A stretch of 64,000 nt of DNA from an uncultured Desulfovibrionaceae bacterium (GTDB lineage Bacteria > Desulfobacterota > Desulfovibrionia > Desulfovibrionales > Desulfovibrionaceae). The stretch is from the NCBI GenBank assembly GCA_949741925.1, contig CATJOY010000043.1, forward strand, positions 1-64,000, in the 5' to 3' direction. Below are positions 1 to 64,000 of the stretch, in pieces. The position numbers and the translations under genes were made by a program. A model generated the notes under the pieces. That model was not told the DNA's origin, did no database searches, and saw only the letters and a program-made list of their open reading frames with translations. Each line of letters starts with the position of its first letter. The stretch's first letter is position 1.

Positions 1-2
1 CG

Positions 3-98
3 CTTATCACCAGACGGAAAAAGCACCTCTCTCCGCAGAGTGCTGCATGCATCGATCACATTATGCAAGAAGTTTCCGCCATGGATCTGACGTTATAA
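3..98 (+). CDS. C-terminal tail of a probable LysR-type regulator (partial)
   Basis: An open frame enters from the left edge and stops at a TAA at 96-98, giving about 31 residues. The run RRKKHLSPQSAACIDHI resembles the last helix of LysR-family effector domains, where an SPxAxxFIDFL pattern is usual. It lies just upstream of citC in the same direction, where a regulator of citrate fermentation would make sense. The assignment rests on one short motif, so it is tentative; the other two frames give nothing recognisable. Confidence 0.4.
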   Translation, partial: LITRRKKHLSPQSAACIDHIMQEVSAMDLTL

Positions 99-188
99 GC
101 TCGTGACGATATCCATATACTACGCTCTCCTCCTCAAACTCCAAGGCAAATACCTCGAAATCCGCAAAGAGGAAGCATTACCTATTAG

Positions 189-206
189 GGAAAACCATCG
201 TTTTCC
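189..206 (+). terminator. Small hairpin between the partial gene and citC
   Basis: GGAAAAC pairs with GTTTTCC around a CATC loop (7 bp), followed by TATTTCC. It could be a weak terminator of the gene to the left or part of the citC leader. Confidence 0.35.
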
Positions 207-244
207 TATTTCCCCGGGGGGCAAAGCTATGGTATGGAAGTGCG

Positions 245-1261
245 ATGGATCTGCAGTTTCTCAAACGCAACAAGGACGACGATCTCTCCGATATCCTGGC
301 GCTTCTGAAGGCTCATGACCTGGCCTTGGACCCGGATATCTCTCTGATCATTTCCGCCCATACGCCTGACGGGGCCGTGGTTGGCTGTGGCGGTATCGCT
401 GGGGATGTCGTCAAAGCGTTGGCCATTGTCCCGGAATTCCGGGGTGAGACCGTCGCTCTGCCGTTAATGACAGAAATAGTCGCTACAGCCTGGGAGCTCG
501 GGGAAAAGGATCTTTTCCTCTACACCAAGCCGGACAATGAGGAAATGTTCAGCCACTGTGGATTCATGACCTTGGCCCGCGTTCCCGGAACGGCTGTGCT
601 CATGGAAAACAATAAACAACGCCTGGTCACGTTTTGCGATGCCTTGAAAAAAGAACGCCGGGAAGGTTCAAACATCGCCGGCCTGGTGATGCGCTGCGAT
701 CCTTTCACTTACGGTCATCGCTTTCTGGCGGAAACGGCAGCAGCCGAAAACGACTGGGTCCACCTCTTTCTTATGCAGGAAGATGCCTCTCTGCTTCCCT
801 TCAAAGAACGGCTGAGCATGGTTCTGGAGGGCACGGCAGATATTCCCAACCTGACCGTGCACCCCGGCTCGGTCTACATCATCTCCAGAGCCGCCTTTCC
901 CGGCTCTTACCTGCACGACCCCGCTACTCTGGAGCGCGCCTATACCGGTATAGACGTTCAGATTTTTCGTAAATATATCGCGCCGGCCTTGGGGATCACC
1001 AGCCGGTATGTCGGTACGGAACCTTTTTCCGCAATTACCAGTTTATATACCACAGATATGGATTTCTGGCTAAAAACCGAGTGTCTGGCGGCTCCGGCGC
1101 TAAAGTTCCATCAACTTCCACTCCTGGAACAGAAAGGAATCCCCATTTCGACCTCTCGGGTTCGCGGGCTGTGGCGAGAGCAGGGGCTTGATGCGCTCCA
1201 ACCCCTCGTTCCGGCAAGTACGCTGGAACACCTCAAGAACCTCGAGCCCCCAACAGAATAA
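245..1261 (+). CDS. citC: [Citrate (pro-3S)-lyase] ligase
   Basis: CitC acetylates the prosthetic group of the citrate lyase acyl carrier protein (CitD) using ATP and acetate, switching on the lyase used in anaerobic citrate fermentation. The 338-residue protein has the family layout: an N-terminal GNAT-like half (residues 1-125, with VPEFRGETVALPLM) and a C-terminal nucleotidyltransferase half with CDPFTYGHRFLAE near residue 151, including the HxGH-like adenylylation site in its TxGH form. The ISTSRVR motif near residue 299 is also typical. The start follows GGAAG by 4 nt. citD, citE and citF are not in the window; a CitX domain follows 104 nt downstream. Confidence 0.93.
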   Translation: MDLQFLKRNKDDDLSDILALLKAHDLALDPDISLIISAHTPDGAVVGCGGIAGDVVKALAIVPEFRGETVALPLMTEIVATAWELGEKDLFLYTKPDNEEMFSHCGFMTLARVPGTAVLMENNKQRLVTFCDALKKERREGSNIAGLVMRCDPFTYGHRFLAETAAAENDWVHLFLMQEDASLLPFKERLSMVLEGTADIPNLTVHPGSVYIISRAAFPGSYLHDPATLERAYTGIDVQIFRKYIAPALGITSRYVGTEPFSAITSLYTTDMDFWLKTECLAAPALKFHQLPLLEQKGIPISTSRVRGLWREQGLDALQPLVPASTLEHLKNLEPPTE

Positions 1262-1365
1262 TCACTATCAGCCGGTTGCCTCGTTACGCGCCCGGCCAGA
1301 CCGGCGGCGTTTAGTTTTTCCGGCCCTGCGCCGGGCCTGGAGTATGCTTATACCGCTGTATTGTT

Positions 1366-2592
1366 ATGGAACAAACACGACGCGTCACCCTGCAGGATGT
1401 GCTGGAGAACAACGAAGCCCGAGCGGCTCGCCAGCAGGCCATAATTCAGCAGTATCCCGGCGCCCTGATTTCCTTTACCCTGGTCATGCCGGGGCCGAAA
1501 AAAGATACACCACTTTCACGGCGTATCTTCGAGGTTGGCTGGAAAGAACTGCTGCGCCGGGTTTCTCGCTCCGGTTGGATTATCCTTACCAGCCGCATAC
1601 TGTATCTGCCTACCGGACCGGAGGCCTTGCTTGTTGTGGATGCTCCGCCTTTGGAGGTTAAGCAGGCCATGGCTCTCATAGAGGAAGAACATACTCTGGG
1701 CAGACTTTTTGATCTGGACGTTTTGGATCAAACCTTACGTCCAATCTCACGAACCGCTGTTGCCCTTGCTCCCAGAGCTTGCCTTATCTGCGGCCAGCCC
1801 GCCGCCGTCTGCCGTCGGCAGAGAAAGCATTCAACGGAAGAATTGCTGTCCGCCGTCAGGGCTCGTTACCACGCCTGGCATAACGGACTCTCCGGAGAGC
1901 CTGACCTAGAGAAAGATCTGGAAGTACAGAGCCTGGCATCTGCCCCGGCGGCAAATCCCCCACTGCCAAAGGGGCGGAAACCGGAAACCGGCACACTGCT
2001 TCACTCTCTGCTTGTTTTTGTTGCAGCTATAGCGGCGCTGTACCTTGCGGCAGCGGGGTTGATTGTCCGTGCCGGATGGAGCGATGAAATTTTTCCCGCT
2101 GACCTCCTCGTCGTGCTCGGCAATGAGGTTTATGCTGACGGCACCCCTTCCCCGCGCCTGGCGGCCCGTTTGGACAAGGCCATAGAACTATTTACGCAGG
2201 GCGTGGCGCCACAGATTATTGTCAGCGGCGGCGAGGGCAAATCCGGCTCCAATGAAGCCGTGGCCATGGCCGGCTATCTCAAGGCCCGCGGGGTACCGGA
2301 AGAGGCCTTGGTACTGGATAGCAGTGGTGTGAACACCTGGGCAACCGCCTTATTCACTAAGGAGTACATGCGTACGCACGGCCTTAATCGCGTTATCGCG
2401 GTAAGCCAATATTTTCATTTGCCGCGTACCCGGGCATCGCTTGAAGCACTGCGGGTCGGCCGTGTCGGCACGGCGACCGCGCAATACGTTGAGCAAAGAG
2501 ATTGGTTTTCCATTACCCGGGAAGTTCCCGCCCTGGCCTTTTACATGCTCTGTCATACCGGGATCGCCGCAGGGCTGGCGGCGCTGTTTTAA
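1366..2592 (+). CDS. citX: CitX (apo-citrate-lyase phosphoribosyl-dephospho-CoA transferase) fused to a DUF218/YdcF-type domain
   Basis: Residues 1-175 match CitX, which attaches the triphosphoribosyl-dephospho-CoA group to CitD: GRLFDLDVLD at 112-121 and the Cys motif CLICGQPAAVCRRQRKHS at 139-156. After a proline-rich linker (about 190-210) comes one membrane helix (211-234), then a DUF218 domain starting LLVVLGNEVYADGTPSPRL at 247, with IIVSGGEGKSGSNEAVAM, an SSGVNTWATA segment and VSQYFHLPRTRASL, the usual DUF218 signatures. DUF218 proteins (YdcF, SanA, ElyC) bind nucleotides or act in envelope biology, with poorly known reactions. CitX is cytoplasmic, so the C-terminal domain would be predicted to sit across the membrane. 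No stop or frameshift separates the halves. No strong ribosome site precedes the ATG. Confidence 0.85.
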   Translation: MEQTRRVTLQDVLENNEARAARQQAIIQQYPGALISFTLVMPGPKKDTPLSRRIFEVGWKELLRRVSRSGWIILTSRILYLPTGPEALLVVDAPPLEVKQAMALIEEEHTLGRLFDLDVLDQTLRPISRTAVALAPRACLICGQPAAVCRRQRKHSTEELLSAVRARYHAWHNGLSGEPDLEKDLEVQSLASAPAANPPLPKGRKPETGTLLHSLLVFVAAIAALYLAAAGLIVRAGWSDEIFPADLLVVLGNEVYADGTPSPRLAARLDKAIELFTQGVAPQIIVSGGEGKSGSNEAVAMAGYLKARGVPEEALVLDSSGVNTWATALFTKEYMRTHGLNRVIAVSQYFHLPRTRASLEALRVGRVGTATAQYVEQRDWFSITREVPALAFYMLCHTGIAAGLAALF

Positions 2593-2651
2593 ATGACAGG
2601 AAAGAACGCGCTAGGATCATATCAGCGGAAACAAGCGCGCAAGGAGTATCT

Positions 2652-3050
2652 ATGGAACGATTCAGCGTTGCCACCCGGTACCGTGAGGAAATGATCAATA
2701 TTACCCGGAACCTTGAGGAACTGGTTATCGCCCGGGGCTGGCGGGACGGCGCGCTCTTGGTGTTCTGCCCCCACACCACGGCCGGTCTGACTATCAATGA
2801 GGCCGCCGACCCGGATGTTCAGACCGACATGACCCTGTTCATGAAAAAGCTTGTCCCAAAGGCAAGTACCTTCCGCCATACCGAGGGCAACAGCGATGCC
2901 CATATCAAAAGCAGCCTTTTGGGCCCGCACTGTCTGGTTATTGTTGAGGAGAGCCGGCTGTGCCTGGGAACGTGGCAAGGCCTGTATCTCTGTGAATGGG
3001 ATGGACCGAGAACCCGCCAGGTCTGGGTCAAATTTCTGCCGGGTTCCTGA
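2652..3050 (+). CDS. YjbQ family (UPF0047) protein
   Basis: The 132-residue protein matches the YjbQ/UPF0047 family. Some members have weak thiamine-phosphate synthase activity; the physiological role is unsettled. Seen here are the conserved FCPHTTAGLTINE near residue 36, HTEGNSDAHIKSSLLG near 75 with its metal-binding His residues, and the C-terminal GTWQGLYLCEWDGPR block. AAGGAG at 2641-2646 lies 5 nt before the ATG, which fixes this start; longer in-frame readings begin inside the previous gene. It converges on the transaldolase gene, with a shared terminator between. Confidence 0.9.
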   Translation: MERFSVATRYREEMINITRNLEELVIARGWRDGALLVFCPHTTAGLTINEAADPDVQTDMTLFMKKLVPKASTFRHTEGNSDAHIKSSLLGPHCLVIVEESRLCLGTWQGLYLCEWDGPRTRQVWVKFLPGS

Positions 3051-3079
3051 AGAGGCCCCACAAAACAGAATTTTTAGTC

Positions 3080-3110
3080 GCCGGGCAAAAAATAAACTTT
3101 TTTGCCCGGC
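3080..3110. terminator. Bidirectional terminator between yjbQ and the transaldolase gene
   Basis: A perfect 13-bp stem (GCCGGGCAAAAAA / TTTTTTGCCCGGC) with a 5-nt loop. The A/T part of the stem gives a U-run on either strand, as expected between two convergent genes. Confidence 0.9.
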
Positions 3111-3168
3111 TCTTCTACGGTTGTCGTACCCCGTCGGAACGCCCGGCACGGAAAGAAAGAGGCGGCAA

Positions 3169-3894
3169 CTACGCGCTGAAACGAACGCCTGCCTTCTGAA
3201 TATCAGCCATAAAGGCCTTGACGCCATCCACAGAACATTGAGTAAGATCTTTCCCCACATTCTTGAGTTTAGCCACCATGCCAAGCGGTGCGGTGATTAC
3301 CTGGCATCCGGCTGCATCAGCCTGAAAGATGTTGTAAAGTTCACGGGTTGAAGCCCAGAGCAGTTCAGCTTTGGGATGGCCCGCCAGGTGCTCGCGGCTT
3401 TTGTGAATAATAGGCAAAGGATCCTGCCCCACATCTGCGATGCGTCCGGCAAAAACCGAAATCAACGCCGGAGTTCCGGGATCAAGATGCTTGGCCACTT
3501 CGGCGGTTTGGGCGGCGGTGAAAATCACCGTAATGTTCAGGGGAATGCCCTCGGAAGAAAGTTCCCGGATCAGCGGCCCCATGGATTCGCCTTGGGTATT
3601 GATAACAGGAATCTTCACATAGACGTTCTTGCCCCAACTGCGGATAATGCTGGCTTCCTCGGCCATCTTTTCGGGAATATCGCTGAACACCTCAAAAGAG
3701 ACCGGCATTTCCGGAACCAGGTTCAGCACCTCCCGAGCATAGGCAGTATAGTTATCCACACCAGCCTGGGAAACGAGAGAAGGGTTGGTAGTAAACCCTT
3801 TGACCCAGGGATAGGTCAGCGCCTCGCGGATACTCGGAAAATCGGCGCAATCGGCAAATACTTTGATTTTCAGGGAATCAAGCAAAGAGGACAT
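3169..3894 (-). CDS. Transaldolase / fructose-6-phosphate aldolase (TalC-type)
   Basis: A single-domain beta/alpha barrel of the small transaldolase family (241 aa; family about 215-240). It transfers or releases dihydroxyacetone units in sugar-phosphate metabolism. The Schiff-base lysine is K94 in NVYVKIPV. KGFTTNPSLV at 32-41 and PLNITVIFTAAQTAEV near 117 are further signatures, and ISVFAGRIADVGQD near 144 is the phosphate-binding region. Sequence alone does not separate transaldolase from fructose-6-phosphate aldolase activity. It is transcribed alone, divergent from pepA. Confidence 0.9.
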   Translation of the reverse strand: MSSLLDSLKIKVFADCADFPSIREALTYPWVKGFTTNPSLVSQAGVDNYTAYAREVLNLVPEMPVSFEVFSDIPEKMAEEASIIRSWGKNVYVKIPVINTQGESMGPLIRELSSEGIPLNITVIFTAAQTAEVAKHLDPGTPALISVFAGRIADVGQDPLPIIHKSREHLAGHPKAELLWASTRELYNIFQADAAGCQVITAPLGMVAKLKNVGKDLTQCSVDGVKAFMADIQKAGVRFSA

Positions 3895-4223
3895 GCCAGC
3901 TCCTTACAACAGGTTAAAAAGACCATTTAGGGTATTTTCCTCCTCCTGTACAGCCCGGTTCGGCTCCAAAGAAAGCCCCCCTGGAAAACACCGCCTGGCT
4001 GCCAACCGTTGCAGGCGCTTGTTTCCTTACCGTCTTTCCCGTATGGTTGCTTATTCGTAACGATACCCGGTCCCACCTCCCCCGGCTTTAAGCAGGGCTG
4101 TTCCAGACCGGCTACACACTCACGGGCGAATGCAGACCCCGCGGCGCCACTACCGAAGCCTTGACCCAACCCGTAGAGAGAGGCCGGGCGTTGCGAACCC
4201 TACTATTCGCAATGGAGAACCCT
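3895..4223. other. Divergent intergenic region between talC-like gene and pepA
   Basis: 329 nt that must hold two divergent promoters. No convincing gene, repeat copy or -35/-10 pair is visible. Confidence 0.5.
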
Positions 4224-5753
4224 ATGAATATTTCCCTGATCACTAAGGGCGATCAATGGAAGGGAGACTGCATCCTTCTGCCCTCGTTCACCGATGCCAC
4301 GCCGCTTGGCCCTGCTGCCGCGCTGCCCGGTCTTTCTTGGCTGGACGAATGCCCGGCCTTCATCGAACACAGCGGCCGGAAAAAAGAAATTACCCTCTGT
4401 TTTGCCGGCCCGGCCCAGCATAAGCATTCGGGGTTGGCCAAAGCCGTGGTAACCGGTCTTGGAAAACATTCCGCCATGACCCTTCATGATCTCCGCGAGG
4501 GGCTGGTCCATACTGTCCGATTCTGCCGGGAAAAGCGCTACGCTTCCCCAGCCATATCGCTGGCGATTATTGAACGTCTGGCCGGTCGCATCAATCGACC
4601 GCCGGAAAAAATTCTTGAAGAGTGTCTCATAACGGTTCTTCAGGCCTCCTACAATTTTGATCTCTACCGCTCCTTTTCGGAAAAGGATGATGACGGCCCC
4701 TTCAATTTCAAGACACTGTACCTGTTGGACAGCGGCCGACGCCCCCCCGCTTATGTCAAAACTGTTCTGGCCGGAGTGGAAGCTGTTGCCGCAGGCATCC
4801 GACTGACCAGAGACCTAACCAACGGTCCGGCCAACGAGGTGACCCCGGGAAGAATAGCCGAAGAAGCCATTGAGTTGGCTAAAAAATACGGTTTTATCTG
4901 CCGTGTCCTCGATGTTCCGGCCATGCGCTCCCTCGGTATGAACGCCCTCCTCGCCGTGGGCCAGGGGTCGCGCAACGAACCCCGGTTGATCATTTTGGAA
5001 CATAAAGGAACGGGCGCTCATGCGGCCAACCCGTTGGTTTTCATAGGCAAAGGCATTACCTTTGATACCGGGGGCATCTCCCTCAAGCCCTCCGCGGGCA
5101 TGCAGGCCATGAAGGGAGATATGGCCGGAGCCGCCGCTGTTCTTGGGGTGTTTGAAGCTATCGGCAGGAACCCGGCTCTGGCTAAAGGCAGAATCATCGG
5201 CCTCCTGGCCTGCGCGGAAAATATGCCCGATGGAGCCGCTACCCGCCCCGGCGATATCGTGCGCACCATGAAAGGCAGCAGCGTTGAAATAGTCAATACC
5301 GATGCCGAGGGAAGGCTGGCCCTTTGTGATGCTTTAACTTACGCCCAAAAGGAATGGTCCCCCCGGGCCATGGTGGATGTGGCAACCCTGACCGGAGCCT
5401 GCGTGGTCGCCCTGGGCACCCAGGCTGCCGGCCTTTTCTGTAATGACGATGAACTCAGAGAAACCCTGCGCGCCTTGGGTGAGGAGACGGGGGAAATTTG
5501 CTGGCCCATGCCGCTTTGGGACACGCTGCGGGAAAATCTTAAAAGTGCCTTCGCCGATATCGCCAACGCCGGCCCTCGGTACGGCGGGGCTATCAGCGCA
5601 GCATTGTTTCTAAAGCACTTTGTAGACGACTCCGTGCCCTGGGCGCATCTGGATATCGCCGGCCCCGGGTACAATGATTCTTCAACCTCGCTCTATCCCG
5701 CAGGCGCAACCGGTTTCGGCGTGCGCACTTTGGTTGGGCTCGCCGGACGCTGA
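4224..5753 (+). CDS. pepA: Leucyl aminopeptidase (M17 family)
   Basis: A 509-residue cytosolic dizinc aminopeptidase that removes N-terminal residues from peptides. The N-terminal macro-like domain spans about 1-165. The catalytic domain shows GKGITFDTGGISLKPS near residue 279, the metal-bridging MKGDMAGAAAV near 298 and the M17 signature NTDAEGRLALCDAL near 357. The ATG at 4224 has GGAG 6 nt upstream; an in-frame ATG at 4212 overlaps that site and is less likely. Length and domain order are normal. Confidence 0.95.
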   Translation: MNISLITKGDQWKGDCILLPSFTDATPLGPAAALPGLSWLDECPAFIEHSGRKKEITLCFAGPAQHKHSGLAKAVVTGLGKHSAMTLHDLREGLVHTVRFCREKRYASPAISLAIIERLAGRINRPPEKILEECLITVLQASYNFDLYRSFSEKDDDGPFNFKTLYLLDSGRRPPAYVKTVLAGVEAVAAGIRLTRDLTNGPANEVTPGRIAEEAIELAKKYGFICRVLDVPAMRSLGMNALLAVGQGSRNEPRLIILEHKGTGAHAANPLVFIGKGITFDTGGISLKPSAGMQAMKGDMAGAAAVLGVFEAIGRNPALAKGRIIGLLACAENMPDGAATRPGDIVRTMKGSSVEIVNTDAEGRLALCDALTYAQKEWSPRAMVDVATLTGACVVALGTQAAGLFCNDDELRETLRALGEETGEICWPMPLWDTLRENLKSAFADIANAGPRYGGAISAALFLKHFVDDSVPWAHLDIAGPGYNDSSTSLYPAGATGFGVRTLVGLAGR

Positions 5754-6101
5754 TACGGAAAACGGCCGGAACTTCCGGACCCCGCGGATACGGGAATGCC
5801 AAGCCGCTTTTCGCACGCATACCCCGATTCCCATCATAATACCGGCCCCGGCGGTACAAGAAACAATGTCCCGGGCCACGCAGGCAAAAAAACGCATCCA
5901 AGGGAACTTTTTGCAATACTGGCCTGCAGGCGGAATTTAACCGCCTGCAGGCAGCTCACAGCAAAGGGGCAAAATAGGGATTAGGGATAGCGTCTAAAGA
6001 AAACACGACTCCGGGAGACAACGGACAAAAAAACACGCACGTTTGCCGGGTCTTTTCCGCCTAGCCCAGACGCGCCAAAATTTTCAGAAGCATTTTAGCG
6101 G
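5754..6101. other. Convergent intergenic region pepA / response regulator
   Basis: 348 nt with no convincing gene. It contains the 12-bp inverted repeat listed separately and A-rich stretches. Confidence 0.5.
5922..5952. terminator. Strong inverted repeat after pepA
   Basis: GCCTGCAGGCGG and CCGCCTGCAGGC form a perfect 12-bp stem with a 7-nt A/T loop, about 170 nt past the pepA stop. No U-run follows, so it may be a pause or mRNA-stability element rather than a classic terminator. Confidence 0.5.
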
Positions 6102-7481
<1,380 letters not shown>

Positions 7482-7916
7482 GAGTGCATCCAAACATGCC
7501 GCGCGCCGTTAGGCAAGACTATTTTTTCAGTTCGGGTATCTGATTTTTTTCCGAAAGCGCCTGAGCCGCTGGCAAAAGACAGGCTATTGCGGTATACGTT
7601 CCCGGGATCATGCAGGCAGACCCGGTGAAAAAACGCGCCTTTCCGGATTCCGCTTGCAGGCGCCCCCAAGAGCAGGTAAATTTTGCGATGCTCTCGCAGG
7701 CCCGCGGCGAAACGCAGTCTGATGCAGCACATCCTGTGCCGCATCCTTTAGGGGGTACCCGCTCCTCGCGCGCCCAATGTTTCCTCCTGAAACATTGTCG
7801 TTTGCGCCTCTGGAGCAGCTGGCGGTTTCCGCCGCCGGAGCGTTTTCGCTCTTATTGCCGGCAAAAACCTCTCTGGATAGTTTCAAACGAGCCGTTCACG
7901 GCATTGCAAGGATAGC
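7482..7916. other. Divergent intergenic region with two hairpins, no convincing gene
   Basis: About 435 nt between the regulator and ribF. It holds GATGCAGCACA/TGTGCCGCATC at 7721-7745 (one mismatch, 3-nt loop) and a perfect 9-bp hairpin at 7775-7797 whose minus-strand loop carries AGGAGG. Open frames here on both strands have no recognisable protein features. Confidence 0.5.
7775..7797 (-). other. Hairpin displaying AGGAGG in its loop
   Basis: CAATGTTTC/GAAACATTG, 9 bp, loop CTCCT on plus, which reads as AGGAG(G) on minus. The only minus-strand start closely downstream (TTG) opens a nine-codon frame ending in TAA, so its meaning is unclear. Confidence 0.35.
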
Positions 7917-8876
7917 ATGCGTATCGCCCATGACCTTTTCAGCCTGGGACGCCGGTTTCCCGGCCCCCATAGCGTGACCATCGGCAACTTCGACGGAGTG
8001 CACCGCGGGCATCTCCGCCTGCTGGAACAAACTCGGGAACGGGCCCGGGAGCTTGGTCTCTTCGCCGCGGCGGTCACCTTTGAACCCCACCCCCAAGCGT
8101 TGTTTCCGGGGAAGGCAGCCCCGCCCCGCCTCACGCCCCTGCCCCGCAAGCTGGAGCTGCTTGAAGCAGCGGGCCTGGATACTGTTCTTGTACTTCCCTT
8201 CACCAGGAGCTTGGCCTCTCTTGACGCCGGAGAATTTATCCGGGGCGTGCTCATGCGCGGCCTCAGCCTGCGGCATCTGGCCATCGGCTACGATTACGCG
8301 CTTGGCAAAGACCGGCACGGCAGCCACGATATCTTGCAACGCCTGGGCCGGGAATACGGCTTCAGCGTGGAACAAATCCCGCCCCTGGTGGTGAACGGCG
8401 AGGTTGTCAGTTCCTCCAGAATCAGAGAAACCCTTGCCAACGGCCAAGTGGAAGAAGCAGCGCGCCTCTTGGGCAGACCGCACAGTATCACCGGCACGGT
8501 GATCCACGGCTTGGGACGGGGCAAACACCTGGGTTTTCCCACTGTTAACCTAAGCCAGGAAGATGCGATGCTCCCTAAAGAAGGCGTGTACGCGGCAAGC
8601 GCCGAGCTGGCCCCGGGCAACGGCAGTATGTATAAAGCCATCGTTAACATCGGCCGAAATCCGACATTCGGCGATAGCCCACTCAGCCTTGAAGCGCACT
8701 TACTGGATTTTTCCGAAGATATTTACGGGTATTCCGTAAGACTGCACTTTATCCGCCGCGTACGCGATGAAGTCCGGTTCCCGAATGCGGATGCCTTAAA
8801 ACAGCAACTGGCCCGGGATATGCGCGAAGCTCGAGAGCTCTCGCTTGTTTCGCGCCCTGCCGAGGCCGCCGGATAA
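7917..8876 (+). CDS. ribF: Bifunctional riboflavin kinase / FAD synthetase
   Basis: RibF converts riboflavin to FMN and then FAD. The N-terminal nucleotidyltransferase domain has GNFDGVHRGH at 23-32 and SSSRIRETL near 168. The C-terminal riboflavin kinase domain begins about 185, with GRGKHLGFPTVNL near 199 and NIGRNPTF near 244. The 319-residue length is typical. AAGGAT precedes the ATG. It heads a same-strand run of five genes (7917-11592) with short gaps or overlaps. Confidence 0.96.
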   Translation: MRIAHDLFSLGRRFPGPHSVTIGNFDGVHRGHLRLLEQTRERARELGLFAAAVTFEPHPQALFPGKAAPPRLTPLPRKLELLEAAGLDTVLVLPFTRSLASLDAGEFIRGVLMRGLSLRHLAIGYDYALGKDRHGSHDILQRLGREYGFSVEQIPPLVVNGEVVSSSRIRETLANGQVEEAARLLGRPHSITGTVIHGLGRGKHLGFPTVNLSQEDAMLPKEGVYAASAELAPGNGSMYKAIVNIGRNPTFGDSPLSLEAHLLDFSEDIYGYSVRLHFIRRVRDEVRFPNADALKQQLARDMREARELSLVSRPAEAAG

Positions 8877-8880
8877 CCCC

Positions 8881-9495
8881 ATGAAATATATTTTTCTTCT
8901 TTGTGCTCTCGTCTTTTTCTGCCCTATTGCTAAGGCCGGGGCAGCGGCCTCCCCCCTCGCCGCAGTGCGGAACGTGCAGCGGGCCATTGAAACAATGGAT
9001 TTAGATCTGGCCTCCGCCTCCCTTGATAGTAACGCCCTTATCCAAAGCGCCGTTGCCGAAGCCCTCGCCCACCCCGAGCTGCTCAGACAAGCCGGGGAGA
9101 ACCCGGTGATGGCCCTGATTCTGGCGGGATACAACAGCGGTCCTGAGGCTAGAGAAGCCGTTCAAACCATGTTGGCCACGGAGATCCATAATTTCTTCGC
9201 CTACGGTATTCGCTCCGGGGCCTTTGCCGGTAAACTCGGCGCCGGCGCAACCCCGGGAGACCCGGGCCTGTTCGGCACAGTCTTCAGGGGCAACGAGCGG
9301 GATATAAAACGCTTAAGCGAAGCTCGCCTGCTGGAAGAAAAAGGCAACACCGCCCGGGTTTCCGCTACCCTCTATGACGGTATGAGCAAAAAAAGCTATC
9401 CCCTGGAATTGGGGCTGGTCAGGGAAAGCGGCGTCTGGCGGATCAAGGAACTGCGTAACCTGAAGGCCTTATTACCCCCTGGAGGCGCTCGATGA
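8881..9495 (+). CDS. Exported protein of unknown function
   Basis: 204 residues beginning with a clear signal peptide (MKYIFLLCALVFFCPIAKA, cleavage about 19-22), so periplasmic. The body has alternating helices and a C-terminal segment (ARVSATLYDG, then SGVWRIKELRNL) resembling the end of DUF2939-like or NTF2-like periplasmic proteins; that link is weak. It starts 4 nt after ribF and its TGA overlaps the next ATG (ATGA), so it is probably translated together with the binding-protein gene that follows. Function not recognised. Confidence 0.75.
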   Translation: MKYIFLLCALVFFCPIAKAGAAASPLAAVRNVQRAIETMDLDLASASLDSNALIQSAVAEALAHPELLRQAGENPVMALILAGYNSGPEAREAVQTMLATEIHNFFAYGIRSGAFAGKLGAGATPGDPGLFGTVFRGNERDIKRLSEARLLEEKGNTARVSATLYDGMSKKSYPLELGLVRESGVWRIKELRNLKALLPPGGAR

Positions 9496-10481
9496 ACATC
9501 CGGAATCTGTGGCAAACGGCCTGCTGCCTCGCAGCGCTGGCAGTACTGCTTGGGCCGATGCTCCGGGAGGCCCGCGCCGCCTCTTGGCCGCCGCCAAAAC
9601 TTGGCATCACCTTACCCTTCAGTGCCGGAAACGGCGCCGCTCTGCTGGCCGAACTCCAGGCCGGAATTCTAAACCGGCAGTATGGCACAGAGGTCTCTTT
9701 GCGCTTTATGCCCGGCCGGGGAGGGGTAAACGCCTGGGCCAATATTAATACTGCAGTAACAGATGGCTCCACCTTGACCGCCGTTGAACTGCCGGGCCTG
9801 CTCTTGCGGGCTGATCAACGGGAAAACGGCATCAACCTTGCGAATCTGCGCATCTGCCACCTCAGCGCCCGCGCTCCGGTGGCCCTATGGGCGCCTTTAG
9901 ACAGCCCGATTACCGATCTTGACGCGTTTGCCTCCGCTGCCAGAGACCTTACAGGAGCCATGCTGGTAGCCGGACCGGGCAGCCTGACCCCGGCCGCTCT
10001 GGCCTCCCGGCGCCTTGACCGGCTGTTGGGGATTCAGACTGTGTATTCACCGTACATGGGCACTCTGGAAGCCGCGGCCGCCTTTGTTGAAGACCCGCGC
10101 ATCAAAGCGCTGTGGGCGGATGCCCTGGCCTATCCCGAATTGATCGGAAAATTCAGGCCCATTGCCGTTGCCGGCGAAGGCCGCGCCGCGCCGTTTCCGC
10201 AAACCCCGACCTTCCGCGAATTGGGGTATGACCTGGTGCGCTATAACTATAGAGGCTATGTCCTTAGCGCCGGCACGCCGGAGCCGATGATTCTGGCTGT
10301 CTATCTAACCCTTGAAGAAGTACGGAAAGATCCTGGTTTCAGCGGGGCCGCATCCGCTATCGGTTTTGATCTTCCGGAAATTCCTTTGGTGGACCTGGCC
10401 GGCCTAGCTGCCGCTCTCGGCGATGAGGCCAGGGAGGAAGCCGTCAACCTGGATATTCTGCCCCCGGCGGCCCTGCCGTGA
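9492..10481 (+). CDS. TctC/Bug-family tripartite tricarboxylate transporter substrate-binding protein
   Basis: A 329-residue periplasmic binding protein with signal peptide 1-29 (ending REARA). It has the TctC layout: LGITLPFSAGNGAALLAEL in place of the usual beta1 phosphate-like site, MPGRGGVNAWANI near residue 76, and APFPQTPTFRELGYDL near 235, a strong family signature. Family members capture carboxylates for a TctAB permease, or act as sensors when orphan. No tctA or tctB lies nearby. Overlaps the preceding exported-protein gene by 4 nt. Confidence 0.85.
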   Translation: MNIRNLWQTACCLAALAVLLGPMLREARAASWPPPKLGITLPFSAGNGAALLAELQAGILNRQYGTEVSLRFMPGRGGVNAWANINTAVTDGSTLTAVELPGLLLRADQRENGINLANLRICHLSARAPVALWAPLDSPITDLDAFASAARDLTGAMLVAGPGSLTPAALASRRLDRLLGIQTVYSPYMGTLEAAAAFVEDPRIKALWADALAYPELIGKFRPIAVAGEGRAAPFPQTPTFRELGYDLVRYNYRGYVLSAGTPEPMILAVYLTLEEVRKDPGFSGAASAIGFDLPEIPLVDLAGLAAALGDEAREEAVNLDILPPAALP

Positions 10482-10511
10482 GCGGAATCTCCGCATCTTT
10501 GAGGTATATTC

Positions 10512-11210
10512 ATGTCACCGAATGAGCCGGATCTTGAGCCATATTTTGCCCGTTATGAACAGTTGGCGGCCCAGATTGATTCCCTTTTTGCCGGTATACG
10601 CAGCAGCTATCCGCAGGAAGTACGCTGCCGCCCAGGCTGCTCAGATTGCTGTTATGCCTTGTTCGATCTTTCACTGGTTGAAGCAGCCTATATCAGCCGC
10701 GCCTTTTCCAAATCGTTTCCCTCCGGAGCAACGCGTTCAGAGATTCTGGAGCGGGCCGGGGAAACAGATAGAAAAGTGCATCGTATCAAACGCCGCGCCT
10801 TCAAGGAATACAGTGCCGGAAAAGATCAAAACGCCATCCTTGAAGAACTTGGCCGAGAACGCCTGCGCTGCCCCCTGCTTTCTCTGGCGGGAGCGGATGG
10901 CACAGGTGAAGGCTGTCTCTTATACCCATACCGGCCGCTAACCTGCCGAATTTACGGCGCTCCTCTGCTTATCGGCGGCGCTTCGCGCTGTTGCGGTCGG
11001 AATGGTTTTACCTCCGGAACCAAATACCCCGCCTTCTCCATGGATGCCATGGCCGACCGCCTGGCTGCGCTGAGCCTGGATATGGCGAAAGGAATCGGAT
11101 CGCGTTATTCCGAGATCCACACGGTTCTGGTCCCCCTCTCCATGGCTCTGACCACAACCTATGACGCCGCCTATTTCGGCTGTGTTCCAGGGGATGACAA
11201 TGGCAAGTAG
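10512..11210 (+). CDS. YkgJ-type cysteine-cluster protein
   Basis: A 232-residue protein of the YkgJ (CxxCxxxxCxxC) family, presumed to bind zinc or an Fe-S cluster. The N-terminal cluster CRPGCSDCC supplies C39, C43, C46 and C47, and a second region gives CLLYPYRPLTCRIYG near residue 136, the typical LYPYRPLxCR signature. A third CCGRNG follows. Biochemical function is unknown for most members. The last 11 nt overlap the next gene. Confidence 0.85.
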   Translation: MSPNEPDLEPYFARYEQLAAQIDSLFAGIRSSYPQEVRCRPGCSDCCYALFDLSLVEAAYISRAFSKSFPSGATRSEILERAGETDRKVHRIKRRAFKEYSAGKDQNAILEELGRERLRCPLLSLAGADGTGEGCLLYPYRPLTCRIYGAPLLIGGASRCCGRNGFTSGTKYPAFSMDAMADRLAALSLDMAKGIGSRYSEIHTVLVPLSMALTTTYDAAYFGCVPGDDNGK

Positions 11211-11592
11211 CAATATTTTCGGTCCTGCGACCCCCCGCGAACTGACCCCGGAAGAAGCCGAACATAAACGGGCCATCTATGAACGTATGTCCTCCCGCGG
11301 GCGTCGCTTTGTAGACCGCCAGGGCTACGACGCCTGGGATCCCTTTCAGGAACCCAAAGAGCCTATGGATATCCGCAAAGATGTGGGCAAGCGCACCACT
11401 CGGGAGCTGCTGCGGCTATTCTTGCGGGAAAAGGGAGAGGCGGCGGGGGGAGCCTCTCCGGGCAACCTTTACAGCCAGGGAGCCCTGGAATGTGCCCTGG
11501 GGTTGATCAACAAGGAGGAGAAATACCGAGGCGTCTTTGATTTCTGCCTTTGGTACGCAGATCTGCTGCGTAAGGAAGGCCTGAACATATAA
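11200..11592 (+). CDS. Small conserved-looking hypothetical protein
   Basis: 130 residues, charged and helical, with no signal peptide or membrane segment. Starts at 11161, 11194 and 11200 are in frame; the last (MASSNIFGP) has AGGGG at suitable spacing and is chosen. The YkgJ gene overlap suggests co-translation. A motif DRQGYDAWDPFQEPKEPMD sits near residue 40. The family is not recognised. Confidence 0.7.
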   Translation: MASSNIFGPATPRELTPEEAEHKRAIYERMSSRGRRFVDRQGYDAWDPFQEPKEPMDIRKDVGKRTTRELLRLFLREKGEAAGGASPGNLYSQGALECALGLINKEEKYRGVFDFCLWYADLLRKEGLNI

Positions 11593-11928
11593 CCGCGCAC
11601 GCCGGGCCGCATTACCCTTTCCCGGCAGGCCTTGATCCGAACCAGCGCCCGGGCGCGCCGCGCATGGCCAAGGTATTCTTATCCTTAGGTCTGCGAAAGC
11701 GAGTCTCCATGGTTGCGGGCGGCCGCGTGGGATGAGAAGCGTCGCTCTGAGGCAATGCAGGGGCATTCGCCTAGTTGAGGGCTGCGGAACGCCGGGTTGT
11801 GCCTCGGGCACTCGCAGCAGCACGGCGCCCTCTCTGTGACACCTTTGTTCCCGTCATCCACCGGCTTCCGCATAATCTCACGGCATGACGTTATATTTTT
11901 GTAAACAGTTATCCAGCAAGGATGCAGC
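11593..11928. other. Intergenic region before the TPR gene
   Basis: 336 nt with no convincing gene or repeat copy. The A/T-rich end (near 11887-11905, TTATATTTTTGTAAACAG) is the likely promoter area for the TPR gene. Confidence 0.45.
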
Positions 11929-12561
11929 ATGAAAACACGCTACGATGACCTTGACGAGTATATGACCGATCTCAAGGCTGAAATCGACCGCAACCCTGAC
12001 TGCGCCAACCATCTGTACAACTTGGGCATGGCCTATCTTTCCCGCCGGGATTTCGTCGAGGCGGAAAACGCCTTTCTGGAAGCCCTGCGGCGTTCCCCCC
12101 GCCTGGCTGAAGCCTATGTGCAACTTGGCGGCATCTGTCTGCACCGCGGCGACCTGGATGGGTGCCTCAACTACAACAAAGAAGCGGCCAACGCCAGGCC
12201 ACGGTTTGCCGTGGCCTGGGGGAACATCGGCTTTGTCCACTTACAAAAAGGTGAGGCGCGCGAGGCTGTTACAGCCTTCACCAAGGCGCTTAAATGGGAC
12301 CCGCGTTTTATCCAGGCCATGGCCAGCCTTGGCGTGGCACACCACATGTTGGGGGAACTGGATGCCGCGATCCGCGTAAGTGAACAGGTTCTGGCGCTGG
12401 AACCCGGCTTCGGGCCGGCCCGGAATAATCTGGCCCTGGCCTGGCTGGATAAGGGCGATAAGGAGAAAGCCCGCGAACAAGCCAAACTGGCCCGGGAGTG
12501 CGGTTTTGAAGTCGCCCCCGAGGTGCTGGCCGAACTGGGCCTGACCGAGCAAAAAGTATAA
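11929..12561 (+). CDS. Tetratricopeptide-repeat protein
   Basis: 210 residues made almost entirely of TPR units: about five tandem 34-residue repeats can be read (NHLYNLGMAYLSRRDFVEAE, AEAYVQLGGICLHRGDLDG, AVAWGNIGFVHLQKGEARE, IQAMASLGVAHHMLGELDA and ARNNLALAWLDKGDKEKA). Such superhelices are protein-binding scaffolds. No signal peptide, so cytoplasmic. A GCAAGGAT ribosome site precedes the ATG. It lies 17 nt upstream of corA in the same direction; the partner is unknown. Confidence 0.9.
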   Translation: MKTRYDDLDEYMTDLKAEIDRNPDCANHLYNLGMAYLSRRDFVEAENAFLEALRRSPRLAEAYVQLGGICLHRGDLDGCLNYNKEAANARPRFAVAWGNIGFVHLQKGEAREAVTAFTKALKWDPRFIQAMASLGVAHHMLGELDAAIRVSEQVLALEPGFGPARNNLALAWLDKGDKEKAREQAKLARECGFEVAPEVLAELGLTEQKV

Positions 12562-12578
12562 TTTTCCAGGAGCACTGC

Positions 12579-13757
12579 ATGCCCAGCGCCCAAAATTCCT
12601 ATTACCGCCGACGTGTCGCGCCTGGACCCTACTTGGCTCCAGGCGCGCCTCCGGGCACTCTGGCGCCGTTGCCGGATTCACCGCCGGCCAAGGTCATCGT
12701 ACGCAGCCTGACCCACGGCGCCCTCAGCGCGCCGCAGCCTCTGGAGGATTTGACGCGGCTGCCCCAACCCCGGGAGGGGAACAATGAATGCTTTTGGGTA
12801 CGGGTAATAGGCCTCGGCGATCTCGCCCCGCTCGTGGCCATGAGCAAATTCTATGGCATCCAAAACATGGCCTTGGAGGATATTCTAAGCCCGGGCTGGC
12901 GTTCTAAGTTGGAACTGATGGGCGACTACCACTTTTTCGTACTCCAGGCCCCGCCTATCTCCCCACCACCGGGAGCCCGAGGGCCGGATTCTGCCGAAGG
13001 CCCCCGCGCCGAGACCAGGCCCGGGGATATTTTGCCCCACGATCGGCGCAGTGAACATCTGGTGGTCTGTACTCGAGAAAATCTGATCATCACCTTTGAA
13101 AATACGGCCACCGCCGTTATCGACAGCCTTTGGCAGCGCCTGGAAGAGACGCCCCTCCCCGCGCGGGTAAAGCATACTGCCGCGTTTCTCAGTTATGCCC
13201 TGCTCGATATCATCATTGATCGCTTTTTTCCCCTTTTAAACGCTAAGGACGAATCCCTGGCGGATCTTGAAGACGGCCTGGCCAACGTACCGGATAGAAG
13301 CGACTTAAACCGTCTGCATATGATCAAGCGTCAGTTACTGACCTTACGCCGTCTGTTAGCGCCGTATCGCGAACTGGGAATGAGCCTTCGCCAACTCTAC
13401 GCAGGACAGGGATTTACCGACCTCAAACAATATATGAGTGATCTCATGGATCACATTACCCAGGCCGAGGAACTGGTGGAGGCCTACCATGACATTGCCA
13501 AGTCGTTGGACGATATTTACCAATCCGCCCTTAGCAACAGGATGAACGACATCATCAAAATACTGACCATTATCTCGACTATTTTCATGCCTCTGTCCTT
13601 TCTGGCCGGGGTATACGGCATGAACTTCAACCCTCAGGTTTCTCCCTGGAACATGCCTGAACTCAACGCGTATTTCGGGTATCCCACAGTTCTGCTGGTC
13701 ATGGGCCTCATTGTCGGCGGCATGCTGTGGTTTTTCCGGCGCAAAAAGTGGCTCTAA
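12579..13757 (+). CDS. corA: CorA-type magnesium/cobalt transporter
   Basis: Homopentameric Mg2+/Co2+ channel of the inner membrane. The cytoplasmic N-terminal domain spans about 1-325, followed by two membrane helices with the pore signature YGMNF near residue 347 between them and a basic tail FFRRKKWL. A proline- and glycine-rich insertion (about residues 128-150, PPISPPPGARGP onward) interrupts the soluble domain where most CorA proteins have a short loop. Length 392 aa. AGGAG precedes the ATG. Confidence 0.93.
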   Translation: MPSAQNSYYRRRVAPGPYLAPGAPPGTLAPLPDSPPAKVIVRSLTHGALSAPQPLEDLTRLPQPREGNNECFWVRVIGLGDLAPLVAMSKFYGIQNMALEDILSPGWRSKLELMGDYHFFVLQAPPISPPPGARGPDSAEGPRAETRPGDILPHDRRSEHLVVCTRENLIITFENTATAVIDSLWQRLEETPLPARVKHTAAFLSYALLDIIIDRFFPLLNAKDESLADLEDGLANVPDRSDLNRLHMIKRQLLTLRRLLAPYRELGMSLRQLYAGQGFTDLKQYMSDLMDHITQAEELVEAYHDIAKSLDDIYQSALSNRMNDIIKILTIISTIFMPLSFLAGVYGMNFNPQVSPWNMPELNAYFGYPTVLLVMGLIVGGMLWFFRRKKWL

Positions 13758-14052
13758 CCAATAGCCCTGCAAGCGGCCGGGCAAACACGGGCCTATCGGT
13801 GTATCATTGCTTTCTCCAAGAGCTGTTTCTAAATAATTTTTGTCCGCAAAAAGATTTTTCCCCCGACTGGAAAGACGAAAAAACGAGGAAGGCGTATCGA
13901 GCCTACGCCGGGCTCGTTGTGTTCCGACTAACGCCGCCAAGGGAAAAAGCGGTTTGGCAGCAGCCCGTATAGGAAAACGCCTTCAGTCTGAAGGCTGGGT
14001 TGTGTATATCCCGAAGATACTGTACAGCACTTGAACTCCGGAGGAAGTGATC
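13758..14052. other. Intergenic region with possible degenerate repeat copy
   Basis: The stretch 13870-13960 (GGAAAGACGAAAAAACGAGG ... GGCGTATCGAGCCTACGCC) weakly resembles the dispersed repeat family described elsewhere, but the match is too diverged to call. Confidence 0.3.
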
Positions 14053-14442
14053 ATGCTTGACTACTGGAAGCGTTACGCCGAGGATACGGAACGGGCCTAC
14101 CAATATCAGGCTTTTATCCAGCGCTCCTATTTTCGGCACCTGGATTTGACCAACCCTGATGCAAAAGAAAAGGGGGCTGATCCTTTGGATCTCAGCCGGA
14201 CCGAACTGTTGCTCAAGGCGGCAGCCGGCGATAACAATTCCGCCCGGCTGGTCCGATCCGCCATCCTGCACGCAGCTATGACCACCCTGGACTGGATGAA
14301 AAAAGATGCTTTCCTCAGCCAATTTGAAGCGGCCAGCGATACTGTTCTGCAGATGATCACAGCCGGAACCGACGGTGATATCAAAACCTTTTTCAACCTG
14401 ATGCTGGAGTTTCAGGAGCTTGAACTCCAGGTTTATAGATAA
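14053..14442 (+). CDS. Hypothetical helical protein upstream of lpxC
   Basis: 129 residues, soluble and probably all-helical, with no recognisable domain. A GTG at 14047 is in frame, but GGAG at 14040-14044 fits the ATG at 14053. The stop is 3 nt before the lpxC start, so the two are very likely co-translated; a link to envelope lipid synthesis is inference only. Confidence 0.7.
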   Translation: MLDYWKRYAEDTERAYQYQAFIQRSYFRHLDLTNPDAKEKGADPLDLSRTELLLKAAAGDNNSARLVRSAILHAAMTTLDWMKKDAFLSQFEAASDTVLQMITAGTDGDIKTFFNLMLEFQELELQVYR

Positions 14443-14445
14443 ATT

Positions 14446-15426
14446 ATGACGGTATTGCCTCCGGAAGAGACCCCCAGCCACCGGGAAAAAACAGCCCCCC
14501 AAGAGCAGCCCCCGGCTTCTCGAACTCCTTCCTTTCCGCCTCCGGGCTGGCCGACAATGCGTGGCGCTCTCGCCAAAGAGCTGGTCGTTTCCGGCCGGGG
14601 GCTGCACACGGGCCGTAAGGTGACGGCCAGGTTGCGGCCGGTCAATCCCGAAGCCGCCGGCCAGGGGGTGCTTTTCCGACGCGTGCGCCATGGAAAGATG
14701 CTGGGAGTCATTCCCGCAACCCTCAGGGCTTGGCGTAAACTACCACTCTGCTCTACTCTGGAGGGAGAAAACGGTCTTCAGGTGCGCACAGTGGAACACC
14801 TTCTGGCTGCCCTGCTGATCTGCGGCATCGATGATGTCACCGTTGATCTGGATAACGAAGAAGTTCCTATCCTGGATGGCGGGGCCGAGGCCTGGATTCT
14901 GGGCATCCGCGGCGTGGGCAGAACATCCCTACCTGTTACCCGGCGTTTTATCCGCATAAAAGAACCCTATAGCAGCGCTGTCGGCAATACAGGGCGTTAC
15001 AGTGTTGCCCCTTCCCCGGTTTATTCCGTGGATGTCAAACTTGTTGTGCACGACTTCGCCCCCATGGCCTGGAGCTATGAGGTCAATCCCGAAACCTTTG
15101 CCGCCGAGGTGGCCCCGGCCCGTTCTTACGGGCACCTCAAATGGGTTCTTCCCGCGTTTCTGCACGGCCTTTTTTCCAAAACGCCGGTAGCGCGCGGGGC
15201 AAGGCCCTCCTGCGTCGCCGCGATTTGCAACGGCCATGTTCTCGGCGGTATGAAACTGCCCAATGAATTCGCCCGGCACAAAGTTCTGGATATGGTTGGC
15301 GACTTTGCCCTGGCAGGAGCCCCTGTTCTTGGGAAATTCACGGTTGTGCAGCCGAACCACCGCCGCAACCAAATATTCATGAAAAGAATCCTGGCTCAGC
15401 GATCTGTATGGGAATGGGTGGGATAG
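14446..15426 (+). CDS. lpxC: UDP-3-O-acyl-N-acetylglucosamine deacetylase
   Basis: First committed step of lipid A synthesis, a zinc hydrolase of the cytoplasm. Signatures: GRGLHTGRKV near residue 50, TVEHLLAALL (zinc His and neighbouring Glu) near 114, HKVLDMVGD (zinc His and Asp) and a late NH in VVQPNHRRN for the catalytic His. The usual RTFGF-type substrate loop is ARSYGH. The protein has an unusual proline-rich N-terminal extension of about 36 residues; an internal ATG at 14554 (MRGALAKEL) would give a normal start, but neither start has a clear ribosome site. Confidence 0.94.
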   Translation: MTVLPPEETPSHREKTAPQEQPPASRTPSFPPPGWPTMRGALAKELVVSGRGLHTGRKVTARLRPVNPEAAGQGVLFRRVRHGKMLGVIPATLRAWRKLPLCSTLEGENGLQVRTVEHLLAALLICGIDDVTVDLDNEEVPILDGGAEAWILGIRGVGRTSLPVTRRFIRIKEPYSSAVGNTGRYSVAPSPVYSVDVKLVVHDFAPMAWSYEVNPETFAAEVAPARSYGHLKWVLPAFLHGLFSKTPVARGARPSCVAAICNGHVLGGMKLPNEFARHKVLDMVGDFALAGAPVLGKFTVVQPNHRRNQIFMKRILAQRSVWEWVG

Positions 15427-15545
15427 ACTGTGCCGCTGGAAACAACGATTGTGCAGGGGAAGCCCGCCAGCCTGTTTCGGATAGAGCTTTATGCCCTCTC
15501 CATAAGGGCCGGATCATCACGCCCGATATTGTAAGGCATAAAAAT

Positions 15546-15575
15546 AGCCCGGCAAAAGCGCACTTTTGGCGGGCT
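15546..15575 (-). terminator. Terminator of the DUF2333 gene
   Basis: A 13-bp stem with one mismatch (AGCCCGGCAAAAG / CTTTTGGCGGGCT, loop CGCA). Read on the minus strand it is followed by TATTTTTA, fitting termination of the gene that ends at 15620; it may also serve lpxC from the other side. Confidence 0.8.
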
Positions 15576-15619
15576 GTACTCTGTTAGTGGATGAAAGTAC
15601 CTTTGCAATCGCAAGCACA

Positions 15620-16531
15620 CTATATGCGAATGCTGTCCCGGATATCCTCCAACCTGTCCCTGACAAACATCAAATAGGAAATGATCAGTTCCCCGGAGTT
15701 GACCCAGGACGTAATATACAACGGATCATAGGTGGCGATGCGATCCAGATACTGGAGAGCGCGCTCCATATTCTCCGTGTTGTTCTTGCCTGCAACATCA
15801 GGATATAAAGCATAGAGAGCAGCTACGTAATCGCGCACCACCAAGGCCACGCCCTGGGCTTCGTAAATCCGGTTATCCAGAGTATAAAACGGCAAGTCCT
15901 GACTCCCCTGCAACAGGCCCATGGCATAGCCCATGACGCTGTCGCTGAGAATCAGGTTAAAAGCCGAGTAAATGTCATCCGGGCGGCAATTATAGACGCT
16001 CTTTCCTGTATCAAGATCCTTTTTGTACTTTTCTACCAGAGTAAGCCCGTTCTCATAAGCGCCTTCGGCGGAGGGGAACCAAAACTTCTGAGGATTAATA
16101 GAAAAATAGTTCATCCTGGCTTTGTGCAGATCGTCGCTTTCGCGGTCGTTGCTGCCAAGCTTGGCGATAACCATGGAATAGTGGTCGAACAGGGCTTTGG
16201 TTGCGACATAGACCCCGTACTGACGATAGGCTCGGTTATCCAGAAGGTACTTATTGAAAAGGATATCGTTGCCGGTCCATCCCAAAGGCGAGTGCAGCTC
16301 ACGCCGGAGCTGGAACGTCAGCGCATCCGCCAGCACCTTGCCCTTTTCAGTTTCGGAAAGAGCGGCGGCGTTTTCCGGCAATACGTTCCCTTGAGGGAAG
16401 GTAACGGGATCGATCAGGGAATACAACTTCTGGCTGCCCCATAGCAGCAGCAGGATGCCTAAAAAAAGGCCCGCCTGAATACCCAGAACTCTGGCCACGT
16501 AAAAGGCCTGGCTTTTATTTATACCATGCAT
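15620..16531 (-). CDS. DUF2333 family membrane-anchored protein
   Basis: 303 residues with one N-terminal membrane helix (about 14-36, VLGIQAGLFLGILLLLWG) and a large predicted periplasmic helical domain. The segment LRRELHSPLGWTGNDILFNKY near residue 75 and the SWVNSGELIISYLMFVRDRLEDI end are characteristic of DUF2333, a proteobacterial family of unknown role. The gene stands alone on the minus strand, divergent from nothing and separated by 463 nt from the next gene. Confidence 0.88.
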   Translation of the reverse strand: MHGINKSQAFYVARVLGIQAGLFLGILLLLWGSQKLYSLIDPVTFPQGNVLPENAAALSETEKGKVLADALTFQLRRELHSPLGWTGNDILFNKYLLDNRAYRQYGVYVATKALFDHYSMVIAKLGSNDRESDDLHKARMNYFSINPQKFWFPSAEGAYENGLTLVEKYKKDLDTGKSVYNCRPDDIYSAFNLILSDSVMGYAMGLLQGSQDLPFYTLDNRIYEAQGVALVVRDYVAALYALYPDVAGKNNTENMERALQYLDRIATYDPLYITSWVNSGELIISYLMFVRDRLEDIRDSIRI

Positions 16532-16994
16532 TGCGTGTCCTTATTTATTAATTTATATGTTGCTGTTTCTGTGAACCATGGGCCCGGCGCGAAGGCGCCG
16601 GTATGCTCCCCTCAAGCCGGGGTGTCGCCCACAGTCAAACTGCCTGCCGGGATTATATACAATGATCGCGGCAATGGGCAATCACGAAAAATCGGTCATG
16701 ACCCGGAAAAACAGGATGCCGCATTTTTTACACCTGCTGTATCCGCCTTGGGGAATACCGCATCCTCCAATCCGGCATAGCCAATTTAGTGCACAGAGCG
16801 GGCCGGCGTATCAGGGGGCAGGGAATGCCCCCACTAAGGCCTGGAGTTTTTGTTTGCCTGTAAGAAAGACACGCCTGCTTTAAGGGGGCTCTTCGGGTAC
16901 TCGACTGAAAAACAGATGCAATCTGATGCAGTAGAATGGCAAAAGGCACAGTGTTACCGCCCCTAAGGGGCTGTCTCCACAAGTTCACTGCCCG
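16532..16994. other. Intergenic region, no gene recognised
   Basis: 463 nt. It includes a CCCCTAAGGGG palindrome near 16960 and a GCAATCTGATGCAG stretch near 16918 that resembles one at 7713 (one mismatch); both might be worn-out repeat copies. No coding sequence is convincing. Confidence 0.4.
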
Positions 16995-18578
16995 CTACCG
17001 GAAGTCATTCCTTTTCGGGGTCATTGCCTCCAGGGCTTCATATATTCTCAAGCAGTTATCCGTATCCCTAAAGGCGAAAAAGCTGTCAGCCCGTCGCCGG
17101 TAACGTTCCGGAACCAGACAGCCGTTTTCAAAGTAGGCCTGCGCCAGGGAAACCAGCTCGGGGAGTGTTTCCGCAACCTCTCCGAATCCATGCCGGTCAT
17201 AGTCAAAGTAGCCCTTAGCGTAGCTGTGCGCTCCCCCCGAAAAAAGCTCCCGGTCAAACTGAAAATACAGTACCGCCCTCCCCACTATGGCCTGCTCAAA
17301 GGCCAAGGAGGAGTAATCCGTTATCAGCAGCGCCGTATCAGCCAGAATATCTTGGAGACTGCCGTCTTCCGCACTTACTGCCGCAACATCTCCCAGGCTG
17401 AAATCCGCAAGCTGGGCCTTCATATACGGGTGGCAAAAAAAATGGACGGTGTAGCCGCGGCCGAAGGCAGCTTGTAAAAAGCCTTCTGCAGAAAGCAGCG
17501 ACTGCCAGGCCCGGAAAAATCCACTCTCCCGAAAGGTAGGGGAGTAAGCTCGGGAACTCCCGCCCACGGCTTTTTTCCCGGCAAGATATTCACGCCAGGT
17601 AGGCGCGAGCAACACTTTTGACGGCACGGTGATGCTGCGGGCCCGCCGCAGAAGTTCGTCATGTCGGGCGAAGCCGGTAAGGCGAACCTCCTTGGCGCAA
17701 ACCACATGGGCATAGTTCTCGTCCCGGGTAAGGCCCTCATACTCAGGCAAGGCGGCGGCGGTCTGCATATCCAGGGGAATCTCATTGCGGGGCATGTAGT
17801 CTTTGCCCACACCATGCTCCAGAGTACAGAATCGATGGGTAATGAGCGAAGCATATGTCTTGCGCCAGCCTGGCTTGACCACATACCCGGTCACGTTAGA
17901 GGAGATCAGCCAGGAGCAATGCACAAAAGCAAAAAAGTAGCGTATCCCCTTCAGATCAATTAAGGGAAAGCCCTCAGCGAAAAGGCGCGGCCAATCCGGA
18001 GAGCGCCTATCCAGGGCAAAGAAAACCTTCTGCTCGGGATGTTCCCGTAACAGCCAGCGGCAAAAGTGCTCGGCATTGTCGTCGGCCATGGTATCCTTAT
18101 CAACGAGCAGCCAAGAATCCTGATAGCGCTTTTTGACCAAGGGAAACCGCGCCGCCAAAGCCAGCAGCCACTGTACCGGACCGCGCCTGCCGTCAGACGG
18201 AGACGCGAGCAAATCACAGGGGCTGAGGCCTGGCGAACTGCCGCCCCTGAATCGTATCATAAGCGCTTTATCGCCCAATTTCGCCTGCAACACCCCCGCC
18301 CCGGCAAAAGAAACCCAGAGAATCCGAACACGGACATTCCGCCCCGTGGGGTCCGTGTGGCGGAAAGCGCGACCGAAAAGCTGCGGCAACAACAGATCGT
18401 CTTGAAAAAAGCAAACATTTTCGGAAGGCGCATCATCATAAAAAATAAAAGAAACCAACCTCTGAATCCGGTCTATCCGAAAAACGGAAACCGCCCCTTC
18501 AGCGTCAATCCATGGGGTTTTGTTTTCCTTAAGGAGTCTGTCCAAAGGCTGTGTAAACTTATCCGCAAGCCGTGCCAT
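16995..18578 (-). CDS. CDP-glycerol glycerophosphotransferase family protein (TagB/TarF-like)
   Basis: 527 residues. The C-terminal half is the TagB/TagF catalytic fold: LLAPTWREYL near residue 330, FFCHPYMKAQL, the LLITDYSSLAFEQAIVGRAV block near 430 and YFQFDRELFSGGAHSY. These enzymes transfer glycerol-phosphate or ribitol-phosphate, or related groups, onto surface glycans. In a Gram-negative host it probably decorates a capsule or lipopolysaccharide. The chosen ATG at 18578 has AAGGA 5 nt upstream; a longer start at 18626 adds 16 basic residues without a ribosome site. No other glycan genes are adjacent. Confidence 0.85.
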   Translation of the reverse strand: MARLADKFTQPLDRLLKENKTPWIDAEGAVSVFRIDRIQRLVSFIFYDDAPSENVCFFQDDLLLPQLFGRAFRHTDPTGRNVRVRILWVSFAGAGVLQAKLGDKALMIRFRGGSSPGLSPCDLLASPSDGRRGPVQWLLALAARFPLVKKRYQDSWLLVDKDTMADDNAEHFCRWLLREHPEQKVFFALDRRSPDWPRLFAEGFPLIDLKGIRYFFAFVHCSWLISSNVTGYVVKPGWRKTYASLITHRFCTLEHGVGKDYMPRNEIPLDMQTAAALPEYEGLTRDENYAHVVCAKEVRLTGFARHDELLRRARSITVPSKVLLAPTWREYLAGKKAVGGSSRAYSPTFRESGFFRAWQSLLSAEGFLQAAFGRGYTVHFFCHPYMKAQLADFSLGDVAAVSAEDGSLQDILADTALLITDYSSLAFEQAIVGRAVLYFQFDRELFSGGAHSYAKGYFDYDRHGFGEVAETLPELVSLAQAYFENGCLVPERYRRRADSFFAFRDTDNCLRIYEALEAMTPKRNDFR

Positions 18579-18657
18579 TCGCTTCCTTTGCGCTATACCT
18601 GGGATTCTTGACCGTCTGGCCTTCATTGCAGTACATATTTAAATAAGGATACTCCGA

Positions 18658-18681
18658 ATGCACGCCAAAGGAAAGCCATGA
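18658..18681 (+). CDS. Possible seven-codon leader ORF overlapping the NtrX-like start
   Basis: ATG at 18658 encodes MHAKGKP and its TGA overlaps the ATG of the regulator gene (CCATGA). An AAGGAT site lies 8 nt upstream. It may be a translational-coupling leader, but so short a frame can arise by chance. Confidence 0.3.
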   Translation: MHAKGKP

Positions 18682-20153
18682 CATCCAAAGATACGCCGCA
18701 TCCTACCGCGCCCCCGCCAAAGGCCAGGATACTGGTTGTGGATGATGAAGAAGGCATCCGTTTCTCCTTACGCGGCATCCTCGAAGATGAAGGATACGAG
18801 GTACTGGATGCCGAGAGCGCCGAGAAAGGGCTGGAAATACTGTCTGCGGAATCCGTGGGTCTGGTTTTTTTAGATATATGGCTTCCGGGCATGGATGGCT
18901 TGATCGCCCTGACCCGCATCCTCCAGGTTCAGCCTCAACTTCCCGTCCTGATGATCTCCGGCCACGGAACCATTGAAACGGCAGTTACTGCCATTAAAAA
19001 AGGCGCTTACGACTATATTGAAAAGCCGCTCTCCCTGGAAAAGGTCGTTATCGCGGCCCAGCGGGCCCTTGAGTTCCACGCCTTGCAGCGGGAAAATTTG
19101 GCCTATCGCCGCGGCATCAAAGCGACCACCCCGGGAGTTTCCGGCGAATCGCCCAAAGCCAGGGAACTAAGCGAACAGATCGCTAAAGTGGCGCCTCTTG
19201 ATACCTGGGTGTTGATTACCGGCGAGAACGGCACAGGCAAGGAAATCACAGCCAAAGCAGTATACGCCGGCAGCCGCCGCAGCGACCGCCCCCTGGTGGA
19301 AGTTAACTGCGCCGCAATCCCCGAAGAACTCATCGAAAGCGAACTTTTTGGCTACGAAAAAGGCGCGTTCACCGGGGCTGAAAACGCCCGCAGCGGCAAG
19401 TTTGAACTGGCCGACCGAGGCACCATCTTTCTGGATGAAATCGGCGATATGAGCCTGAAAACCCAGGCCAAAATCCTGCGCATCCTTCAGGAGCAGCGTT
19501 TTGAACGGCTCGGCGGCAGGCGCACCATACATGTGGATGTGCGGGTCATCGCAGCCACCAACAAAAACCTTGAAGAGGCCATCGCCCAAGGGCTCTTTCG
19601 GGAAGACCTCTATTACCGTCTTAAAGTTTTTCCCATTGTTGTCCCTCCGCTTAGGGAGCGTTCTTCCGACATCCCGCTGCTGATTCGGGAATTCAGCGAA
19701 CGCTTTATTCGCGAGCACGGGCTGACCCCCTTTGTGCTCACGCCGGAAGCTCTGGCGGTTATGGAAGCCTACCCCTGGCCCGGAAACATCCGGGAACTCA
19801 AGAACATTGTCGAACGGATGCTGATTCTGCACGGAGGCAAAGAGATCAGCCCTGACCTTCTGCCGCCGGAACTCCGTGAATGCGGGGCTTCCTCTTCGGG
19901 ACCGGGCGGACACCATGCACCGCAGGGAGAACCATCGCCCGACGAAACCGACGCCATCCTCCTTCGTATGTCCGACCTGGGCAACGACGACCTCAAAAGC
20001 GCCCGCTCGCTCTTTGAAGCCCGTTTCCTTAAAGCCAAGCTGCGCCAATACGGCGGCAACATCAGCCGGCTAGCCGAGGCCGTGGGGCTTGAGCGCAGTT
20101 ATTTATACCGCAAACTGCGCAGCGTGGACGTGAACGTACAGGATGAAAAGTAG
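18678..20153 (+). CDS. Sigma-54-dependent response regulator, NtrX-like
   Basis: 491 residues: receiver domain with D66 as phospho-acceptor, AAA+ domain with Walker A GENGTGKE at 182-189, a canonical GAFTGA loop at 229-234 and Walker B FLDEIG at 251-256, and a Fis-type helix-turn-helix. The C-terminal stretch [18 protein letters not shown] followed by [22 protein letters not shown] is the hallmark of NtrX-type regulators rather than NtrC. The usual NtrY kinase is not adjacent. AAAGGAAAG precedes the ATG; a tiny upstream frame overlaps it. Confidence 0.93.
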
Positions 20154-20251
20154 GCCTTGCTCTTACAAAGAGCGCAATACTCCGGCGACACAGGCGGGAT
20201 TTCATTCCTCTGCTTTCTGCGGAAACCTCTCCACCCTACTTGCCCGAGGGC

Positions 20252-20833
20252 TCAACGTAGAAAGTCAATCATCCCCCGCAGGGCTTCCCGTGCGGCCGAC
20301 AGGCGGATCTGATCCCGACTGCCGGAAAAAGAATACCGTACGGCTTTTGTCCTGACGGCGCCGCGAGTACAGCTGCAAGGCTCCCTCGCCGGCTCATCCT
20401 GAGTTGCCCAGCCTATCCAGACTGTGCCTACCGGCTTTTCTTCACTGCCGCCGTCCGGACCGGCCACACCGGATATAGCCAGTGACGCCCCACAAAAGCC
20501 CTCCTGCCCGGCATCCGCCGTACCCCCTGTATAGGCCAGCGCCCCCACGGCCATGGCCGTAACCGTTTGCTCGCTGACTGCCCCGTGCTCTTCCAACACC
20601 TTTCCGGGCACGGCCAGGAGACGTTGCTTGAACTCGTTGGAATAAGCGACAATGCCGCCTTTTAGCCAAGCGGAGCTCCCTGCCAAATCCGTGCACAATG
20701 CAGCCACCAGCCCGCCGGTACACGATTCGGCGGTTATCAATATACGCTTCCGGGCAATCAAAAGATCCGCCAGTCCGCGCACAAGCGGCACAAAAACTGC
20801 TTCTTCGGGCCTGGAACAATAAAATGCGTTCAC
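20252..20833 (-). CDS. pncC: Nicotinamide-nucleotide amidase, PncC/CinA C-terminal type
   Basis: Deamidates nicotinamide mononucleotide to nicotinate mononucleotide in pyridine-nucleotide recycling. Signatures ITAESCTGG near residue 33, LKGGIVAYSNEFKQRLL and ISGVAGPDGGSEEKPVGTVWI. It is a stand-alone amidase domain with no CinA N-terminal domain. The start is a GTG at 20833, because AAGGAGG lies 6 nt before it; the ATG further upstream (20881) would put the ribosome site inside the gene. 193 residues. Convergent with the NtrX-like gene. Confidence 0.9.
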   Translation of the reverse strand: MNAFYCSRPEEAVFVPLVRGLADLLIARKRILITAESCTGGLVAALCTDLAGSSAWLKGGIVAYSNEFKQRLLAVPGKVLEEHGAVSEQTVTAMAVGALAYTGGTADAGQEGFCGASLAISGVAGPDGGSEEKPVGTVWIGWATQDEPAREPCSCTRGAVRTKAVRYSFSGSRDQIRLSAAREALRGMIDFLR

Positions 20834-20952
20834 GTCAATCCTCCTTATCCGGGCACTCTGCTCACACCAGGGAAACAACACCGCGGCCCGGCGTTCGCCC
20901 CTCCGAAGAGCAGGCCGGCCTTTTTAGGGCCTGAAAAACCGGCTGTTGTCCG

Positions 20953-21165
20953 TTACAGCCAGTCGGATGCGCTAGAGTAAGGTACATAGTTTGCATAGAA
21001 ATGCCTGACCATGTCCAACGCATTGGGGGGCGAGCCGCTTACGGCGAAAGATATACCGCTCAGACCATGTGCGGCAAGGCAAATCGTGAAGCAAGGGAAA
21101 CCGTCCTGAAAACGACGGCTCATTGCTTCACAGGCAAAATTATCCCCAAGTCCTCCTGCGTCCAA
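20953..21165 (-). CDS. Doubtful small ORF
   Basis: Reads 56 residues from an ATG at 21123, or 70 from a TTG at 21165, ending in a Y-rich ANYVPYSSASDWL. An AGGAGG lies at 21151-21156 on the minus strand but is not well placed for either start. No family is recognised. Confidence 0.2.
   Translation of the reverse strand: MDAGGLGDNFACEAMSRRFQDGFPCFTICLAAHGLSGISFAVSGSPPNALDMVRHFYANYVPYSSASDWL
21086..21131. other. Two-stem RNA-like structure upstream of the binding-protein fusion gene
   Basis: GTGAAGCAA pairs with TTGCTTCAC (9 bp, perfect) enclosing CCGTC/GACGG (5 bp) with an 8-nt CTGAAAAC loop. It lies about 80 nt before the coding start and upstream of the extended -10, so it may be an operator or a structured element of the opposite transcript rather than a leader. 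Confidence 0.4.
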
Positions 21166-21186
21166 GGTTCAGCATGGTTTAAAAAT

Positions 21187-21194
21187 GTTATGAT
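21187..21194 (+). promoter_or_regulatory. Extended -10 promoter
   Basis: TGTTATGAT contains TG-N-TATGAT, a good extended -10 for the housekeeping sigma factor, 18 nt before the ATG at 21212. No good -35 accompanies it, as is usual for extended -10 promoters. Confidence 0.55.
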
Positions 21195-21211
21195 ACAATG
21201 AGGGTATAGCC

Positions 21212-22369
21212 ATGAAACGTCTCGGCGTTCTTTTAAGCGTGCTGCTTCTTACCGCCACGGCCTTGCCGTGCGCGGCGGCCACCGTGCGCGAACCCATGCG
21301 GGTGGTCTACGGTTTTGACCGCGAATTTCCGCCTTTTTCCTTTGAGGAGCCCGGGGGCAAGGCCACCGGTTTTGAAGTTGAGCTGCTGGAAGCCATTTTC
21401 CGGGGCAAAGTCAATTTGGTGACCCGGCCTCTGCAATGGGATATGGTTCCCCTGGAGCTCTCTTCGGGCACCATCCACGTCACCAGCGGCATGGTCCAAA
21501 CCGAACAGCGTTCCAAGCTCTATACATTCTCCCAACGGCCGACGCTTCCTTTACCGATACGTCTGTTTACTAAAACTTACAACCGCTTCCCCAATATCAC
21601 CTTTCTGCGGGGTCAGACCGTTGCCGTGGAGCAAGGGTCATATCAACACCGCCTCCTGCAAAACTTCGGCGGCATCAATATTAAGACCTATGCCGACAAG
21701 GTATCGCCCCTGCGGGCGCTGTTCAACGACGAGGTAACCGCTTACTGTGGCCCGGTCCAGACAGCCTACTACCTGATCAACAAGCTGAACTACACCTCCA
21801 TTACCACCATGGGCACGCCTCTCGGGATTACGGAAATGCGCTTTGCCGTGAACCGCGACCGGGGCGATATCTTGAAAATGATCAACGACGGCTTCAATGA
21901 GCTGGTTGCCAACGGCGAATACGACCGAATCTACCGCAAATGGTTTGTCCGGGATCTCTCGGAGGCAGAGACCAAAAAACTTGCCGAGGAAGCGAACAAG
22001 GCCCTGCTCTCCGCCTATGCGCCATACAGCGGCAAAGGCTTCGGCGCAGCCGTTCTGACCGCAACGGGCAACGTTTATAGCGCCTGCAACGTAGAAAATG
22101 CTGATACCCGGCTCTCCAGTTCCGCCGTCGTTAATGCCGTCAGCCGGGCCATAGCGGCTGGAGATCTGGAAATCCTCGGCGTTCTCTGCGTCAATGATCA
22201 GGAAAAACTTGTCTCTCCGGCCCCGGATGAGTGCCAGTTCCTCTATGAATTCGGGCGGGGCATCCTGGCGGTGGTTCCCGATGGCGCCGGGGGACAAAAA
22301 ACCGTAATGATGAGCGACATGCTTCCCAACCCGGTCATCGGCAAAACCAAAACCTTAAGCGTACAATAA
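21212..22369 (+). CDS. Periplasmic solute-binding protein (SBP_bac_3) fused to a catalytically dead cytidine-deaminase-like domain
   Basis: 385 residues. Signal peptide 1-23, then a family 3 binding domain about 28-248 (PPFSFEEPGGKATGFEVELL at 40-59, DRIYRKWF at 238-245). Residues about 255-378 align end to end with tetrameric cytidine deaminase: AYAPYSGKGFGAAVL at 268-282 and CNVENA at 292-297 retain the fold and the ribose-binding NxE pair. The zinc Cys and catalytic Glu of CAE become S304 and V306; the PCxxC cysteines become A337 and E340. It therefore cannot be a standard zinc deaminase. Export to the periplasm suggests nucleoside or nucleoside-like ligand binding, which is inference. No permease genes are adjacent. 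Confidence 0.88.
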   Translation: MKRLGVLLSVLLLTATALPCAAATVREPMRVVYGFDREFPPFSFEEPGGKATGFEVELLEAIFRGKVNLVTRPLQWDMVPLELSSGTIHVTSGMVQTEQRSKLYTFSQRPTLPLPIRLFTKTYNRFPNITFLRGQTVAVEQGSYQHRLLQNFGGINIKTYADKVSPLRALFNDEVTAYCGPVQTAYYLINKLNYTSITTMGTPLGITEMRFAVNRDRGDILKMINDGFNELVANGEYDRIYRKWFVRDLSEAETKKLAEEANKALLSAYAPYSGKGFGAAVLTATGNVYSACNVENADTRLSSSAVVNAVSRAIAAGDLEILGVLCVNDQEKLVSPAPDECQFLYEFGRGILAVVPDGAGGQKTVMMSDMLPNPVIGKTKTLSVQ

Positions 22370-22803
22370 TCCTGTTTCCGCTAAAAGCCGCACATCCCCC
22401 CTGCGGGATGTGCGGCGTATCGCGCTCCGGGGCCTTTCTCCGCCCCCCCCCTCCCTAAGCAGCAGGGATGACAGCACTACCAAAATCAGCTATTTCGGGA
22501 CGGTTCTCTATTGGAATGCTCCCCCGGACCTAACGGCAAAATAAAATGGTGCCTGTATTGCCGGGCGGATAGCGGGAGCCGCCGCCGAAGCGTTGTTTTT
22601 TAGGGCAAAACGCTCTCTGTAAAAAGATATTGCCCCGCGTCAGGTATATTTTCACCGATTATGATGGGGATCGGCATAAAACGCCGCTATCCGGCCAAAA
22701 GAAAAATCGTTTCCAGCCTATGCCTTCTGGAAAGTTGCCCTTCCCCCAAAAACACGGGCGTTATGCACTACGCCCCGTGGGCGCTGTGGAGTGTGACCAA
22801 ACC
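22370..22803. other. Long leader region of the activase gene
   Basis: 434 nt. A terminator-like hairpin is at 22387-22416 and a smaller one, AGCGTT/AACGCT, near 22590-22612. An in-frame open stretch from 22630 lacks protein character before MSESPLFLGLDVG, so it is taken as leader. Confidence 0.5.
22387..22416 (+). terminator. Hairpin after the binding-protein fusion gene
   Basis: GCCGCACATCCC/GGGATGTGCGGC, 12 bp, 6-nt loop, starting 18 nt after the stop. No U-run follows. Confidence 0.65.
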
Positions 22804-25800
22804 ATGAGTGAAAGCCCGCTTTTCTTGGGCCTTGACGTAGGATCAACCACTGTTAAGGCCGTTATTACCGATGACGCCGATACCCTCCTTTTTTCCCGTT
22901 ACCAACGGCATTTTTCTGAAGTGCGGGCCACCTTGGCCACACTTTTGGCCGAATGTCTCGAGACCTTCCCCAACCATGCCTGGCGTTTTGCCATCACCGG
23001 CTCCGGGGCCATTTCCCTGGCTGAGGAACTTCATCTTGCCTTTGTCCAGGAAGTAATCGCCGCGAGCCTGGCCATCCGCAGACGTATTCCGCAGGCCGAT
23101 GTTGCCATTGAACTCGGCGGCGAGGACGCCAAAATCACCTTCTTCACCGGCGGTATAGAACGCCGGATGAACGAAACCTGCGCCGGGGGCACAGGAGCCT
23201 TTATCGACCAGATGGCCTCCTTTCTGGATACGGATGCCGCCGGTCTGGATATATTGGCCGCCAGGCACACCACCATCTACCCCATTGCCTCGCGCTGCGG
23301 GGTTTTCGCCAAAACAGACGTGTTGCCGCTGCTCAACGAAGGCTCGGCGCGGGAAGATATCGCCGCCTCTATTATGCAGGCGGTGGTTGATCAGACCATT
23401 AGCGGTCTGGCCTGGGGACGGCGCATTACGGGAACGGTTGTTTTTCTCGGCGGTCCCCTGGCCTTTTTACCCTCCTTGCGCGAACGGTTCATCAAAACCT
23501 TACACCTCTCTCCAGAGGAGGCTGTTTTCCCTGAACACGGCGAATACTTCGTGGCTTTGGGCGCCGCGGAGTTCGCCCGCAATTCCGGAACAGCCGGCAA
23601 CGCCCCTTTGTGCAGTCAGGAGGAGATGCTGGAACACTTGGCCAAACTCCGCGCCAGCGCAAGTCGGGGCGAAATCAGGCACCTGCCGCCGCTGTTCGCT
23701 AACGCCGACGAGATGGCTGCATTCAAGGCCCGCCATGAACGGGAAAAAGCCGCACGTTTCCCACTGGAAGAGTACCACGGAGACGCTTGGCTCGGCCTGG
23801 ACAGCGGTTCCACCACCTTCAAAGCCGTGCTCATCGATGACAAGGGGAGGATTCTCTACAGTTTTTACGACTCCCACAAGGGAGATCCCCTGCCCGCGGC
23901 CCTCAGAGTGCTTGAAGATATTTACAGCCGCCGTAACAATGATCTGGTCATTCGGGCGGCCACTGTCACCGGCTACGGCAGCGGCCTGATTAAGGCCGCC
24001 ATCCGGGCGGATATCGATGAAGTGGAAACCGTGGCCCATTACACAGGAGCCGCTTTTTTCCAGCCGCAGGTTTCCTATATTCTCGATATCGGCGGGCAGG
24101 ATATCAAATGCATGCGCATTCGCTCCCATGCCGTGGACCGCATCCAGTTGAACGAAGCCTGTTCGGCAGGCTGCGGCTCCTTTATCGAGACCTTCGCCAA
24201 ATCCCTGGATATGCCGCTTTCCCACTTTGTAACAGCCGCCTTGGAAGCAACGGCCCCGGTGGATCTCGGCACCCGCTGCACCGTGTTCATGAACTCAAAG
24301 GTCAAACAGGCGCAAAAAGACGGGGCCTCGGTGGGCGATATCGCGGCGGGCCTTTCCTATTCAGTCATCCGCAACGCCTGCTATAAGGTGATTAAAATCG
24401 GCGATCCGGAAGAACTCGGCCGGCACATCGTGGCTCAAGGAGGCGCCTTTGCCAATGATGCGCTCTTGCGCGCCCTGGAACTGACCATCGGCCGCGAGGT
24501 CGTCCGCCCCGATATCTCCGGCCTGATGGGCGCATTCGGTTCCGCCCTCATTGCCAAGGAACGCGGCCCGGAAAACGGCGAAACCAGGCTCCTCGGTCCC
24601 GAGGATATCGCCGCCTTTTCCAGCAAAACCACAACGGCCCGCTGTAACCGCTGCACCAACACCTGTCTGCTGACCATCTCACGCTTTGCGGATGGTTCCC
24701 GTTTCATTTCGGGCAACCGCTGCGAACAGGGGCTGGGCATCCGGAACAGCAGTCCGGCCTTACCCAACCTCTACAGTTGGAAATACAAACGTCTTTTTGA
24801 CCCCTATGAACCTCTAAGTCCGGAAAAAGCCAAACGCGGCGTGCTCGGTATTCCGCGCACCCTGAACATCTATGAGAACTACCCGCTCTGGTTCACCCTG
24901 TTTACGGCCTTAGGCTATCGGGTAGAAATTTCTTCAGCCTCATCTAAGGAAATCTTCCAGCTCGGCTACAGCACCATCCCCTCGCAGACCGTCTGTTATC
25001 CGGCCAAGCTGGCCCACGGCCACGTTTTGGATCTGCTCCAGAAGAATGTGGATGCTGTCTTCTTTCCCTGCATTCCCTTTGAAAACAAGGAGTTCCAGAG
25101 CCAGGTCAACCATTATAACTGCCCGGTGGTCATCGGCTATCCGGAACTTCTGGCCAACAACATCCCCGAGATCAGGGAAAAAAATATTCCCTTTATCCAT
25201 AGCTTCCTGCCCATGGATAAAGAGAGCCTACCCCGCCGCCTGCACGATACCCCCTTTTTTGCGGATATCCCCCTGCCGGAATTAACCGACGCCGTGCGCC
25301 TGGGCTTTGCAGAACAAGAAAAATTCAAAAACGATGTCTGTCGGGCCGGCGAAAAGGCCCTGGAAGACCTGCAAGCCAGGGGGGCGTTCGGCATTATCCT
25401 GGCCGGACACCCCTACCATACAGACCCGGAAATTCATCATGGCATAGCCGAGTTGGTCACTTCCTGCGGCATGGGCGTGCTTACGGCAGATTCTGTGGCG
25501 CACCTGATGCCGGACCCGGGGCTCCTTCGCGTAGTGGATCAATGGACCTACCATGCCCGGCTCTATCGCGCCGGCGCCTATGCCGCGGGTAGCGATTCTC
25601 TGGCGGTGCTCCAGCTTGTTTCCTTCGGCTGCGGCCTGGATGCCATCACTTCGGATCAGCTTGAAGAAATCATGATGGTCAAAGGGCGCCTTTACGCTCA
25701 GATCAAAATCGACGAAGGCTCAAACCTGGGTCCTGCCCGCATCCGTATCCGTTCACTCCTGGCCGCGCTTAGAGAACGCAAGAACCGGGTTGATCCGCCG

Positions 25801-27045
25801 CCGCGCATTCCGATCTATACCGGTTCCACGCCCTTTACCGAAAAAATGAGGAAGACCCATACCATCCTCATTCCCCAGCTTTCACCTATCCATTTCCAAT
25901 TTCTGGAAACCGTGTTCAGTTCCTGCGGCTACAAGGTCACACAGTTGCCTGAAGTCAGCCGGGCCGCCTTGGAAACCGGTCTGCGCTATGTCAACAACGA
26001 CGCCTGCTACCCGGCCATTGTGGTGGTCGGTCAGCTTCTGCACGCCGTACGCTCAGGGGAGTTCGATCCGAACAAGGTAGCCCTGATGATTTCCCAGACC
26101 GGAGGCGGTTGTCGGGCCACCAACTACATCGCTTTTCTGCGCAAGGCATTGGTCTCCTGCGGCCTGGAGCATATTCCCATTATTTCCTTTAATGTGGGTG
26201 GCATGGACAAAAACCCCGGCTTCCGCCTTTCGGGCAGGCTGCTGCGCATGGCCATCATGGCCGGGTTTTACGGCGATGCTATGATGCGCGTTATTCACAG
26301 GGTTCGCCCGTATGAGTTGAATCCCGGCGATACCAACCGCTTGGCCGAAACATGGGTCGGACGGCTCAAACAGACCATCGCCACCGGCCGGCCCTTCCTC
26401 TACCATATGGACATGCTGGCCATGATCCACGACTTCGACACCATGCCGCTCCGGGATATCGAACGAAAACCCAGGGTCGGTTTAGTGGGAGAAATTCTGC
26501 TCAAATACCATCCGGACGCCAACAACCGAGCCGCCGAAGTGGTGGAGACGGAAGGAGGCGAAGCCGTGATGACCGATCTCATGGATTTTGTGCTGTATTC
26601 CTTCTATGATGATGTCTATCGCTACCGCTATCTAGCCGGTTCCTGGAAAAACTACGCCATTGGTATCTCCACCATCGCCTTTCTGGAGTGGTGCCGCTGG
26701 TCGCTCCGTTGGGGGCTCCGCAAAAGTCAACGTTTCAGCGCGCCTTTGCGTTTTCGCGCCCTGCGCCAGAAAGCCAAAAGCCTTATTTCCCTCGGACACC
26801 AGACCGGGGAGGGTTGGCTGCTGGCTGCCGAAATGGTGGAAATGCTCGAGACCGGCTGCAATAATATTCTCTGTATGCAGCCGTTCGGCTGCCTGCCCAA
26901 TCACATTACCGGCAAGGGGCTGCTCAATGAGCTCAAGCGCCGCTACCCCCAAGCCAATATCGCTGCTGTGGACTACGACCCCGGCGCCAGCGAAGTAAAC
27001 CAGATCAACCGAATTAAATTGATGATGTCCTGCATCAAGCAGTAA
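22804..27045 (+). CDS. Giant 2-hydroxyacyl-CoA dehydratase activase fusion (BadF/BadG/BcrA/D type)
   Basis: 1413 residues. Two ASKHA ATPase modules: the first starts LFLGLDVGSTTVKAVITDD with MNETCAGGTGAFIDQMA near residue 122; the second starts AWLGLDSGSTTFKAVLIDD near 328 with LNEACSAGCGSFIETFA near 449. The Cys in each of these motifs normally holds the [4Fe-4S] cluster at the dimer interface. A cysteine cluster CNRCTNTC follows near 616, then a DUF2229 region (about 670-900, SQTVCYPAKLAHGHVLDL) and a dehydratase-subunit-like C-terminus (about 1020-1400, YVNNDACYPAIVVVGQLL, ISQTGGGCRATNY). Such proteins are widespread in anaerobes; substrate unknown. The ATG at 22804 is chosen because homology begins there; its ribosome site is poor. 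Confidence 0.9.
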   Translation: MSESPLFLGLDVGSTTVKAVITDDADTLLFSRYQRHFSEVRATLATLLAECLETFPNHAWRFAITGSGAISLAEELHLAFVQEVIAASLAIRRRIPQADVAIELGGEDAKITFFTGGIERRMNETCAGGTGAFIDQMASFLDTDAAGLDILAARHTTIYPIASRCGVFAKTDVLPLLNEGSAREDIAASIMQAVVDQTISGLAWGRRITGTVVFLGGPLAFLPSLRERFIKTLHLSPEEAVFPEHGEYFVALGAAEFARNSGTAGNAPLCSQEEMLEHLAKLRASASRGEIRHLPPLFANADEMAAFKARHEREKAARFPLEEYHGDAWLGLDSGSTTFKAVLIDDKGRILYSFYDSHKGDPLPAALRVLEDIYSRRNNDLVIRAATVTGYGSGLIKAAIRADIDEVETVAHYTGAAFFQPQVSYILDIGGQDIKCMRIRSHAVDRIQLNEACSAGCGSFIETFAKSLDMPLSHFVTAALEATAPVDLGTRCTVFMNSKVKQAQKDGASVGDIAAGLSYSVIRNACYKVIKIGDPEELGRHIVAQGGAFANDALLRALELTIGREVVRPDISGLMGAFGSALIAKERGPENGETRLLGPEDIAAFSSKTTTARCNRCTNTCLLTISRFADGSRFISGNRCEQGLGIRNSSPALPNLYSWKYKRLFDPYEPLSPEKAKRGVLGIPRTLNIYENYPLWFTLFTALGYRVEISSASSKEIFQLGYSTIPSQTVCYPAKLAHGHVLDLLQKNVDAVFFPCIPFENKEFQSQVNHYNCPVVIGYPELLANNIPEIREKNIPFIHSFLPMDKESLPRRLHDTPFFADIPLPELTDAVRLGFAEQEKFKNDVCRAGEKALEDLQARGAFGIILAGHPYHTDPEIHHGIAELVTSCGMGVLTADSVAHLMPDPGLLRVVDQWTYHARLYRAGAYAAGSDSLAVLQLVSFGCGLDAITSDQLEEIMMVKGRLYAQIKIDEGSNLGPARIRIRSLLAALRERKNRVDPPPRIPIYTGSTPFTEKMRKTHTILIPQLSPIHFQFLETVFSSCGYKVTQLPEVSRAALETGLRYVNNDACYPAIVVVGQLLHAVRSGEFDPNKVALMISQTGGGCRATNYIAFLRKALVSCGLEHIPIISFNVGGMDKNPGFRLSGRLLRMAIMAGFYGDAMMRVIHRVRPYELNPGDTNRLAETWVGRLKQTIATGRPFLYHMDMLAMIHDFDTMPLRDIERKPRVGLVGEILLKYHPDANNRAAEVVETEGGEAVMTDLMDFVLYSFYDDVYRYRYLAGSWKNYAIGISTIAFLEWCRWSLRWGLRKSQRFSAPLRFRALRQKAKSLISLGHQTGEGWLLAAEMVEMLETGCNNILCMQPFGCLPNHITGKGLLNELKRRYPQANIAAVDYDPGASEVNQINRIKLMMSCIKQ

Positions 27046-27079
27046 CCGGCCTGCCCTAAAAGGCTCTCTCCCACTCCCC

Positions 27080-27185
27080 CTCTGCCGTCTGCGCCGCCTG
27101 CCCCGGCAGCGCAGGCGCAACAAACCGAACTTGGTGTAGCCCGGCCTTTACCCGCTTTGTTCCCTCTCTCTCCGGGGAACAATTC
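27080..27185 (+). repeat. Dispersed intergenic repeat, copy E
   Basis: Shares the exact 15-mer GCCTTTACCCGCTTT (27144-27158) with copy B, preceded by AACAAACCGAAC. The pairing arms read AACAAA and TTTGTT where other copies have poly-A and poly-T, so the change is compensated. It lies after the activase gene. Confidence 0.6.
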
Positions 27186-27266
27186 CGGTTGTGAGCAAAG
27201 AAAACAAATTCAGTCCCTCTGCCCCCACATGTTCCGTCATACAGAAACGACGGTAAGCAATTCTTT

Positions 27267-28106
27267 TTACAGCTCTACAGCCTTGTGCCGTGAGGAATGA
27301 CACTGAAAATTGACCGCCAAAGGCAGGCTTCCGATATGGCAGGGAGCAAGGGCAATCTTTACCGCGAGAGCCGTGGTTCTACCACCGAGCCCCATGGGAC
27401 CGATACCGAGTTTGTTGACAGCTTCCAGAAGTTCCTCTTCTTTAGCCGCCAGATCCGGATCAGGGTTCACATCATCCAGGGGGCGGAGATAGGCCTTTTT
27501 AGCCAACAAAATAGATTGATCCAAAGTGCCGCCGATGCCCACCCCGATAACTGTAGGCGGGCAGGCGTTGGGACCCGCTGCAGCAGTCAGTTCGATAACA
27601 GTACGCTTGATGCCGGGCCAGCCCGCGGCGGGCGGCAGGGTTAACGCACGGGACATGTTTTCGCCTCCGAACCCTTTGGAAACAAGATGAATCCTGATCC
27701 GATCCCCTGGAACGATATCAAAATAGATGATCGCCGGGGTATTATCTCCGGTATTTTTCCGGGTAAACGGATGGTTGGCCGATTTACGCAAATATCCGTC
27801 TCTGTATCCTTGACGAACCCCCTCGTTGATTGCCTCGCGCAGGTCGCCGCCAGTTATATGTACCTCTTGCCCGAGATCCACAAACACCAGGGCCAGGCCG
27901 GTATCCTGGCAGAGAGCCAAGCCGTTGGGCGCGGCGAGTTCGGCGTTATCGATGATGTTGCGAAACACTTCCCGGGCTGCAGGGTGGTCTTCCCGGGCCG
28001 CGCACTCGCGGATACGCCGCTCAACATCCGGCGGCAAGCGCCTGTTGGCTTCTATACAAAGCTCACGCACTGCGCCGGTGATACGATCTGCTTCAACGTT
28101 TCTCAT
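27267..28106 (-). CDS. Fumarate hydratase class I, alpha subunit
   Basis: Iron-sulfur fumarase/tartrate dehydratase alpha chain, interconverting fumarate and malate. 279 residues with the three cluster cysteines in LCQDTGLAL near 66, GPNACPPTVIGVGIGGTL near 190 and AVNFQCHSSRH near the C-terminus. The ATG at 28106 has GGAG at good spacing; a longer reading to 28319 adds low-complexity residues. A functional two-chain class I enzyme also needs a beta subunit, usually the next gene, and none is found within the window. Confidence 0.9.
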   Translation of the reverse strand: MRNVEADRITGAVRELCIEANRRLPPDVERRIRECAAREDHPAAREVFRNIIDNAELAAPNGLALCQDTGLALVFVDLGQEVHITGGDLREAINEGVRQGYRDGYLRKSANHPFTRKNTGDNTPAIIYFDIVPGDRIRIHLVSKGFGGENMSRALTLPPAAGWPGIKRTVIELTAAAGPNACPPTVIGVGIGGTLDQSILLAKKAYLRPLDDVNPDPDLAAKEEELLEAVNKLGIGPMGLGGRTTALAVKIALAPCHIGSLPLAVNFQCHSSRHKAVEL

Positions 28107-28496
28107 GAAAATTCTCCTGGCCGGTTTTGGTCCGGCCCATGTATTGGGGCAAAGGGGATCATTCCCCCACCGGTGGATTGAGGCGGCAGCCCCGAAACTT
28201 TCGCTGCCCATTCCCCTCCTCCGCCAGGATACCCAACGCAAGCGGCCCCCCGGAAGCGATGTGCCTGATCGGTTGCGGTCTGAACCGGGTTTTCTCCGCA
28301 GCCATCCCCGAAGTATCAAAAAAATAAAATAGCTATCGCGTCAATAAAATTTTTCTAGAGAATTTCCGAATTATGGGGATGGGAACGCAGACGATCTGCC
28401 TGGTGAGAAAAATCTTCCGCAGGGGCGGCAGAAGGCCACAAAAAAGCGCTCCGTAAAAACGGAGCGCCTCGAAAAACGGCAACAACAGAAAACAGG
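28107..28496. other. Intergenic region fumarase alpha / lipoprotein
   Basis: 390 nt, containing the lipoprotein terminator (28438-28467) and an A/T-rich block at 28315-28360 with TTGACG on the minus strand, a plausible promoter of the fumarase gene. Confidence 0.45.
28438..28467 (-). terminator. Terminator of the SlyB-like gene
   Basis: GCGCTCCGT/ACGGAGCGC, 9-bp perfect stem with an A4 loop; on the minus strand the stem is followed by eight T residues, a textbook intrinsic terminator 30 nt after the stop. Confidence 0.95.
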
Positions 28497-29000
28497 TCAC
28501 TGCCGGACAACGCGTACACTGCCATCTGAAGAATAAAGTACCCTAACTCGATCTCCAACAGAGTACTGATCATCAACGGACTGTACCACGCTGACTGTCT
28601 GCCCGCTATCCAAGTTAATGGTGAATTCGTAGGCTTTTTCCGAACGCATGAACTTATCGGCAGCGGCGCCCGCCAGCGCGCCAAGGGCCGCCCCCCCGAC
28701 AGTAGTCAACACCTTACCGGTACCTCTGCCCATGGTATTGCCCAACACACCCCCGGCAACGCCGCCGATGGCCGGGCCGAGCAGGGAAGAATCCTCTTCG
28801 ATGGTGGCTTCGATAATGCTGGTAATAGTGCCTGTTTTCACGCTCTGAGCCGTACGGGCCTGGCTTTTGGTGTACGAACGGCCTCCTGTGGAAGCGCAGC
28901 CGGCAGCCAGCAGGGTACACAAAAGTACCAACGCCAGCATTGAGGCAGACCGGAAATAGATGTGAAGAGGCGCAGGGAGCGCATGATATTTTTTGGGCAT
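28497..29000 (-). CDS. Outer-membrane lipoprotein, SlyB-like glycine zipper
   Basis: 167 residues with a lipoprotein signal (LLCTLLAAGC, lipidated Cys about 35), a central glycine-zipper hairpin (GPAIGGVAGGVLGNTMGRGTG and GGAALGALAGAAADK) and a C-terminal beta domain (INLDSGQTVSVVQ). This is the SlyB/PcP architecture, an envelope-integrity lipoprotein. GGAGG abuts the ATG at 29006 but is 6 nt from the one at 29000, so the latter is taken. Followed by a strong terminator, so it is a single-gene unit. Confidence 0.9.
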   Translation of the reverse strand: MPKKYHALPAPLHIYFRSASMLALVLLCTLLAAGCASTGGRSYTKSQARTAQSVKTGTITSIIEATIEEDSSLLGPAIGGVAGGVLGNTMGRGTGKVLTTVGGAALGALAGAAADKFMRSEKAYEFTINLDSGQTVSVVQSVDDQYSVGDRVRVLYSSDGSVRVVRQ

Positions 29001-29229
29001 ATCCATCCTCCAGATAATGTCTAGATTTTATTGATACTCGTAGGAGCAACGAAAGTAAAGAATATTTCCCCTATTTTGCCCCGTATCTGCCCATCCCCAC
29101 CGTGATTCTGCCTATTCGGCAATGTTTGTTCCAAATGGGGCGCCTTCATGTCTTCTAGTAGCCCCGGCCCGAAGCTTCTTGTTAGGAGAACCCAAAAAAT
29201 GATGCCGCCGAAACAATGGCCGGCCACCA

Positions 29230-29245
29230 TGGCATGAAGATTGCT
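29230..29245 (+). promoter_or_regulatory. Sigma-54 promoter
   Basis: TGGCATGAAGATTGCT matches the TGGCAC-N5-TTGCW consensus with the exact GG-N10-GC spacing (GG at 29231-29232, GC at 29243-29244). Predicted start about 29256, leaving a 30-nt leader with GGAGG before the coiled-coil gene. Confidence 0.8.
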
Positions 29246-29287
29246 TTATCTATACCGAACGGCATATTTTTCCTGGAGGTAAGCAGG

Positions 29288-29752
29288 ATGTTGATCACCG
29301 GCTATGAAAATACGCAGCAAGCGGAAGCCTTGTGGGGGAACCAAACTTCTAAGCGAGCGGAAAAGACAGAGAATTCCGGAACCTTCCCTGCTTCTTGGAG
29401 TTCCGATACCTGGAGTTTCTCTTCCGCTGCCCGGGAGGCGCAGCAGGCTGCCCAGTCCGAAAAACAGAACAGCCAAGAGGCGGAAACGGAACGTGGCGCC
29501 GATGGCGCTCAGGAAGCCTTTAGCCAGTATATGCGCAGAAAAAGAGGCGCGGAAGGCACTAACGGAAGCGATGTTGAATCTTTGAAAGCCAGGCTAAAAG
29601 AGCTGCAAAGCCAATTAACCGCTCTGGCCAAAGACAAGACGACGTCGGACGCGAACACAGAAACGCAGATGAACGCTCTCCAGCAGGAAATGAACCAGGT
29701 TATCCAGCAGATAGCCGAGCTTGAAGCCGCGCAGGCCGAGGCCGCTGCATAA
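29288..29752 (+). CDS. Sigma-54-controlled coiled-coil protein of unknown function
   Basis: 154 residues: a polar, low-complexity N-terminal half rich in Ser, Gln and Glu, and a C-terminal coiled coil (about 95-150: LKARLKELQSQLTAL and MNALQQEMNQVIQQIAELEA), loosely like FlxA proteins. No signal peptide or membrane segment. GGAGG lies 8 nt before the ATG. The promoter makes it a likely target of a sigma-54 regulator, possibly with late flagellar or stress functions, but that is inference. Convergent with asparaginase. Confidence 0.8.
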   Translation: MLITGYENTQQAEALWGNQTSKRAEKTENSGTFPASWSSDTWSFSSAAREAQQAAQSEKQNSQEAETERGADGAQEAFSQYMRRKRGAEGTNGSDVESLKARLKELQSQLTALAKDKTTSDANTETQMNALQQEMNQVIQQIAELEAAQAEAAA

Positions 29753-29777
29753 GCGGCCCCGCCTGTGGCGCCGGGCT

Positions 29778-30770
29778 TCAATATTCGTGGAACAAGGCCT
29801 GTATTTCGCCGGGGGAAGCTGTTTTGGTCAGGGCAAGGGTCAGGAGTATCCTGGCCTTTTGGGGATTCAGGGCTCCGGAAGCGATAAATTGTTCTTCGTC
29901 AAATCGTACTTTGGCGGATACGTTGCCTGAGATGCATCGGGAAGCGCGGACCACCACAATTCCTTGTGCCACGGCTTCCTTGAGAACCTGAAAAAGCGGC
30001 CTGTTTATGTTGCCGTTGCCCACACAGGCAACAACAATTCCTTGCGCCCCTCCGGCAATCAACCCTTCTGCAGCCTCAGGCCCCACATCCAAATACCCCA
30101 TGAGAATACCAACCTTGGGCAGTATCCGGAGATCGCGGATATCAAACAGGCTTCGGTAGGTATGCAGCCTGCGGACTTCCCGGAAAAAGACCGGGCGCAG
30201 ATCTTCCACCAGCCCCAAAGCGCCGTAATCCGGAGACATAAACGCTTCCGGCCGAGATGTGTTCATTTTAATCACGTCAGCGGCCGCGTTGATTTCGCTG
30301 TTTAAAACCACCAGTACACCCTGCCCGGCGGCTTCCGGGCTTGCGGCCACACAAAGCGCCTGCACCAAATTCAATAAGCCATCCGCACCTACGGCCGTAG
30401 CCGGCCGCATGGCTCCTGTCAGCACCACGGGTTTCGTAACCGGAAGCGTGAGATTCAAAAAATAAGCGGTTTCTTCCAGGGTATCCGTGCCGTGAGTGAT
30501 CACCACTCCATCCACGTCGGGCTGCTCCAGCAAATCCCGGACCCGCAACGCCAGATGACGTAGGTCTTCCAAAGTCAGCTCAGAACTGGGAAGGTTGAAG
30601 ATCTGTTCAGTGGCCAGCTCCATAACCGTATTCAGCTCTGAAAATGGGCGAAGCAAACCTTCCAAGGGCACATCGGCAACCTCATAGCGGGTGAGATCAA
30701 GGCTGGATGCTCCTTTGCCGGCTATGGTCCCCCCGGTGCCCAGCACCATAATACGTGGCACTCCTGCCAT
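29778..30770 (-). CDS. L-asparaginase
   Basis: Hydrolyses asparagine to aspartate and ammonia. 330 residues with the two catalytic threonine motifs: GTGGTIAGKG at 11-20 (T15) and the THGTDTLEE block at 92-100. TGAMRP follows near 120, and INAAADVIKMNT near 155 is also typical of the bacterial asparaginase family. No signal peptide, so probably cytoplasmic despite resembling type II enzymes in sequence. AAGGAGG lies immediately upstream of the start. Alone on the minus strand. Confidence 0.93.
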   Translation of the reverse strand: MAGVPRIMVLGTGGTIAGKGASSLDLTRYEVADVPLEGLLRPFSELNTVMELATEQIFNLPSSELTLEDLRHLALRVRDLLEQPDVDGVVITHGTDTLEETAYFLNLTLPVTKPVVLTGAMRPATAVGADGLLNLVQALCVAASPEAAGQGVLVVLNSEINAAADVIKMNTSRPEAFMSPDYGALGLVEDLRPVFFREVRRLHTYRSLFDIRDLRILPKVGILMGYLDVGPEAAEGLIAGGAQGIVVACVGNGNINRPLFQVLKEAVAQGIVVVRASRCISGNVSAKVRFDEEQFIASGALNPQKARILLTLALTKTASPGEIQALFHEY

Positions 30771-31105
30771 GACCTTCCTCCTTCTTTACGTTCGCTGCCT
30801 TCCCTAGGCTTCCGCAGCTCCAGCACAAACGCAGTCTCGAAGAATACGCGGTCCGGGATACGAATGCAACACGAACACACATGTGCGTTACGGTTTTTCT
30901 TTTTAGATCAGAGGCGCTTCCAGCCTATAGCAACAACAAAATGCTCCGGTATGTGACGGATGATGCGGGATATGCCTCCTTCTTCGTAAAAATGCGCTTG
31001 CCGTACCGCCGGCAGCATTGTATCAAAGAAAAATAGTTACAATGAAGTACTCTTTATCCCCAGGTTGAACCGAAAAACGGTGCATTCACAGGAAGAGGTG
31101 TATAT
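30771..31105. other. Divergent intergenic region, asparaginase / Nim-like gene
   Basis: 335 nt, A/T-richer than its surroundings. No gene recognised; both promoters must lie here. TTACAAT near 31036 is a possible -10 of the Nim-like gene. Confidence 0.4.
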
Positions 31106-31597
31106 ATGTTCCGGGAAATGAGAAGAAAGAGGCAGGCTCTCCCCCATGAAGAATGCGAGGCAATTCTCCAAAAAAACACATCCGGCGTTTTAGCTGTAGC
31201 AGGAGACGAAGACTATCCCTATGCGGTTCCCATCAGTTACGTCTCGTGTGGCGAGCATATTTTTTTTCACAGCGCAAAAACCGGGCACAAAATAGATGCC
31301 CTCAAGCGAAACGCAAAGGCTTCTTTGTGTGTTATCGACCAGGATCAAGTTATTCCGGAGGAGTATACAACCTATTTCAGAAGCGTCATCGTCTTCGGTA
31401 CTATCCGGCTTTTGGAGGAGGAACAGGAGCAATGGGAAGCCCTTGAAAAACTGGCCTTGAAATACGCGCCGGGAGACAGCCCTGAAAACAGACAAAGAAC
31501 CATCGGGCGTGAAATGAAGGCGCTGTGCGTGCTGAAGATGACAAGAGAGCATATGACCGGGAAAGAAGCCATAGAACTGCGCAGAACACACCCCTAA
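31106..31597 (+). CDS. Pyridoxamine 5'-phosphate oxidase family protein (Nim-like flavoprotein)
   Basis: 163 residues of the split-barrel flavin-binding fold: MRRKRQALPHEECEAILQ at the N-terminus, AVPISYVSCGEHIFFHSAKTGHKIDALKRNAKASLCV in the middle (FMN-binding strand and helix) and a helical C-terminus. This matches the NimA/5-nitroimidazole reductase-like subgroup of the PNPOx family; many members are uncharacterised flavin reductases, so resistance should not be assumed. GGAAGAGG precedes the ATG. Base composition is slightly A/T-richer than neighbours. Confidence 0.88.
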   Translation: MFREMRRKRQALPHEECEAILQKNTSGVLAVAGDEDYPYAVPISYVSCGEHIFFHSAKTGHKIDALKRNAKASLCVIDQDQVIPEEYTTYFRSVIVFGTIRLLEEEQEQWEALEKLALKYAPGDSPENRQRTIGREMKALCVLKMTREHMTGKEAIELRRTHP

Positions 31598-31644
31598 GCC
31601 CCAATTCCAGAGCGGCGACAACCGCGAACAGCTTTCACAAGAAG

Positions 31645-31790
31645 GCCTCCCGGTGTATTTCTGTTACAAAGCCTCCTTTCCCCCCCCCGCAGTGGCCGCC
31701 GGAAAAAACGAACTCGGCGCGTATAGCTTGCGCCTTTACCCGCTTTTTTTCCGCCTTCCGTGCCAGAGAAAAGCTTCCCTTTGCAGGACA
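31645..31790 (+). repeat. Dispersed intergenic repeat, copy B
   Basis: The best-preserved copy. Holds TACAAAGCCTCCTTTCCCCC, the 16-mer AAAAAACGAACTCGGC (31703-31718, identical in copy A) and GCCTTTACCCGCTTT (31732-31746, identical in copy E). CGGAAAAAA and TTTTTTTCCG form about a 10-bp stem around it, with an inner GGCGC/GCGCC. Sits after the Nim-like gene. Confidence 0.7.
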
Positions 31791-31868
31791 TCAATAAAGT
31801 GGGACCAATCTCCCGGCGTCTTACCGGAAGAGAACCGGGTCTGTCGCCGTCTTTCAAGGCCCCCTCCC

Positions 31869-32735
31869 TCACAGATCCAGGTTCAGCCAAGCACGGGCCG
31901 CCCAGCCGATGCAAAAAGAAATGAGAGCCACAGAGGCGCTGATGAGAATCATCTCGTGGAATCCCTTGAGAAAAGAGGTCCGCTTGACCACCGAGACGAA
32001 ATAGGTAAAGCCCAAGATAATCAAGCCTGCGTTCAGCAGGCTGCACCCCAACGCCGCAAGAGGCCGGGCAAACAGGGCAAACGGAGCCAGCAACAAAACA
32101 ACGGTGATGAGATAGGCCATGCCGGTATAGCCGGCCGCCTTGAGCGGGTGTTTTTCCCCTTCATCCGCCTTGCGAGCAAGGTATTCGGAGGCGGCCATAG
32201 AAAGCGTGGCGGCAACACCGGTAATAAAGCCTGCCAAACCGATCATAGTGTTATCGTTGAGGGCCAAGGTAAAGCCGGCCAGAGCTCCGGTCAGCTCGAC
32301 CAGGGCATCAGAAAGGCCAAGAACCATGGAACTGATATAGCTGAGCTTTTCCTCCTTGAGCATGCTGATTAAGTATTCCTCGTGGCGGGCCTCATCTTGC
32401 ATGACCTCAAGCGCAACGGGGACTTCCCGGCCCAATTCCGTGTACGTCCGCACGGCATCGGATTCGCCGGACTCCATGAGGTTGATGACGAATACCAAAC
32501 CGAATATGCGGGCCAGACGCGGGAAAAGCCAAACCAGAAAGGCATTGGCCTTGGGCGGCCCTTGGATATAGCAGCCCCAGATTTCCTCATGCCGCGATTC
32601 ATCGGCAGCCATGCGCAACAAAACGTTCTTGTTGTTTGCTGACGAGGTTATGCCGGACAGCTCCCGGTAAATGCGGGAATCCGTAGCTTCCTTATTGTAC
32701 AATCTGCGGATACGGGCAAGCGTTTCCGGATTCAT
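31869..32735 (-). CDS. Membrane-bound ferritin / VIT1-CCC1 iron (manganese) exporter, MbfA-like
   Basis: 288 residues: an N-terminal ferritin-like four-helix domain (1-140) with metal ligands in NKEATDSRIY, ADESRHEEIW, the ESGESDAV segment and DEARHEEYL, and a C-terminal VIT1/CCC1 domain of about five helices (SSMVLGLSDALVELTGALAG near 147). MbfA proteins oxidise Fe2+ and export it, protecting against iron and peroxide stress. The GTG at 32741 is in frame, but GAGAGG fits the ATG at 32735. Single-gene unit. Confidence 0.92.
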   Translation of the reverse strand: MNPETLARIRRLYNKEATDSRIYRELSGITSSANNKNVLLRMAADESRHEEIWGCYIQGPPKANAFLVWLFPRLARIFGLVFVINLMESGESDAVRTYTELGREVPVALEVMQDEARHEEYLISMLKEEKLSYISSMVLGLSDALVELTGALAGFTLALNDNTMIGLAGFITGVAATLSMAASEYLARKADEGEKHPLKAAGYTGMAYLITVVLLLAPFALFARPLAALGCSLLNAGLIILGFTYFVSVVKRTSFLKGFHEMILISASVALISFCIGWAARAWLNLDL

Positions 32736-32812
32736 TCTCACGCCTCTCGGGAGTCTTTATCCCTGTATTTTTCTTCCCGGGCAATGCCGGATCTGCGCCC
32801 GCCGGACGGCCG

Positions 32813-34228
32813 CTATTTCTTTTTTCGCCTATGCCGTTCGGGAAGTGGCATTACGGTTTGCCGGGCCCGGCCCAAGGCCAGTTCATCAGCGCCGACGGTA
32901 TGGGTAATAACCGATCCCGCGCCCACCAGGGCATTATCCCCTATTGTCACAGGAGCCACCAAAGAGCAGTTGGAACCGATAAAGGCGTTCTTGCCAATGG
33001 TTGTGGGGTGCTTGTTCACCCCATCGTAATTGCAGGTGATAACGCCGGCGCCGATGTTCACGTTGGCGCCGATGTCAGCGTCGCCAAGATAGGTCAGGTG
33101 GTTGGCCTTGGCGTTTTGGCCGAGACGAGATTTTTTTATCTCTACAAAACTGCCCGCGTGAGCGCCCGCCTCTAACCGAGCTCCCGGGCGCAGCCTGGCA
33201 AAGGGGCCGACAACACAATTTTCACCGATAGACGCTCCTTCCAGATGCGAAAAAGAACGGATGGCCGTATCCGCTTCCACCTCGGTATCCTGAAGACGGC
33301 AGTGGGAATCGACAACCGCGCCTGAGGCGATGCGGCTGGTCCCGTAAAGCTCTACCGGACCGGTCAGCTCCGCGCCCGGCTCCAGAATGACGGCAGGCCC
33401 GATGCGGGCGGCATCCGGAGCATGGATAAGCACCCCTTTCTCCAGCCAATCCCGGACTATACGTTTGCGCAAAATCTCTTCGGCGGCGATCAATTCCACA
33501 GGGCTGTTGATGCCCAAAAGGTTCATGTTGCTTCCTGCCTCGAACCCCAGCACCGTAAGGTTTCGGGCGACGGCCAGGCCGACCAAATCGGTAATATAGT
33601 ATTCACCGCTCTTATTCTTGTTATTCAGCAGCGGCAATAGTTCATCCAATATAGCGGTATCAAGACAATAGATGCCCGCATTGATTTCTCCGGAACTCGG
33701 CCCGTATTCCGCTTCGGCATACTCCTTGGCCTCAATGATGGCCCGTACCTCGCCATTGTTGCGCACCACCCTGCCAAAGGCTCCCGGGTCCGGAGGCGTG
33801 ATGGTCATAAACGCTACCGCAGCGTTCTGTTCGATGGCTGCTGCGACAAAATCGCCCAACACGGCACTCTCGATCAGCGGGGTATCTCCGTTGACCACCA
33901 GCAGCCTTTTGAACGACTTTCGGGAAAGCTCCCGCCAGGCGGCAGCCAAAGCATGCCCTGTGCCGAGCTGTTCCGGCTGTTCAATAAACTGTGTCTCACC
34001 CCGGTTGAAGGCCCGGCGCACCCTCTCCATCCCGAAACCGATGACGCTCCAGACAGGAATCGGGCCGGATTCAGGGCTTGGCACCAGAGGGGTCAGAGCC
34101 TGCAGCACGTAATGCAGCATAGGTTCACCAAGAAGTGTTTTAAGTACCTTGGGGTGTTGCGAATGCATCCGGGTACCCTTGCCTGCGGCCAGCACCACAG
34201 CGCCAAGGTCGGAAAACGGTGTCTGCAT
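32813..34228 (-). CDS. glmU: Bifunctional GlcNAc-1-phosphate uridylyltransferase / glucosamine-1-phosphate acetyltransferase
   Basis: Makes UDP-GlcNAc for peptidoglycan and lipid A. The N-terminal pyrophosphorylase has VVLAAGKGTRMHSQHPKVL at 11-29; the C-terminal left-handed beta-helix acetyltransferase shows hexapeptide repeats and the NVNIGAGVITCNYDGVNKH block near 390. Full length (471 aa). AAGGAG lies 6 nt before the ATG. It precedes mbfA in the same direction with a gap of about 78 nt. Confidence 0.97.
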   Translation of the reverse strand: MQTPFSDLGAVVLAAGKGTRMHSQHPKVLKTLLGEPMLHYVLQALTPLVPSPESGPIPVWSVIGFGMERVRRAFNRGETQFIEQPEQLGTGHALAAAWRELSRKSFKRLLVVNGDTPLIESAVLGDFVAAAIEQNAAVAFMTITPPDPGAFGRVVRNNGEVRAIIEAKEYAEAEYGPSSGEINAGIYCLDTAILDELLPLLNNKNKSGEYYITDLVGLAVARNLTVLGFEAGSNMNLLGINSPVELIAAEEILRKRIVRDWLEKGVLIHAPDAARIGPAVILEPGAELTGPVELYGTSRIASGAVVDSHCRLQDTEVEADTAIRSFSHLEGASIGENCVVGPFARLRPGARLEAGAHAGSFVEIKKSRLGQNAKANHLTYLGDADIGANVNIGAGVITCNYDGVNKHPTTIGKNAFIGSNCSLVAPVTIGDNALVGAGSVITHTVGADELALGRARQTVMPLPERHRRKKK

Positions 34229-34469
34229 AAAGACTCCTTGCGGTAAACGGTCACTCTAGACTATGGAAAGATCTTAACCTATACACGGCATTCCTTCAAC
34301 CGGCAGCGGCTCGTTTGCGGCTTCCTCCCCCGGCTGCATGGCTGGTCTCTCCCAAGGCGCCGAAGCTGCGGGCCGTAGTAAGGATGCGTATACGGCATGC
34401 AACCGACGGATACCCTGTGCCGATACAGGGATAAGGATACAGAACCTCTAGCCACCCCAAACCCTGCTT

Positions 34470-35372
34470 ATGACCGGCGATCTCTTTACCTACAAAGCTG
34501 ACTCGATTGATAACGGCCAACGGCTGGATCGGGTTCTCCAACGCCTCAAGCCGGAACTCAGTCTGCGTGGAGCCCGGCGTATTCTGGAGCGGGGGCTGGC
34601 ACAGGTCAACGGCAGAAAACGCGGCGCCCTCTACAGGGTAACGGCAGGAGATGCGCTCGTGGTGCATAGCGAGCCGACACGGCCCGGCGGTGTGGATGAC
34701 GCTGGCGTTCGCCTGCTGCGGCTGACCGAAAAGTATGCATTTTTTCATAAACCTGCCGGATTGCACACAGCCTCTATCAGCGGCAGCGGCGAAGCCAGCC
34801 TTGAAGCACTGCTGAGCGCTCTGCATCCTGACCATGATCTCCGCCTCTTGACCCGCCTGGACCGAGAAACCTCAGGCATCATAGCCTGTGCCTTGTTTCC
34901 CGAGGCGGAAGAGACCTTCCGCACGGTAGAGCGGACAGGTCAGGTGAATAAGTATTACCTGGCCCAAGTGCATGGCGAGGTTGTCGCCCCCCTGTATCTG
35001 AATGCTGCCCTCGATACGGATTCCCGGCGAAAGACTCGCTGCCTCCGAGGAAAAAGCGGGGATCGGATAACACGGGCCGAGCCGCTGGTCAGTGGGGAGA
35101 AAGCCGCGGCCGCCTTGTGGGGCGCTCCGCCGGAAGGCCCGTCAACCCTGATGCTGGTTTGCATTCGACGGGGGGCGCGGCACCAGATCCGGGCTCATCT
35201 TGCCCACGCCGGTTTTCCCCTTATCGGGGACACGCTCTATGGAACGCGGCGGGAGGCGGCCCTCCCCCTCCGCCTGCACCACGCTTGCCTCGTTTTTCCC
35301 GGCCTCTGCATCCGGGATCTGCCGGATTGCCCATGCTTTACAGAGGCGCTGAAAGACCGTATAGGCTCTTAA
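34470..35372 (+). CDS. RluA/RluD-type pseudouridine synthase
   Basis: 300 residues: S4 RNA-binding domain at 10-75 (LDRVLQRLKPELSLRGARRILERG), then the pseudouridine synthase domain with catalytic LTRLDRETSG near residue 129 (Asp nucleophile) and IRRGARHQIRAHLAHAGFPL plus GDTLYG near 235. The substrate (23S rRNA or tRNA) cannot be told from sequence. No ribosome site is visible upstream of the ATG. It runs 42 nt ahead of the glycosyltransferase gene. Confidence 0.92.
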   Translation: MTGDLFTYKADSIDNGQRLDRVLQRLKPELSLRGARRILERGLAQVNGRKRGALYRVTAGDALVVHSEPTRPGGVDDAGVRLLRLTEKYAFFHKPAGLHTASISGSGEASLEALLSALHPDHDLRLLTRLDRETSGIIACALFPEAEETFRTVERTGQVNKYYLAQVHGEVVAPLYLNAALDTDSRRKTRCLRGKSGDRITRAEPLVSGEKAAAALWGAPPEGPSTLMLVCIRRGARHQIRAHLAHAGFPLIGDTLYGTRREAALPLRLHHACLVFPGLCIRDLPDCPCFTEALKDRIGS

Positions 35373-35414
35373 AAAGTACAATACGGCTGCATCCAGCCAC
35401 AAGGATCAATCCAT

Positions 35415-36167
35415 ATGCCGCACCAGCCTGCAACGGAAGATTGCGCTTTAGCGCCCGAGGTATCGCTTGTCGTCCCGGTGTATAACGAAGAAGAAAACCT
35501 CCCGGTGCTGGTGAAGGAAATCACCGCCGCAATGGAGCAATCCGGCAGGCATTGGGAACTTGTTTTGGTGGATGATGGCAGCCGCGACACAAGCCTTGCG
35601 GTCATCAAATCCCTCTCCGCTGACCCCAGAATCCGCTATATCGCCCTTGCAGCCAACAGCGGCCAATCCGCCGCCTTCGGGGCCGGTTTCAAAGAGGCCC
35701 GGGGGGAGGTTATCGTAACCCTGGATGCCGATCTTCAGAACGACCCGGCGGATATTCCCGGCATGCTGGAGCATTATTACAGCGGCGGTTATGATATGGT
35801 CATTGGCTGGAGGGCGAAGCGGCAGGATACGTTTGCCAAGCGTATAGCCTCAAAATTCGGCAATGCCGTACGCAACCGCCTCTCTCGCGAAAACGTCAGA
35901 GATACCGGCTGCTCCCTGAAAGTGCTCCGGGCCGATATGGCTAAAGAATTGCCTATGTTCACCGGTATGCACAGATTTTTGCCTACGCTGATGAAGATGC
36001 ACGGCGCAACGGTGGATGAAGTCAAAGTCAACCACCGCCCCCGGCTCCATGGCGTTTCCAAATACGGTATCTGGGATAGGGCCAGAAAAACCTTTTTTGA
36101 TCTGCTGGCCATCCGTTGGATGCAAAAACGCCACGTAAACTGGACCATCAAAGAACGCAAGCCATGA
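35415..36167 (+). CDS. Family 2 glycosyltransferase, DPM1/ArnC-like
   Basis: 250 residues of the GT-A fold: VSLVVPVYNEEENLPVLV at 16-33, LVLVDDGSRDTS near 50, the nucleotide-sugar metal site LDADLQND near 103, and GCSLKVLR near 173. The proteins are usually polyprenyl-phosphate mannose or glucose synthases, or undecaprenyl-phosphate transferases feeding lipid A modification. It has no C-terminal membrane helices of its own. Its stop overlaps the next ATG (ATGA), and the next gene is a LAB_N-type membrane protein, a pairing common for this enzyme type. Confidence 0.9.
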   Translation: MPHQPATEDCALAPEVSLVVPVYNEEENLPVLVKEITAAMEQSGRHWELVLVDDGSRDTSLAVIKSLSADPRIRYIALAANSGQSAAFGAGFKEARGEVIVTLDADLQNDPADIPGMLEHYYSGGYDMVIGWRAKRQDTFAKRIASKFGNAVRNRLSRENVRDTGCSLKVLRADMAKELPMFTGMHRFLPTLMKMHGATVDEVKVNHRPRLHGVSKYGIWDRARKTFFDLLAIRWMQKRHVNWTIKERKP

Positions 36168-36454
36168 TCGCAGCATGGCTTTTTTTCCCAGCGCTAGCCT
36201 GCCAAATCCTGGGGCTGGCCGCAACACTTGCCCAACGCCGACGGGAAAAAAAAGGGGAGTCTCGCCCCGGCCACAGCAGCCAAAAGCGCTTTGCTTTGTT
36301 CCTTTTCCTCGCGGGAGTTGTCGGGGCGATTCTCTATGCCCTGCCCCAAGGCAACATCCTCCTGGCGGCCGGACAGAGTATTTTTGCAGTGTTCTGCGTT
36401 CCGACGTTTCTGCCTGATCGTGCCCGCGCTGCGGACACCCGGGACAAGGCATAA
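36164..36454 (+). CDS. LAB_N-like small membrane protein
   Basis: 96 residues with two membrane segments: an N-terminal helix (about 3-21, AAWLFFPALACQILGLAAT) and a second (about 44-78, FALFLFLAGVVGAILYALPQGNILLAAGQSIFAV). The second resembles the lipid-A-disaccharide-synthase N-terminal (LAB_N) domain, although the usual WxxSE motif is absent. Such proteins often partner with adjacent GT2 enzymes. Translational coupling to the GT2 gene by an ATGA overlap supports co-function. Confidence 0.7.
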   Translation: MIAAWLFFPALACQILGLAATLAQRRREKKGESRPGHSSQKRFALFLFLAGVVGAILYALPQGNILLAAGQSIFAVFCVPTFLPDRARAADTRDKA

Positions 36455-36740
36455 AGAAACGTCTTTTTTCAGCCCATTCTCTGACGGAAACGAACGAGGA
36501 GCCGAGCAAGCGGAAAGACCTTGTTTTTGCATAAAACGCGGGCAATGCCGCTTTGAAAAGGGAACATTGCAAGGGTGCGCCTTCGGGCTGCGGACGAAAA
36601 CGCCTTGAGCAGCAGCCCTGGTGCAGTGACGCCGGAGGAATCCGGACACCGGCGGCAGCCCCGTAAAAGCCGCGCTTCGGTCTTCGGCACATGGCGTAGC
36701 GGACGCCTCCGAAAGTTCCGGGAAATCAAATGAAACGAGT

Positions 36741-37574
36741 ATGGCTATGATGAGTGCGGATACCCAACAGCCCGTAAGCCCCGCCCCCACGTCGGGCGCA
36801 GCCGGCTCCGCGCGTTCTGAAAAAGACGCCGAAAGCATACCGCCTACCGGCCACGCCCCTGGCCCCGTCTCAAGCGGCTCGGTCAAGCGCCACACCGGGA
36901 AAAACCCTTACAAGGCGCTGCTCAAGGGTGTGGTGGTGTTCCTGACGCTTCTCGGCGTTATCATTCTGACCCGGGTCATGGATTTCTCGCACCTGGATAC
37001 GCAATGGATGGATATCAATATCCGCCGCCAGGGCTTTCAAGGTATCATGCTCTTTATCGGCCTTTGCGCGGTGACCTCCGCGCTGGGCTTCCCCCGGCAG
37101 GCTCTAAGCTTTCTCGGCGGCTATGCCTTTGGCGCGGAACTCGGTATGCTCTACGCCACCCTTGGCACCACCACAGGCTGCGCCCTTGGCTTTTTCTATG
37201 CCCGGCTGATCGGACGATCCTTCATCACCCGCCTTTTCTCCGGCAGGGTTGCCCGAATCAACAACGTTCTCTCCAGAGCCCCATTCACCATGGCCTTGAT
37301 GATTCGCTTCATGCCCGTAGGCAGTAACGCCATCACCAACCTAGTGGGCGGCATCACCTCCATTCCGGCCTTTGGCTTCATTGCGGGCTCCTTTGTCGGC
37401 TATATCCCACAAAATTTGGTCTTTTCCATTCTCGGCAGCGGCATGCGTGTGGAAACGTTCTGGCGCGTCTTCCTCTCGGCGAGCTTGTTCATCATCTCTA
37501 CGGCGCTCGGCTGGATTCTGTACCGCCGCCACAAAGCTTCCCTACAACCGGAAGACCCCGAACAAAAAGTATGA
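36741..37574 (+). CDS. VTT-domain (DedA/TVP38/TMEM64) membrane protein
   Basis: 277 residues. A polar, proline-rich N-terminal tail of about 50 residues precedes five or so membrane helices with the VTT signature: GFPRQALSFLGGYAFGAELG near residue 115, FFYARLIGRSF and RFMPVGSNAITNLVGG near 192. VTT proteins act in lipid or small-molecule transport. Three ATGs lie within 12 nt, so the exact start is unsettled. The stop overlaps the next ATG (ATGA), coupling it to the MFS gene. Confidence 0.88.
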   Translation: MAMMSADTQQPVSPAPTSGAAGSARSEKDAESIPPTGHAPGPVSSGSVKRHTGKNPYKALLKGVVVFLTLLGVIILTRVMDFSHLDTQWMDINIRRQGFQGIMLFIGLCAVTSALGFPRQALSFLGGYAFGAELGMLYATLGTTTGCALGFFYARLIGRSFITRLFSGRVARINNVLSRAPFTMALMIRFMPVGSNAITNLVGGITSIPAFGFIAGSFVGYIPQNLVFSILGSGMRVETFWRVFLSASLFIISTALGWILYRRHKASLQPEDPEQKV

Positions 37575-38740
37575 ACATTCTCCGAAACCGCCACGCGCTG
37601 TTGGCCTTTGGCATGACAACCTGCATGATCATGGGGGTTAACGGCATTGTGCCTATAGTCCCCTTACTGCGTGAAATTTTTGGAATTTCTCCGGCTGCCG
37701 CCAGCCTGGCCATAACCATCTACACGCTGCCGGGCGTCTTTTTTTCACCTGTTGCCGGCGTTCTGGCTGACCGCTACGGCAGAAAACAGGTTGCCCTGGT
37801 CTCGCTCTTGTTATTCGGCTGCGGCGGTGTTGCCTGCGCCTTTGCCCCGAACTTTACAATTCTCCTGATCTGTCGTTTTTTTCAAGGAGTGGGCGGAACC
37901 TCTCTTGGAGTACTCAACACCACAATCATCGCCGATGCCTTCCCCAAAAACGAACTCCCCCGGCTGATGGGATACAACGGTACAGTTATCAGCCTCTCTA
38001 CAGCGGTGTACCCGCTGGCGGCAGGGCTGCTGGCCATATTGGGATGGCGTTGCACCTTTCTGCTGCCCTTGATGGCCCTGCCGGTATTCCTCCTAGCTCT
38101 GCGCACCCCTCTGGCCGGTCCCGGAAGCAGCTCCGGTCTGGCGCAGTACCTCAAAGAAAGTTGGCGTGTTGCCTCCTCCCCCCGCTATCTGGCGCTCTTC
38201 AGCGTAATCTTTCTTACCTTCATCATGCTTTATGGCCCGGTAGTCACCGTCTTTCCGATGCTGGCCCGGGATATGTTCAATGCCAGCCCGGCAGCTATCG
38301 GCAGCATTACTATCGCGGCTTCCCTTGGCGCTGCAATCACCGCCTCGCAATTGGGGAGGCTCTCCGCCACCTTCTCCGGGCCAACCCTCATGCTCCTGAG
38401 CCAGGGGTTCTATTGCCTTGCCCTGGTCCTCTTCCCCTTCATGCCCGGCCATTGGTATCTAACCATTCCGGCTCTGCTCTTTGGCCTGGGCCAAGGGCTC
38501 AACGTGGCTACCATCATGTCCATGCTTCTGGCGGATGCCCCGGCCTCCTCACGCGGAGCCATCGTCTCGGTCAACGGCATGCTGCTGCGCCTGGGGCAAA
38601 CCGTCGGTCCCCTCTTCTTCGGGGCAATCATGGCCGGTTTTGGGTTCAGCGCCGCTTTCTTCTCCGGGGCAGGCGTAGCCGTTGTAATGTTCGTGCTGGT
38701 GAAAGGCATGCGCCGCCTTACCTCCGCCCCCCGAAACTAA
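37571..38740 (+). CDS. Major facilitator superfamily transporter (drug/H+ antiporter-like)
   Basis: 389 residues with twelve predicted membrane helices and the MFS motif A in loop 2-3, GVLADRYGRKQVALVSLLLF near residue 60, as well as RFFQGVGGTSLG near 101. A proton-driven efflux role is likely for the family; substrate unknown. It precedes the flagellar genes in this window; an MFS gene beside fliR is also known from Desulfovibrio. Confidence 0.9.
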   Translation: MNILRNRHALLAFGMTTCMIMGVNGIVPIVPLLREIFGISPAAASLAITIYTLPGVFFSPVAGVLADRYGRKQVALVSLLLFGCGGVACAFAPNFTILLICRFFQGVGGTSLGVLNTTIIADAFPKNELPRLMGYNGTVISLSTAVYPLAAGLLAILGWRCTFLLPLMALPVFLLALRTPLAGPGSSSGLAQYLKESWRVASSPRYLALFSVIFLTFIMLYGPVVTVFPMLARDMFNASPAAIGSITIAASLGAAITASQLGRLSATFSGPTLMLLSQGFYCLALVLFPFMPGHWYLTIPALLFGLGQGLNVATIMSMLLADAPASSRGAIVSVNGMLLRLGQTVGPLFFGAIMAGFGFSAAFFSGAGVAVVMFVLVKGMRRLTSAPRN

Positions 38741-38791
38741 TGCCGCTTTGCGCGGCCCCGTATGCTCCAGGCGATAAATGCGCTTCCCCGG

Positions 38792-38807
38792 CGGAACAAA
38801 TTTTGCT
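38792..38807 (+). promoter_or_regulatory. Possible sigma-54 promoter before fliR
   Basis: CGGAACAAATTTTGCT keeps GG (38793-38794)-N10-GC (38805-38806). It would start transcription at about 38818, right at the fliR ATG, and no ribosome site is visible there. The promoter may therefore produce a leaderless message or the match may be fortuitous. Confidence 0.4.
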
Positions 38808-38818
38808 ATGTTCGCCGC

Positions 38819-39610
38819 ATGGAGCAGATTTTCGCCATAGACGTATCGCTTTTCACGAGCTTTCTGCTCACCTTGTTTCGTATCAGCCTGCTGGTTTTTC
38901 TGCTGCCCTTTTACGATGGCGCCAATATACCCGCCCAAGTCAAAGCGGCGCTGTGCATCGTGCTCAGCCTGGCCCTTTGGCCGCATCTCTCCCCTGACGG
39001 CACATTGTTTCCTGCCCACCCCTTGGGCATCATCTTACTGCTTTTCAGTGAAGCCTTGCTCGGTCTGCTTCTTGGGCTGTACATCAATTTCATTTTCGCG
39101 GGCATTCAGACCGGAGGCCAGCTCCTGGGTTTCCAAATGGGCTTTACCATGGCCAGTGTGGCAGACCCCATGACCGGGGCCCAGATCGCCATCACCTCCC
39201 AGTTGCTATACATGGTCTCCATGCTCTGCTTTTTGGCCCTGGACGGCCATTTACTCATACTTCAAGCGTTGACTTCCTCCTTCAAAATTATTCCTCCCGG
39301 CGCTTTTTTCATCCGTCCTCCCCTGCTGGCCGACGTTCTGGCGCTTTCCGGCATCATGTTTCTGCTGGCCATAAAAATTGCGGCTCCGGTGTTGGCCTGC
39401 TTGCTCATGGTAGAACTTGCCCTGGCCCTGATGGCCAGAGCCGCGCCGCAAATGAATTTGCTCATTCTGGGCATGCCCATCAAAATTGCCATAGGCTTCT
39501 TCTTCATGAGCCTTATCTTCACCATACTGGCCCGCTACCTGGAAGAGTTCCTGGTTGGCCTCGGCCCCATGTTCATCAACCTGTTGCGCGCTTCCGGCGG
39601 AGCCGTGTGA
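38819..39610 (+). CDS. fliR: Flagellar export apparatus protein FliR
   Basis: 263 residues, six membrane helices, part of the FliPQR export gate of the flagellar type III secretion system. Family features: a QIFAIDVSLFTSFLLTLFR N-terminus, GLQGQxL-like LLGFQMGFTMASVADPM near residue 101 and NLLILGMPIKIAIGF near 210. The start is the ATG at 38819, which restores a normal N-terminus; a longer frame to 38762 is unlikely. It opens a same-strand run through flhB, flhA, flhF, flhG, fliA and cheY. Confidence 0.95.
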   Translation: MEQIFAIDVSLFTSFLLTLFRISLLVFLLPFYDGANIPAQVKAALCIVLSLALWPHLSPDGTLFPAHPLGIILLLFSEALLGLLLGLYINFIFAGIQTGGQLLGFQMGFTMASVADPMTGAQIAITSQLLYMVSMLCFLALDGHLLILQALTSSFKIIPPGAFFIRPPLLADVLALSGIMFLLAIKIAAPVLACLLMVELALALMARAAPQMNLLILGMPIKIAIGFFFMSLIFTILARYLEEFLVGLGPMFINLLRASGGAV

Positions 39611-39646
39611 GGCCGGCTGCGCCGAAACTGAGGCCAAGGAAACGCC

Positions 39647-40771
39647 GTGCCCCAAAAAGACCCCAGCAGAACCGAACGAGCCACACCGAAACGTCTCCGC
39701 AAAGCCCGCAACGAAGGAAATGTTCATAAATCCCAGGAGCTGACCAAAACGGTAGCGTTGCTGATCAGCGTGATCATGCTCTTTTTCTGGGTCAACGTTA
39801 TCAGCCGGGGAACGGAAAGCCTGCTCCGGCACTTCCTCTCTACAGCTATACTAGATTTTGATCCAACGCCTGCCAGCGTTATGAACATGTTTGTCTGGCT
39901 TTCCCTGGAAACGGCCAAGATGATTTTGCCCGTCATGTTGGTTATCGGTCTGGCCACCTTCGGCATTCTGCGCTTCCAGGTGGGCTCGCTCTGGACAACC
40001 AAAGTATTCAAACCCAAACTCAGCAAATTCAACCCCATTCCCGGCATCAAACGGATGTTTTTCTCTTTGGGCACCTTGACCCGGTTGGCCAAAAGCCTGG
40101 CCCTGGCGCTGGTTATAGGCATTGCTCCCTGGCTGGTCATCCGCACCGAATCGGAAAATTTCCTGAGCCTGTATTACGCGGACGCCGGCGAACTGGCTTC
40201 CTATATCCTGCATATAGGCTGGAAAATGTTTCTCTACGCCCTGGTGCCAATGGTCATCATCTCCCTGATCGATTATTTTTACACCCGCTGGGACTACGGC
40301 GAAAACCTGAAAATGACCAAGGCCGAGGTCAAGGACGAGCACCGCCAGCAGGAAGGCGACCCTATGGTCAAATCCAAGCAGCGCCAGAAAATGATGCAAA
40401 TGGGCATGCGGCGCATGATGCAGCAGGTGCCTAAGGCGGATGTGGTCATCACCAACCCCACTCACATTGCGGTGGCGCTCAGTTACGACAGTATGGAAGC
40501 CCCGGCGCCCGTAGTGGTGGCCAAGGGCGCGGATAAAATTGCAGAAAAAATCAAGGAAGTGGCTCGCGAAAACAAGGTTCCCATCCGGGAGAATAAGCCG
40601 CTGGCACGGACTTTGTATAAAGAGGTGGAAATAGGAGACATGATTCCCGAGGATGTCTACCAGGCGGTAGCCGCGATTCTCGCCCAGGTTTGGAAAACCA
40701 GGCCGCGCAAGCAGGCAAGAACAACCGTTCGGCCGCCGGGATCACAACAGACAAAGGCGCAAAGACGCTGA
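39647..40771 (+). CDS. flhB: Flagellar export switch protein FlhB
   Basis: 374 residues: N-terminal KRLRKARNEGNVHKSQELT block, four membrane helices (about 33-210) and a cytoplasmic autocleavage domain with NPTH at 270-273, where self-cleavage switches export from rod/hook to filament substrates. The C-terminal tail is long and basic. The start is a GTG at 39647 with AAGGAA 5-6 nt upstream. Confidence 0.96.
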   Translation: MPQKDPSRTERATPKRLRKARNEGNVHKSQELTKTVALLISVIMLFFWVNVISRGTESLLRHFLSTAILDFDPTPASVMNMFVWLSLETAKMILPVMLVIGLATFGILRFQVGSLWTTKVFKPKLSKFNPIPGIKRMFFSLGTLTRLAKSLALALVIGIAPWLVIRTESENFLSLYYADAGELASYILHIGWKMFLYALVPMVIISLIDYFYTRWDYGENLKMTKAEVKDEHRQQEGDPMVKSKQRQKMMQMGMRRMMQQVPKADVVITNPTHIAVALSYDSMEAPAPVVVAKGADKIAEKIKEVARENKVPIRENKPLARTLYKEVEIGDMIPEDVYQAVAAILAQVWKTRPRKQARTTVRPPGSQQTKAQRR

Positions 40772-40849
40772 GCAGGCCGTAAGGATTCTTCCTCGCTGCC
40801 GACGGGAATCTGACGAGTACGAGCCATACCCAGCAAGGAAGACAAAAAT

Positions 40850-42994
40850 ATGACAACGAAACCAGCAGCGCTTCCCACCATGAACTACGAGAGATTCGCC
40901 CGCCAGGGAGATGTGCTCCTGGCCGGTGGCGTGGTGGTTATTCTCTTTGTCATGCTGGTCCCCCTGCCCACGTTCTTCCTGGACCTGATGCTCTGCTTTT
41001 CCATATCGCTCTCTTTGCTGATCCTGATCACCTCCATGTTCATGCTCTCACCGCTGGAGTTTTCAATCTTTCCTTCTCTCCTCCTGGTCACCACGTTGAT
41101 GCGCCTTGCCCTCAATGTGGCCTCCACCCGGCTGATTCTCATGAACGGCGATTCAGGAACAGACGCCGCCGGTTCCATCATCCAAGCCTTCGGCGAATTC
41201 GTTGTGGGCGGCAGCTACATCATCGGTGCAGTTATCTTTCTGATTCTCTTCGTGCTCAACAAACTGGTCATTACCTCAGGCACTACCCGCATCGCGGAAG
41301 TGGCCGCCCGCTTCACTTTGGATGCCATGCCCGGTAAACAGATGGCTATCGAAGCCGATCTCAACGCCGGCCTGATTGATGAAGCGGAAGCAACCCGCCG
41401 CAGAAGCGCAATGCGCAAGGAAGCGGATTTTTATGGCGCTATGGACGGTGCGGGCAAGTTCGTGCAGGGAGACGTCAACGCCGGCCTGTTCATCATGCTG
41501 ATCAACATCGTCGGCGGCATCCTGCTGGGCGTATTCCAGCGCGGCATGAGCTGGGAAGCGGCATTGCAGACCTATTCGCTCTTGACCATCGGCGATGGCC
41601 TCGTCTCCACTATTCCTTCCATCATCAGCTCTACATCGGCTGGTCTGATCGTCTCCCGAGCAGCCTCCGAAGCCAAGATGGGCGAAGAGTACATCGGCCA
41701 GTTAACCCATAACACCCGGGCACTGAAGCTCGTCTCCGCTGTGCTGCTTGTCTTCGCTGCGGTGCCCGGCATGCCGACGCTGCCCTTCCTGACCTTCGCG
41801 GTGCTGGTCTTCGGGCTCTCCCGCCTGGTCGGCACTACCCGCGATAACGTTTCTGATGCCCCCGGCGCGAGCGGCGCGCCCAAATCCTCCGGCTCTTCCG
41901 CTCCGGCCGGACGGCCGGCAGGGCAAAACGGCGAAGGGGCCTTTGATACACCTGAAGAGGTGGCCGCTCTTCTGCCCCTCGATACCCTGGAGCTGGAAGT
42001 GGGCTACGGCCTTATCCCCCTGGTGGATGAAGACCAGGGTGGCGGTCTGCTCGCGCGTATCCGCTCCATACGCCGTCAGTTCGCTCTGGATACCGGGGTT
42101 ATTATTCCCTCGCTCCACCTGCGCGACAACCTTCAGTTGAAGCCCGGCCAGTACGCTCTCTTGATCAAGGGCAACCAGGTGGCCTCGGCGGAAATTTTGG
42201 TAGATCACCTCCTGGCTATGGATCCGGGCAACGCTAAGCACAATATTCGGGGCATCGAAACCCGCGAGCCCGCCTTTAACCTGCCGGCGCTGTGGGTGCC
42301 CGAATCGCAGAAGGAAGAAGCCATGCTGGCCGGCTATACTGTGGTTGACCCCTCAACGGTCATTGCCACCCACCTCACCGAGGTCTTCAGACGCCATCTG
42401 GCCGATTTCCTGGGCCGCCAAGAAGTCCAGGGACTCCTCGACAACCTGGCCAAGCAGGCCCCCAAAGCTGTGGAGGAACTGGTTCCCGGCATCCTGCCGC
42501 TGGGCGTTGTGCAACGGGTTCTACAAAACCTGCTGCGCGAAAACGTTTCCATCCGCGATCTTCTCACTATTGTGGAAACCCTGGCCGACAACGGGGTAGC
42601 CGTGAAGAACCCGGAAATGCTGACGGAATATGTACGGGAAAGGCTTGCGCGAACCATTGTAAAGCCCTACATGGATTCGGCGGGCTCGCTCCCCATCATC
42701 ACCCTGGATCCCAAAACCGAACAGGTACTTCAAGAATCCGTACGCCAAATGGAAGGCGGCAGTTATCTGGCGCTCAACCCGGGAACCGCCCAACGCCTGA
42801 TGCAACGTATCAACAATACCGTGGAAAATGCTGTATCCACTGACGGCCAGCCCGTTGTTCTAGCTAGTCCGGTTATACGTCCCCATCTGGCCCAGTTGGT
42901 TACTCGCTTTATCCCCGGGGTGCCGGTTATTTCCCAAGCCGAAATTCCGCCGGATATCCGCCTGACGGCCGTTGGAACAGTCAGCGTGGAATAA
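40850..42994 (+). CDS. flhA: Flagellar export protein FlhA
   Basis: 714 residues, eight N-terminal membrane helices and a C-terminal cytoplasmic docking ring. Signatures: SLLLVTTLMRLALNVASTRLI near residue 75, the FHIPEP-type region DAMPGKQMAIEADLNAGLI near 160, and a variable linker (about 343-372) rich in Gly, Ser and Ala. GGAAG lies upstream of the ATG. It recognises export chaperone-substrate complexes. Confidence 0.97.
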   Translation: MTTKPAALPTMNYERFARQGDVLLAGGVVVILFVMLVPLPTFFLDLMLCFSISLSLLILITSMFMLSPLEFSIFPSLLLVTTLMRLALNVASTRLILMNGDSGTDAAGSIIQAFGEFVVGGSYIIGAVIFLILFVLNKLVITSGTTRIAEVAARFTLDAMPGKQMAIEADLNAGLIDEAEATRRRSAMRKEADFYGAMDGAGKFVQGDVNAGLFIMLINIVGGILLGVFQRGMSWEAALQTYSLLTIGDGLVSTIPSIISSTSAGLIVSRAASEAKMGEEYIGQLTHNTRALKLVSAVLLVFAAVPGMPTLPFLTFAVLVFGLSRLVGTTRDNVSDAPGASGAPKSSGSSAPAGRPAGQNGEGAFDTPEEVAALLPLDTLELEVGYGLIPLVDEDQGGGLLARIRSIRRQFALDTGVIIPSLHLRDNLQLKPGQYALLIKGNQVASAEILVDHLLAMDPGNAKHNIRGIETREPAFNLPALWVPESQKEEAMLAGYTVVDPSTVIATHLTEVFRRHLADFLGRQEVQGLLDNLAKQAPKAVEELVPGILPLGVVQRVLQNLLRENVSIRDLLTIVETLADNGVAVKNPEMLTEYVRERLARTIVKPYMDSAGSLPIITLDPKTEQVLQESVRQMEGGSYLALNPGTAQRLMQRINNTVENAVSTDGQPVVLASPVIRPHLAQLVTRFIPGVPVISQAEIPPDIRLTAVGTVSVE

Positions 42995-43033
42995 CCCCAG
43001 CCGTAGTTACTGAATACATGAAGGAAAATAACA

Positions 43034-44179
43034 ATGCAGGTCAAAGTCTTCTCAGGTCCCACACCAACCGCGGTGCTCTCCAGTATCAAGGCCGAACTCG
43101 GCTCCGATGCTGTCATTCTGGACACCAGGGAAACCAAGGAAGACGGCCAAACGCTCATTACCATGACCGTTGCGTTAGACCGCGACTCCACCGAAAAGAC
43201 CAGCGAAGACAGCGGGGGGGGCTCCTTTGCCCGAGCTTTGGATTCGGCGCAGGCGGAATACCCCCCCGATCCCCCCGCCCCTTCCTCCCTGCCTCCGGGC
43301 TGGCAACTGTGGCATGAGGAATGGAGCAGCATCAAAAGCCATCTCATGGCCTTGATGAAATCGGAAATACAAGTCGAGAAGCTCTCCCCGCGGCAACGCG
43401 TAGCCGTAGAATTCCTTCAGCGTGAAGGTGTTAATGATACGGTTATGCTGGGAGTTTATACCTCTCTTTTGCAACGCCCGGGCGCGTCCGTGCTGGACCC
43501 GTTGGCTGAGATGATTTCGGTAAAGGCCTGGGGACGGGAAAAATGGAAGCAGAAAATACAGATTATCGCCGGGCCTTACGGCGTGGGGAAAACCACGGTG
43601 GTTGTGCGTCTGGCGCTCTGGTTGCGCAAAGCAAATCCCTCTCTGCGCGTCTGTTTAGTCAATGCTGATGGCGAGCGAGGGGGAGGAAGGCTTCTTCTGA
43701 AAAACTACGCCGAGCTATCAGATCTGGAATACCGCGAAGCCGGTTCCAAGTTGGAAATTGCCGCCATTTTTGCTGAAGATGCCAGAAATAACCTTTTTGA
43801 CATCATTCTCGTAGATACGCCTGCTCTGGGCCGGGGCAAAACCATGTCTCGAATGCTGACCGAACTGGGGCTTGCGAGAAACGACGCGGCGCTCCATCTG
43901 GTACTTGCCCCCCACTATTCCGAAAGCATCTACCCCATGTTGCTGGAACGGTACAGTCCGGGCAAAGCCGGTCCGCGGGAGATGGGGTTAATCTGGTCTA
44001 AATTGGATGAGGTAGAAAAATTCGGCCAAGTAATCAACGTATCCGCATCATCCCATTTGCCGATTTCGGCCCTTTCTTACGGACCCGGCCTGCTCAATAC
44101 GCTGTTGCCCGCTCGAGATACCACGCTATGGCGGCTGTTATTTAAGCGCGAGTTGCCGGACGCAGTGCACGCAGCATGA
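43034..44179 (+). CDS. flhF: Flagellar placement GTPase FlhF
   Basis: 381 residues: N-terminal domain (MQVKVFSGPTPTAVLSSIK), a proline-rich linker about 75-100, and an SRP-type GTPase domain with P-loop GPYGVGKTTVVVRLA near residue 180, a DxxR-like VNADGERGGGR near 210 in place of the usual DTYR box and ILVDTPALGRG near 257. FlhF sets where, and with FlhG how many, flagella form. AAGGAA precedes the ATG. Confidence 0.93.
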   Translation: MQVKVFSGPTPTAVLSSIKAELGSDAVILDTRETKEDGQTLITMTVALDRDSTEKTSEDSGGGSFARALDSAQAEYPPDPPAPSSLPPGWQLWHEEWSSIKSHLMALMKSEIQVEKLSPRQRVAVEFLQREGVNDTVMLGVYTSLLQRPGASVLDPLAEMISVKAWGREKWKQKIQIIAGPYGVGKTTVVVRLALWLRKANPSLRVCLVNADGERGGGRLLLKNYAELSDLEYREAGSKLEIAAIFAEDARNNLFDIILVDTPALGRGKTMSRMLTELGLARNDAALHLVLAPHYSESIYPMLLERYSPGKAGPREMGLIWSKLDEVEKFGQVINVSASSHLPISALSYGPGLLNTLLPARDTTLWRLLFKRELPDAVHAA

Positions 44180-44242
44180 TTCCGAACGCCGGCGCATAGC
44201 CCGGCAGCGGATGGATAGAATAAGATCTATGGAGAAATTTCC

Positions 44243-45064
44243 ATGAAGAGCACTATGCCCCTCGTGTTTTCCATCACCTCCGGCAAGGGAGGAGTGGGCA
44301 AGACCAATATAGCCGTAAACCTGGCCATCGCTCTGGCTCGGTTCGGCAAGCGCGTCATTCTGCTTGATGCTGACCTAGGCCTTGCTAATGTCGACGTTAT
44401 TCTCGGCATAACGCCTAAATACAACCTTTTTCATCTTTTCAACGGGGAAGCCGGGCTTGAGGATATTCTCTATCAAACGGAATTCGGCTTTAAAATTCTG
44501 CCCTCGGCTTCCGGTGTAACGGAAATGTTGCAGCTTTCTCCGGAACACAAGATGGAATTGCTTGACGCCATGGATTCCCTTGAGGAAGAGCTTGATTTCC
44601 TGGTTGTGGATACAGGCGCCGGCATCAACAATGATGTTTTATATTTCAACCTGGCCGCCCAGGAGCGTATTGTCATCCTTACTCCGGAGCCTACCTCCCT
44701 AACGGATGCCTACGCGCTTATAAAGGTGCTGCGTCAGCATCACAAGGTTGACCATTTCAAAGTTTTGGTTAATCTTACAGCCGATCAAAAAGAAGCTAAG
44801 CAGGTGTACATGCGTTTGTACCAGGCCTGCGATCATTTTCTCACCGGCGTCTCCCTGGAGCTGATCGGTTTTATCCCCCGCGATGCTTCGGTGCGTGAAT
44901 CCGTGATCAAACAAACTCCCTTCTGCGTTACAGCGCCGGAGGGGGCCGCCTGCAAGGCAGTGACCCAGGCGGCGCATACAATTGAAACTTGGGATGTGCC
45001 GGCGAGCCTCGATGGAAACATCAAGTTCTTCTGGAAACGCCTCCTTTTCCGGCAGGAAAGCTAG
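44243..45064 (+). CDS. flhG: MinD-like ATPase FlhG (FleN)
   Basis: 273 residues. Deviant Walker A ITSGKGGVGKTNIAVNLA at 11-28, switch region LLDADLGLANVDVILG near 38 and LVVDTGAGI near 118. It limits flagellar number with FlhF. The C-terminal amphipathic helix region ends FFWKRLLF. The last 53 nt overlap the fliA start region, which suggests translational coupling. Confidence 0.95.
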   Translation: MKSTMPLVFSITSGKGGVGKTNIAVNLAIALARFGKRVILLDADLGLANVDVILGITPKYNLFHLFNGEAGLEDILYQTEFGFKILPSASGVTEMLQLSPEHKMELLDAMDSLEEELDFLVVDTGAGINNDVLYFNLAAQERIVILTPEPTSLTDAYALIKVLRQHHKVDHFKVLVNLTADQKEAKQVYMRLYQACDHFLTGVSLELIGFIPRDASVRESVIKQTPFCVTAPEGAACKAVTQAAHTIETWDVPASLDGNIKFFWKRLLFRQES

Positions 45065-45827
45065 CGGGCCTGCCCGCGGCGCCTGGGATGAATTCAACGA
45101 TGGCCAAAAAGCCTGGGATGAATTCAGCCACGCCGAACAGGAAGCCATAGTCCGCCACTTCGCCCCAAAGGTGAAGTATCTTGCCTTGCGCCTGAAATCA
45201 CGCCTTCCCAAAAATGTGGAGCTTACCGATCTCATCAGCGCCGGAACCCTCGGATTGATGGAATCCTTTGGCAAGTTCCAGCCTTCTCTCGGATTTAAAT
45301 TCGATACGTACGCGGAAAACCGTATTCGCGGCGCCATGCTGGATGAACTGCGCCGGATGGATTGGCTCCCCAGAGGCTTACGCCAGCGGGTTCGCCGTCT
45401 GGATGAGGCCATCCAGAAAATCGAACACGCCAGCGGCAGATCCCCCTCTGAAGAGGAGTTGGCCGAGGCCACCGGATTAGAACGATCCGAAGTGCGTGAA
45501 GGGCTTGAGGCTCTGCAAAGCCAACTGTGCCTTTCGCTGGACAGTATCCAGGATTCTTTCAGTACAGATGGGGCCAAAGGCGAAGGGGAACCTTTTAATG
45601 AAGCCGCCGCCGGAGAAATGCTCGCGAGAGTTGCCTCTCTCATAGATCAATTGACAGCGCGAGAAAAACTGGTATTATCACTCTATTATACTGAGGAATT
45701 AAATATGCGTGAGACCGCCGAAGTTATGGGCATTACCGAGGGGCGGGTTTCCCAGCTCCATTCGCAGGCCTTAACCCGCCTGCGGCGGGAATTTGCCAAT
45801 GCCTTCGGCGATCATGATGTTTTGTAA
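45012..45827 (+). CDS. fliA: Flagellar sigma factor FliA (sigma-28)
   Basis: 271 residues with sigma-70 family regions 2 (VELTDLISAGTLGLMESFGKF near 70), 3 and 4 (LSLYYTEELNMRETAEVMGITEGRVSQLHSQAL near the C-terminus). It directs late flagellar genes. In-frame starts exist at 44982 (TTG), 44994 (ATG) and 45012 (ATG), all inside flhG; none has a strong ribosome site and the last gives the most natural length. Residues 24-33 and 34-43 (AWDEFNDGQK / AWDEFSHAEQ) are a tandem duplication of 30 nt. Confidence 0.95.
   Translation: METSSSSGNASFSGRKASGPARGAWDEFNDGQKAWDEFSHAEQEAIVRHFAPKVKYLALRLKSRLPKNVELTDLISAGTLGLMESFGKFQPSLGFKFDTYAENRIRGAMLDELRRMDWLPRGLRQRVRRLDEAIQKIEHASGRSPSEEELAEATGLERSEVREGLEALQSQLCLSLDSIQDSFSTDGAKGEGEPFNEAAAGEMLARVASLIDQLTAREKLVLSLYYTEELNMRETAEVMGITEGRVSQLHSQALTRLRREFANAFGDHDVL
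45081..45126 (+). repeat. 30-nt tandem duplication within fliA
   Basis: The 16-mer GCCTGGGATGAATTCA occurs at 45081-45096 and 45111-45126, exactly 30 nt apart and in frame, so ten residues are duplicated at the N-terminus of FliA. Confidence 0.75.
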
Positions 45828-45840
45828 CAAGGAGCAGATC

Positions 45841-46221
45841 ATGCCGTATAATCCAAATATGCGGGTGCTGGTTGTGGATGATTTCTCAACCATGCGTCGT
45901 ATCATCAAAAACATCCTGCGCCAGCTTGGGTTCAATAACGTGGTGGAGGCGGATGACGGCACGACCGCATGGGAAGTTTTGAACAAAGACAAAATAGAGT
46001 TCATCATTTCCGACTGGAACATGCCGCAAATGACCGGCATAGAGCTTCTGCGCAAAGTGCGCTCCAGCGAGGAGTTCGCAGATCTGCCGTTTCTTATGGT
46101 CACTGCTGAAGCGCAGCAAGAAAACATCATCGAAGCAGTGCAGGCCAAAGTTTCTAACTACATTGTCAAGCCCTTTACCGCGGACGTGATGAAACAAAAG
46201 ATTGAAAAAATCTTTCCCTAG
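45841..46221 (+). CDS. cheY: Chemotaxis response regulator CheY
   Basis: 126-residue single receiver domain: acidic pocket D13 and D14, phospho-acceptor D58 (FIISDWNMPQMTGIELL), TAEA at 88-91 and IVKPF with the conserved Lys. Phospho-CheY binds the flagellar motor switch. AAGGAG lies 7 nt before the ATG, 13 nt after fliA, so it probably ends the flagellar transcript. Confidence 0.96.
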   Translation: MPYNPNMRVLVVDDFSTMRRIIKNILRQLGFNNVVEADDGTTAWEVLNKDKIEFIISDWNMPQMTGIELLRKVRSSEEFADLPFLMVTAEAQQENIIEAVQAKVSNYIVKPFTADVMKQKIEKIFP

Positions 46222-46395
46222 GGTGTGTTTCTCACTCCATTTCGCCCGCGAAACGCTGATTTTTTCCCGGCAAAAAAGAGGGGAAAAAGCGGGCGAAATG
46301 GAGTGATTACGCGCCATCCAGTTTTTTCCGTCTGTTGTCGCTAGGGGGGAAAAGAAGGCTTTGTAGCAACAATGTATTTGGAAACACGCCCTAAC
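46200..46395 (-). repeat. Dispersed intergenic repeat, copy D, with an internal long inverted repeat
   Basis: On the minus strand it reads CTACAAAGCCTTCTTTTCCC and GACGGAAAAAACTGG like copy B. The middle is replaced by an 18-bp perfect inverted repeat (46232-46249 / 46290-46307). It occupies most of the 303-nt gap between cheY and fliL. Confidence 0.6.
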
Positions 46396-46524
46396 TCGCT
46401 GTACACTGTACACAACCTCGGTCCCGCCTTTCCGGCGTATGGTGCGGTATTGATTTTCCGCAGCCTTTCCCCTGCCGTTGTGTGTTGCCGGTACGGCGCC
46501 TTCGGGCGTTTGCCTGAGTAAACC
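46222..46524. other. Intergenic region cheY / fliL
   Basis: 303 nt, mostly repeat copy D. The rest carries a tandem TGTACAC (46400-46413) and no recognisable promoter. Confidence 0.4.
46232..46307 (+). terminator. 18-bp perfect inverted repeat after cheY
   Basis: TCACTCCATTTCGCCCGC pairs with GCGGGCGAAATGGAGTGA around a 40-nt loop containing further A and T runs. It starts 11 nt after the cheY stop and could end the flagellar transcript, though the loop is long for a terminator. Confidence 0.55.
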
Positions 46525-47229
46525 ATGGCCGATCCATTTGATGCCGCTGCTAGCGCCGGTCAGCATGAGCCCGGCGAAGAATTCCCCTCTGCCGCCATGC
46601 CGAATGAGGGACAGAAAGTCGAACTCGACCTTGACGACGCGCCTTTTCTTGAGGATGAAAAAGAGGAAGAGGAGAAAAAAGCCGCTCCTCCTCCGGAACC
46701 GGTTTTCTCCCCAACAGTTCCGCAGGAAGCATCCCCCAGCTTTTTTGTCCGGTATAAAATGCCTCTCATTATCGGCGGTTTGGTCGTTGCGGTTATGCTC
46801 GTAGCCGGCATTGTCCTCAAAATCGTCCTTTCCCCTGCGGAACAGGTGGTGGTAGAGCAACCCCCGCAACCGGATCTTCAGCCTCTTCCTGAAGGCCCTG
46901 CTCCATTGCCCCCTGCTCCCGTGCCGCGCTTTGTGGCCTCCTTTGATACCTTCTGGATCGCCCGAAAAGACAACGAGGGCAATACCCGTTTCCTCACCTG
47001 CCGATTCGCCGTGCCTACGGAGAACCAGACCCTGCATGCTGAGATAGAAAACAAGAAAAACATTCTGCGCGACGCTATTTTTTATTATTTGTCGCACAGG
47101 CCCATTACCCTGCTTAGCGATGAGGCGACCACAGACGCCTTTAAGGCAGACCTGATGACAGTTATCAATGAACATCTGGGGAACGGCAAGATAAACGAGT
47201 TGGATTTGCAGGCCTACATCATCCGCTGA
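46525..47229 (+). CDS. fliL: FliL-like flagellar basal-body-associated protein
   Basis: 234 residues: an acidic, proline-rich cytoplasmic tail (1-75), one membrane helix (about 79-103, MPLIIGGLVVAVMLVAGIVL) and a periplasmic domain ending in the FliL pattern (ILRDAIFYYLSHRP near 177, DLMTVINEHLGNGKINEL near 210). FliL strengthens torque at the stator. The tail is longer than usual. No strong ribosome site. Confidence 0.85.
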   Translation: MADPFDAAASAGQHEPGEEFPSAAMPNEGQKVELDLDDAPFLEDEKEEEEKKAAPPPEPVFSPTVPQEASPSFFVRYKMPLIIGGLVVAVMLVAGIVLKIVLSPAEQVVVEQPPQPDLQPLPEGPAPLPPAPVPRFVASFDTFWIARKDNEGNTRFLTCRFAVPTENQTLHAEIENKKNILRDAIFYYLSHRPITLLSDEATTDAFKADLMTVINEHLGNGKINELDLQAYIIR

Positions 47230-47448
47230 GGGCTTCCGCTCTGCCTGTATCCGGCCGCTCCCCCCTGCGTATAGTTTCGGACGCCGGCTGAGTCTTTCCG
47301 CGGAGCACCACCGGCTGGATATCATCAGGCCGCGCCGTAAAAGGAAACCTGCGCCCCCGGGATTCCTAAATACCAGATCACTCGTTGCCGCGGGCAGCCC
47401 CTGGAGCGGCCCTCCCGGTGAAAGGCACGGCCAAGGAGGTTCCTTCGG

Positions 47449-47790
47449 ATGACTCAAAACATCTCTATAATCCAACTTGCCCAGCTTGGCCTTGCTGAAA
47501 AGACTGCTCAGGAAATACAATCGCATCCGGAGGTCTTGCGCCAGGCCGCCCAGCAGCAGACGCCAGAAATTCTGCTTCGTCAGAATGAGATCATTCAGGG
47601 GACGGAGGAAAGTGATAAGGCCCTGCAGGCACGTATCCGCGAACGCCGGGAAAAACGTAGACAGGACCGCGAGAAAGGCCAAAGTAAACGGCGAGAAGCA
47701 AAACAGACCAATCCGGGCAAGGAGCGCTCCACGGACGCCCCCCCAACGGTCGGTCTCTGGGCTGGAAAGATCGTGAATGTAAAAGTGTAA
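47449..47790 (+). CDS. Hypothetical charged protein beside the flagellar genes
   Basis: 113 residues, strongly charged: MTQNISIIQLAQLGLAEKTA at the N-terminus, a Lys/Arg/Glu-rich middle helix (about 60-90) and a distinct end PPTVGLWAGKIVNVKV. No known domain. AAGGAGG lies 9 nt before the ATG. It follows fliL by 219 nt and may be a flagellar accessory protein; that is inferred from position. Confidence 0.75.
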   Translation: MTQNISIIQLAQLGLAEKTAQEIQSHPEVLRQAAQQQTPEILLRQNEIIQGTEESDKALQARIRERREKRRQDREKGQSKRREAKQTNPGKERSTDAPPTVGLWAGKIVNVKV

Positions 47791-47899
47791 TCCGGAATGT
47801 GCTCAAGTGCGGCATTGCCCGTTGGAACAAGCGAGCCTTTCCGCCTGCAAGACGGCATATTTCTCTGTGGCCTTGAGGGGAATCAGAGTTCTGGTCATG

Positions 47900-48040
47900 C
47901 GGCTGAGGGCGTTTCCACATGCATTTCTGCTGCTAAGCCGCCTTTTTCCGGAGAGCGGCAACCGCAAAAAACGAACTCGGCCTCTACTCAGCCCTTGTCC
48001 TCTTTTTCCATCTTCCCTGTCAGGGAGAACCTTTGAGGTG
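47900..48040 (+). repeat. Dispersed intergenic repeat, copy A
   Basis: Contains TTTCCACATGCATTTCTGCT (compare copy C) and the 16-mer AAAAAACGAACTCGGC at 47966-47981, identical to copy B, followed by CTCTTTTTCC that can pair with the A-run. Confidence 0.7.
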
Positions 48041-48170
48041 AGCACGGGTGAAATACACCGCGCCCCCTAAGTAAAACAGATTCTCCTCATACCCCGAAAG
48101 CAGCAGATTGGTAGAGGCAGGCCCATTCTCCTGCCTACCGCTTCTCCGGGGGGCTCCCCCATGCCCAAGA

Positions 48171-48201
48171 CGCCCCGGCCATGATACTTCCGGCCGGGGC
48201 G
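48171..48201 (-). terminator. Hairpin after the threonine aldolase gene
   Basis: CGCCCCGGCC/GGCCGGGGCG, 10-bp perfect G+C stem, 11-nt loop, 18 nt beyond the stop on the minus strand. No U-run follows. Confidence 0.6.
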
Positions 48202-48218
48202 CAAACTCGGAACCGGCT

Positions 48219-49274
48219 TCAGATCAATTCCGCTTCCTTTTCCTGCATAAACTTACCAAAAACGGACACGGCGGTTTCAATATCCCCGGCGGTCACGCCT
48301 CTGTAGGTCGTAAAGCGTAAATGCTCATCGCCCATGGCTTTGCACAAAATGCCATAAGAAACCAACTCCCTCTCATACCAGGGGGCTGTCTTTTTTGTTC
48401 CCTTCACATTGAGCATGACAATATTTGTCTGGACAGGCACCAAGGCAATACCCGGGAAGCCGGACAGGCCCTGCCCCAAGAGACGGGCGTTTTCATGATC
48501 TTCCGAAAGCCGCCTGATGCCCTGTTCCAGAGCCACAAGGCCCGGAGCCGCGATCATGCCCGCCTGGCGCATGACGCCCCCCAGCAGTTTACGCGTATCC
48601 CGGGCTTCACGAATAAACTCCTTGGGGCCGCATAAGAGCGAGCCTACCGGCGCGCCAAGGCCTTTGGAAATGCAAAACTGCACTGTATCAGCACAGGCCG
48701 CCAGGGCCTCTGCGGTAACCCCAAGAGACAGGGCGGCGTTAAATATGCGGGCGCCATCCAGATGCACAGGAATGCCTTTGGCCTTAGCCGCGGAATGCAA
48801 TTCCTCGGCCCTATCCAAACTGGTGCAGGTGCCCCCGGCAAAGTTATGGGTGTTCTCTATACAGGCCAAACGAACGCCGGGGGCAGCGCAGGCCGCGGCA
48901 AAGGAGGCGGTTTCGGGCATTTCGGCGCTATCCCTCCGGTAGTCCACTTTTTTCAGGCCGCCGAAACGATCCATAAAGGGGCTTTTTTCCATCATGACAA
49001 TATGGAGATCCGGATCACAAGCCACACTATCGCCCCGACGGCAATGGGTCAAGACACTGGCGACGTTGGCCAGGGTTCCGGTGGGGAAAAACAGCCCGGC
49101 CTCTTTGCCGATAATCTCAGCAGCCATATCTTCGAGGCGGTTGACCGTAGGATCTTCGCCCCGCCCGTCGGCATTAGTCCGACCATCATCGCCGACAGGC
49201 GCTTTGAAGGCTGCTTCACGCATCGCCCGGGTCGGCTGGGTAAGGGTATCGCTGCGCAAGTCTACCATGGACAT
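48219..49274 (-). CDS. Low-specificity L-threonine aldolase (beta-eliminating lyase family)
   Basis: PLP enzyme cleaving threonine to glycine and acetaldehyde. 351 residues with VDLRSDTLTQPTRAMREA at the N-terminus, VGDDGRTNADGRGEDPTVNRLE, and the PLP lysine in FCISKGLGAPVGSLL near residue 208. The ATG at 49274 (MSMVDL) or 49268 (MVDL) follow GGAGG by 4 and 10 nt; either is possible. A longer frame to 49394 is not protein-like. Confidence 0.93.
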   Translation of the reverse strand: MSMVDLRSDTLTQPTRAMREAAFKAPVGDDGRTNADGRGEDPTVNRLEDMAAEIIGKEAGLFFPTGTLANVASVLTHCRRGDSVACDPDLHIVMMEKSPFMDRFGGLKKVDYRRDSAEMPETASFAAACAAPGVRLACIENTHNFAGGTCTSLDRAEELHSAAKAKGIPVHLDGARIFNAALSLGVTAEALAACADTVQFCISKGLGAPVGSLLCGPKEFIREARDTRKLLGGVMRQAGMIAAPGLVALEQGIRRLSEDHENARLLGQGLSGFPGIALVPVQTNIVMLNVKGTKKTAPWYERELVSYGILCKAMGDEHLRFTTYRGVTAGDIETAVSVFGKFMQEKEAELI

Positions 49275-49634
49275 GATCCCTCCAGGTGTTGTGGTCATAG
49301 AACCGGCGGCTCCGCCACCGGAATGGTTCAGGGCCTGGATACAACAGGCTGTGTATAAACGCCGCTTCCTACCACGCCGGCAGCATCGCGGCAACTCCGC
49401 TCCCGAGGGCCGCTCTCAGTTGCCGTCGTAGCTCCCGGCTTGCATCCCCTCTCGTCCCTGTGCTCTCCTGTGACGTTCGGAGTCGTATTCACCTAAAAAA
49501 CGCTTGCCCTCTAAACGATGCTCCCTCCCCGTAAAAACAGGACATCAGGCACTCCTGCAAAGATACGCCTTTAGGCGGGCCCTCTGCGCGCAAGCAGTGA
49601 AGGCAACCGCACAGATTCTTGAAAGAGCCTGGGA
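49275..49634. other. Intergenic region, threonine aldolase / AI-2E exporter
   Basis: 360 nt without a recognised gene or repeat copy. Confidence 0.4.
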
Positions 49635-51035
49635 TTAGGCTTGGGGAGGGCGGCGGTCTTCCAAATGATCCTCGTATTCTTCACCGTAAATAGCCAGCAT
49701 GACCACGGCAAACGTAAGGATCAACGGGCCATAAAGCAGCCCCAACACGCCGAAGGCCTGAATGCCGCCGAGAATAGCCAGGAACAGGAACAGAATCGGC
49801 AACCCCGAAGCATCCCGCATCAAAATCGGACGCAGAAAGGTATCAATGGAGGTAACCACAACGCCGCACCACAAAGCCAACAAAACGGCGTTGGTCGTAT
49901 TGCCTTCGATAATCAGCAGATACAGGCAAACAGGCACCCAGACAAGCCCGGTGCCGACCACAGGGACCAGAGAGGCGAAGGCCATGACTGTACCCCAAAA
50001 CAATGCCGGCACGCCCACAAAATACAGCGCTACCCCACCGGCCACTCCCTGCATGGCCGCAATGAGAAACCCTCCGACCAAAACGGCCCTGGAGATGCGT
50101 TGCAGGGTCTGGATAATACGTTCTTCCTGTTCTTCCCGGAGCGGAGTCAAGTACTTAATACGCTGGATCATGGCAGCGCCATCTTTGGTAAAAAAGAAAA
50201 AAGCCACCAAGAATAGAAAGAAATTAAAGGCAAAATTCAACGTCAACCCCACAAAGCTGCGGGAAAAGGAGAGCGTGGTCTGGCCCATGCTTTTGAGGCC
50301 GTTAGTAACGTAGGTGTTGACCTCCGTTATGGTCAGATCAAGGAAGGGGGCGTGTTCCTCAAGCCAGAGGAAAATATTGCCCAAATTGCTGTTTAGCACC
50401 TGATCCAAATGCGCTTCGCTGACCCAGGTCATCACTGCAGCCCCGCTCTGGCGCATCTGCGGAATGATGCCGATAACAAAAATGGCCATGGGAATAGCCA
50501 CTAAAATGGTTATGCCCAAAACCATAGCGCTGGCCGCAAGCAAGGGCTGATTCCAGAGCAAGCTTTTGAGCCGGATATATATAGGATGAAAAATTGCAGC
50601 AAACACTACAGCGACAATTAAGGCATCCAGAAAAGGCGAAAGCAGCCGGTAGGCTAGATACAGCCCCCCCAGAAGAATGGCGAAAAAAAAGACTGTCAGT
50701 AGGTTGCGTCGAGAGAGCCCCAGCCCCCGGCCCGGTTCCTCCCGGCCCTGCTCTTCTGAAGGCAGGGAGCCGCCCCCGGGCCGGACCGAGCGCGGCCGCC
50801 AGCTCCCGGCCTCATCGTAAGGCTGTTGCCGTACTCCTTCGGAGCGCTCTTCAAAAATTTCCTCCGTCTCTATAACAACAACGGTCCTGCCCTCCTCTTT
50901 CGGCCGGGCCGCGGCTTTTAGCCTGCCTTTCCTGGCCATAGACACGCAGGATCGGGCCAATTTAAGAAGCAGCACATTGACCAGACCGCCGACAGTATCA
51001 GGGGCAGACCGCTTCGGACCGGGATTTTTATTCAT
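49635..51035 (-). CDS. AI-2E family transporter (PerM/YdiK-like)
   Basis: 466 residues: a long basic, polar cytoplasmic tail of about 110 residues, then about eight membrane helices with the family's QRISRAVLVGGFLIAAMQG block and LVPVVGTGLVWVP, GGIQAFGVLGLLYGPLIL near the C-terminus. The superfamily includes AI-2 and Na+/H+ exporters; substrate unclear. The ATG at 51035 overlaps the mazG stop (ATGA), fixing the start; a longer frame begins inside mazG. Confidence 0.88.
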   Translation of the reverse strand: MNKNPGPKRSAPDTVGGLVNVLLLKLARSCVSMARKGRLKAAARPKEEGRTVVVIETEEIFEERSEGVRQQPYDEAGSWRPRSVRPGGGSLPSEEQGREEPGRGLGLSRRNLLTVFFFAILLGGLYLAYRLLSPFLDALIVAVVFAAIFHPIYIRLKSLLWNQPLLAASAMVLGITILVAIPMAIFVIGIIPQMRQSGAAVMTWVSEAHLDQVLNSNLGNIFLWLEEHAPFLDLTITEVNTYVTNGLKSMGQTTLSFSRSFVGLTLNFAFNFFLFLVAFFFFTKDGAAMIQRIKYLTPLREEQEERIIQTLQRISRAVLVGGFLIAAMQGVAGGVALYFVGVPALFWGTVMAFASLVPVVGTGLVWVPVCLYLLIIEGNTTNAVLLALWCGVVVTSIDTFLRPILMRDASGLPILFLFLAILGGIQAFGVLGLLYGPLILTFAVVMLAIYGEEYEDHLEDRRPPQA

Positions 51036-51883
51036 GGTTCGCGTCCCCGGCTCCGGGCCTTGGCTTCTTCCCACAACCGGTTCTTATCATCCATATTCAA
51101 TGCTGCAAAATCCTGATCATGAGCGCGGGCAGCCTGTTCCATCAGAGCAAAACGGTCAAGAAAACGAAGCGCGCTTTTATCCAGAGCTTCGTTGGCCTTG
51201 ATGCCTTTGCGCCGCCCCAACTCCACCAGGCTGAACAAAAGATCGCCGAGTTCATGTTCTTGAGCCGCTTTATCCTTGCCGTTCAGGGCGTCGAGAAGCT
51301 CCAACCACTCTGCTTCGACTTGCTGCTCAACATCGGCGTCTTCATCCCAAGTAAAGTTAGCCCGGGCAGCCTTGGCGTGAATGCGATAGGCTTTGATGAG
51401 CGGCGGCGTATCCCGGGGAAGAGAAGCAAAAACACCACCGGAGGTCGGCTCATCCCCAACAGGGGCTTCCTTGGCGGCTTTTTCCTGTTTTTTAACGGCT
51501 TCCCAGGTATTCAGAAGCTGCTCCCGGCTCGTACATTCCCGACCGGCAAAAACATGGGGATGCCGCCGCACCAGCTTGGCGGCGGCACCGGCGATAACCT
51601 GGTCAAAAGAAAAACGCTCCCGGTACAGTCGGGCCAGAAAAAGGAGGAGAAACAAGACGTCGCCCATTTCATCGCGCACGTCGTCAACTTCACCCCGGCG
51701 CACGGCATCAATCAATTCAAAGCATTCCTCAGCCAGGTATTCGCAGAGGCTGGAAGGCGTCTGCTCCTTATCCCACGGGCACCCCGCAGGGCCGAGGAGC
51801 GAAGCAAGAACATCAAGGAGCGGCTCCAGAGAACAGGCTTGGTCATTCCCGGAAGTTTTCGTTTCAGTAAAATCCGCTGACAT
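51032..51883 (-). CDS. mazG: Nucleoside triphosphate pyrophosphohydrolase MazG
   Basis: 283 residues with the tandem MazG repeats: first CPWDKEQTPSSLCEYLAEECFELIDA near 35 with DEMGDVLFLLLF, second WDEDADVEQQVEAEWLELLDA near 178 with HELGDLLFSLVELGRR. The ExxE and ExxD metal ligands are in place. MazG hydrolyses NTPs, cleaning nucleotide pools. Central operon gene, 7 nt after cvpA and overlapping the AI-2E gene. Confidence 0.95.
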   Translation of the reverse strand: MSADFTETKTSGNDQACSLEPLLDVLASLLGPAGCPWDKEQTPSSLCEYLAEECFELIDAVRRGEVDDVRDEMGDVLFLLLFLARLYRERFSFDQVIAGAAAKLVRRHPHVFAGRECTSREQLLNTWEAVKKQEKAAKEAPVGDEPTSGGVFASLPRDTPPLIKAYRIHAKAARANFTWDEDADVEQQVEAEWLELLDALNGKDKAAQEHELGDLLFSLVELGRRKGIKANEALDKSALRFLDRFALMEQAARAHDQDFAALNMDDKNRLWEEAKARSRGREP

Positions 51884-51890
51884 AGCAACC

Positions 51891-52385
51891 TCAAAGCATG
51901 GAACTGGGCAAAAGCCCCTGGAGGGATCGGACCATGGAACTGAAAATCGGGGTTGAAAACGCTTCCCGCATTACCTGGGTATCCGGCACATAGCGCAGCA
52001 GGATATAAAACACGGCCGTAGCCAGGAGCATGCCCTTGGCAAAGCCGACCAAACCGCCGAGGAAGCTATCTAACCAACGCGCAAGCGTGATGCCCAACAA
52101 GCTGCGAAATATCGCCATCAGCAAGGAGAAGCCCAACAAGACGACCAGGAAAATCAGGACATACGTCAACACACCGGTCCATTCGGAAGCGCCAAAGATT
52201 CCGGCCACGAAACCATACGCCCTATCCTGAAAATAGCGTGCCAGGACAAAGGCCAGGAGTATGGCCACTATGCCCGCAACCTCCGCCATAAGGCCGCGCA
52301 AAAATCCGCGGATCGTAAAGGCCAGCAGGAAAAAAAGCGTGATCACATCCAGCAGATTGACTTCCAACATCATGATTGCGTCCAT
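51891..52385 (-). CDS. cvpA: CvpA family membrane protein
   Basis: 164 residues, four membrane helices, with LLDVITLFFLLAFTIRGFLRGLMAEVAG and the conserved LARWLDSFLGGLVGFAKGMLLA typical of CvpA. CvpA is linked to colicin V production and envelope stability. The start is unsettled among ATGs at 52424, 52385, 52373 and 52370; 52385 gives a typical N-terminus. Heads a tight cvpA-mazG-AI-2E operon. Confidence 0.88.
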   Translation of the reverse strand: MDAIMMLEVNLLDVITLFFLLAFTIRGFLRGLMAEVAGIVAILLAFVLARYFQDRAYGFVAGIFGASEWTGVLTYVLIFLVVLLGFSLLMAIFRSLLGITLARWLDSFLGGLVGFAKGMLLATAVFYILLRYVPDTQVMREAFSTPIFSSMVRSLQGLLPSSML

Positions 52386-52697
52386 CCAATATGGTGATAG
52401 AAAAGGGAGAGTATCAAAACTCATTCCGGAGGAAAAGACCAAATATCCCTGCCTCGTGGCGCTGCGTGGGGCAGAAGAAACACCAGCGGGCAAAAAGGCC
52501 CGCCTGCTCCTGCCGCTAAGGCCTCTCCTCATAGGCGCGAGACCTCTCCGGGAAAGGATAGATCTGATATTCCGGAAGGCGACCGCCCGAGGATGCGCCC
52601 GGCAGCCGTGGTATCATGCGCCCCGGAGGGGAGAAAACTGTTTTTTTCCTTTCCGGCAGAGGAACGGCGCGAAGGCCTGACAGACTGCCGGACCGCT
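52386..52697. other. Intergenic region, cvpA / UPF0280
   Basis: 312 nt, no gene recognised. It may hold additional 5' codons of cvpA if a longer start is used, plus the tail signals of the UPF0280 gene. Confidence 0.4.
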
Positions 52698-53486
52698 TCA
52701 ACCATCCAGGGCGGCCAGTTCCATGTTTCCCCATACGGCCATATTGTGGCAGCACTGAACAAAGATACCATCCACCCCGGCTTCCTGCCCCTTCGCTCTG
52801 CGGAATCCTCTGCGCGCCCGCTCCACGGCTCGGGCGCAATCCCCAGCCTTTTGCAGCATGTTGCAAAAGGCTGTAGCCCCGGCATCAGCAAGACAGGGAT
52901 CCCGAGAACGAACAACAGCCAAATCCCCTTGGCCCAGGCTCAAGGAATTTCCAATAAAAGCGGAAGAAGCGCAAAGGGATACCGGAAAATCCTCCGGGGA
53001 AAGCCTGAGGCCCAGCCCTGCCCCGCGTCGGGGATCAACCAACAGAGCCACAGTGCGCTCACGGGTTGAATAAAGCATGGTATCCCCGCCGTTCTCTACA
53101 AGGCATTCGGCACTTTCCCGAGCCAGGGATTCTGCCACAGCCCCGGCCACGGCCCCGGCCACCGCCGCCATAGGGCCTACCCCCATTCCGGCGGAGGCTC
53201 GAAGCATTTTTACCGCGATTTCCGGAGCGCCCTCGGCGGCCCCCGGAGGAAGCGGCGTCAAGCTGGCGGCAAATTCAGGCCGCAGAGCAATCCAAGCCTG
53301 AAGCTGTGAACGGACAACGCCCAAGGTTTCCAGGGCCAGACAGGCCATTTTTTCCGCTCCGGACGAGGCCAGAACGGTGATCCAGAGATCGGATTCTCCC
53401 AACACAACCTGAAAGCTAACCTCATCACTATGCGCCGAGGGCCTCCTGTAGTTTCTGAACGTGGAACTGTAAACAGATTTGACCAT
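52698..53486 (-). CDS. UPF0280 family (ApbE-like) protein
   Basis: 262 residues. Family features: VSFQVVLGESDLWI near 23, MGVGPMAAVAGAVAGAVAE near 100 and ECLVENGGDTML near 127, the last resembling the FAD-binding segment of ApbE flavin transferases. Biochemical function is unproven. It is divergent from argF, with 146 nt between. Confidence 0.85.
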   Translation of the reverse strand: MVKSVYSSTFRNYRRPSAHSDEVSFQVVLGESDLWITVLASSGAEKMACLALETLGVVRSQLQAWIALRPEFAASLTPLPPGAAEGAPEIAVKMLRASAGMGVGPMAAVAGAVAGAVAESLARESAECLVENGGDTMLYSTRERTVALLVDPRRGAGLGLRLSPEDFPVSLCASSAFIGNSLSLGQGDLAVVRSRDPCLADAGATAFCNMLQKAGDCARAVERARRGFRRAKGQEAGVDGIFVQCCHNMAVWGNMELAALDG

Positions 53487-53632
53487 ACTTCCTCACGGGA
53501 TTTCGAGTTATCTTTACAAGCGAGCCGCTTTGGTCCAGAATACCCCCTCGGGATAGCGCGGCATACCAGGACCGCCTTTTCCCCTGAACCCACCGGGACT
53601 GTAACCAAAGGATTGATGCAAGGATACCTTTT

Positions 53633-54544
53633 ATGAACCAGACCAAACATTTCCTCCGCATCCGGGATCTCGGCGGCCGGGAACAGGCCATGAACCTGCT
53701 TCGCCGCGCCAAAGAGATGAAGGAGAACAACACCCGTTCAGATCTGCTGGCAGGCAAAACCCTGGTTATGCTTTTTGAAAAAGCGTCCACCCGCACCCGC
53801 CTCTCCTTTGAAGTGGCCGTGCGGCATCTTGGCGGCAGCGTTATCTTTATGACCCCGGCTGAAAGCCAGCTTGGGCGATCCGAACCCCTTCCAGATACGG
53901 CCCGGGTTATCTCCCGCTATAACGACGGCATCATTGTGCGGACCTTCGGCCAGGAAAAATTAGAAGAGCTGGTCCGTTACGGCTCTGTGCCCGTGATCAA
54001 TGCCCTAACCGACCAGGGGCACCCCTGCCAGGTTATGGCCGACGTTCTGACCATGTACGAACGAACCCCGGATCTTGCGGCGCTGCGCGTTGCCTGGATA
54101 GGTGACGGCAACAACATGGCCAACTCTTGGATCGAAGCAGCCATGCTCTTTCCCTTTGAGCTGACTTTGGCCGTGCCACAGGGCTACGATCCGGACCTCA
54201 ACTTGTTTATTGAAGCGCGTGACGCCGGGGCCAAAATCCGCCTTACCCGCAACCCCGCTGAAGCCGTTGCCGGGGCCAACTACATCAATACCGACGTGTG
54301 GGCCTCCATGGGCCAAGAGGCCGAACAAAAAAAGCGTGAGCAGGCCTTCCAAGGCTATATCGTGGATGCTTCCACAATGTGCCTGGCTGCTCCCAATGCT
54401 AAGTTCATGCACTGCCTGCCTGTCCATAGGGGCGAGGAGGTCAGCGCCGAGGTCTTTGAAAGCGAGGCCTCGATTGTTTTTGACCAGGCGGAAAACCGTC
54501 TGCATATGCAAAAAGCCATATTGGAATGGGCATTTTCCCGCTAA
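53633..54544 (+). CDS. argF: Ornithine carbamoyltransferase
   Basis: Converts ornithine and carbamoyl phosphate to citrulline. 303 residues: carbamoyl-phosphate motif [10 protein letters not shown] near 44, the [15 protein letters not shown] block near 123 (HPxQ) and [12 protein letters not shown] near 259 (HCLP). AAGGAT precedes the ATG. First gene of argF-argG-argH, which lie on one strand. Confidence 0.97.
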
Positions 54545-54570
54545 CCGCAACCACATGCAAGGATACGGTC

Positions 54571-55770
54571 ATGAGCAAGCCTGTGAAGAAAGTTGTTCTC
54601 GCCTACTCGGGCGGGCTGGATACCTCGGTTATTCTCAAATGGATTGCCGAAAACTATAAATGCGAAGTCGTCACCATGACTGCCGATCTAGGGCAGGATG
54701 AAGACCTGAGCGGCGTTGATGAAAAGGCCCGCAGAACCGGAGCCGTTAAGGCCTACGTCGAAGATCTCCGGGAAGAGTTTGCCCGTGACTACGTGCTGCC
54801 CATGATGCGCGCCGGTGCGATCTATGAAGATCGCTACCTCCTCGGCACCTCCATCGCCCGCCCCTGCATCGCCAAGCGCATGGTCGAAATCGCCTACCAA
54901 GAAGGCGCGGACGCAGTTGCCCACGGCGCTACCGGAAAGGGCAACGACCAGGTACGTTTTGAGCTTTCCGTGGCCTCTCTGGCCCCGGAACTGCAAACCA
55001 TTGCGCCTTGGAGGGAATGGAACTTCAAATCCCGCACAGATCTCAACAACTATGCCGCCAAAAACGGCATCCCGTTGCCTGATAAAGCCAACCGCTACAG
55101 CATGGACCGCAACATGGTCCACTTGAGCTATGAATCCAGCGAGCTGGAAGATCCCTGGGAAGAAGGCCAAAGCGGCACCTATACCCTGTGTGTGCCCCCG
55201 GAAAAAGCCCCCGATGAAGCCGAATACATTACCATTGATTATGAAAAAGGCGATCCTGTAGCCCTCAACGGCGAAAAGCTCTCCCCGGCCGGGCTGATCA
55301 CCAAGCTGAACACGATTGCCGGAAAGCACGGCGTGGGCCGTATGGATATGGTTGAGAACCGCTTTGTGGGCATGAAGGCCCGGGGGATCTATGAATCCCC
55401 CGCTGCCACTGTGCTGCATATCGCCCACCGCGATCTTGAAGGCATCTGCCTTGACCGGGAAGTCATGCACATCCGCGATAGCTTGATTCCCCGTTATGCC
55501 TCGTGCATTTACAACGGATTCTGGTTCTCGCCCGAACGGGACGTGATGCAGGCCCTCATTGACAAATCTCAGGAAAATGTCACCGGCACAGTGCGTCTGC
55601 GTCTTTTCAAGGGCAGCGCCCTGGCCGTGGGGCGGAAATCCCCCTGCTCGCTCTTCCGCGTGGATCTGGCTACCTTTGAAGAAGACAACGTCTATGATCA
55701 GGCTCTGGCCAGGGGCTTTATCCAGCTCAATTCCTGGCGTATCCAGGGCTATAATCGGGTCAAGAAATAG
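54571..55770 (+). CDS. argG: Argininosuccinate synthase
   Basis: ATP-dependent condensation of citrulline and aspartate. 399 residues with PP-loop [16 protein letters not shown] at 9-24, [14 protein letters not shown] near 115 and GRKSPCSLF near the C-terminus. The start at 54571 has AAGGAT at good spacing; a longer frame to 54526 overlaps argF. 26 nt after argF. Confidence 0.97.
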
Positions 55771-55797
55771 GGCCTCTTATTGCTTCTGTTCCGGTAA

Positions 55798-55867
55798 GGC
55801 CGGGAGGCTGTCCCTCCCGGCCGCCTGATGGATGACGCTTCCGGCGCGGCGGCGTCATTGTTTTTTT
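55798..55867 (+). terminator. Tandem hairpins between argG and argH
   Basis: GGCCGGGAGG/CCTCCCGGCC (55798-55822) and then ATGACGC/GCGTCAT (55832-55858) followed by TG and seven T residues (to 55867). The second is a good intrinsic terminator, so argH may need its own promoter, or read-through is partial. Confidence 0.75.
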
Positions 55868-55969
55868 GTGCCCCTCCCTTGCAGGCGCACTCTTTACAGC
55901 CCCTATCCGCAGCCGCAGCGTTAGGCCGAGGAGAGCCGGGGGGAAACCATTGTACCAGAGGATCAATAC

Positions 55970-57370
55970 ATGAGTAGGCAAAGAACATGGGGCGGGCGTT
56001 TCAAAGAAGGCCCCGCAGCGCTGGTGCAGCGCTATACGGAATCAATCTCCTTTGACCGGGCCCTGTACGCGCAGGATATCGCAGGCTCCAAAGCCCATGC
56101 GGCCATGCTGGCCAAAGTGGGCGTGCTGACGGCCGCAGAAGCCGCCGCCATCGCCTCCGGATTGGACCGGGTTAAGGAAGAAATCGAAAGCGGCCACTTT
56201 GCCTGGAAGGTGGAATATGAAGATGTTCATATGAATATTGAAAGCCGCTTGATTGAGCTGATTGGGGATACGGGCAAAAAACTGCATACCGGCCGCAGCC
56301 GTAATGACCAGGTTGCTCTGGATTTCCGGCTGTTTGTCTCCGACCGTCTGGCAATCTGGCGCTCCGCTCTCAGGGATCTTGTGGCCTCCCTTACCGAACA
56401 AGCCGAAAAAAACAAGGAACTGCTCCTGCCGGGCTGCACCCATCTTCAGCCGGCGCAGCCGGTAGCTCTGGCCCAACACCTGCTGGCCTATGCCTGGATG
56501 TTCAAACGAGATCATGAGCGCATGGCTGATGCCGACAAGAGAGCCAGAATCTGCCCCCTTGGCGCGGCGGCCCTGGCAGGCACGACCTATCCCCTGGATC
56601 CGGCATACACCGCCCGCGAACTGGGCATGTACGGCGTTTTCGATAACAGCATGGATGCCGTTTCTGATCGCGACTTCGTAGCCGAAGCCTTGTTCTGCGC
56701 CTCCCTGGCCATGGCTCACCTCTCCCGGCTCTGTGAAGATATTATCCTCTGGGCCAATCCCGGCTTCGGATTTATCCGCCTGCCGGATGCCTATTCCACA
56801 GGATCCAGCATTATGCCGCAAAAGAAAAATCCGGATGTGGCCGAACTGATGCGCGGCAAAACCGGGCGAGTTTACGGAGCCTTGGTCAGTATACTCACCC
56901 TGCTCAAAGGCCTGCCCATGACCTACAACCGGGATTTGCAGGAAGATAAGGAACCCTTCCTGAATGCGGACACAACTTTGACCCTTTCCGTGGAAGCCAT
57001 GTCCGGCATGATCCGCGAGCTGCTTTTTAATGGTGACAGGATGCGGGAGGCTCTCGCCCGCGGCTTCCTCAACGCCACGGAACTGGCGGACTATCTGGCC
57101 GCCAAAGGCATCCCCTTCCGCGAAGCACACCACACCACGGGCAGCGCCGTTGCCATGGCCGAAGAACGGGGAGTCTCCCTGGAGGATCTCTCCTTGCAAG
57201 AACTGCAAGGCATCAGTCCGCTCATCGAAGAGGATGTGTACACGGCCCTGAATCCGGCTACGGCAGTCGCCCGGCGCAATACCCACGGCGGTACCGGCCC
57301 CTCCCCTCTGGCTGCACAGTTTACCACCCTGCGGCAATGGCTCGAACACGAGCAACGCGAACCGCGGTAG
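55970..57370 (+). CDS. argH: Argininosuccinate lyase
   Basis: Releases arginine and fumarate. 466 residues of the fumarase/aspartase superfamily: WGGRFKEGP near 5, [17 protein letters not shown] near 103, the TxxxxxQPAQP-type [20 protein letters not shown] near 155 and signature [20 protein letters not shown] near 278 with the flexible catalytic Ser loop. Separated from argG by 199 nt that hold a terminator. Confidence 0.97.
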
Positions 57371-57391
57371 CCGCCCCTTCCCAAATACCTT

Positions 57392-57431
57392 CGCCATAAA
57401 CGTGTCACGACCAAACGGCGCGTTTATGGCG
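57392..57431 (+). terminator. Hairpin after argH
   Basis: CGCCATAAACG/CGTTTATGGCG, 11-bp perfect stem with an 18-nt loop, starting 22 nt after the argH stop; only a short T stretch follows. Confidence 0.6.
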
Positions 57432-57477
57432 TATTCCGCCGGTCTTCCCTTTTCTTCTTCAAAACGGGCTGTGCACC

Positions 57478-57625
57478 CCGTAAGGGGGCGGTTTCCCATA
57501 CATTTCGGCTATCCTGCCTCCTTTTCCTCCCGGCGGGGCCCGGCGGAAAAACGATCTCAATGTCTGCCAACAGGCTTTCGCCCGGCTTTTTGCGGCTTCC
57601 TTACCAGGGGGAAAAACCGGCTTTG
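57478..57625 (+). repeat. Dispersed intergenic repeat, copy C
   Basis: CCGTAAGGGGGCGGTTTCCC then ATACATTTCGGCT, GCCTCCTTTTCC, GGCGGAAAAACG and GCCCGGCTTTTTGCGG, in the same order as copies A, B and D. The A- and T-runs can pair. Confidence 0.65.
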
Positions 57626-57781
57626 AATGAACAAAATGCTTTGTTAAACAGCCCTGGCGGCCCTTACAAAACGATGGTATAAAAGGCCGGACAGAATTTA
57701 TGGCAAGCAACGTGTAACCTGCAATGTTCCGAGGCGTGGAGGATCTTTCTCCACCTCCCGGCTCGTGAGGGCGAGGAGTGT

Positions 57782-58834
57782 ATGGCTGAGATAATGCGCT
57801 TGGTGGATCTTTCCAAAACAGCGGGCTGAGCGGCTAAAATGGCTCCAGGGGCCCTGGAGCAGGTACTATCCGCCGTCCGGCATCCTCCGGACACCCGGAA
57901 ACGTCTCTTAGCGCCATTGGAAACCAACGAAGATGCGGCTATCGTGCGCCTGCCCGCGGGCATGGCGCTCGTTCAATCGCTGGACTTCCTGACGCCCATA
58001 GTCAATGATCCCTACATCTTCGGCCGCATCGCCGCGGCCAATGCCCTATCGGATATTTACGCCATGGGCGGCGTTCCCTGGAGCGCCATGAACATCGCCT
58101 GCTTTCCATGCTCGTTGCCGAAAGACCATCTCAGCGCCATACTCCAGGGCGGAGCGGACGCGGTGGCCGAGGCCGGAGCCATCATGGCCGGCGGGCACAC
58201 GGTGCAGGACGATGAACTCAAGTATGGCCTCTCCGTCACCGGCGTGGTGGAGCCCGGGAAATTCGCCCTTAACAGCGCTCTGACTGCCGGTGACCGGCTC
58301 ATTCTGACTAAACCGCTGGGCAGCGGCATCTTGGCCACTGCCGTGAAGGCCCGCTGGGAAGGACATGAAAACCATGAACGGGAAATAGCCCGTTGGGGAG
58401 CTCGGCTGAACGCCGTTCCTGGCGCACTGATCAGGGAATTCGGCCTGCGGGCGGCCACGGATATTACCGGCTTTGGTCTGGGCGGTCATCTCCTGGAGAT
58501 GGCCCGGGCCTCGAAAAAAGCCATTCGTCTGGAAAGTGCCGCCCTTCCGGCCATGCCCGGGGCGCTGGAGCTTGCATCTATGGGGCTGGTGCCCCAGGGG
58601 AGCCACGCCAACAGGGCCCATGCCGGCAACGCGGCACGGATAGGCGCAGGGGTTGCACGGGAGATGACGGATTTGCTCTTTGATGCCCAAACTTCGGGCG
58701 GGCTGGTCCTGGCTGTGCCTCCGGCTCTGCTTGAGCGCGCCGTGGAACGGTTGCAGGAACTCGGCGATCAGGCGTTTCTCATCGGTGAGGTTCTGCCCCT
58801 CCGGGAACATGACATTTTTCTTTACCTTGAATAA
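57782..58834 (+). CDS. selD: Selenide, water dikinase containing selenocysteine (in-frame UGA)
   Basis: SelD makes selenophosphate, the selenium donor for selenocysteine. Open reading after the stop codon begins only at 57839, but an in-frame ATG at 57782 with GAGGAG 3 nt upstream reads MAEIMRLVDLSKTAG, then UGA (57827-57829), then AAKMAPGALEQVL. The UGA falls exactly at the active-site Cys/Sec of SelD (GCxxK/GUxxK). With Sec the protein is 350 residues and has the full N-terminus; downstream motifs are ATP-binding TNEDAAIV near 49, the FGRIAAANALSDIYAMGG block near 80 and GGHTVQDDELKYGL near 139. A perfect hairpin 13 nt after the UGA could be the SECIS element. Confidence 0.92.
57842..57860 (+). 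promoter_or_regulatory. Candidate bacterial SECIS hairpin of selD
   Basis: GCTCCAGG/CCTGGAGC, 8-bp perfect stem with loop GGC, beginning 13 nt after the UGA at 57827-57829. Bacterial SECIS elements lie within the coding region immediately after the UGA at this distance. Confidence 0.65.
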
Positions 58835-58863
58835 GAGGCTGAGTCCTCGAACGGACAACCACT

Positions 58864-59826
58864 ATGCACAGCGATACACAGCACAATCCGCACTGCTCCG
58901 AACACACTCATGACCATGAGCATTCTACCGGCCAGCCGGGCCATACCTACCCGCAGGGGCATGATCATGCCCCACGCCATGGTCATAACCACCACGAACA
59001 CTGTGGCCATAAGCACCATCACCACGGGCATCATGGCAAGGATGGTCATGCCCATGACCTGGAGGCGGTCGATTCCGGAACGCTTCTGGTCATCCGCCCC
59101 TTTACCGGTATGGCCGGGGATATCATGGCAGCCGGTCTGGCCGGTCTTCTCGGCGCTGACCAGCAGTTGCTGGATAGCCTTGTCGCTGCTATCGGCATAC
59201 CTGAACTTGCCCCCGGCTCGTTCGCCGTGGCGCCGCACATGGTCAATGAAGTATCCGGCCTGATCGGGAGGGTCAGCCTCCCCCATGAGCATGCTCACCG
59301 CACGTTTAAGGATATTCGAGCGATTATCCGGGCCTCAACCCTGGAAGATCCGGCCAAGGATCTGGCTGAGAAAGCCTTCCGCCTGATTGCCGAAGCCGAA
59401 GCCGCCGTGCACGGCAAAGATATCGACGAAGTGCGGTTTCATGAAGTCGGCGCGCTGGATAGTATTCTGGATATCTGCCTGGGGGCGGCGCTGTTCACGC
59501 ATCTTGCCCCCCAACGTTTCATCTGCGGGCCGCTGCCGCTGTGCGACGGGGTCATTCATTGCGCCCACGGGCAGATTCCCGCCCCGGCTCCGGCCGTGCT
59601 GCGTTTGCTCCACGGCGTTCCGGTACGTGGCATTCCCGGCGCCGGAGAAACCGTAACCCCAACGGGGCTGGCGCTGCTCAAGGCCTTTGGCGCAGAATTC
59701 GGCCCTTGGCCGGCCTTCACGCTGGAACGCGAATGCTTGGCTTACGGCAACAGAGTCTTTCCCGATACCCCTAACGGCGCAATCTTCGCCTTTGGTTCCC
59801 AACGCATTGCCATGCGGCGGCCATAG
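58864..59826 (+). CDS. LarC-like nickel-pincer cofactor protein with His-rich N-terminus, lacking the LarC2 part
   Basis: 320 residues. Residues 1-65 hold 24 histidines, a probable nickel or zinc store. Residues about 74-315 match the LarC1/DUF111 core: IRPFTGMAGDIMAAGLAGLL near 78, EVRFHEVGALDSILDICLGA near 188 and GAGETVTPTGLALLKAFGAEFG near 262. LarC inserts nickel into the pyridinium dithiocarboxylate cofactor of lactate racemase-type enzymes and normally has a C-terminal LarC2 domain, absent here in all frames. larB and larE are not adjacent. It lies 29 nt after selD. Confidence 0.85.
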   Translation: MHSDTQHNPHCSEHTHDHEHSTGQPGHTYPQGHDHAPRHGHNHHEHCGHKHHHHGHHGKDGHAHDLEAVDSGTLLVIRPFTGMAGDIMAAGLAGLLGADQQLLDSLVAAIGIPELAPGSFAVAPHMVNEVSGLIGRVSLPHEHAHRTFKDIRAIIRASTLEDPAKDLAEKAFRLIAEAEAAVHGKDIDEVRFHEVGALDSILDICLGAALFTHLAPQRFICGPLPLCDGVIHCAHGQIPAPAPAVLRLLHGVPVRGIPGAGETVTPTGLALLKAFGAEFGPWPAFTLERECLAYGNRVFPDTPNGAIFAFGSQRIAMRRP

Positions 59827-59970
59827 AAAAAGCCGAAGAATCCCCCGGCAAGAAGGCCGAAAAAAAACGGGCAAAGGCCTCGTGGAGAGATGCCGCGCCC
59901 GGTTTTTTGGGGATATCGCCAGGGGGAACAAGGCGACTTGGGAACAGAAATAGCTTGGAAAACAGCCCTC

Positions 59971-61224
59971 TTAGGGGAACTGCCGCAATATGTCAGCAGC
60001 GGTCTCCCGCCGCCGGATCAGCGTTGCCTCCCCATCCATGCCTATCAACACCTCAGCAGGGCGAAACCGATGGGTATAAGGGGAACTCATGGAATAGCCG
60101 TAGGCCCCGGCATCCAGTATTCCGAGGACATCGCCCTCGGCGGCTTCGGGGAGCATTCTTCCTTTGGCCAGAATATCCCCGCTTTCGCAGATGTTGCCGA
60201 CGATGGTCTGTTTCATGGTCGCAGACTCCGGCCCCGCGTCTTCCCGGTATAACTCCATGTCATGGAACGCGTCGTAGAGCATAGGCCGGGCCAGGATATT
60301 AAAGCCTATATCCGTACCTGCATAGCGAACGCCGCTGTTCTCTTTGACGGCGTGCACAGTACCGAGAACCAGGCCGCATTCGGCCATGACGTAGCGCCCC
60401 GGTTCAATATAAAAGCTGCCCTTGTACCCGGTTTCCCGACTCCAGCCGCAAAGACGCGCATCCAGCTTCCTGCCCAGTTCGTTCATATCCAAACGGGCCT
60501 CGCCCTCATATTTATGGTAAGGGATGCCGAAACCGCCGCCGAAATCGATGATTTCGATGCCGGGAAACGCTAAAGATGTTGCCAGCAACCACTCCATGGC
60601 CGCCAAAAAGGCATCCGGCTCCATAAATAGGGAACCGATATGTTGGTTCAGGCCGACCAATTTGAGGTCATAGCGCCGCAGAATCTCCCTCAGCTCGGGG
60701 AAAAACTCAGGAGAAACGCCGAATTTTGTCTCCTTGCCCGCAGTAACCACTTTTTTATGGTGTCCAGCGCCGATGCCTGGATTGAGACGGACCATAACCC
60801 GGCTGCCGGGCATCAACCTGCCGTAGGTTTCCACCTGGGAAAGCGAATCCAGGCTCATGAGCAGACCGGCTTCACCCGCCGCCTTCATTTCTTCGCCCGA
60901 AACATTGTTGCAGACGTACAGAATATCCTCCGAAGTGAAACCGGCGGCCTGCTGGAGGGCCAGTTCGCCGGGGGACATGGCATCCGCCATCAGGCCCATT
61001 GACCGCACGATGCGCAGCAACGAAAGGTTAGCATTGGCCTTGGCCGAATAGATGACCCGAAATCCCGGATGGTCTGAGAGGCTGAGCAGTTCGCGGCAAC
61101 GTTCGCGCAAGATTGCTTCGTTATACACATACAGGGGAGAGCCGAAACGCCGGATCAGTGTATGCGGGGTCTCCTTGCCGAAAAAATGCTTGGAGTCGGT
61201 GTATTCTGAGCGAAGAGAAGCCAT
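59971..61224 (-). CDS. lysA: Diaminopimelate decarboxylase
   Basis: PLP enzyme making lysine from meso-diaminopimelate. 417 residues, alanine-racemase-like barrel: PLP lysine K62 in IYSAKANANL, HIGSLFMEPDAFLAAM near 197, FGGGFGIPYHKYEG near 227 and CESGDILAKGR near 345 (active-site Cys of the second subunit). The ATG at 61224 gives the normal N-terminus; the frame stays open upstream across the FKBP region but has no homology there. Confidence 0.95.
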   Translation of the reverse strand: MASLRSEYTDSKHFFGKETPHTLIRRFGSPLYVYNEAILRERCRELLSLSDHPGFRVIYSAKANANLSLLRIVRSMGLMADAMSPGELALQQAAGFTSEDILYVCNNVSGEEMKAAGEAGLLMSLDSLSQVETYGRLMPGSRVMVRLNPGIGAGHHKKVVTAGKETKFGVSPEFFPELREILRRYDLKLVGLNQHIGSLFMEPDAFLAAMEWLLATSLAFPGIEIIDFGGGFGIPYHKYEGEARLDMNELGRKLDARLCGWSRETGYKGSFYIEPGRYVMAECGLVLGTVHAVKENSGVRYAGTDIGFNILARPMLYDAFHDMELYREDAGPESATMKQTIVGNICESGDILAKGRMLPEAAEGDVLGILDAGAYGYSMSSPYTHRFRPAEVLIGMDGEATLIRRRETAADILRQFP

Positions 61225-61392
61225 ACAGTAGTCTCGATTGCCTTGAAGGGTGAAAAACGCGTATTGCCGCTGGACCTTCCGGCGGCAATAGGGGTATTTG
61301 AAGAACTTCTCACCCGGCAAGGGATTCTTGTCAACCGTGTTGTGCGCGTTGACCGGCGCGAATGCCGGGCATTCACCACCAAAGGTATACTG

Positions 61393-61818
61393 ATGAAAGC
61401 AAAAAACGGCGATACCGTGCGCGTTCACTACACCGGTTCCCTGGAAGACGGAACGGTCTTCGATTCCTCCCGCGACAGAGACCCCCTGGAAGCAACACTC
61501 GGTCAGGCAACGCTCATCCCCGGCTTTGAAAATGCCGTGCTCGGTCTTGCGCCCGGTGATACGGTGACAGTCCGTATCCCTCCCGAAGAGGCTTACGGCC
61601 CCAGAGAGGAAGCCGCCCTGATCAGCGTGCCGCTTGAGCAGTTTCCCTCCCACCTGACTCCGGAACCCGGCATGATGCTGCAAATCGCCACAGACGAAGG
61701 CGAAATGGATATGCGCGTAGACTCGGTTACCGAGCATGAAGCCATTCTGGACGGCAACCACCCCCTGGCGGGAGAAACCCTGCTCTTTACTATTGAGCTG
61801 GTGGAAATCCTGCCATAG
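61393..61818 (+). CDS. FKBP-type peptidyl-prolyl isomerase (SlyD-like)
   Basis: 141 residues: FKBP strands with VRVHYTGSLEDGTVFDSS at 9-26, an inserted-in-flap domain (about 65-120, PPEEAYGPREEAALISVP) and the returning strand NHPLAGETLLFTIELVEI. This is the SlyD-type architecture, a folding helper and sometimes metallochaperone; the His-rich tail of E. coli SlyD is missing. AAAGG lies 8 nt before the ATG; an upstream extension to 61243 overlaps nothing protein-like. Confidence 0.92.
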   Translation: MKAKNGDTVRVHYTGSLEDGTVFDSSRDRDPLEATLGQATLIPGFENAVLGLAPGDTVTVRIPPEEAYGPREEAALISVPLEQFPSHLTPEPGMMLQIATDEGEMDMRVDSVTEHEAILDGNHPLAGETLLFTIELVEILP

Positions 61819-62052
61819 CATTCTCCAGCCCCCCGCGGAGATATTTCATGCCCATTGCCATAGGACGCGCCTGCGCCCGATAGCCTCCTGAGGCAAGGGC
61901 GCCGTAACCTGGTTGATCGTCTGGGGCTTCGCGGCATCAGTGTGATGCCTGCTTGAACAGGTATCCGACCTGATGCTGTGAATGAAAAATGTTCACGACA
62001 AAGTTGCGCCTGTTCATGAACGTTGAGCCGCTAGGCAAATAACCGCTCCTGA

Positions 62053-62093
62053 AAGGCAGGAGGGAACATTCCCTACCTGCCTTCCCTTGTAAG
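62053..62093 (+). terminator. Hairpin after the FKBP gene
   Basis: AAGGCAGG and CCTGCCTT flank an inner GGGAA/TTCCC, a strong composite stem about 235 nt after the FKBP stop. Confidence 0.5.
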
Positions 62094-62139
62094 ATGAAAT
62101 AAAAGGCAGTAGTTTGGGGACTCTCAAGAAGTATGCAAC

Positions 62140-62168
62140 AAAAAAAGCAGGATTGACCTGCTTTTTTT
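62140..62168. terminator. Bidirectional terminator beside tRNA-Gly
   Basis: A-run plus GCAGG pairs with CCTGC plus a T-run (GATTGA-type loop), giving terminators on both strands. On the minus strand it ends the tRNA-Gly transcript. Confidence 0.85.
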
Positions 62169-62194
62169 GTAACCCCATTATGGGGATGATTGAC

Positions 62195-62269
<75 letters not shown>

Positions 62270-62748
62270 AAATATATACGATGTACCTTCCCTACTTGGA
62301 GGGGCTGCAGAGCTATTTTCCGCTCTGCCTGTAGACATCGTCGCCGCATTCCAAAATCCTATCCGGAATCACGACGAGTTCTGTGTGTATACTGACTGCC
62401 TCCCTGCGTCAAGCGTTTTACGCCTCTCCAACGAAATTTTTCTCTCCTTGCCTCGAACGGCAAAGTTACCTTCCCACGTTCTCGAGCCCCTAAGCAACAA
62501 AACAAAGCCGCTTACAGGGCCTGATCTGCTCCAGAGTCTCCGCCCCACGTAGTTCATAACACCATGCTCCCGCGGCCTTACGGAAACATCGGAAATGATC
62601 CGCCTTTTGCCAAGCGGCGGCCCCACAAAAAATCAAAGAAGGAAAACACACGGCCGCGCCCCCGGAGAGCGGATTCAGCAGTCCCTAAAGACAATGCCCT
62701 GATTTTCCTTATAAAGGAAAATCAGGGCATTTACGGTAATCATTTCTT
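62270..62748. other. Spacer between tRNA genes
   Basis: 479 nt. It contains GCAGAGC/GCTCTGC near 62313 and an 18-bp perfect hairpin at 62693-62731. No gene recognised; the promoter of the left tRNA-Gly must lie here. Confidence 0.5.
62693..62731 (-). terminator. 18-bp perfect hairpin after the tRNA-Cys gene
   Basis: AATGCCCTGATTTTCCTT and its exact complement separated by 3 nt (ATA). It lies 18 nt beyond the end of tRNA-Cys on the minus strand and probably terminates or stabilises that transcript; the following T stretch is weak. Confidence 0.75.
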
Positions 62749-62822
<74 letters not shown>

Positions 62823-62828
62823 AAAAAA

Positions 62829-62903
<75 letters not shown>

Positions 62904-63096
62904 TCGTCAGAGTTCGTTCTTTTACGCCAGGGTATCCTCCCTGTCAAGAAGAGAAAAAGCATCTCCTTTATTTTTTCTCCTTTCTTTACCCGGGGGTTCC
63001 TTCACAGCGCCCTTGCCGGGCGCGGCGTGCTCTTTTCTTCCCCGGCGTCTTTTGATTCCGGATGACGGGGAAGCCGCTTTCGCGTAGAGAGACGAC

Positions 63097-64000
63097 ATGA
63101 AAAACGGTACCTTGCCCACGTTCCCTACTAAAGAAGAGGCCGATAGAGAAAAAAACGCGGCCGCCCTAGCTTCTGTTACCGCCGCAGTGCTCTTGACCGC
63201 CTTAAAGCTGGTCGTCGGCCTTTCCACCAACAGCCTCGGCATTCTTTCCGAAGCGGCCCACAGCGGTCTAGATCTGTTGGCGGCAGGCGTCACCTACTTT
63301 GCAGTACGGTACTCAAGCCTGCCGCCGGACCGGACCCATCCCTACGGCCACGGCAAAATTGAAAACCTTTCAGCTCTGGCGGAAACCCTGCTGCTCCTGG
63401 TGGTCTGCGTCTGGATTATTTGGGAAGCCGTGGACCGGATATTTTTCAACCCGGTTGTTGTGCGACCCACGCTATGGGCCGCCGGAGTGCTGATCATTTC
63501 CATCCTTGTGGATATATCCCGATCCCGAATGCTCCGGCGCATAGCCCAAAGATACCGCAGCCAGGCCCTGGAGGCCGACGCTCTGCATTTTTCAACGGAT
63601 ATCCTCTCCTCGGCCGTGGTCTTGCTGGGCATTGGGCTTCTCTATACCGCCGACTTCCTGCCGCCGGCCTCTCCCCTGCGTTTCTGGCTGGCCAAGGCAG
63701 ACAGCCTGGCGGCTCTGGGCGTATCAGCCATTATTATGAAGGTCAGTTGGGCCTTGGGCGCGCGAGCAATCAACATCCTCCTGGATTCTCATGATGCGCG
63801 CCTGGCCTACGCCATGCGCGAAGCCATCTCCGGGCTCCCCGGAATTCGCTCCATTGAGGGGCTGCGCCTGCGGCACAGCGGGTCTGATCTGTTCGCTGAA
63901 ATAACCCTCAGCATCGATGGCGGACTTACCCTGGAAGAGGGGGAGGCCATTCGCCTGGAAGTTGAAAAAACCATCCTGGGGATCGAAGCGCACACCCGGG
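63097..64000 (+). CDS. Cation diffusion facilitator (CDF) metal exporter, cut by the window end
   Basis: At least 301 residues, continuing past the right edge. CDF signatures: zinc-site HSGLD at 55-59, the HPYGHGK motif at 81-87, second site H164 and D168 (ALHFSTDILSS), about six membrane helices and a ZT-dimer cytoplasmic domain (DARLAYAMREAISGLPGIRSI onward). CDF proteins export Zn2+, Fe2+ or other divalent cations using the proton gradient. The ATG at 63097 has a weak GAGAG upstream. The C-terminus cannot be judged. Confidence 0.93.
   Translation, partial: MKNGTLPTFPTKEEADREKNAAALASVTAAVLLTALKLVVGLSTNSLGILSEAAHSGLDLLAAGVTYFAVRYSSLPPDRTHPYGHGKIENLSALAETLLLLVVCVWIIWEAVDRIFFNPVVVRPTLWAAGVLIISILVDISRSRMLRRIAQRYRSQALEADALHFSTDILSSAVVLLGIGLLYTADFLPPASPLRFWLAKADSLAALGVSAIIMKVSWALGARAINILLDSHDARLAYAMREAISGLPGIRSIEGLRLRHSGSDLFAEITLSIDGGLTLEEGEAIRLEVEKTILGIEAHTR

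Follow-up and report, generated by a model that had tools for sequence, protein, structure and literature searches.

Pseudoenzymes are well known inside cells. In the family of solute-binding proteins (SBPs), an Arg/Asp pair that binds the alpha-carboxylate and alpha-amino groups of the ligand is the signature of amino-acid binding. It is established that ligand-loaded SBPs activate chemoreceptors, kinases, cyclic-di-GMP enzymes, and Ser/Thr kinases (PMC9602780). In cytidine deaminases (CDAs), docking places Asn42, Glu44, Ala46, and Tyr48 on the ribose oxygens, and Glu55 is the proton shuttle (PMC9897663).

In a stretch of 64,000 nucleotides from an uncultured, sulfate-reducing Desulfovibrionaceae bacterium (the window), we analyzed a gene that joins an SBP domain to a CDA-like domain. 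The latter resembles tetrameric CDAs (TIGR01354 / PRK05578; B. subtilis 1JTK) in its fold over the whole 120-residue domain, and shares with them the AYxPYS and GAAVLT segments, the NVEN region, and the terminal LLP region. Unlike these enzymes, it has neither the zinc ligands nor the catalytic Glu, is predicted to be exported, lies C-terminal to an SBP, and carries a new motif, EFGRGxL. The SBP half is close to GlnBP (1WDN), T. maritima ArgBP, and AncQR (4ZV1) in its fold (VIA Z about 24-27), ligand Arg100, and apparent signal peptide, but differs from these amino-acid SBPs by the absence of the amino-group Asp throughout, by the extra C-terminal domain, and in that no linked ABC genes were found. 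With the soluble SBPs that activate receptors (PMC9602780) it has in common a predicted export and the lack of a linked permease, and its basal members lie beside a dCache receptor; the differences are that the candidate receptor class would be a SpoIIE phosphatase, and that an almost certainly dead enzyme domain has been added. Finally, one of the closest folds to the SBP half is the SBP-like sensor domain of a histidine kinase (3H7M), which belongs to the kinase chain, whereas the domain studied here would be a free exported protein. We found no description of the SBP/pseudo-CDA architecture in the open-access literature.

Domain architecture and predicted fold

The features of the gene are the following (window coordinates and strand):

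21212..22369, +, whole gene of the SBP_bac_3/pseudo-cytidine-deaminase fusion, predicted to be exported, 385 aa (open reading frame with ATG start)
21212..21283, +, signal peptide MKRLGVLLSVLLLTATALPCAAAT, by inspection (positively charged n-region, hydrophobic core, cleavage motif of the AxA type)
21305..21946, +, SBP_bac_3 ligand-binding domain, residues 32-245 (Pfam)
21962..22336, +, pseudo-cytidine-deaminase domain, residues 251-375 (fold of tetrameric CDAs, lacking the zinc ligands and the catalytic Glu)
22088..22096, +, remnant of the CDA ribose motif, N293-V-E295 (Glu295 near-invariant, Asn293 variable across fusions)
22121..22129, +, dead zinc/catalytic site 1, S304-A-V306 replacing C53-A-E55 (alignment with CDAs)
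22220..22231, +, dead zinc site 2, A337..E340 replacing C86..C89 of PCxxCRQ (alignment with CDAs)
22247..22267, +, fusion-specific conserved motif E346-F-G-R-G-x-L352 (column conservation)

SBP_bac_3 (PF00497) matches residues 32-245 with an E value of 1.4e-22 and 80.3 bits, against a gathering score of 26.4 (Pfam). The C-terminal part is matched by dCMP_cyt_deam_2 (Pfam, residues 252-317, E 3.3e-6), and by the NCBIfam models PRK05578 cytidine deaminase (residues 251-374, E 7.4e-21) and TIGR01354 (residues 256-375, E 1.7e-16), the last of these at about 60.6-63.5 bits, below its curated cut-off of 113.65. A phmmer search with the last 130 residues also retrieved tetrameric CDAs from the PDB (2d30, E 1.1e-12; 1jtk, 4.8e-12). 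By inspection, an N-terminal hydrophobic segment is also present in most homologues with a usable start. The homology of the domains is far above chance, and 45 distinct homologous fusions were read.

An assembly artefact or an accidental fusion of frames was considered as well, and is ruled out by the 45 distinct open fusions in independent genomes.

Modelled as a single chain with AlphaFold2 from an alignment of 19 sequences, the fusion gave a pLDDT of 88.5 and a pTM of 0.82. The deaminase fold expected in the original prediction was obtained when the C-terminal domain was modelled alone (AlphaFold, single chain, pLDDT 91.9): this model aligns with 3mpz at 1.4 Å across 124 residues (VIA-align, Z 21.8), and with mycobacterial and Streptomyces CDAs at 1.2-1.5 Å across 118-125 residues (Z <=21.8), and Foldseek likewise returned tetrameric CDAs. 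For the SBP half, the matches are glutamine- and arginine-binding proteins as well as the solved structure 3h7m, with Z near 24-27. No templates were used for modelling, but homologous sequences were given as input, and the agreement of the model with homology is thus not an independent test.

Loss of the catalytic site

By our own count, the fusion is present in 47 of 288 Desulfovibrionaceae genomes, belonging to 16 genus groups. Four fusions were found outside this family: one in a complete genome from another family of the same phylum (G326), two on MAG contigs that are labelled Armatimonadota and whose taxonomy is uncertain (L094 and L095), and one in a Syntrophaceae MAG (L097). The L097 copy has one in-frame stop (L097:847-849) with both halves otherwise intact, which may reflect decay of this copy, an error in sequencing, or readthrough.

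Residue-by-residue comparison was carried out on 49 fusions, i.e. 45 distinct ones from Desulfovibrionaceae plus the four from outside. In a single alignment, the equivalents of C53, E55, C86, and C89 are intact in all 32 free CDAs and in none of the 49 fusions. The original prediction had described a binding protein fused to a CDA domain devoid of catalytic residues, with S304, V306, A337, and E340 at these positions; the open reading frame, the two families, and the four replacements are as it described them, its numbering (including N293 and E295) is correct, and the loss of zinc residues extends to every fusion surveyed. The domain is almost certainly catalytically dead, and has probably been so since before the family diversified.

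The fate of the nucleoside pocket is more graded. The NxE motif had been taken as kept, and this holds for the Glu44 equivalent, Glu295, which is present in all 32 free CDAs, all four outside fusions, and 43 of the 45 Desulfovibrionaceae fusions; but the Asn42 equivalent, Asn293, although kept in the same free CDAs (32/32) and outside fusions (4/4), is Asn in only 27 of the 45. The positions of Phe24 and Tyr48 are occupied by aromatic residues or His in nearly all free CDAs. Their equivalents are partly kept in the outside fusions, and both are kept in L160; they are mostly replaced in the Desulfovibrionaceae fusions, where in most cases they are no longer aromatic, and the C-terminal LPxF region has become LPxP in many of these. 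The simplest reading of these sequences is that the metal site would have been lost first and the base pocket later.

In the 288 Desulfovibrionaceae genomes, a free tetrameric CDA never occurs together with the fusion, and no genome has more than one such domain; at the genus level, this exclusion is not significant (P about 0.09, calculated by hand).

Some divergent deaminases were also observed. Two short ones from one family of the phylum (L211 and L212) have an NVKAN motif and intact zinc residues, and align with the CDA profile only beyond about position 16-20. Three other matches to the CDA profile (G001:C84:23196-23486, G096:C69, and G156:C72), one of which is in the window's own genus, start from model position 22, lie in longer open frames, and were missed by the C-terminal query of the fusion.

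Origin of the fusion

In phylogenetic analysis, 27 CDA-like domains of the fusions form one clade with respect to 25 CDAs (support 100/99.9), and the SBP halves of the fusions also form one clade (support 98/94). The trees speak for a single fusion event. If the zinc-site columns are left out, the long-branch sequences L211 and L212 fall beside another long branch, L010, but one clade of fusions is still not rejected (p-AU 0.14). Given the support for one clade of CDA-like domains (100/99.9), several independent zinc losses are not favoured.

Ligand site of the SBP half

Of 48 sequences, 47 retain Arg100, the counterpart of the Arg that binds the carboxylate in amino-acid SBPs. The position of the alpha-amino Asp (reference AncQR, 4ZV1) is Pro181 in the window protein, and is occupied by Pro in 30 sequences, Ala in 11, Leu in three, Thr, Gln, and Met in one each, and a gap in one; it is never Asp (0/48). 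Since the Asp is absent, an ordinary alpha-amino acid is not a safe guess as ligand. The protein had been labelled an amino-acid-type SBP, but the label is doubtful in view of the Asp position.

Genomic context and proposed role

The following genes accompany the fusion in the window:

20252-20881, CinA, neighbour, divergent from the fusion gene
18678-20153, sigma-54 response regulator, neighbour
22630-27045, CoA-enzyme-activase-type protein of 1471 aa, directly downstream (two BcrAD_BadFG ATPase matches plus DUF2229)
9492-10481, TctC-type SBP, farther out

Also farther out are LpxC, CorA, a glycerophosphotransferase, fumarase, and asparaginase, and three tRNA genes lie close together on the minus strand at 62198-62903, two of them with equal scores. 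As originally stated, no permease or chemoreceptor is a neighbour of the fusion, and among linked genes we found neither a permease nor an ATPase gene adjoining it in the window. No known RNA element was found upstream of the gene, the scan for promoters and terminators gave nothing above shuffles, and the plasmid and phage collections gave SBP-level matches only.

Neighbours vary across 20 Desulfovibrionaceae loci; the most frequent are CinA (near the fusion in 9/20), glucokinase (directly after it in six), a PilZ gene (after it in four), and housekeeping genes, and Usp and cytidylate kinase also occur. We found no conserved functional operon across these loci, and no permease or receptor gene recurs beside the fusion among the linked genes of the 20 loci.

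The deep-branching relatives have a different context, known from two MAG contigs, whose taxonomy is uncertain, and from a third contig that has only the SBP. In both L094 and L095, a gene coding for a dCache-HAMP-SpoIIE phosphatase lies directly upstream of the fusion. In L094, the fusion is followed by a cupin and then by a HATPase_c_2-STAS protein; the L095 contig ends after the fusion, and includes upstream three other SBP genes (NMT1, ABC_sub_bind, and SBP_bac_3), with no permease seen. The SBP-only contig, L099, encodes a sister SBP without the CDA tail (support 95/82), in an operon of the arrangement HAMP-SpoIIE / SBP / cupin / 5TM-LYT-SpoIIE / HATPase / STAS, whose cupin is, by eye, like that of L094. 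As this tail-less SBP is found in a like operon, the signalling operon seems older than the fusion.

The window's own genome has an unlinked pair coding for a STAS protein and a PDC-HAMP-SpoIIE-HATPase protein on another contig (L229:2474-8296). SpoIIE proteins are abundant across Desulfovibrionaceae, with or without the fusion, and this pair consequently does not identify a partner. It is divergent from an amidohydrolase, by eye cytosine-deaminase-like, and a putative transporter. The operon cupin was also tried as a marker of an unlinked copy, but it occurs in 10 of 59 relatives and is absent from the window's genome, and was thus uninformative.

The best-supported reading, to which we give even odds, is that the fusion is an exported sensor subunit originating from a SpoIIE partner-switching operon, with the dead deaminase fold serving for assembly or docking. 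The protein would be exported to the periplasm, as inspection of its signal peptide suggests, and its family-3 solute-binding domain would capture a small, probably carboxylate-bearing ligand. The dead CDA fold would have been kept as a structural module, most likely for oligomerising the binding protein or docking it to a membrane receptor, a role to which the ancestral enzyme's tetramer interface would lend itself, and Glu295 may still allow it to bind a small molecule rich in hydroxyls. Once loaded with ligand, the protein would function in sensing rather than transport, signalling through a transmembrane receptor whose type may be indicated by the early-branching relatives, i.e. a dCache-HAMP-SpoIIE phosphatase leading to a HATPase/STAS partner switch. 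A sensing role, already suggested in the original prediction, is made more likely by the signalling operons of these relatives. Against it, no recurrent linked receptor was found in the Desulfovibrionaceae neighbourhoods examined, and the cupin is missing from the window's genome. Only tentatively would we propose that the metal-free CDA fold is an exported assembly module, and perhaps a second ligand-binding module, of a SpoIIE partner-switching sensor that reads two ligands.

Alternative explanations

It is doubtful that the fusion is a periplasmic sensor of a nucleoside or nucleoside-like compound, in which the dead CDA pocket would bind without turnover while the SBP half would bind a second ligand or relay the state. 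Glu295 corresponds to the ribose-contacting Glu44 of CDAs and is retained in 43/45, the four outside fusions keep both Asn42 and Glu44, L160 also has the Phe24 and Tyr48 equivalents, and docking to CDAs puts three of these residues, with Ala46, on ribose oxygens (PMC9897663). However, Asn42 is replaced in 18 of the 45 Desulfovibrionaceae fusions, the residues at Phe24 and Tyr48 are mostly non-aromatic, LPxF has changed to LPxP in many, and no nucleoside transport or salvage gene adjoins the fusion gene. The variable Asn293 and the frequent loss of the two aromatic equivalents leave nucleoside binding via NxE, as originally proposed, not well supported.

We also consider it unlikely that the protein is simply the uptake SBP of an ABC transporter whose genes lie elsewhere, with the CDA-like tail as a stabilising or oligomerising add-on. 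The closest curated models are indeed amino-acid ABC transporter SBPs, and orphan SBPs are common. However, no polar amino-acid permease adjoins the gene in the window or recurs near it in the 20 loci, none of the sequences read has the amino-group Asp, and the basal relatives adjoin signalling genes.

It seems to us very improbable that the CDA-like domain acts as a secreted enzyme by some other chemistry that needs no zinc. The clade-specific EFGRGxL motif, of which only the EF part is conserved in free CDAs, and the conserved Glu295 would fit such an enzyme, but no new conserved cluster of Cys, His, or Asp replaces the lost site, and the conserved columns are mostly Ala, Gly, Pro, and hydrophobic.

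Pairwise omega of the CDA-like domain, for pairs with computable dS, is 0.01-0.22, from below that of the SBP half to about four-fold, and only the sign of this result is safe because several dS values are near saturation; it indicates purifying selection on the dead CDA domain. That the fused deaminase is a functionless relic in decay, to which the lost catalytic residues and the in-frame stop of the one MAG copy might point, is hardly credible and is rejected on dN/dS and wide conservation: the 45 distinct Desulfovibrionaceae copies read are open, the fusion is kept in 16 genus groups, and omega lies well below 1.

Significance

We found no precedent in the open-access literature for a metal-free CDA fold kept outside the cytoplasm within an SBP. 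The fusions make up a graded series, where those outside Desulfovibrionaceae lack the metal and catalytic site but have much of the nucleoside pocket, and those of Desulfovibrionaceae have lost most of the pocket too, which opens the transition from an enzyme to a structural or sensing module to direct testing. Moreover, the family draws attention to SpoIIE partner-switching operons equipped with solute-binding proteins of their own. Taken as a whole, the family looks like a case of an enzyme fold reused for sensing.

Follow-up and report, generated by a model that had tools for sequence, protein, structure and literature searches.

The selD gene of this uncultured Desulfovibrionaceae bacterium raises the question of whether a TGA triplet close to its 5′ end terminates translation or is read as selenocysteine (Sec). 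The window, i.e., the whole stretch of 64,000 nucleotides that was analysed, contains the triplet within the following arrangement. We put at about 97% the probability that the gene is an ordinary Desulfovibrionaceae selD that contains Sec, with the UGA decoded via a SECIS hairpin.

55970-57370, + strand: argH, the upstream neighbour (TIGR00838, 604.2 bits; context)
57774-57778, + strand: Shine-Dalgarno-like AGGAG, 3 nt upstream of ATG 57782
57782-58834, + strand: selD, selenide, water dikinase (selenophosphate synthetase), from ATG 57782 to the TAA stop at 58832-58834; 350 aa with a predicted Sec at residue 16
57827-57829, + strand: in-frame TGA, the UGA codon almost certainly read as Sec
57839-57841, + strand: the next ATG, the start under a stop-to-stop reading
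57842-57860, + strand: bacterial SECIS hairpin with a perfect 8-bp stem (57842-57849/57853-57860) and the loop GGC (57850-57852)
58864-59826, + strand: the downstream neighbour, a LarC1-type nickel pincer cofactor protein (TIGR00299, 172.6 bits; context, not mechanism)

The read-through product of selD scored 342.8 bits against the NCBIfam model TIGR00476, well above the curated cut-off of 125, and was aligned with model positions 1 to 308 of 311, i.e., with the whole model. When the protein was taken from ATG 57839 onward, the score was 322.3 bits and the first model position was 16, which indicates that the model also matches the additional N-terminal residues. The stop-to-stop frame thus loses the N terminus of SelD, as an earlier annotation made from the letters of the DNA (the sequence-only reading) had recognized. 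The same reading had placed a ribosome site before ATG 57782; the AGGAG is present there, though its spacing is short, and the in-frame ATG 57794 could be an alternative start. A possible 6-bp hairpin (GTGGAG/CTCCAC) was seen upstream of the AGGAG at 57736-57754 in the 5′ untranslated region, and inspection by eye of eight relatives revealed no obvious common element in the 150 nt that precede the UGA. The LarC1-type protein encoded directly 3′ of selD has a long His-rich N-terminal stretch.

The product of selD is homologous to the SelD structure chain 3u0o over query residues 5 to 341 (E = 2.3e-63), and the UGA is aligned with the Cys at chain position 17, where the protein described here would have Sec. 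We take 3u0o to be the SelD of E. coli and its Cys17 to be the active-site (catalytic) residue. The UGA would thus stand at the N-terminal catalytic position, which SelD proteins fill with Cys or Sec, and its reading as an active-site selenocysteine is almost certain. Homology and the published mechanism point to Sec insertion at this codon, and a catalytic role of residue 16 is predicted on the same grounds.

A search for SelD in 199 genomes of Desulfovibrionaceae gave a match in 176; the family assignment is borne out by a 400-base piece of one of the loci (L048, genome G195), which recurs without change in a record of Desulfovibrio piger ATCC 29098 (L093). Among the 150 match rows listed (counted by hand, with the window's own row included), 146 contain one in-frame TGA and 4 contain none. 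Seventy SelD loci were then taken, 30 in a first batch and 40 in a second that contained all four listed rows without an in-frame stop; 66 of the 70 carry TGA (Sec) and 4 carry TGC or TGT (Cys), and the Sec segments comprise 58 distinct sequences. The sequence pattern missed 9 of the 70 loci, three of which were regained in a second round, and the other six were read and added afterwards. Named loci from a separate search have TGA in 16 of 17 cases, eight of them titled Desulfovibrio, with L104 left unresolved; the single same-genus genome has a SelD protein that is 66% identical. As expected of a bacterial selenoprotein, the in-frame UGA is conserved and its homologues have Cys or Sec, in agreement with the earlier proposal that the UGA occupies the Cys/Sec site of SelD.

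If translation started at ATG 57839, SelD would be made without its N-terminal loop, and the upstream TGA would be a plain stop in unrelated sequence. A frame of 331 aa does open at this position and scores well by itself against the selD model, but the residues upstream of it are matched by TIGR00476 and aligned with 3u0o, and the TGA is retained in nearly all of the listed relatives. Furthermore, the codon aligned with ATG 57839 in the 58 distinct Sec-SelD genes is ATG in only 5 (GTG in 3 and TTG in 2), while an in-frame start lies 8 to 30 codons upstream of the UGA in all 58; the downstream ATG is not the general start among relatives. Initiation at 57839 is thus very improbable, and this ATG appears most likely to be an ordinary Met codon within the Sec-containing SelD.

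The perfect 8-bp hairpin noted by the sequence-only reading was recovered, starting 13 nt after the UGA, with 20 nt from the UGA to the loop and a folding energy of -14.7 kcal/mol; the exact stem sequence occurs once within the window. According to a figure legend in PMC13188914, the bacterial SECIS (bSECIS) model has a loop of 3 to 9 nt, a stem of 4 to 16 bp, a G in the first two loop positions, a distance of 16 to 37 nt from the UGA, and an MFE of at most -7.5, and the selD hairpin agrees with each of the rules given in that legend. On the other hand, its z-scores against shuffled sequences are only -0.87 to -1.58, and a stem of at least 8 bp follows 2.7% of the 1759 TGA triplets on both strands of the window when G-U pairs are permitted and the loop, spacing, and G rules are kept the same. 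The hairpin alone is accordingly weak evidence, within the range of chance. An Rfam search of 57600-58000 with all families gave three matches (E = 4.2 to 9.6), with no SECIS model among them.

Conservation of the hairpin is more informative. Over the 58 distinct Sec segments, the stem is paired in 94.4% of 464 cells, a value reached by 0 of 500 shuffles, and pairing falls to 22 to 55% when the partner strand is slid by one to three columns. The number of stem cells changed on both sides is 21 (shuffled mean, 8.3; reached by 0 of 500), and all 58 segments have a G at the first or second loop position. Four of the eight pairs are invariant, the covariation is mostly in the outermost pair, which is broken in 10 of the 58 sequences, and two pairs show changes on both sides, which is no excess over the shuffles (mean, 1.8; reached by 387 of 500). 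Since the stem is also part of the coding sequence for a conserved peptide, and since the sequences are related by descent, these shuffle counts, like the z-scores, are not to be read as probabilities.

Synonymous constraint is a stronger sign of selection on the RNA than covariation. With expectations taken from the codon use of each gene itself, the four highest constraints among 331 codon columns fall on the wobble bases of the stem-loop codons 4, 5, 6, and 9 after the UGA, and codon 8 is seventh; at one of the stem-loop wobble positions, for example, T is found in 55 of 58 sequences, where 9.7 are expected. The z-scores are inflated because the genes are related, and it is the ranking of the codon columns that counts. 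In keeping with homology and the published mechanism, SelB may bind this hairpin.

Cys forms of SelD were observed in four genomes of the family (G110, G008, G182, and G179; loci L044 to L047). Each of the eight stem pairs forms in one to four of these four genes, which are less regular than the Sec genes, and one of the four folds strongly at the hairpin site (-17.3 kcal/mol). A strong tRNA-Sec match and selA are present in three of the four genomes, which indicates that SelD need not contain Sec where the machinery is present; G008 is without a selA match, and its best tRNA-Sec score of 47.9 bits lies in the range of false hits. Because TGT or TGC becomes TGA by the change of one base, and because the four listed relatives without an in-frame stop carry TGT or TGC, the triplet in the window might be taken for a sequencing error or a point mutation of a Cys codon, making selD an artefact or a pseudogene. 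The listed rows with TGA, however, are each from a different genome and retain the hairpin together with the triplet; the presence of TGA in the relatives excludes a sequencing error, and this explanation is hardly credible beside a functional Sec codon.

The draft genome (2.79 Mb in 109 contigs, 98% complete) bears out the earlier expectation that this organism has a selenocysteine system. Profile matches to selA (587.5 bits; cut-off, 267.9) and selB (379.6 bits; cut-off, 242.25) were found together with a tRNA-Sec of 78.1 bits (cut-off, 47), which ARAGORN identified as SeC with the anticodon tca, so that selA, selB, and selC are all present, on contigs other than that of the window. In this genome the tRNA-Sec model gave 9 further rows that fall short of the cut-off, and in 14 control genomes it gave a match in all 14 and exceeded the cut-off in 5. 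The cut-off alone is thus not specific, and only matches of at least 74 bits were counted as strong. These findings also bear on whether TGA encodes a standard amino acid throughout the organism, for which we found no supporting point. No internal stop interrupts the selA and selB family matches, nor argH, larC1, or the remainder of selD; the genome has a tRNA-Sec with a UCA anticodon, and the three tRNAs of the window are Gly, Cys, and Gly. TGA is the terminator of 26 of the window's 64 ORFs, a count that is partly circular, the ORFs having been cut at TGA. General reassignment of TGA has a practically negligible probability, and decoding of the selD UGA as Sec is retained.

The sequence-only reading had further suggested that other selenoprotein genes may be misread, and two such genes were identified in a glycine reductase operon on contig C38 (G000:C38, L088 4764-12426). 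This operon encodes a PF09338 component, GrdB (PF07355), thioredoxin, GrdA (PF04723), two genes with PF19364/PF08545 and PF02504, and a thioredoxin-reductase-like protein (PF07992). The in-frame UGA of GrdA (L088 8150-8152) lies inside the PF04723 match, in the segment CFVUTAAGAM, and that of GrdB (L088 7250-7252) lies just beyond the end of the Pfam match, with read-through giving 435 aa; both proteins are truncated by stop-to-stop reading. The hairpin that follows the UGA could not be told apart from shuffles in either GrdA (z = 0.02) or GrdB (z = -0.72). Table 3 of PMC1794560 names both GrdA and GrdB as selenoproteins in Syntrophus and Desulfuromonas. The genome contains no match to FdhA (TIGR01553) or to NiFeSe hydrogenase (PF00374) at E values up to 0.001, a soft absence in a draft. 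No UGA form of HdrA emerged from a degenerate motif pattern, which hit two sites, both one mismatch away and with TGC rather than TGA. Among the other in-frame TGA candidates of the window, judged by eye, no further one appeared selenoprotein-like.

When 20 genomes of the family were scanned for tRNA-Sec, 14 gave a match of at least 74 bits: all 7 of the genomes with Sec-SelD, 3 of the 4 with Cys-SelD, and 4 of the 7 without a SelD match. Scores of at most 48 bits were obtained for G008 (Cys), for G006, G055, and G077 (without a SelD match), and for G035 and G063 (with weak SelD matches). The genomes G047, G010, G145, and G175 contain selA above the cut-off (L114 to L117) and a strong tRNA-Sec. 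No SelD exceeded the family-model cut-off in these four genomes, which are rated 99 to 100% complete. Gaps in the drafts are a possible reason, though G047 consists of only 4 contigs; five further ORFs near its selA and tRNA-Sec gave no match to selB or selD at E values up to 1e-20. The occurrence of selA and tRNA-Sec without a detected SelD would, if true, carry more weight than the Sec-SelD itself.

The Sec-containing type of SelD is not new, as had already been remarked, and Haemophilus is an example of it in Pasteurellales. The UGA of the Pasteurellales selD is at the position homologous to that described here, and PMC4561486 presents it as a conversion of Cys to Sec. In contrast, Sec is the common state in the family studied here and Cys is the exception (4 of the 150 listed rows). 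PMC1794560, which counts 38 Sec-SelDs, includes SelD in its Table 3 as a selenoprotein of both Desulfovibrio vulgaris and D. desulfuricans; these two species belong to the same bacterial family, and the likeness of their SelD to the present one is by that listing. A record of Desulfovibrio piger (L093) has the same TGA and hairpin as the selD of the window. The Sec-SelD reported here is correct but expected, being usual in this family of sulfate-reducing bacteria.

In the mechanism that we propose, SelB with Sec-tRNA(Sec) and GTP would bind the hairpin that lies on the selD mRNA 13 to 31 nt past the UGA, and this codon, the 16th, would be read as selenocysteine and not as a stop. The Sec would sit in the N-terminal loop of SelD, at the position of the catalytic Cys in other SelDs, and the enzyme would convert selenide and ATP to selenophosphate. 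SelA would use selenophosphate to form Sec-tRNA(Sec), which would serve at least GrdA and GrdB in addition to SelD.

The result corrects the gene model of selD, which a plain reading cuts off at the active site. It also identifies the organism as Sec-decoding, and GrdA and GrdB are accordingly to be read through as well. It is a speculative and rather unlikely extension that the Sec trait in this lineage is kept mainly by SelD and glycine reductase (GrdA and GrdB), with the UGA of selD acting as a selenium-sensing positive loop. The positive loop itself follows from any Sec-SelD, because without selenophosphate the selD message would stop after 15 codons; its action as a switch is putative, and selenium use could thereby be bistable.
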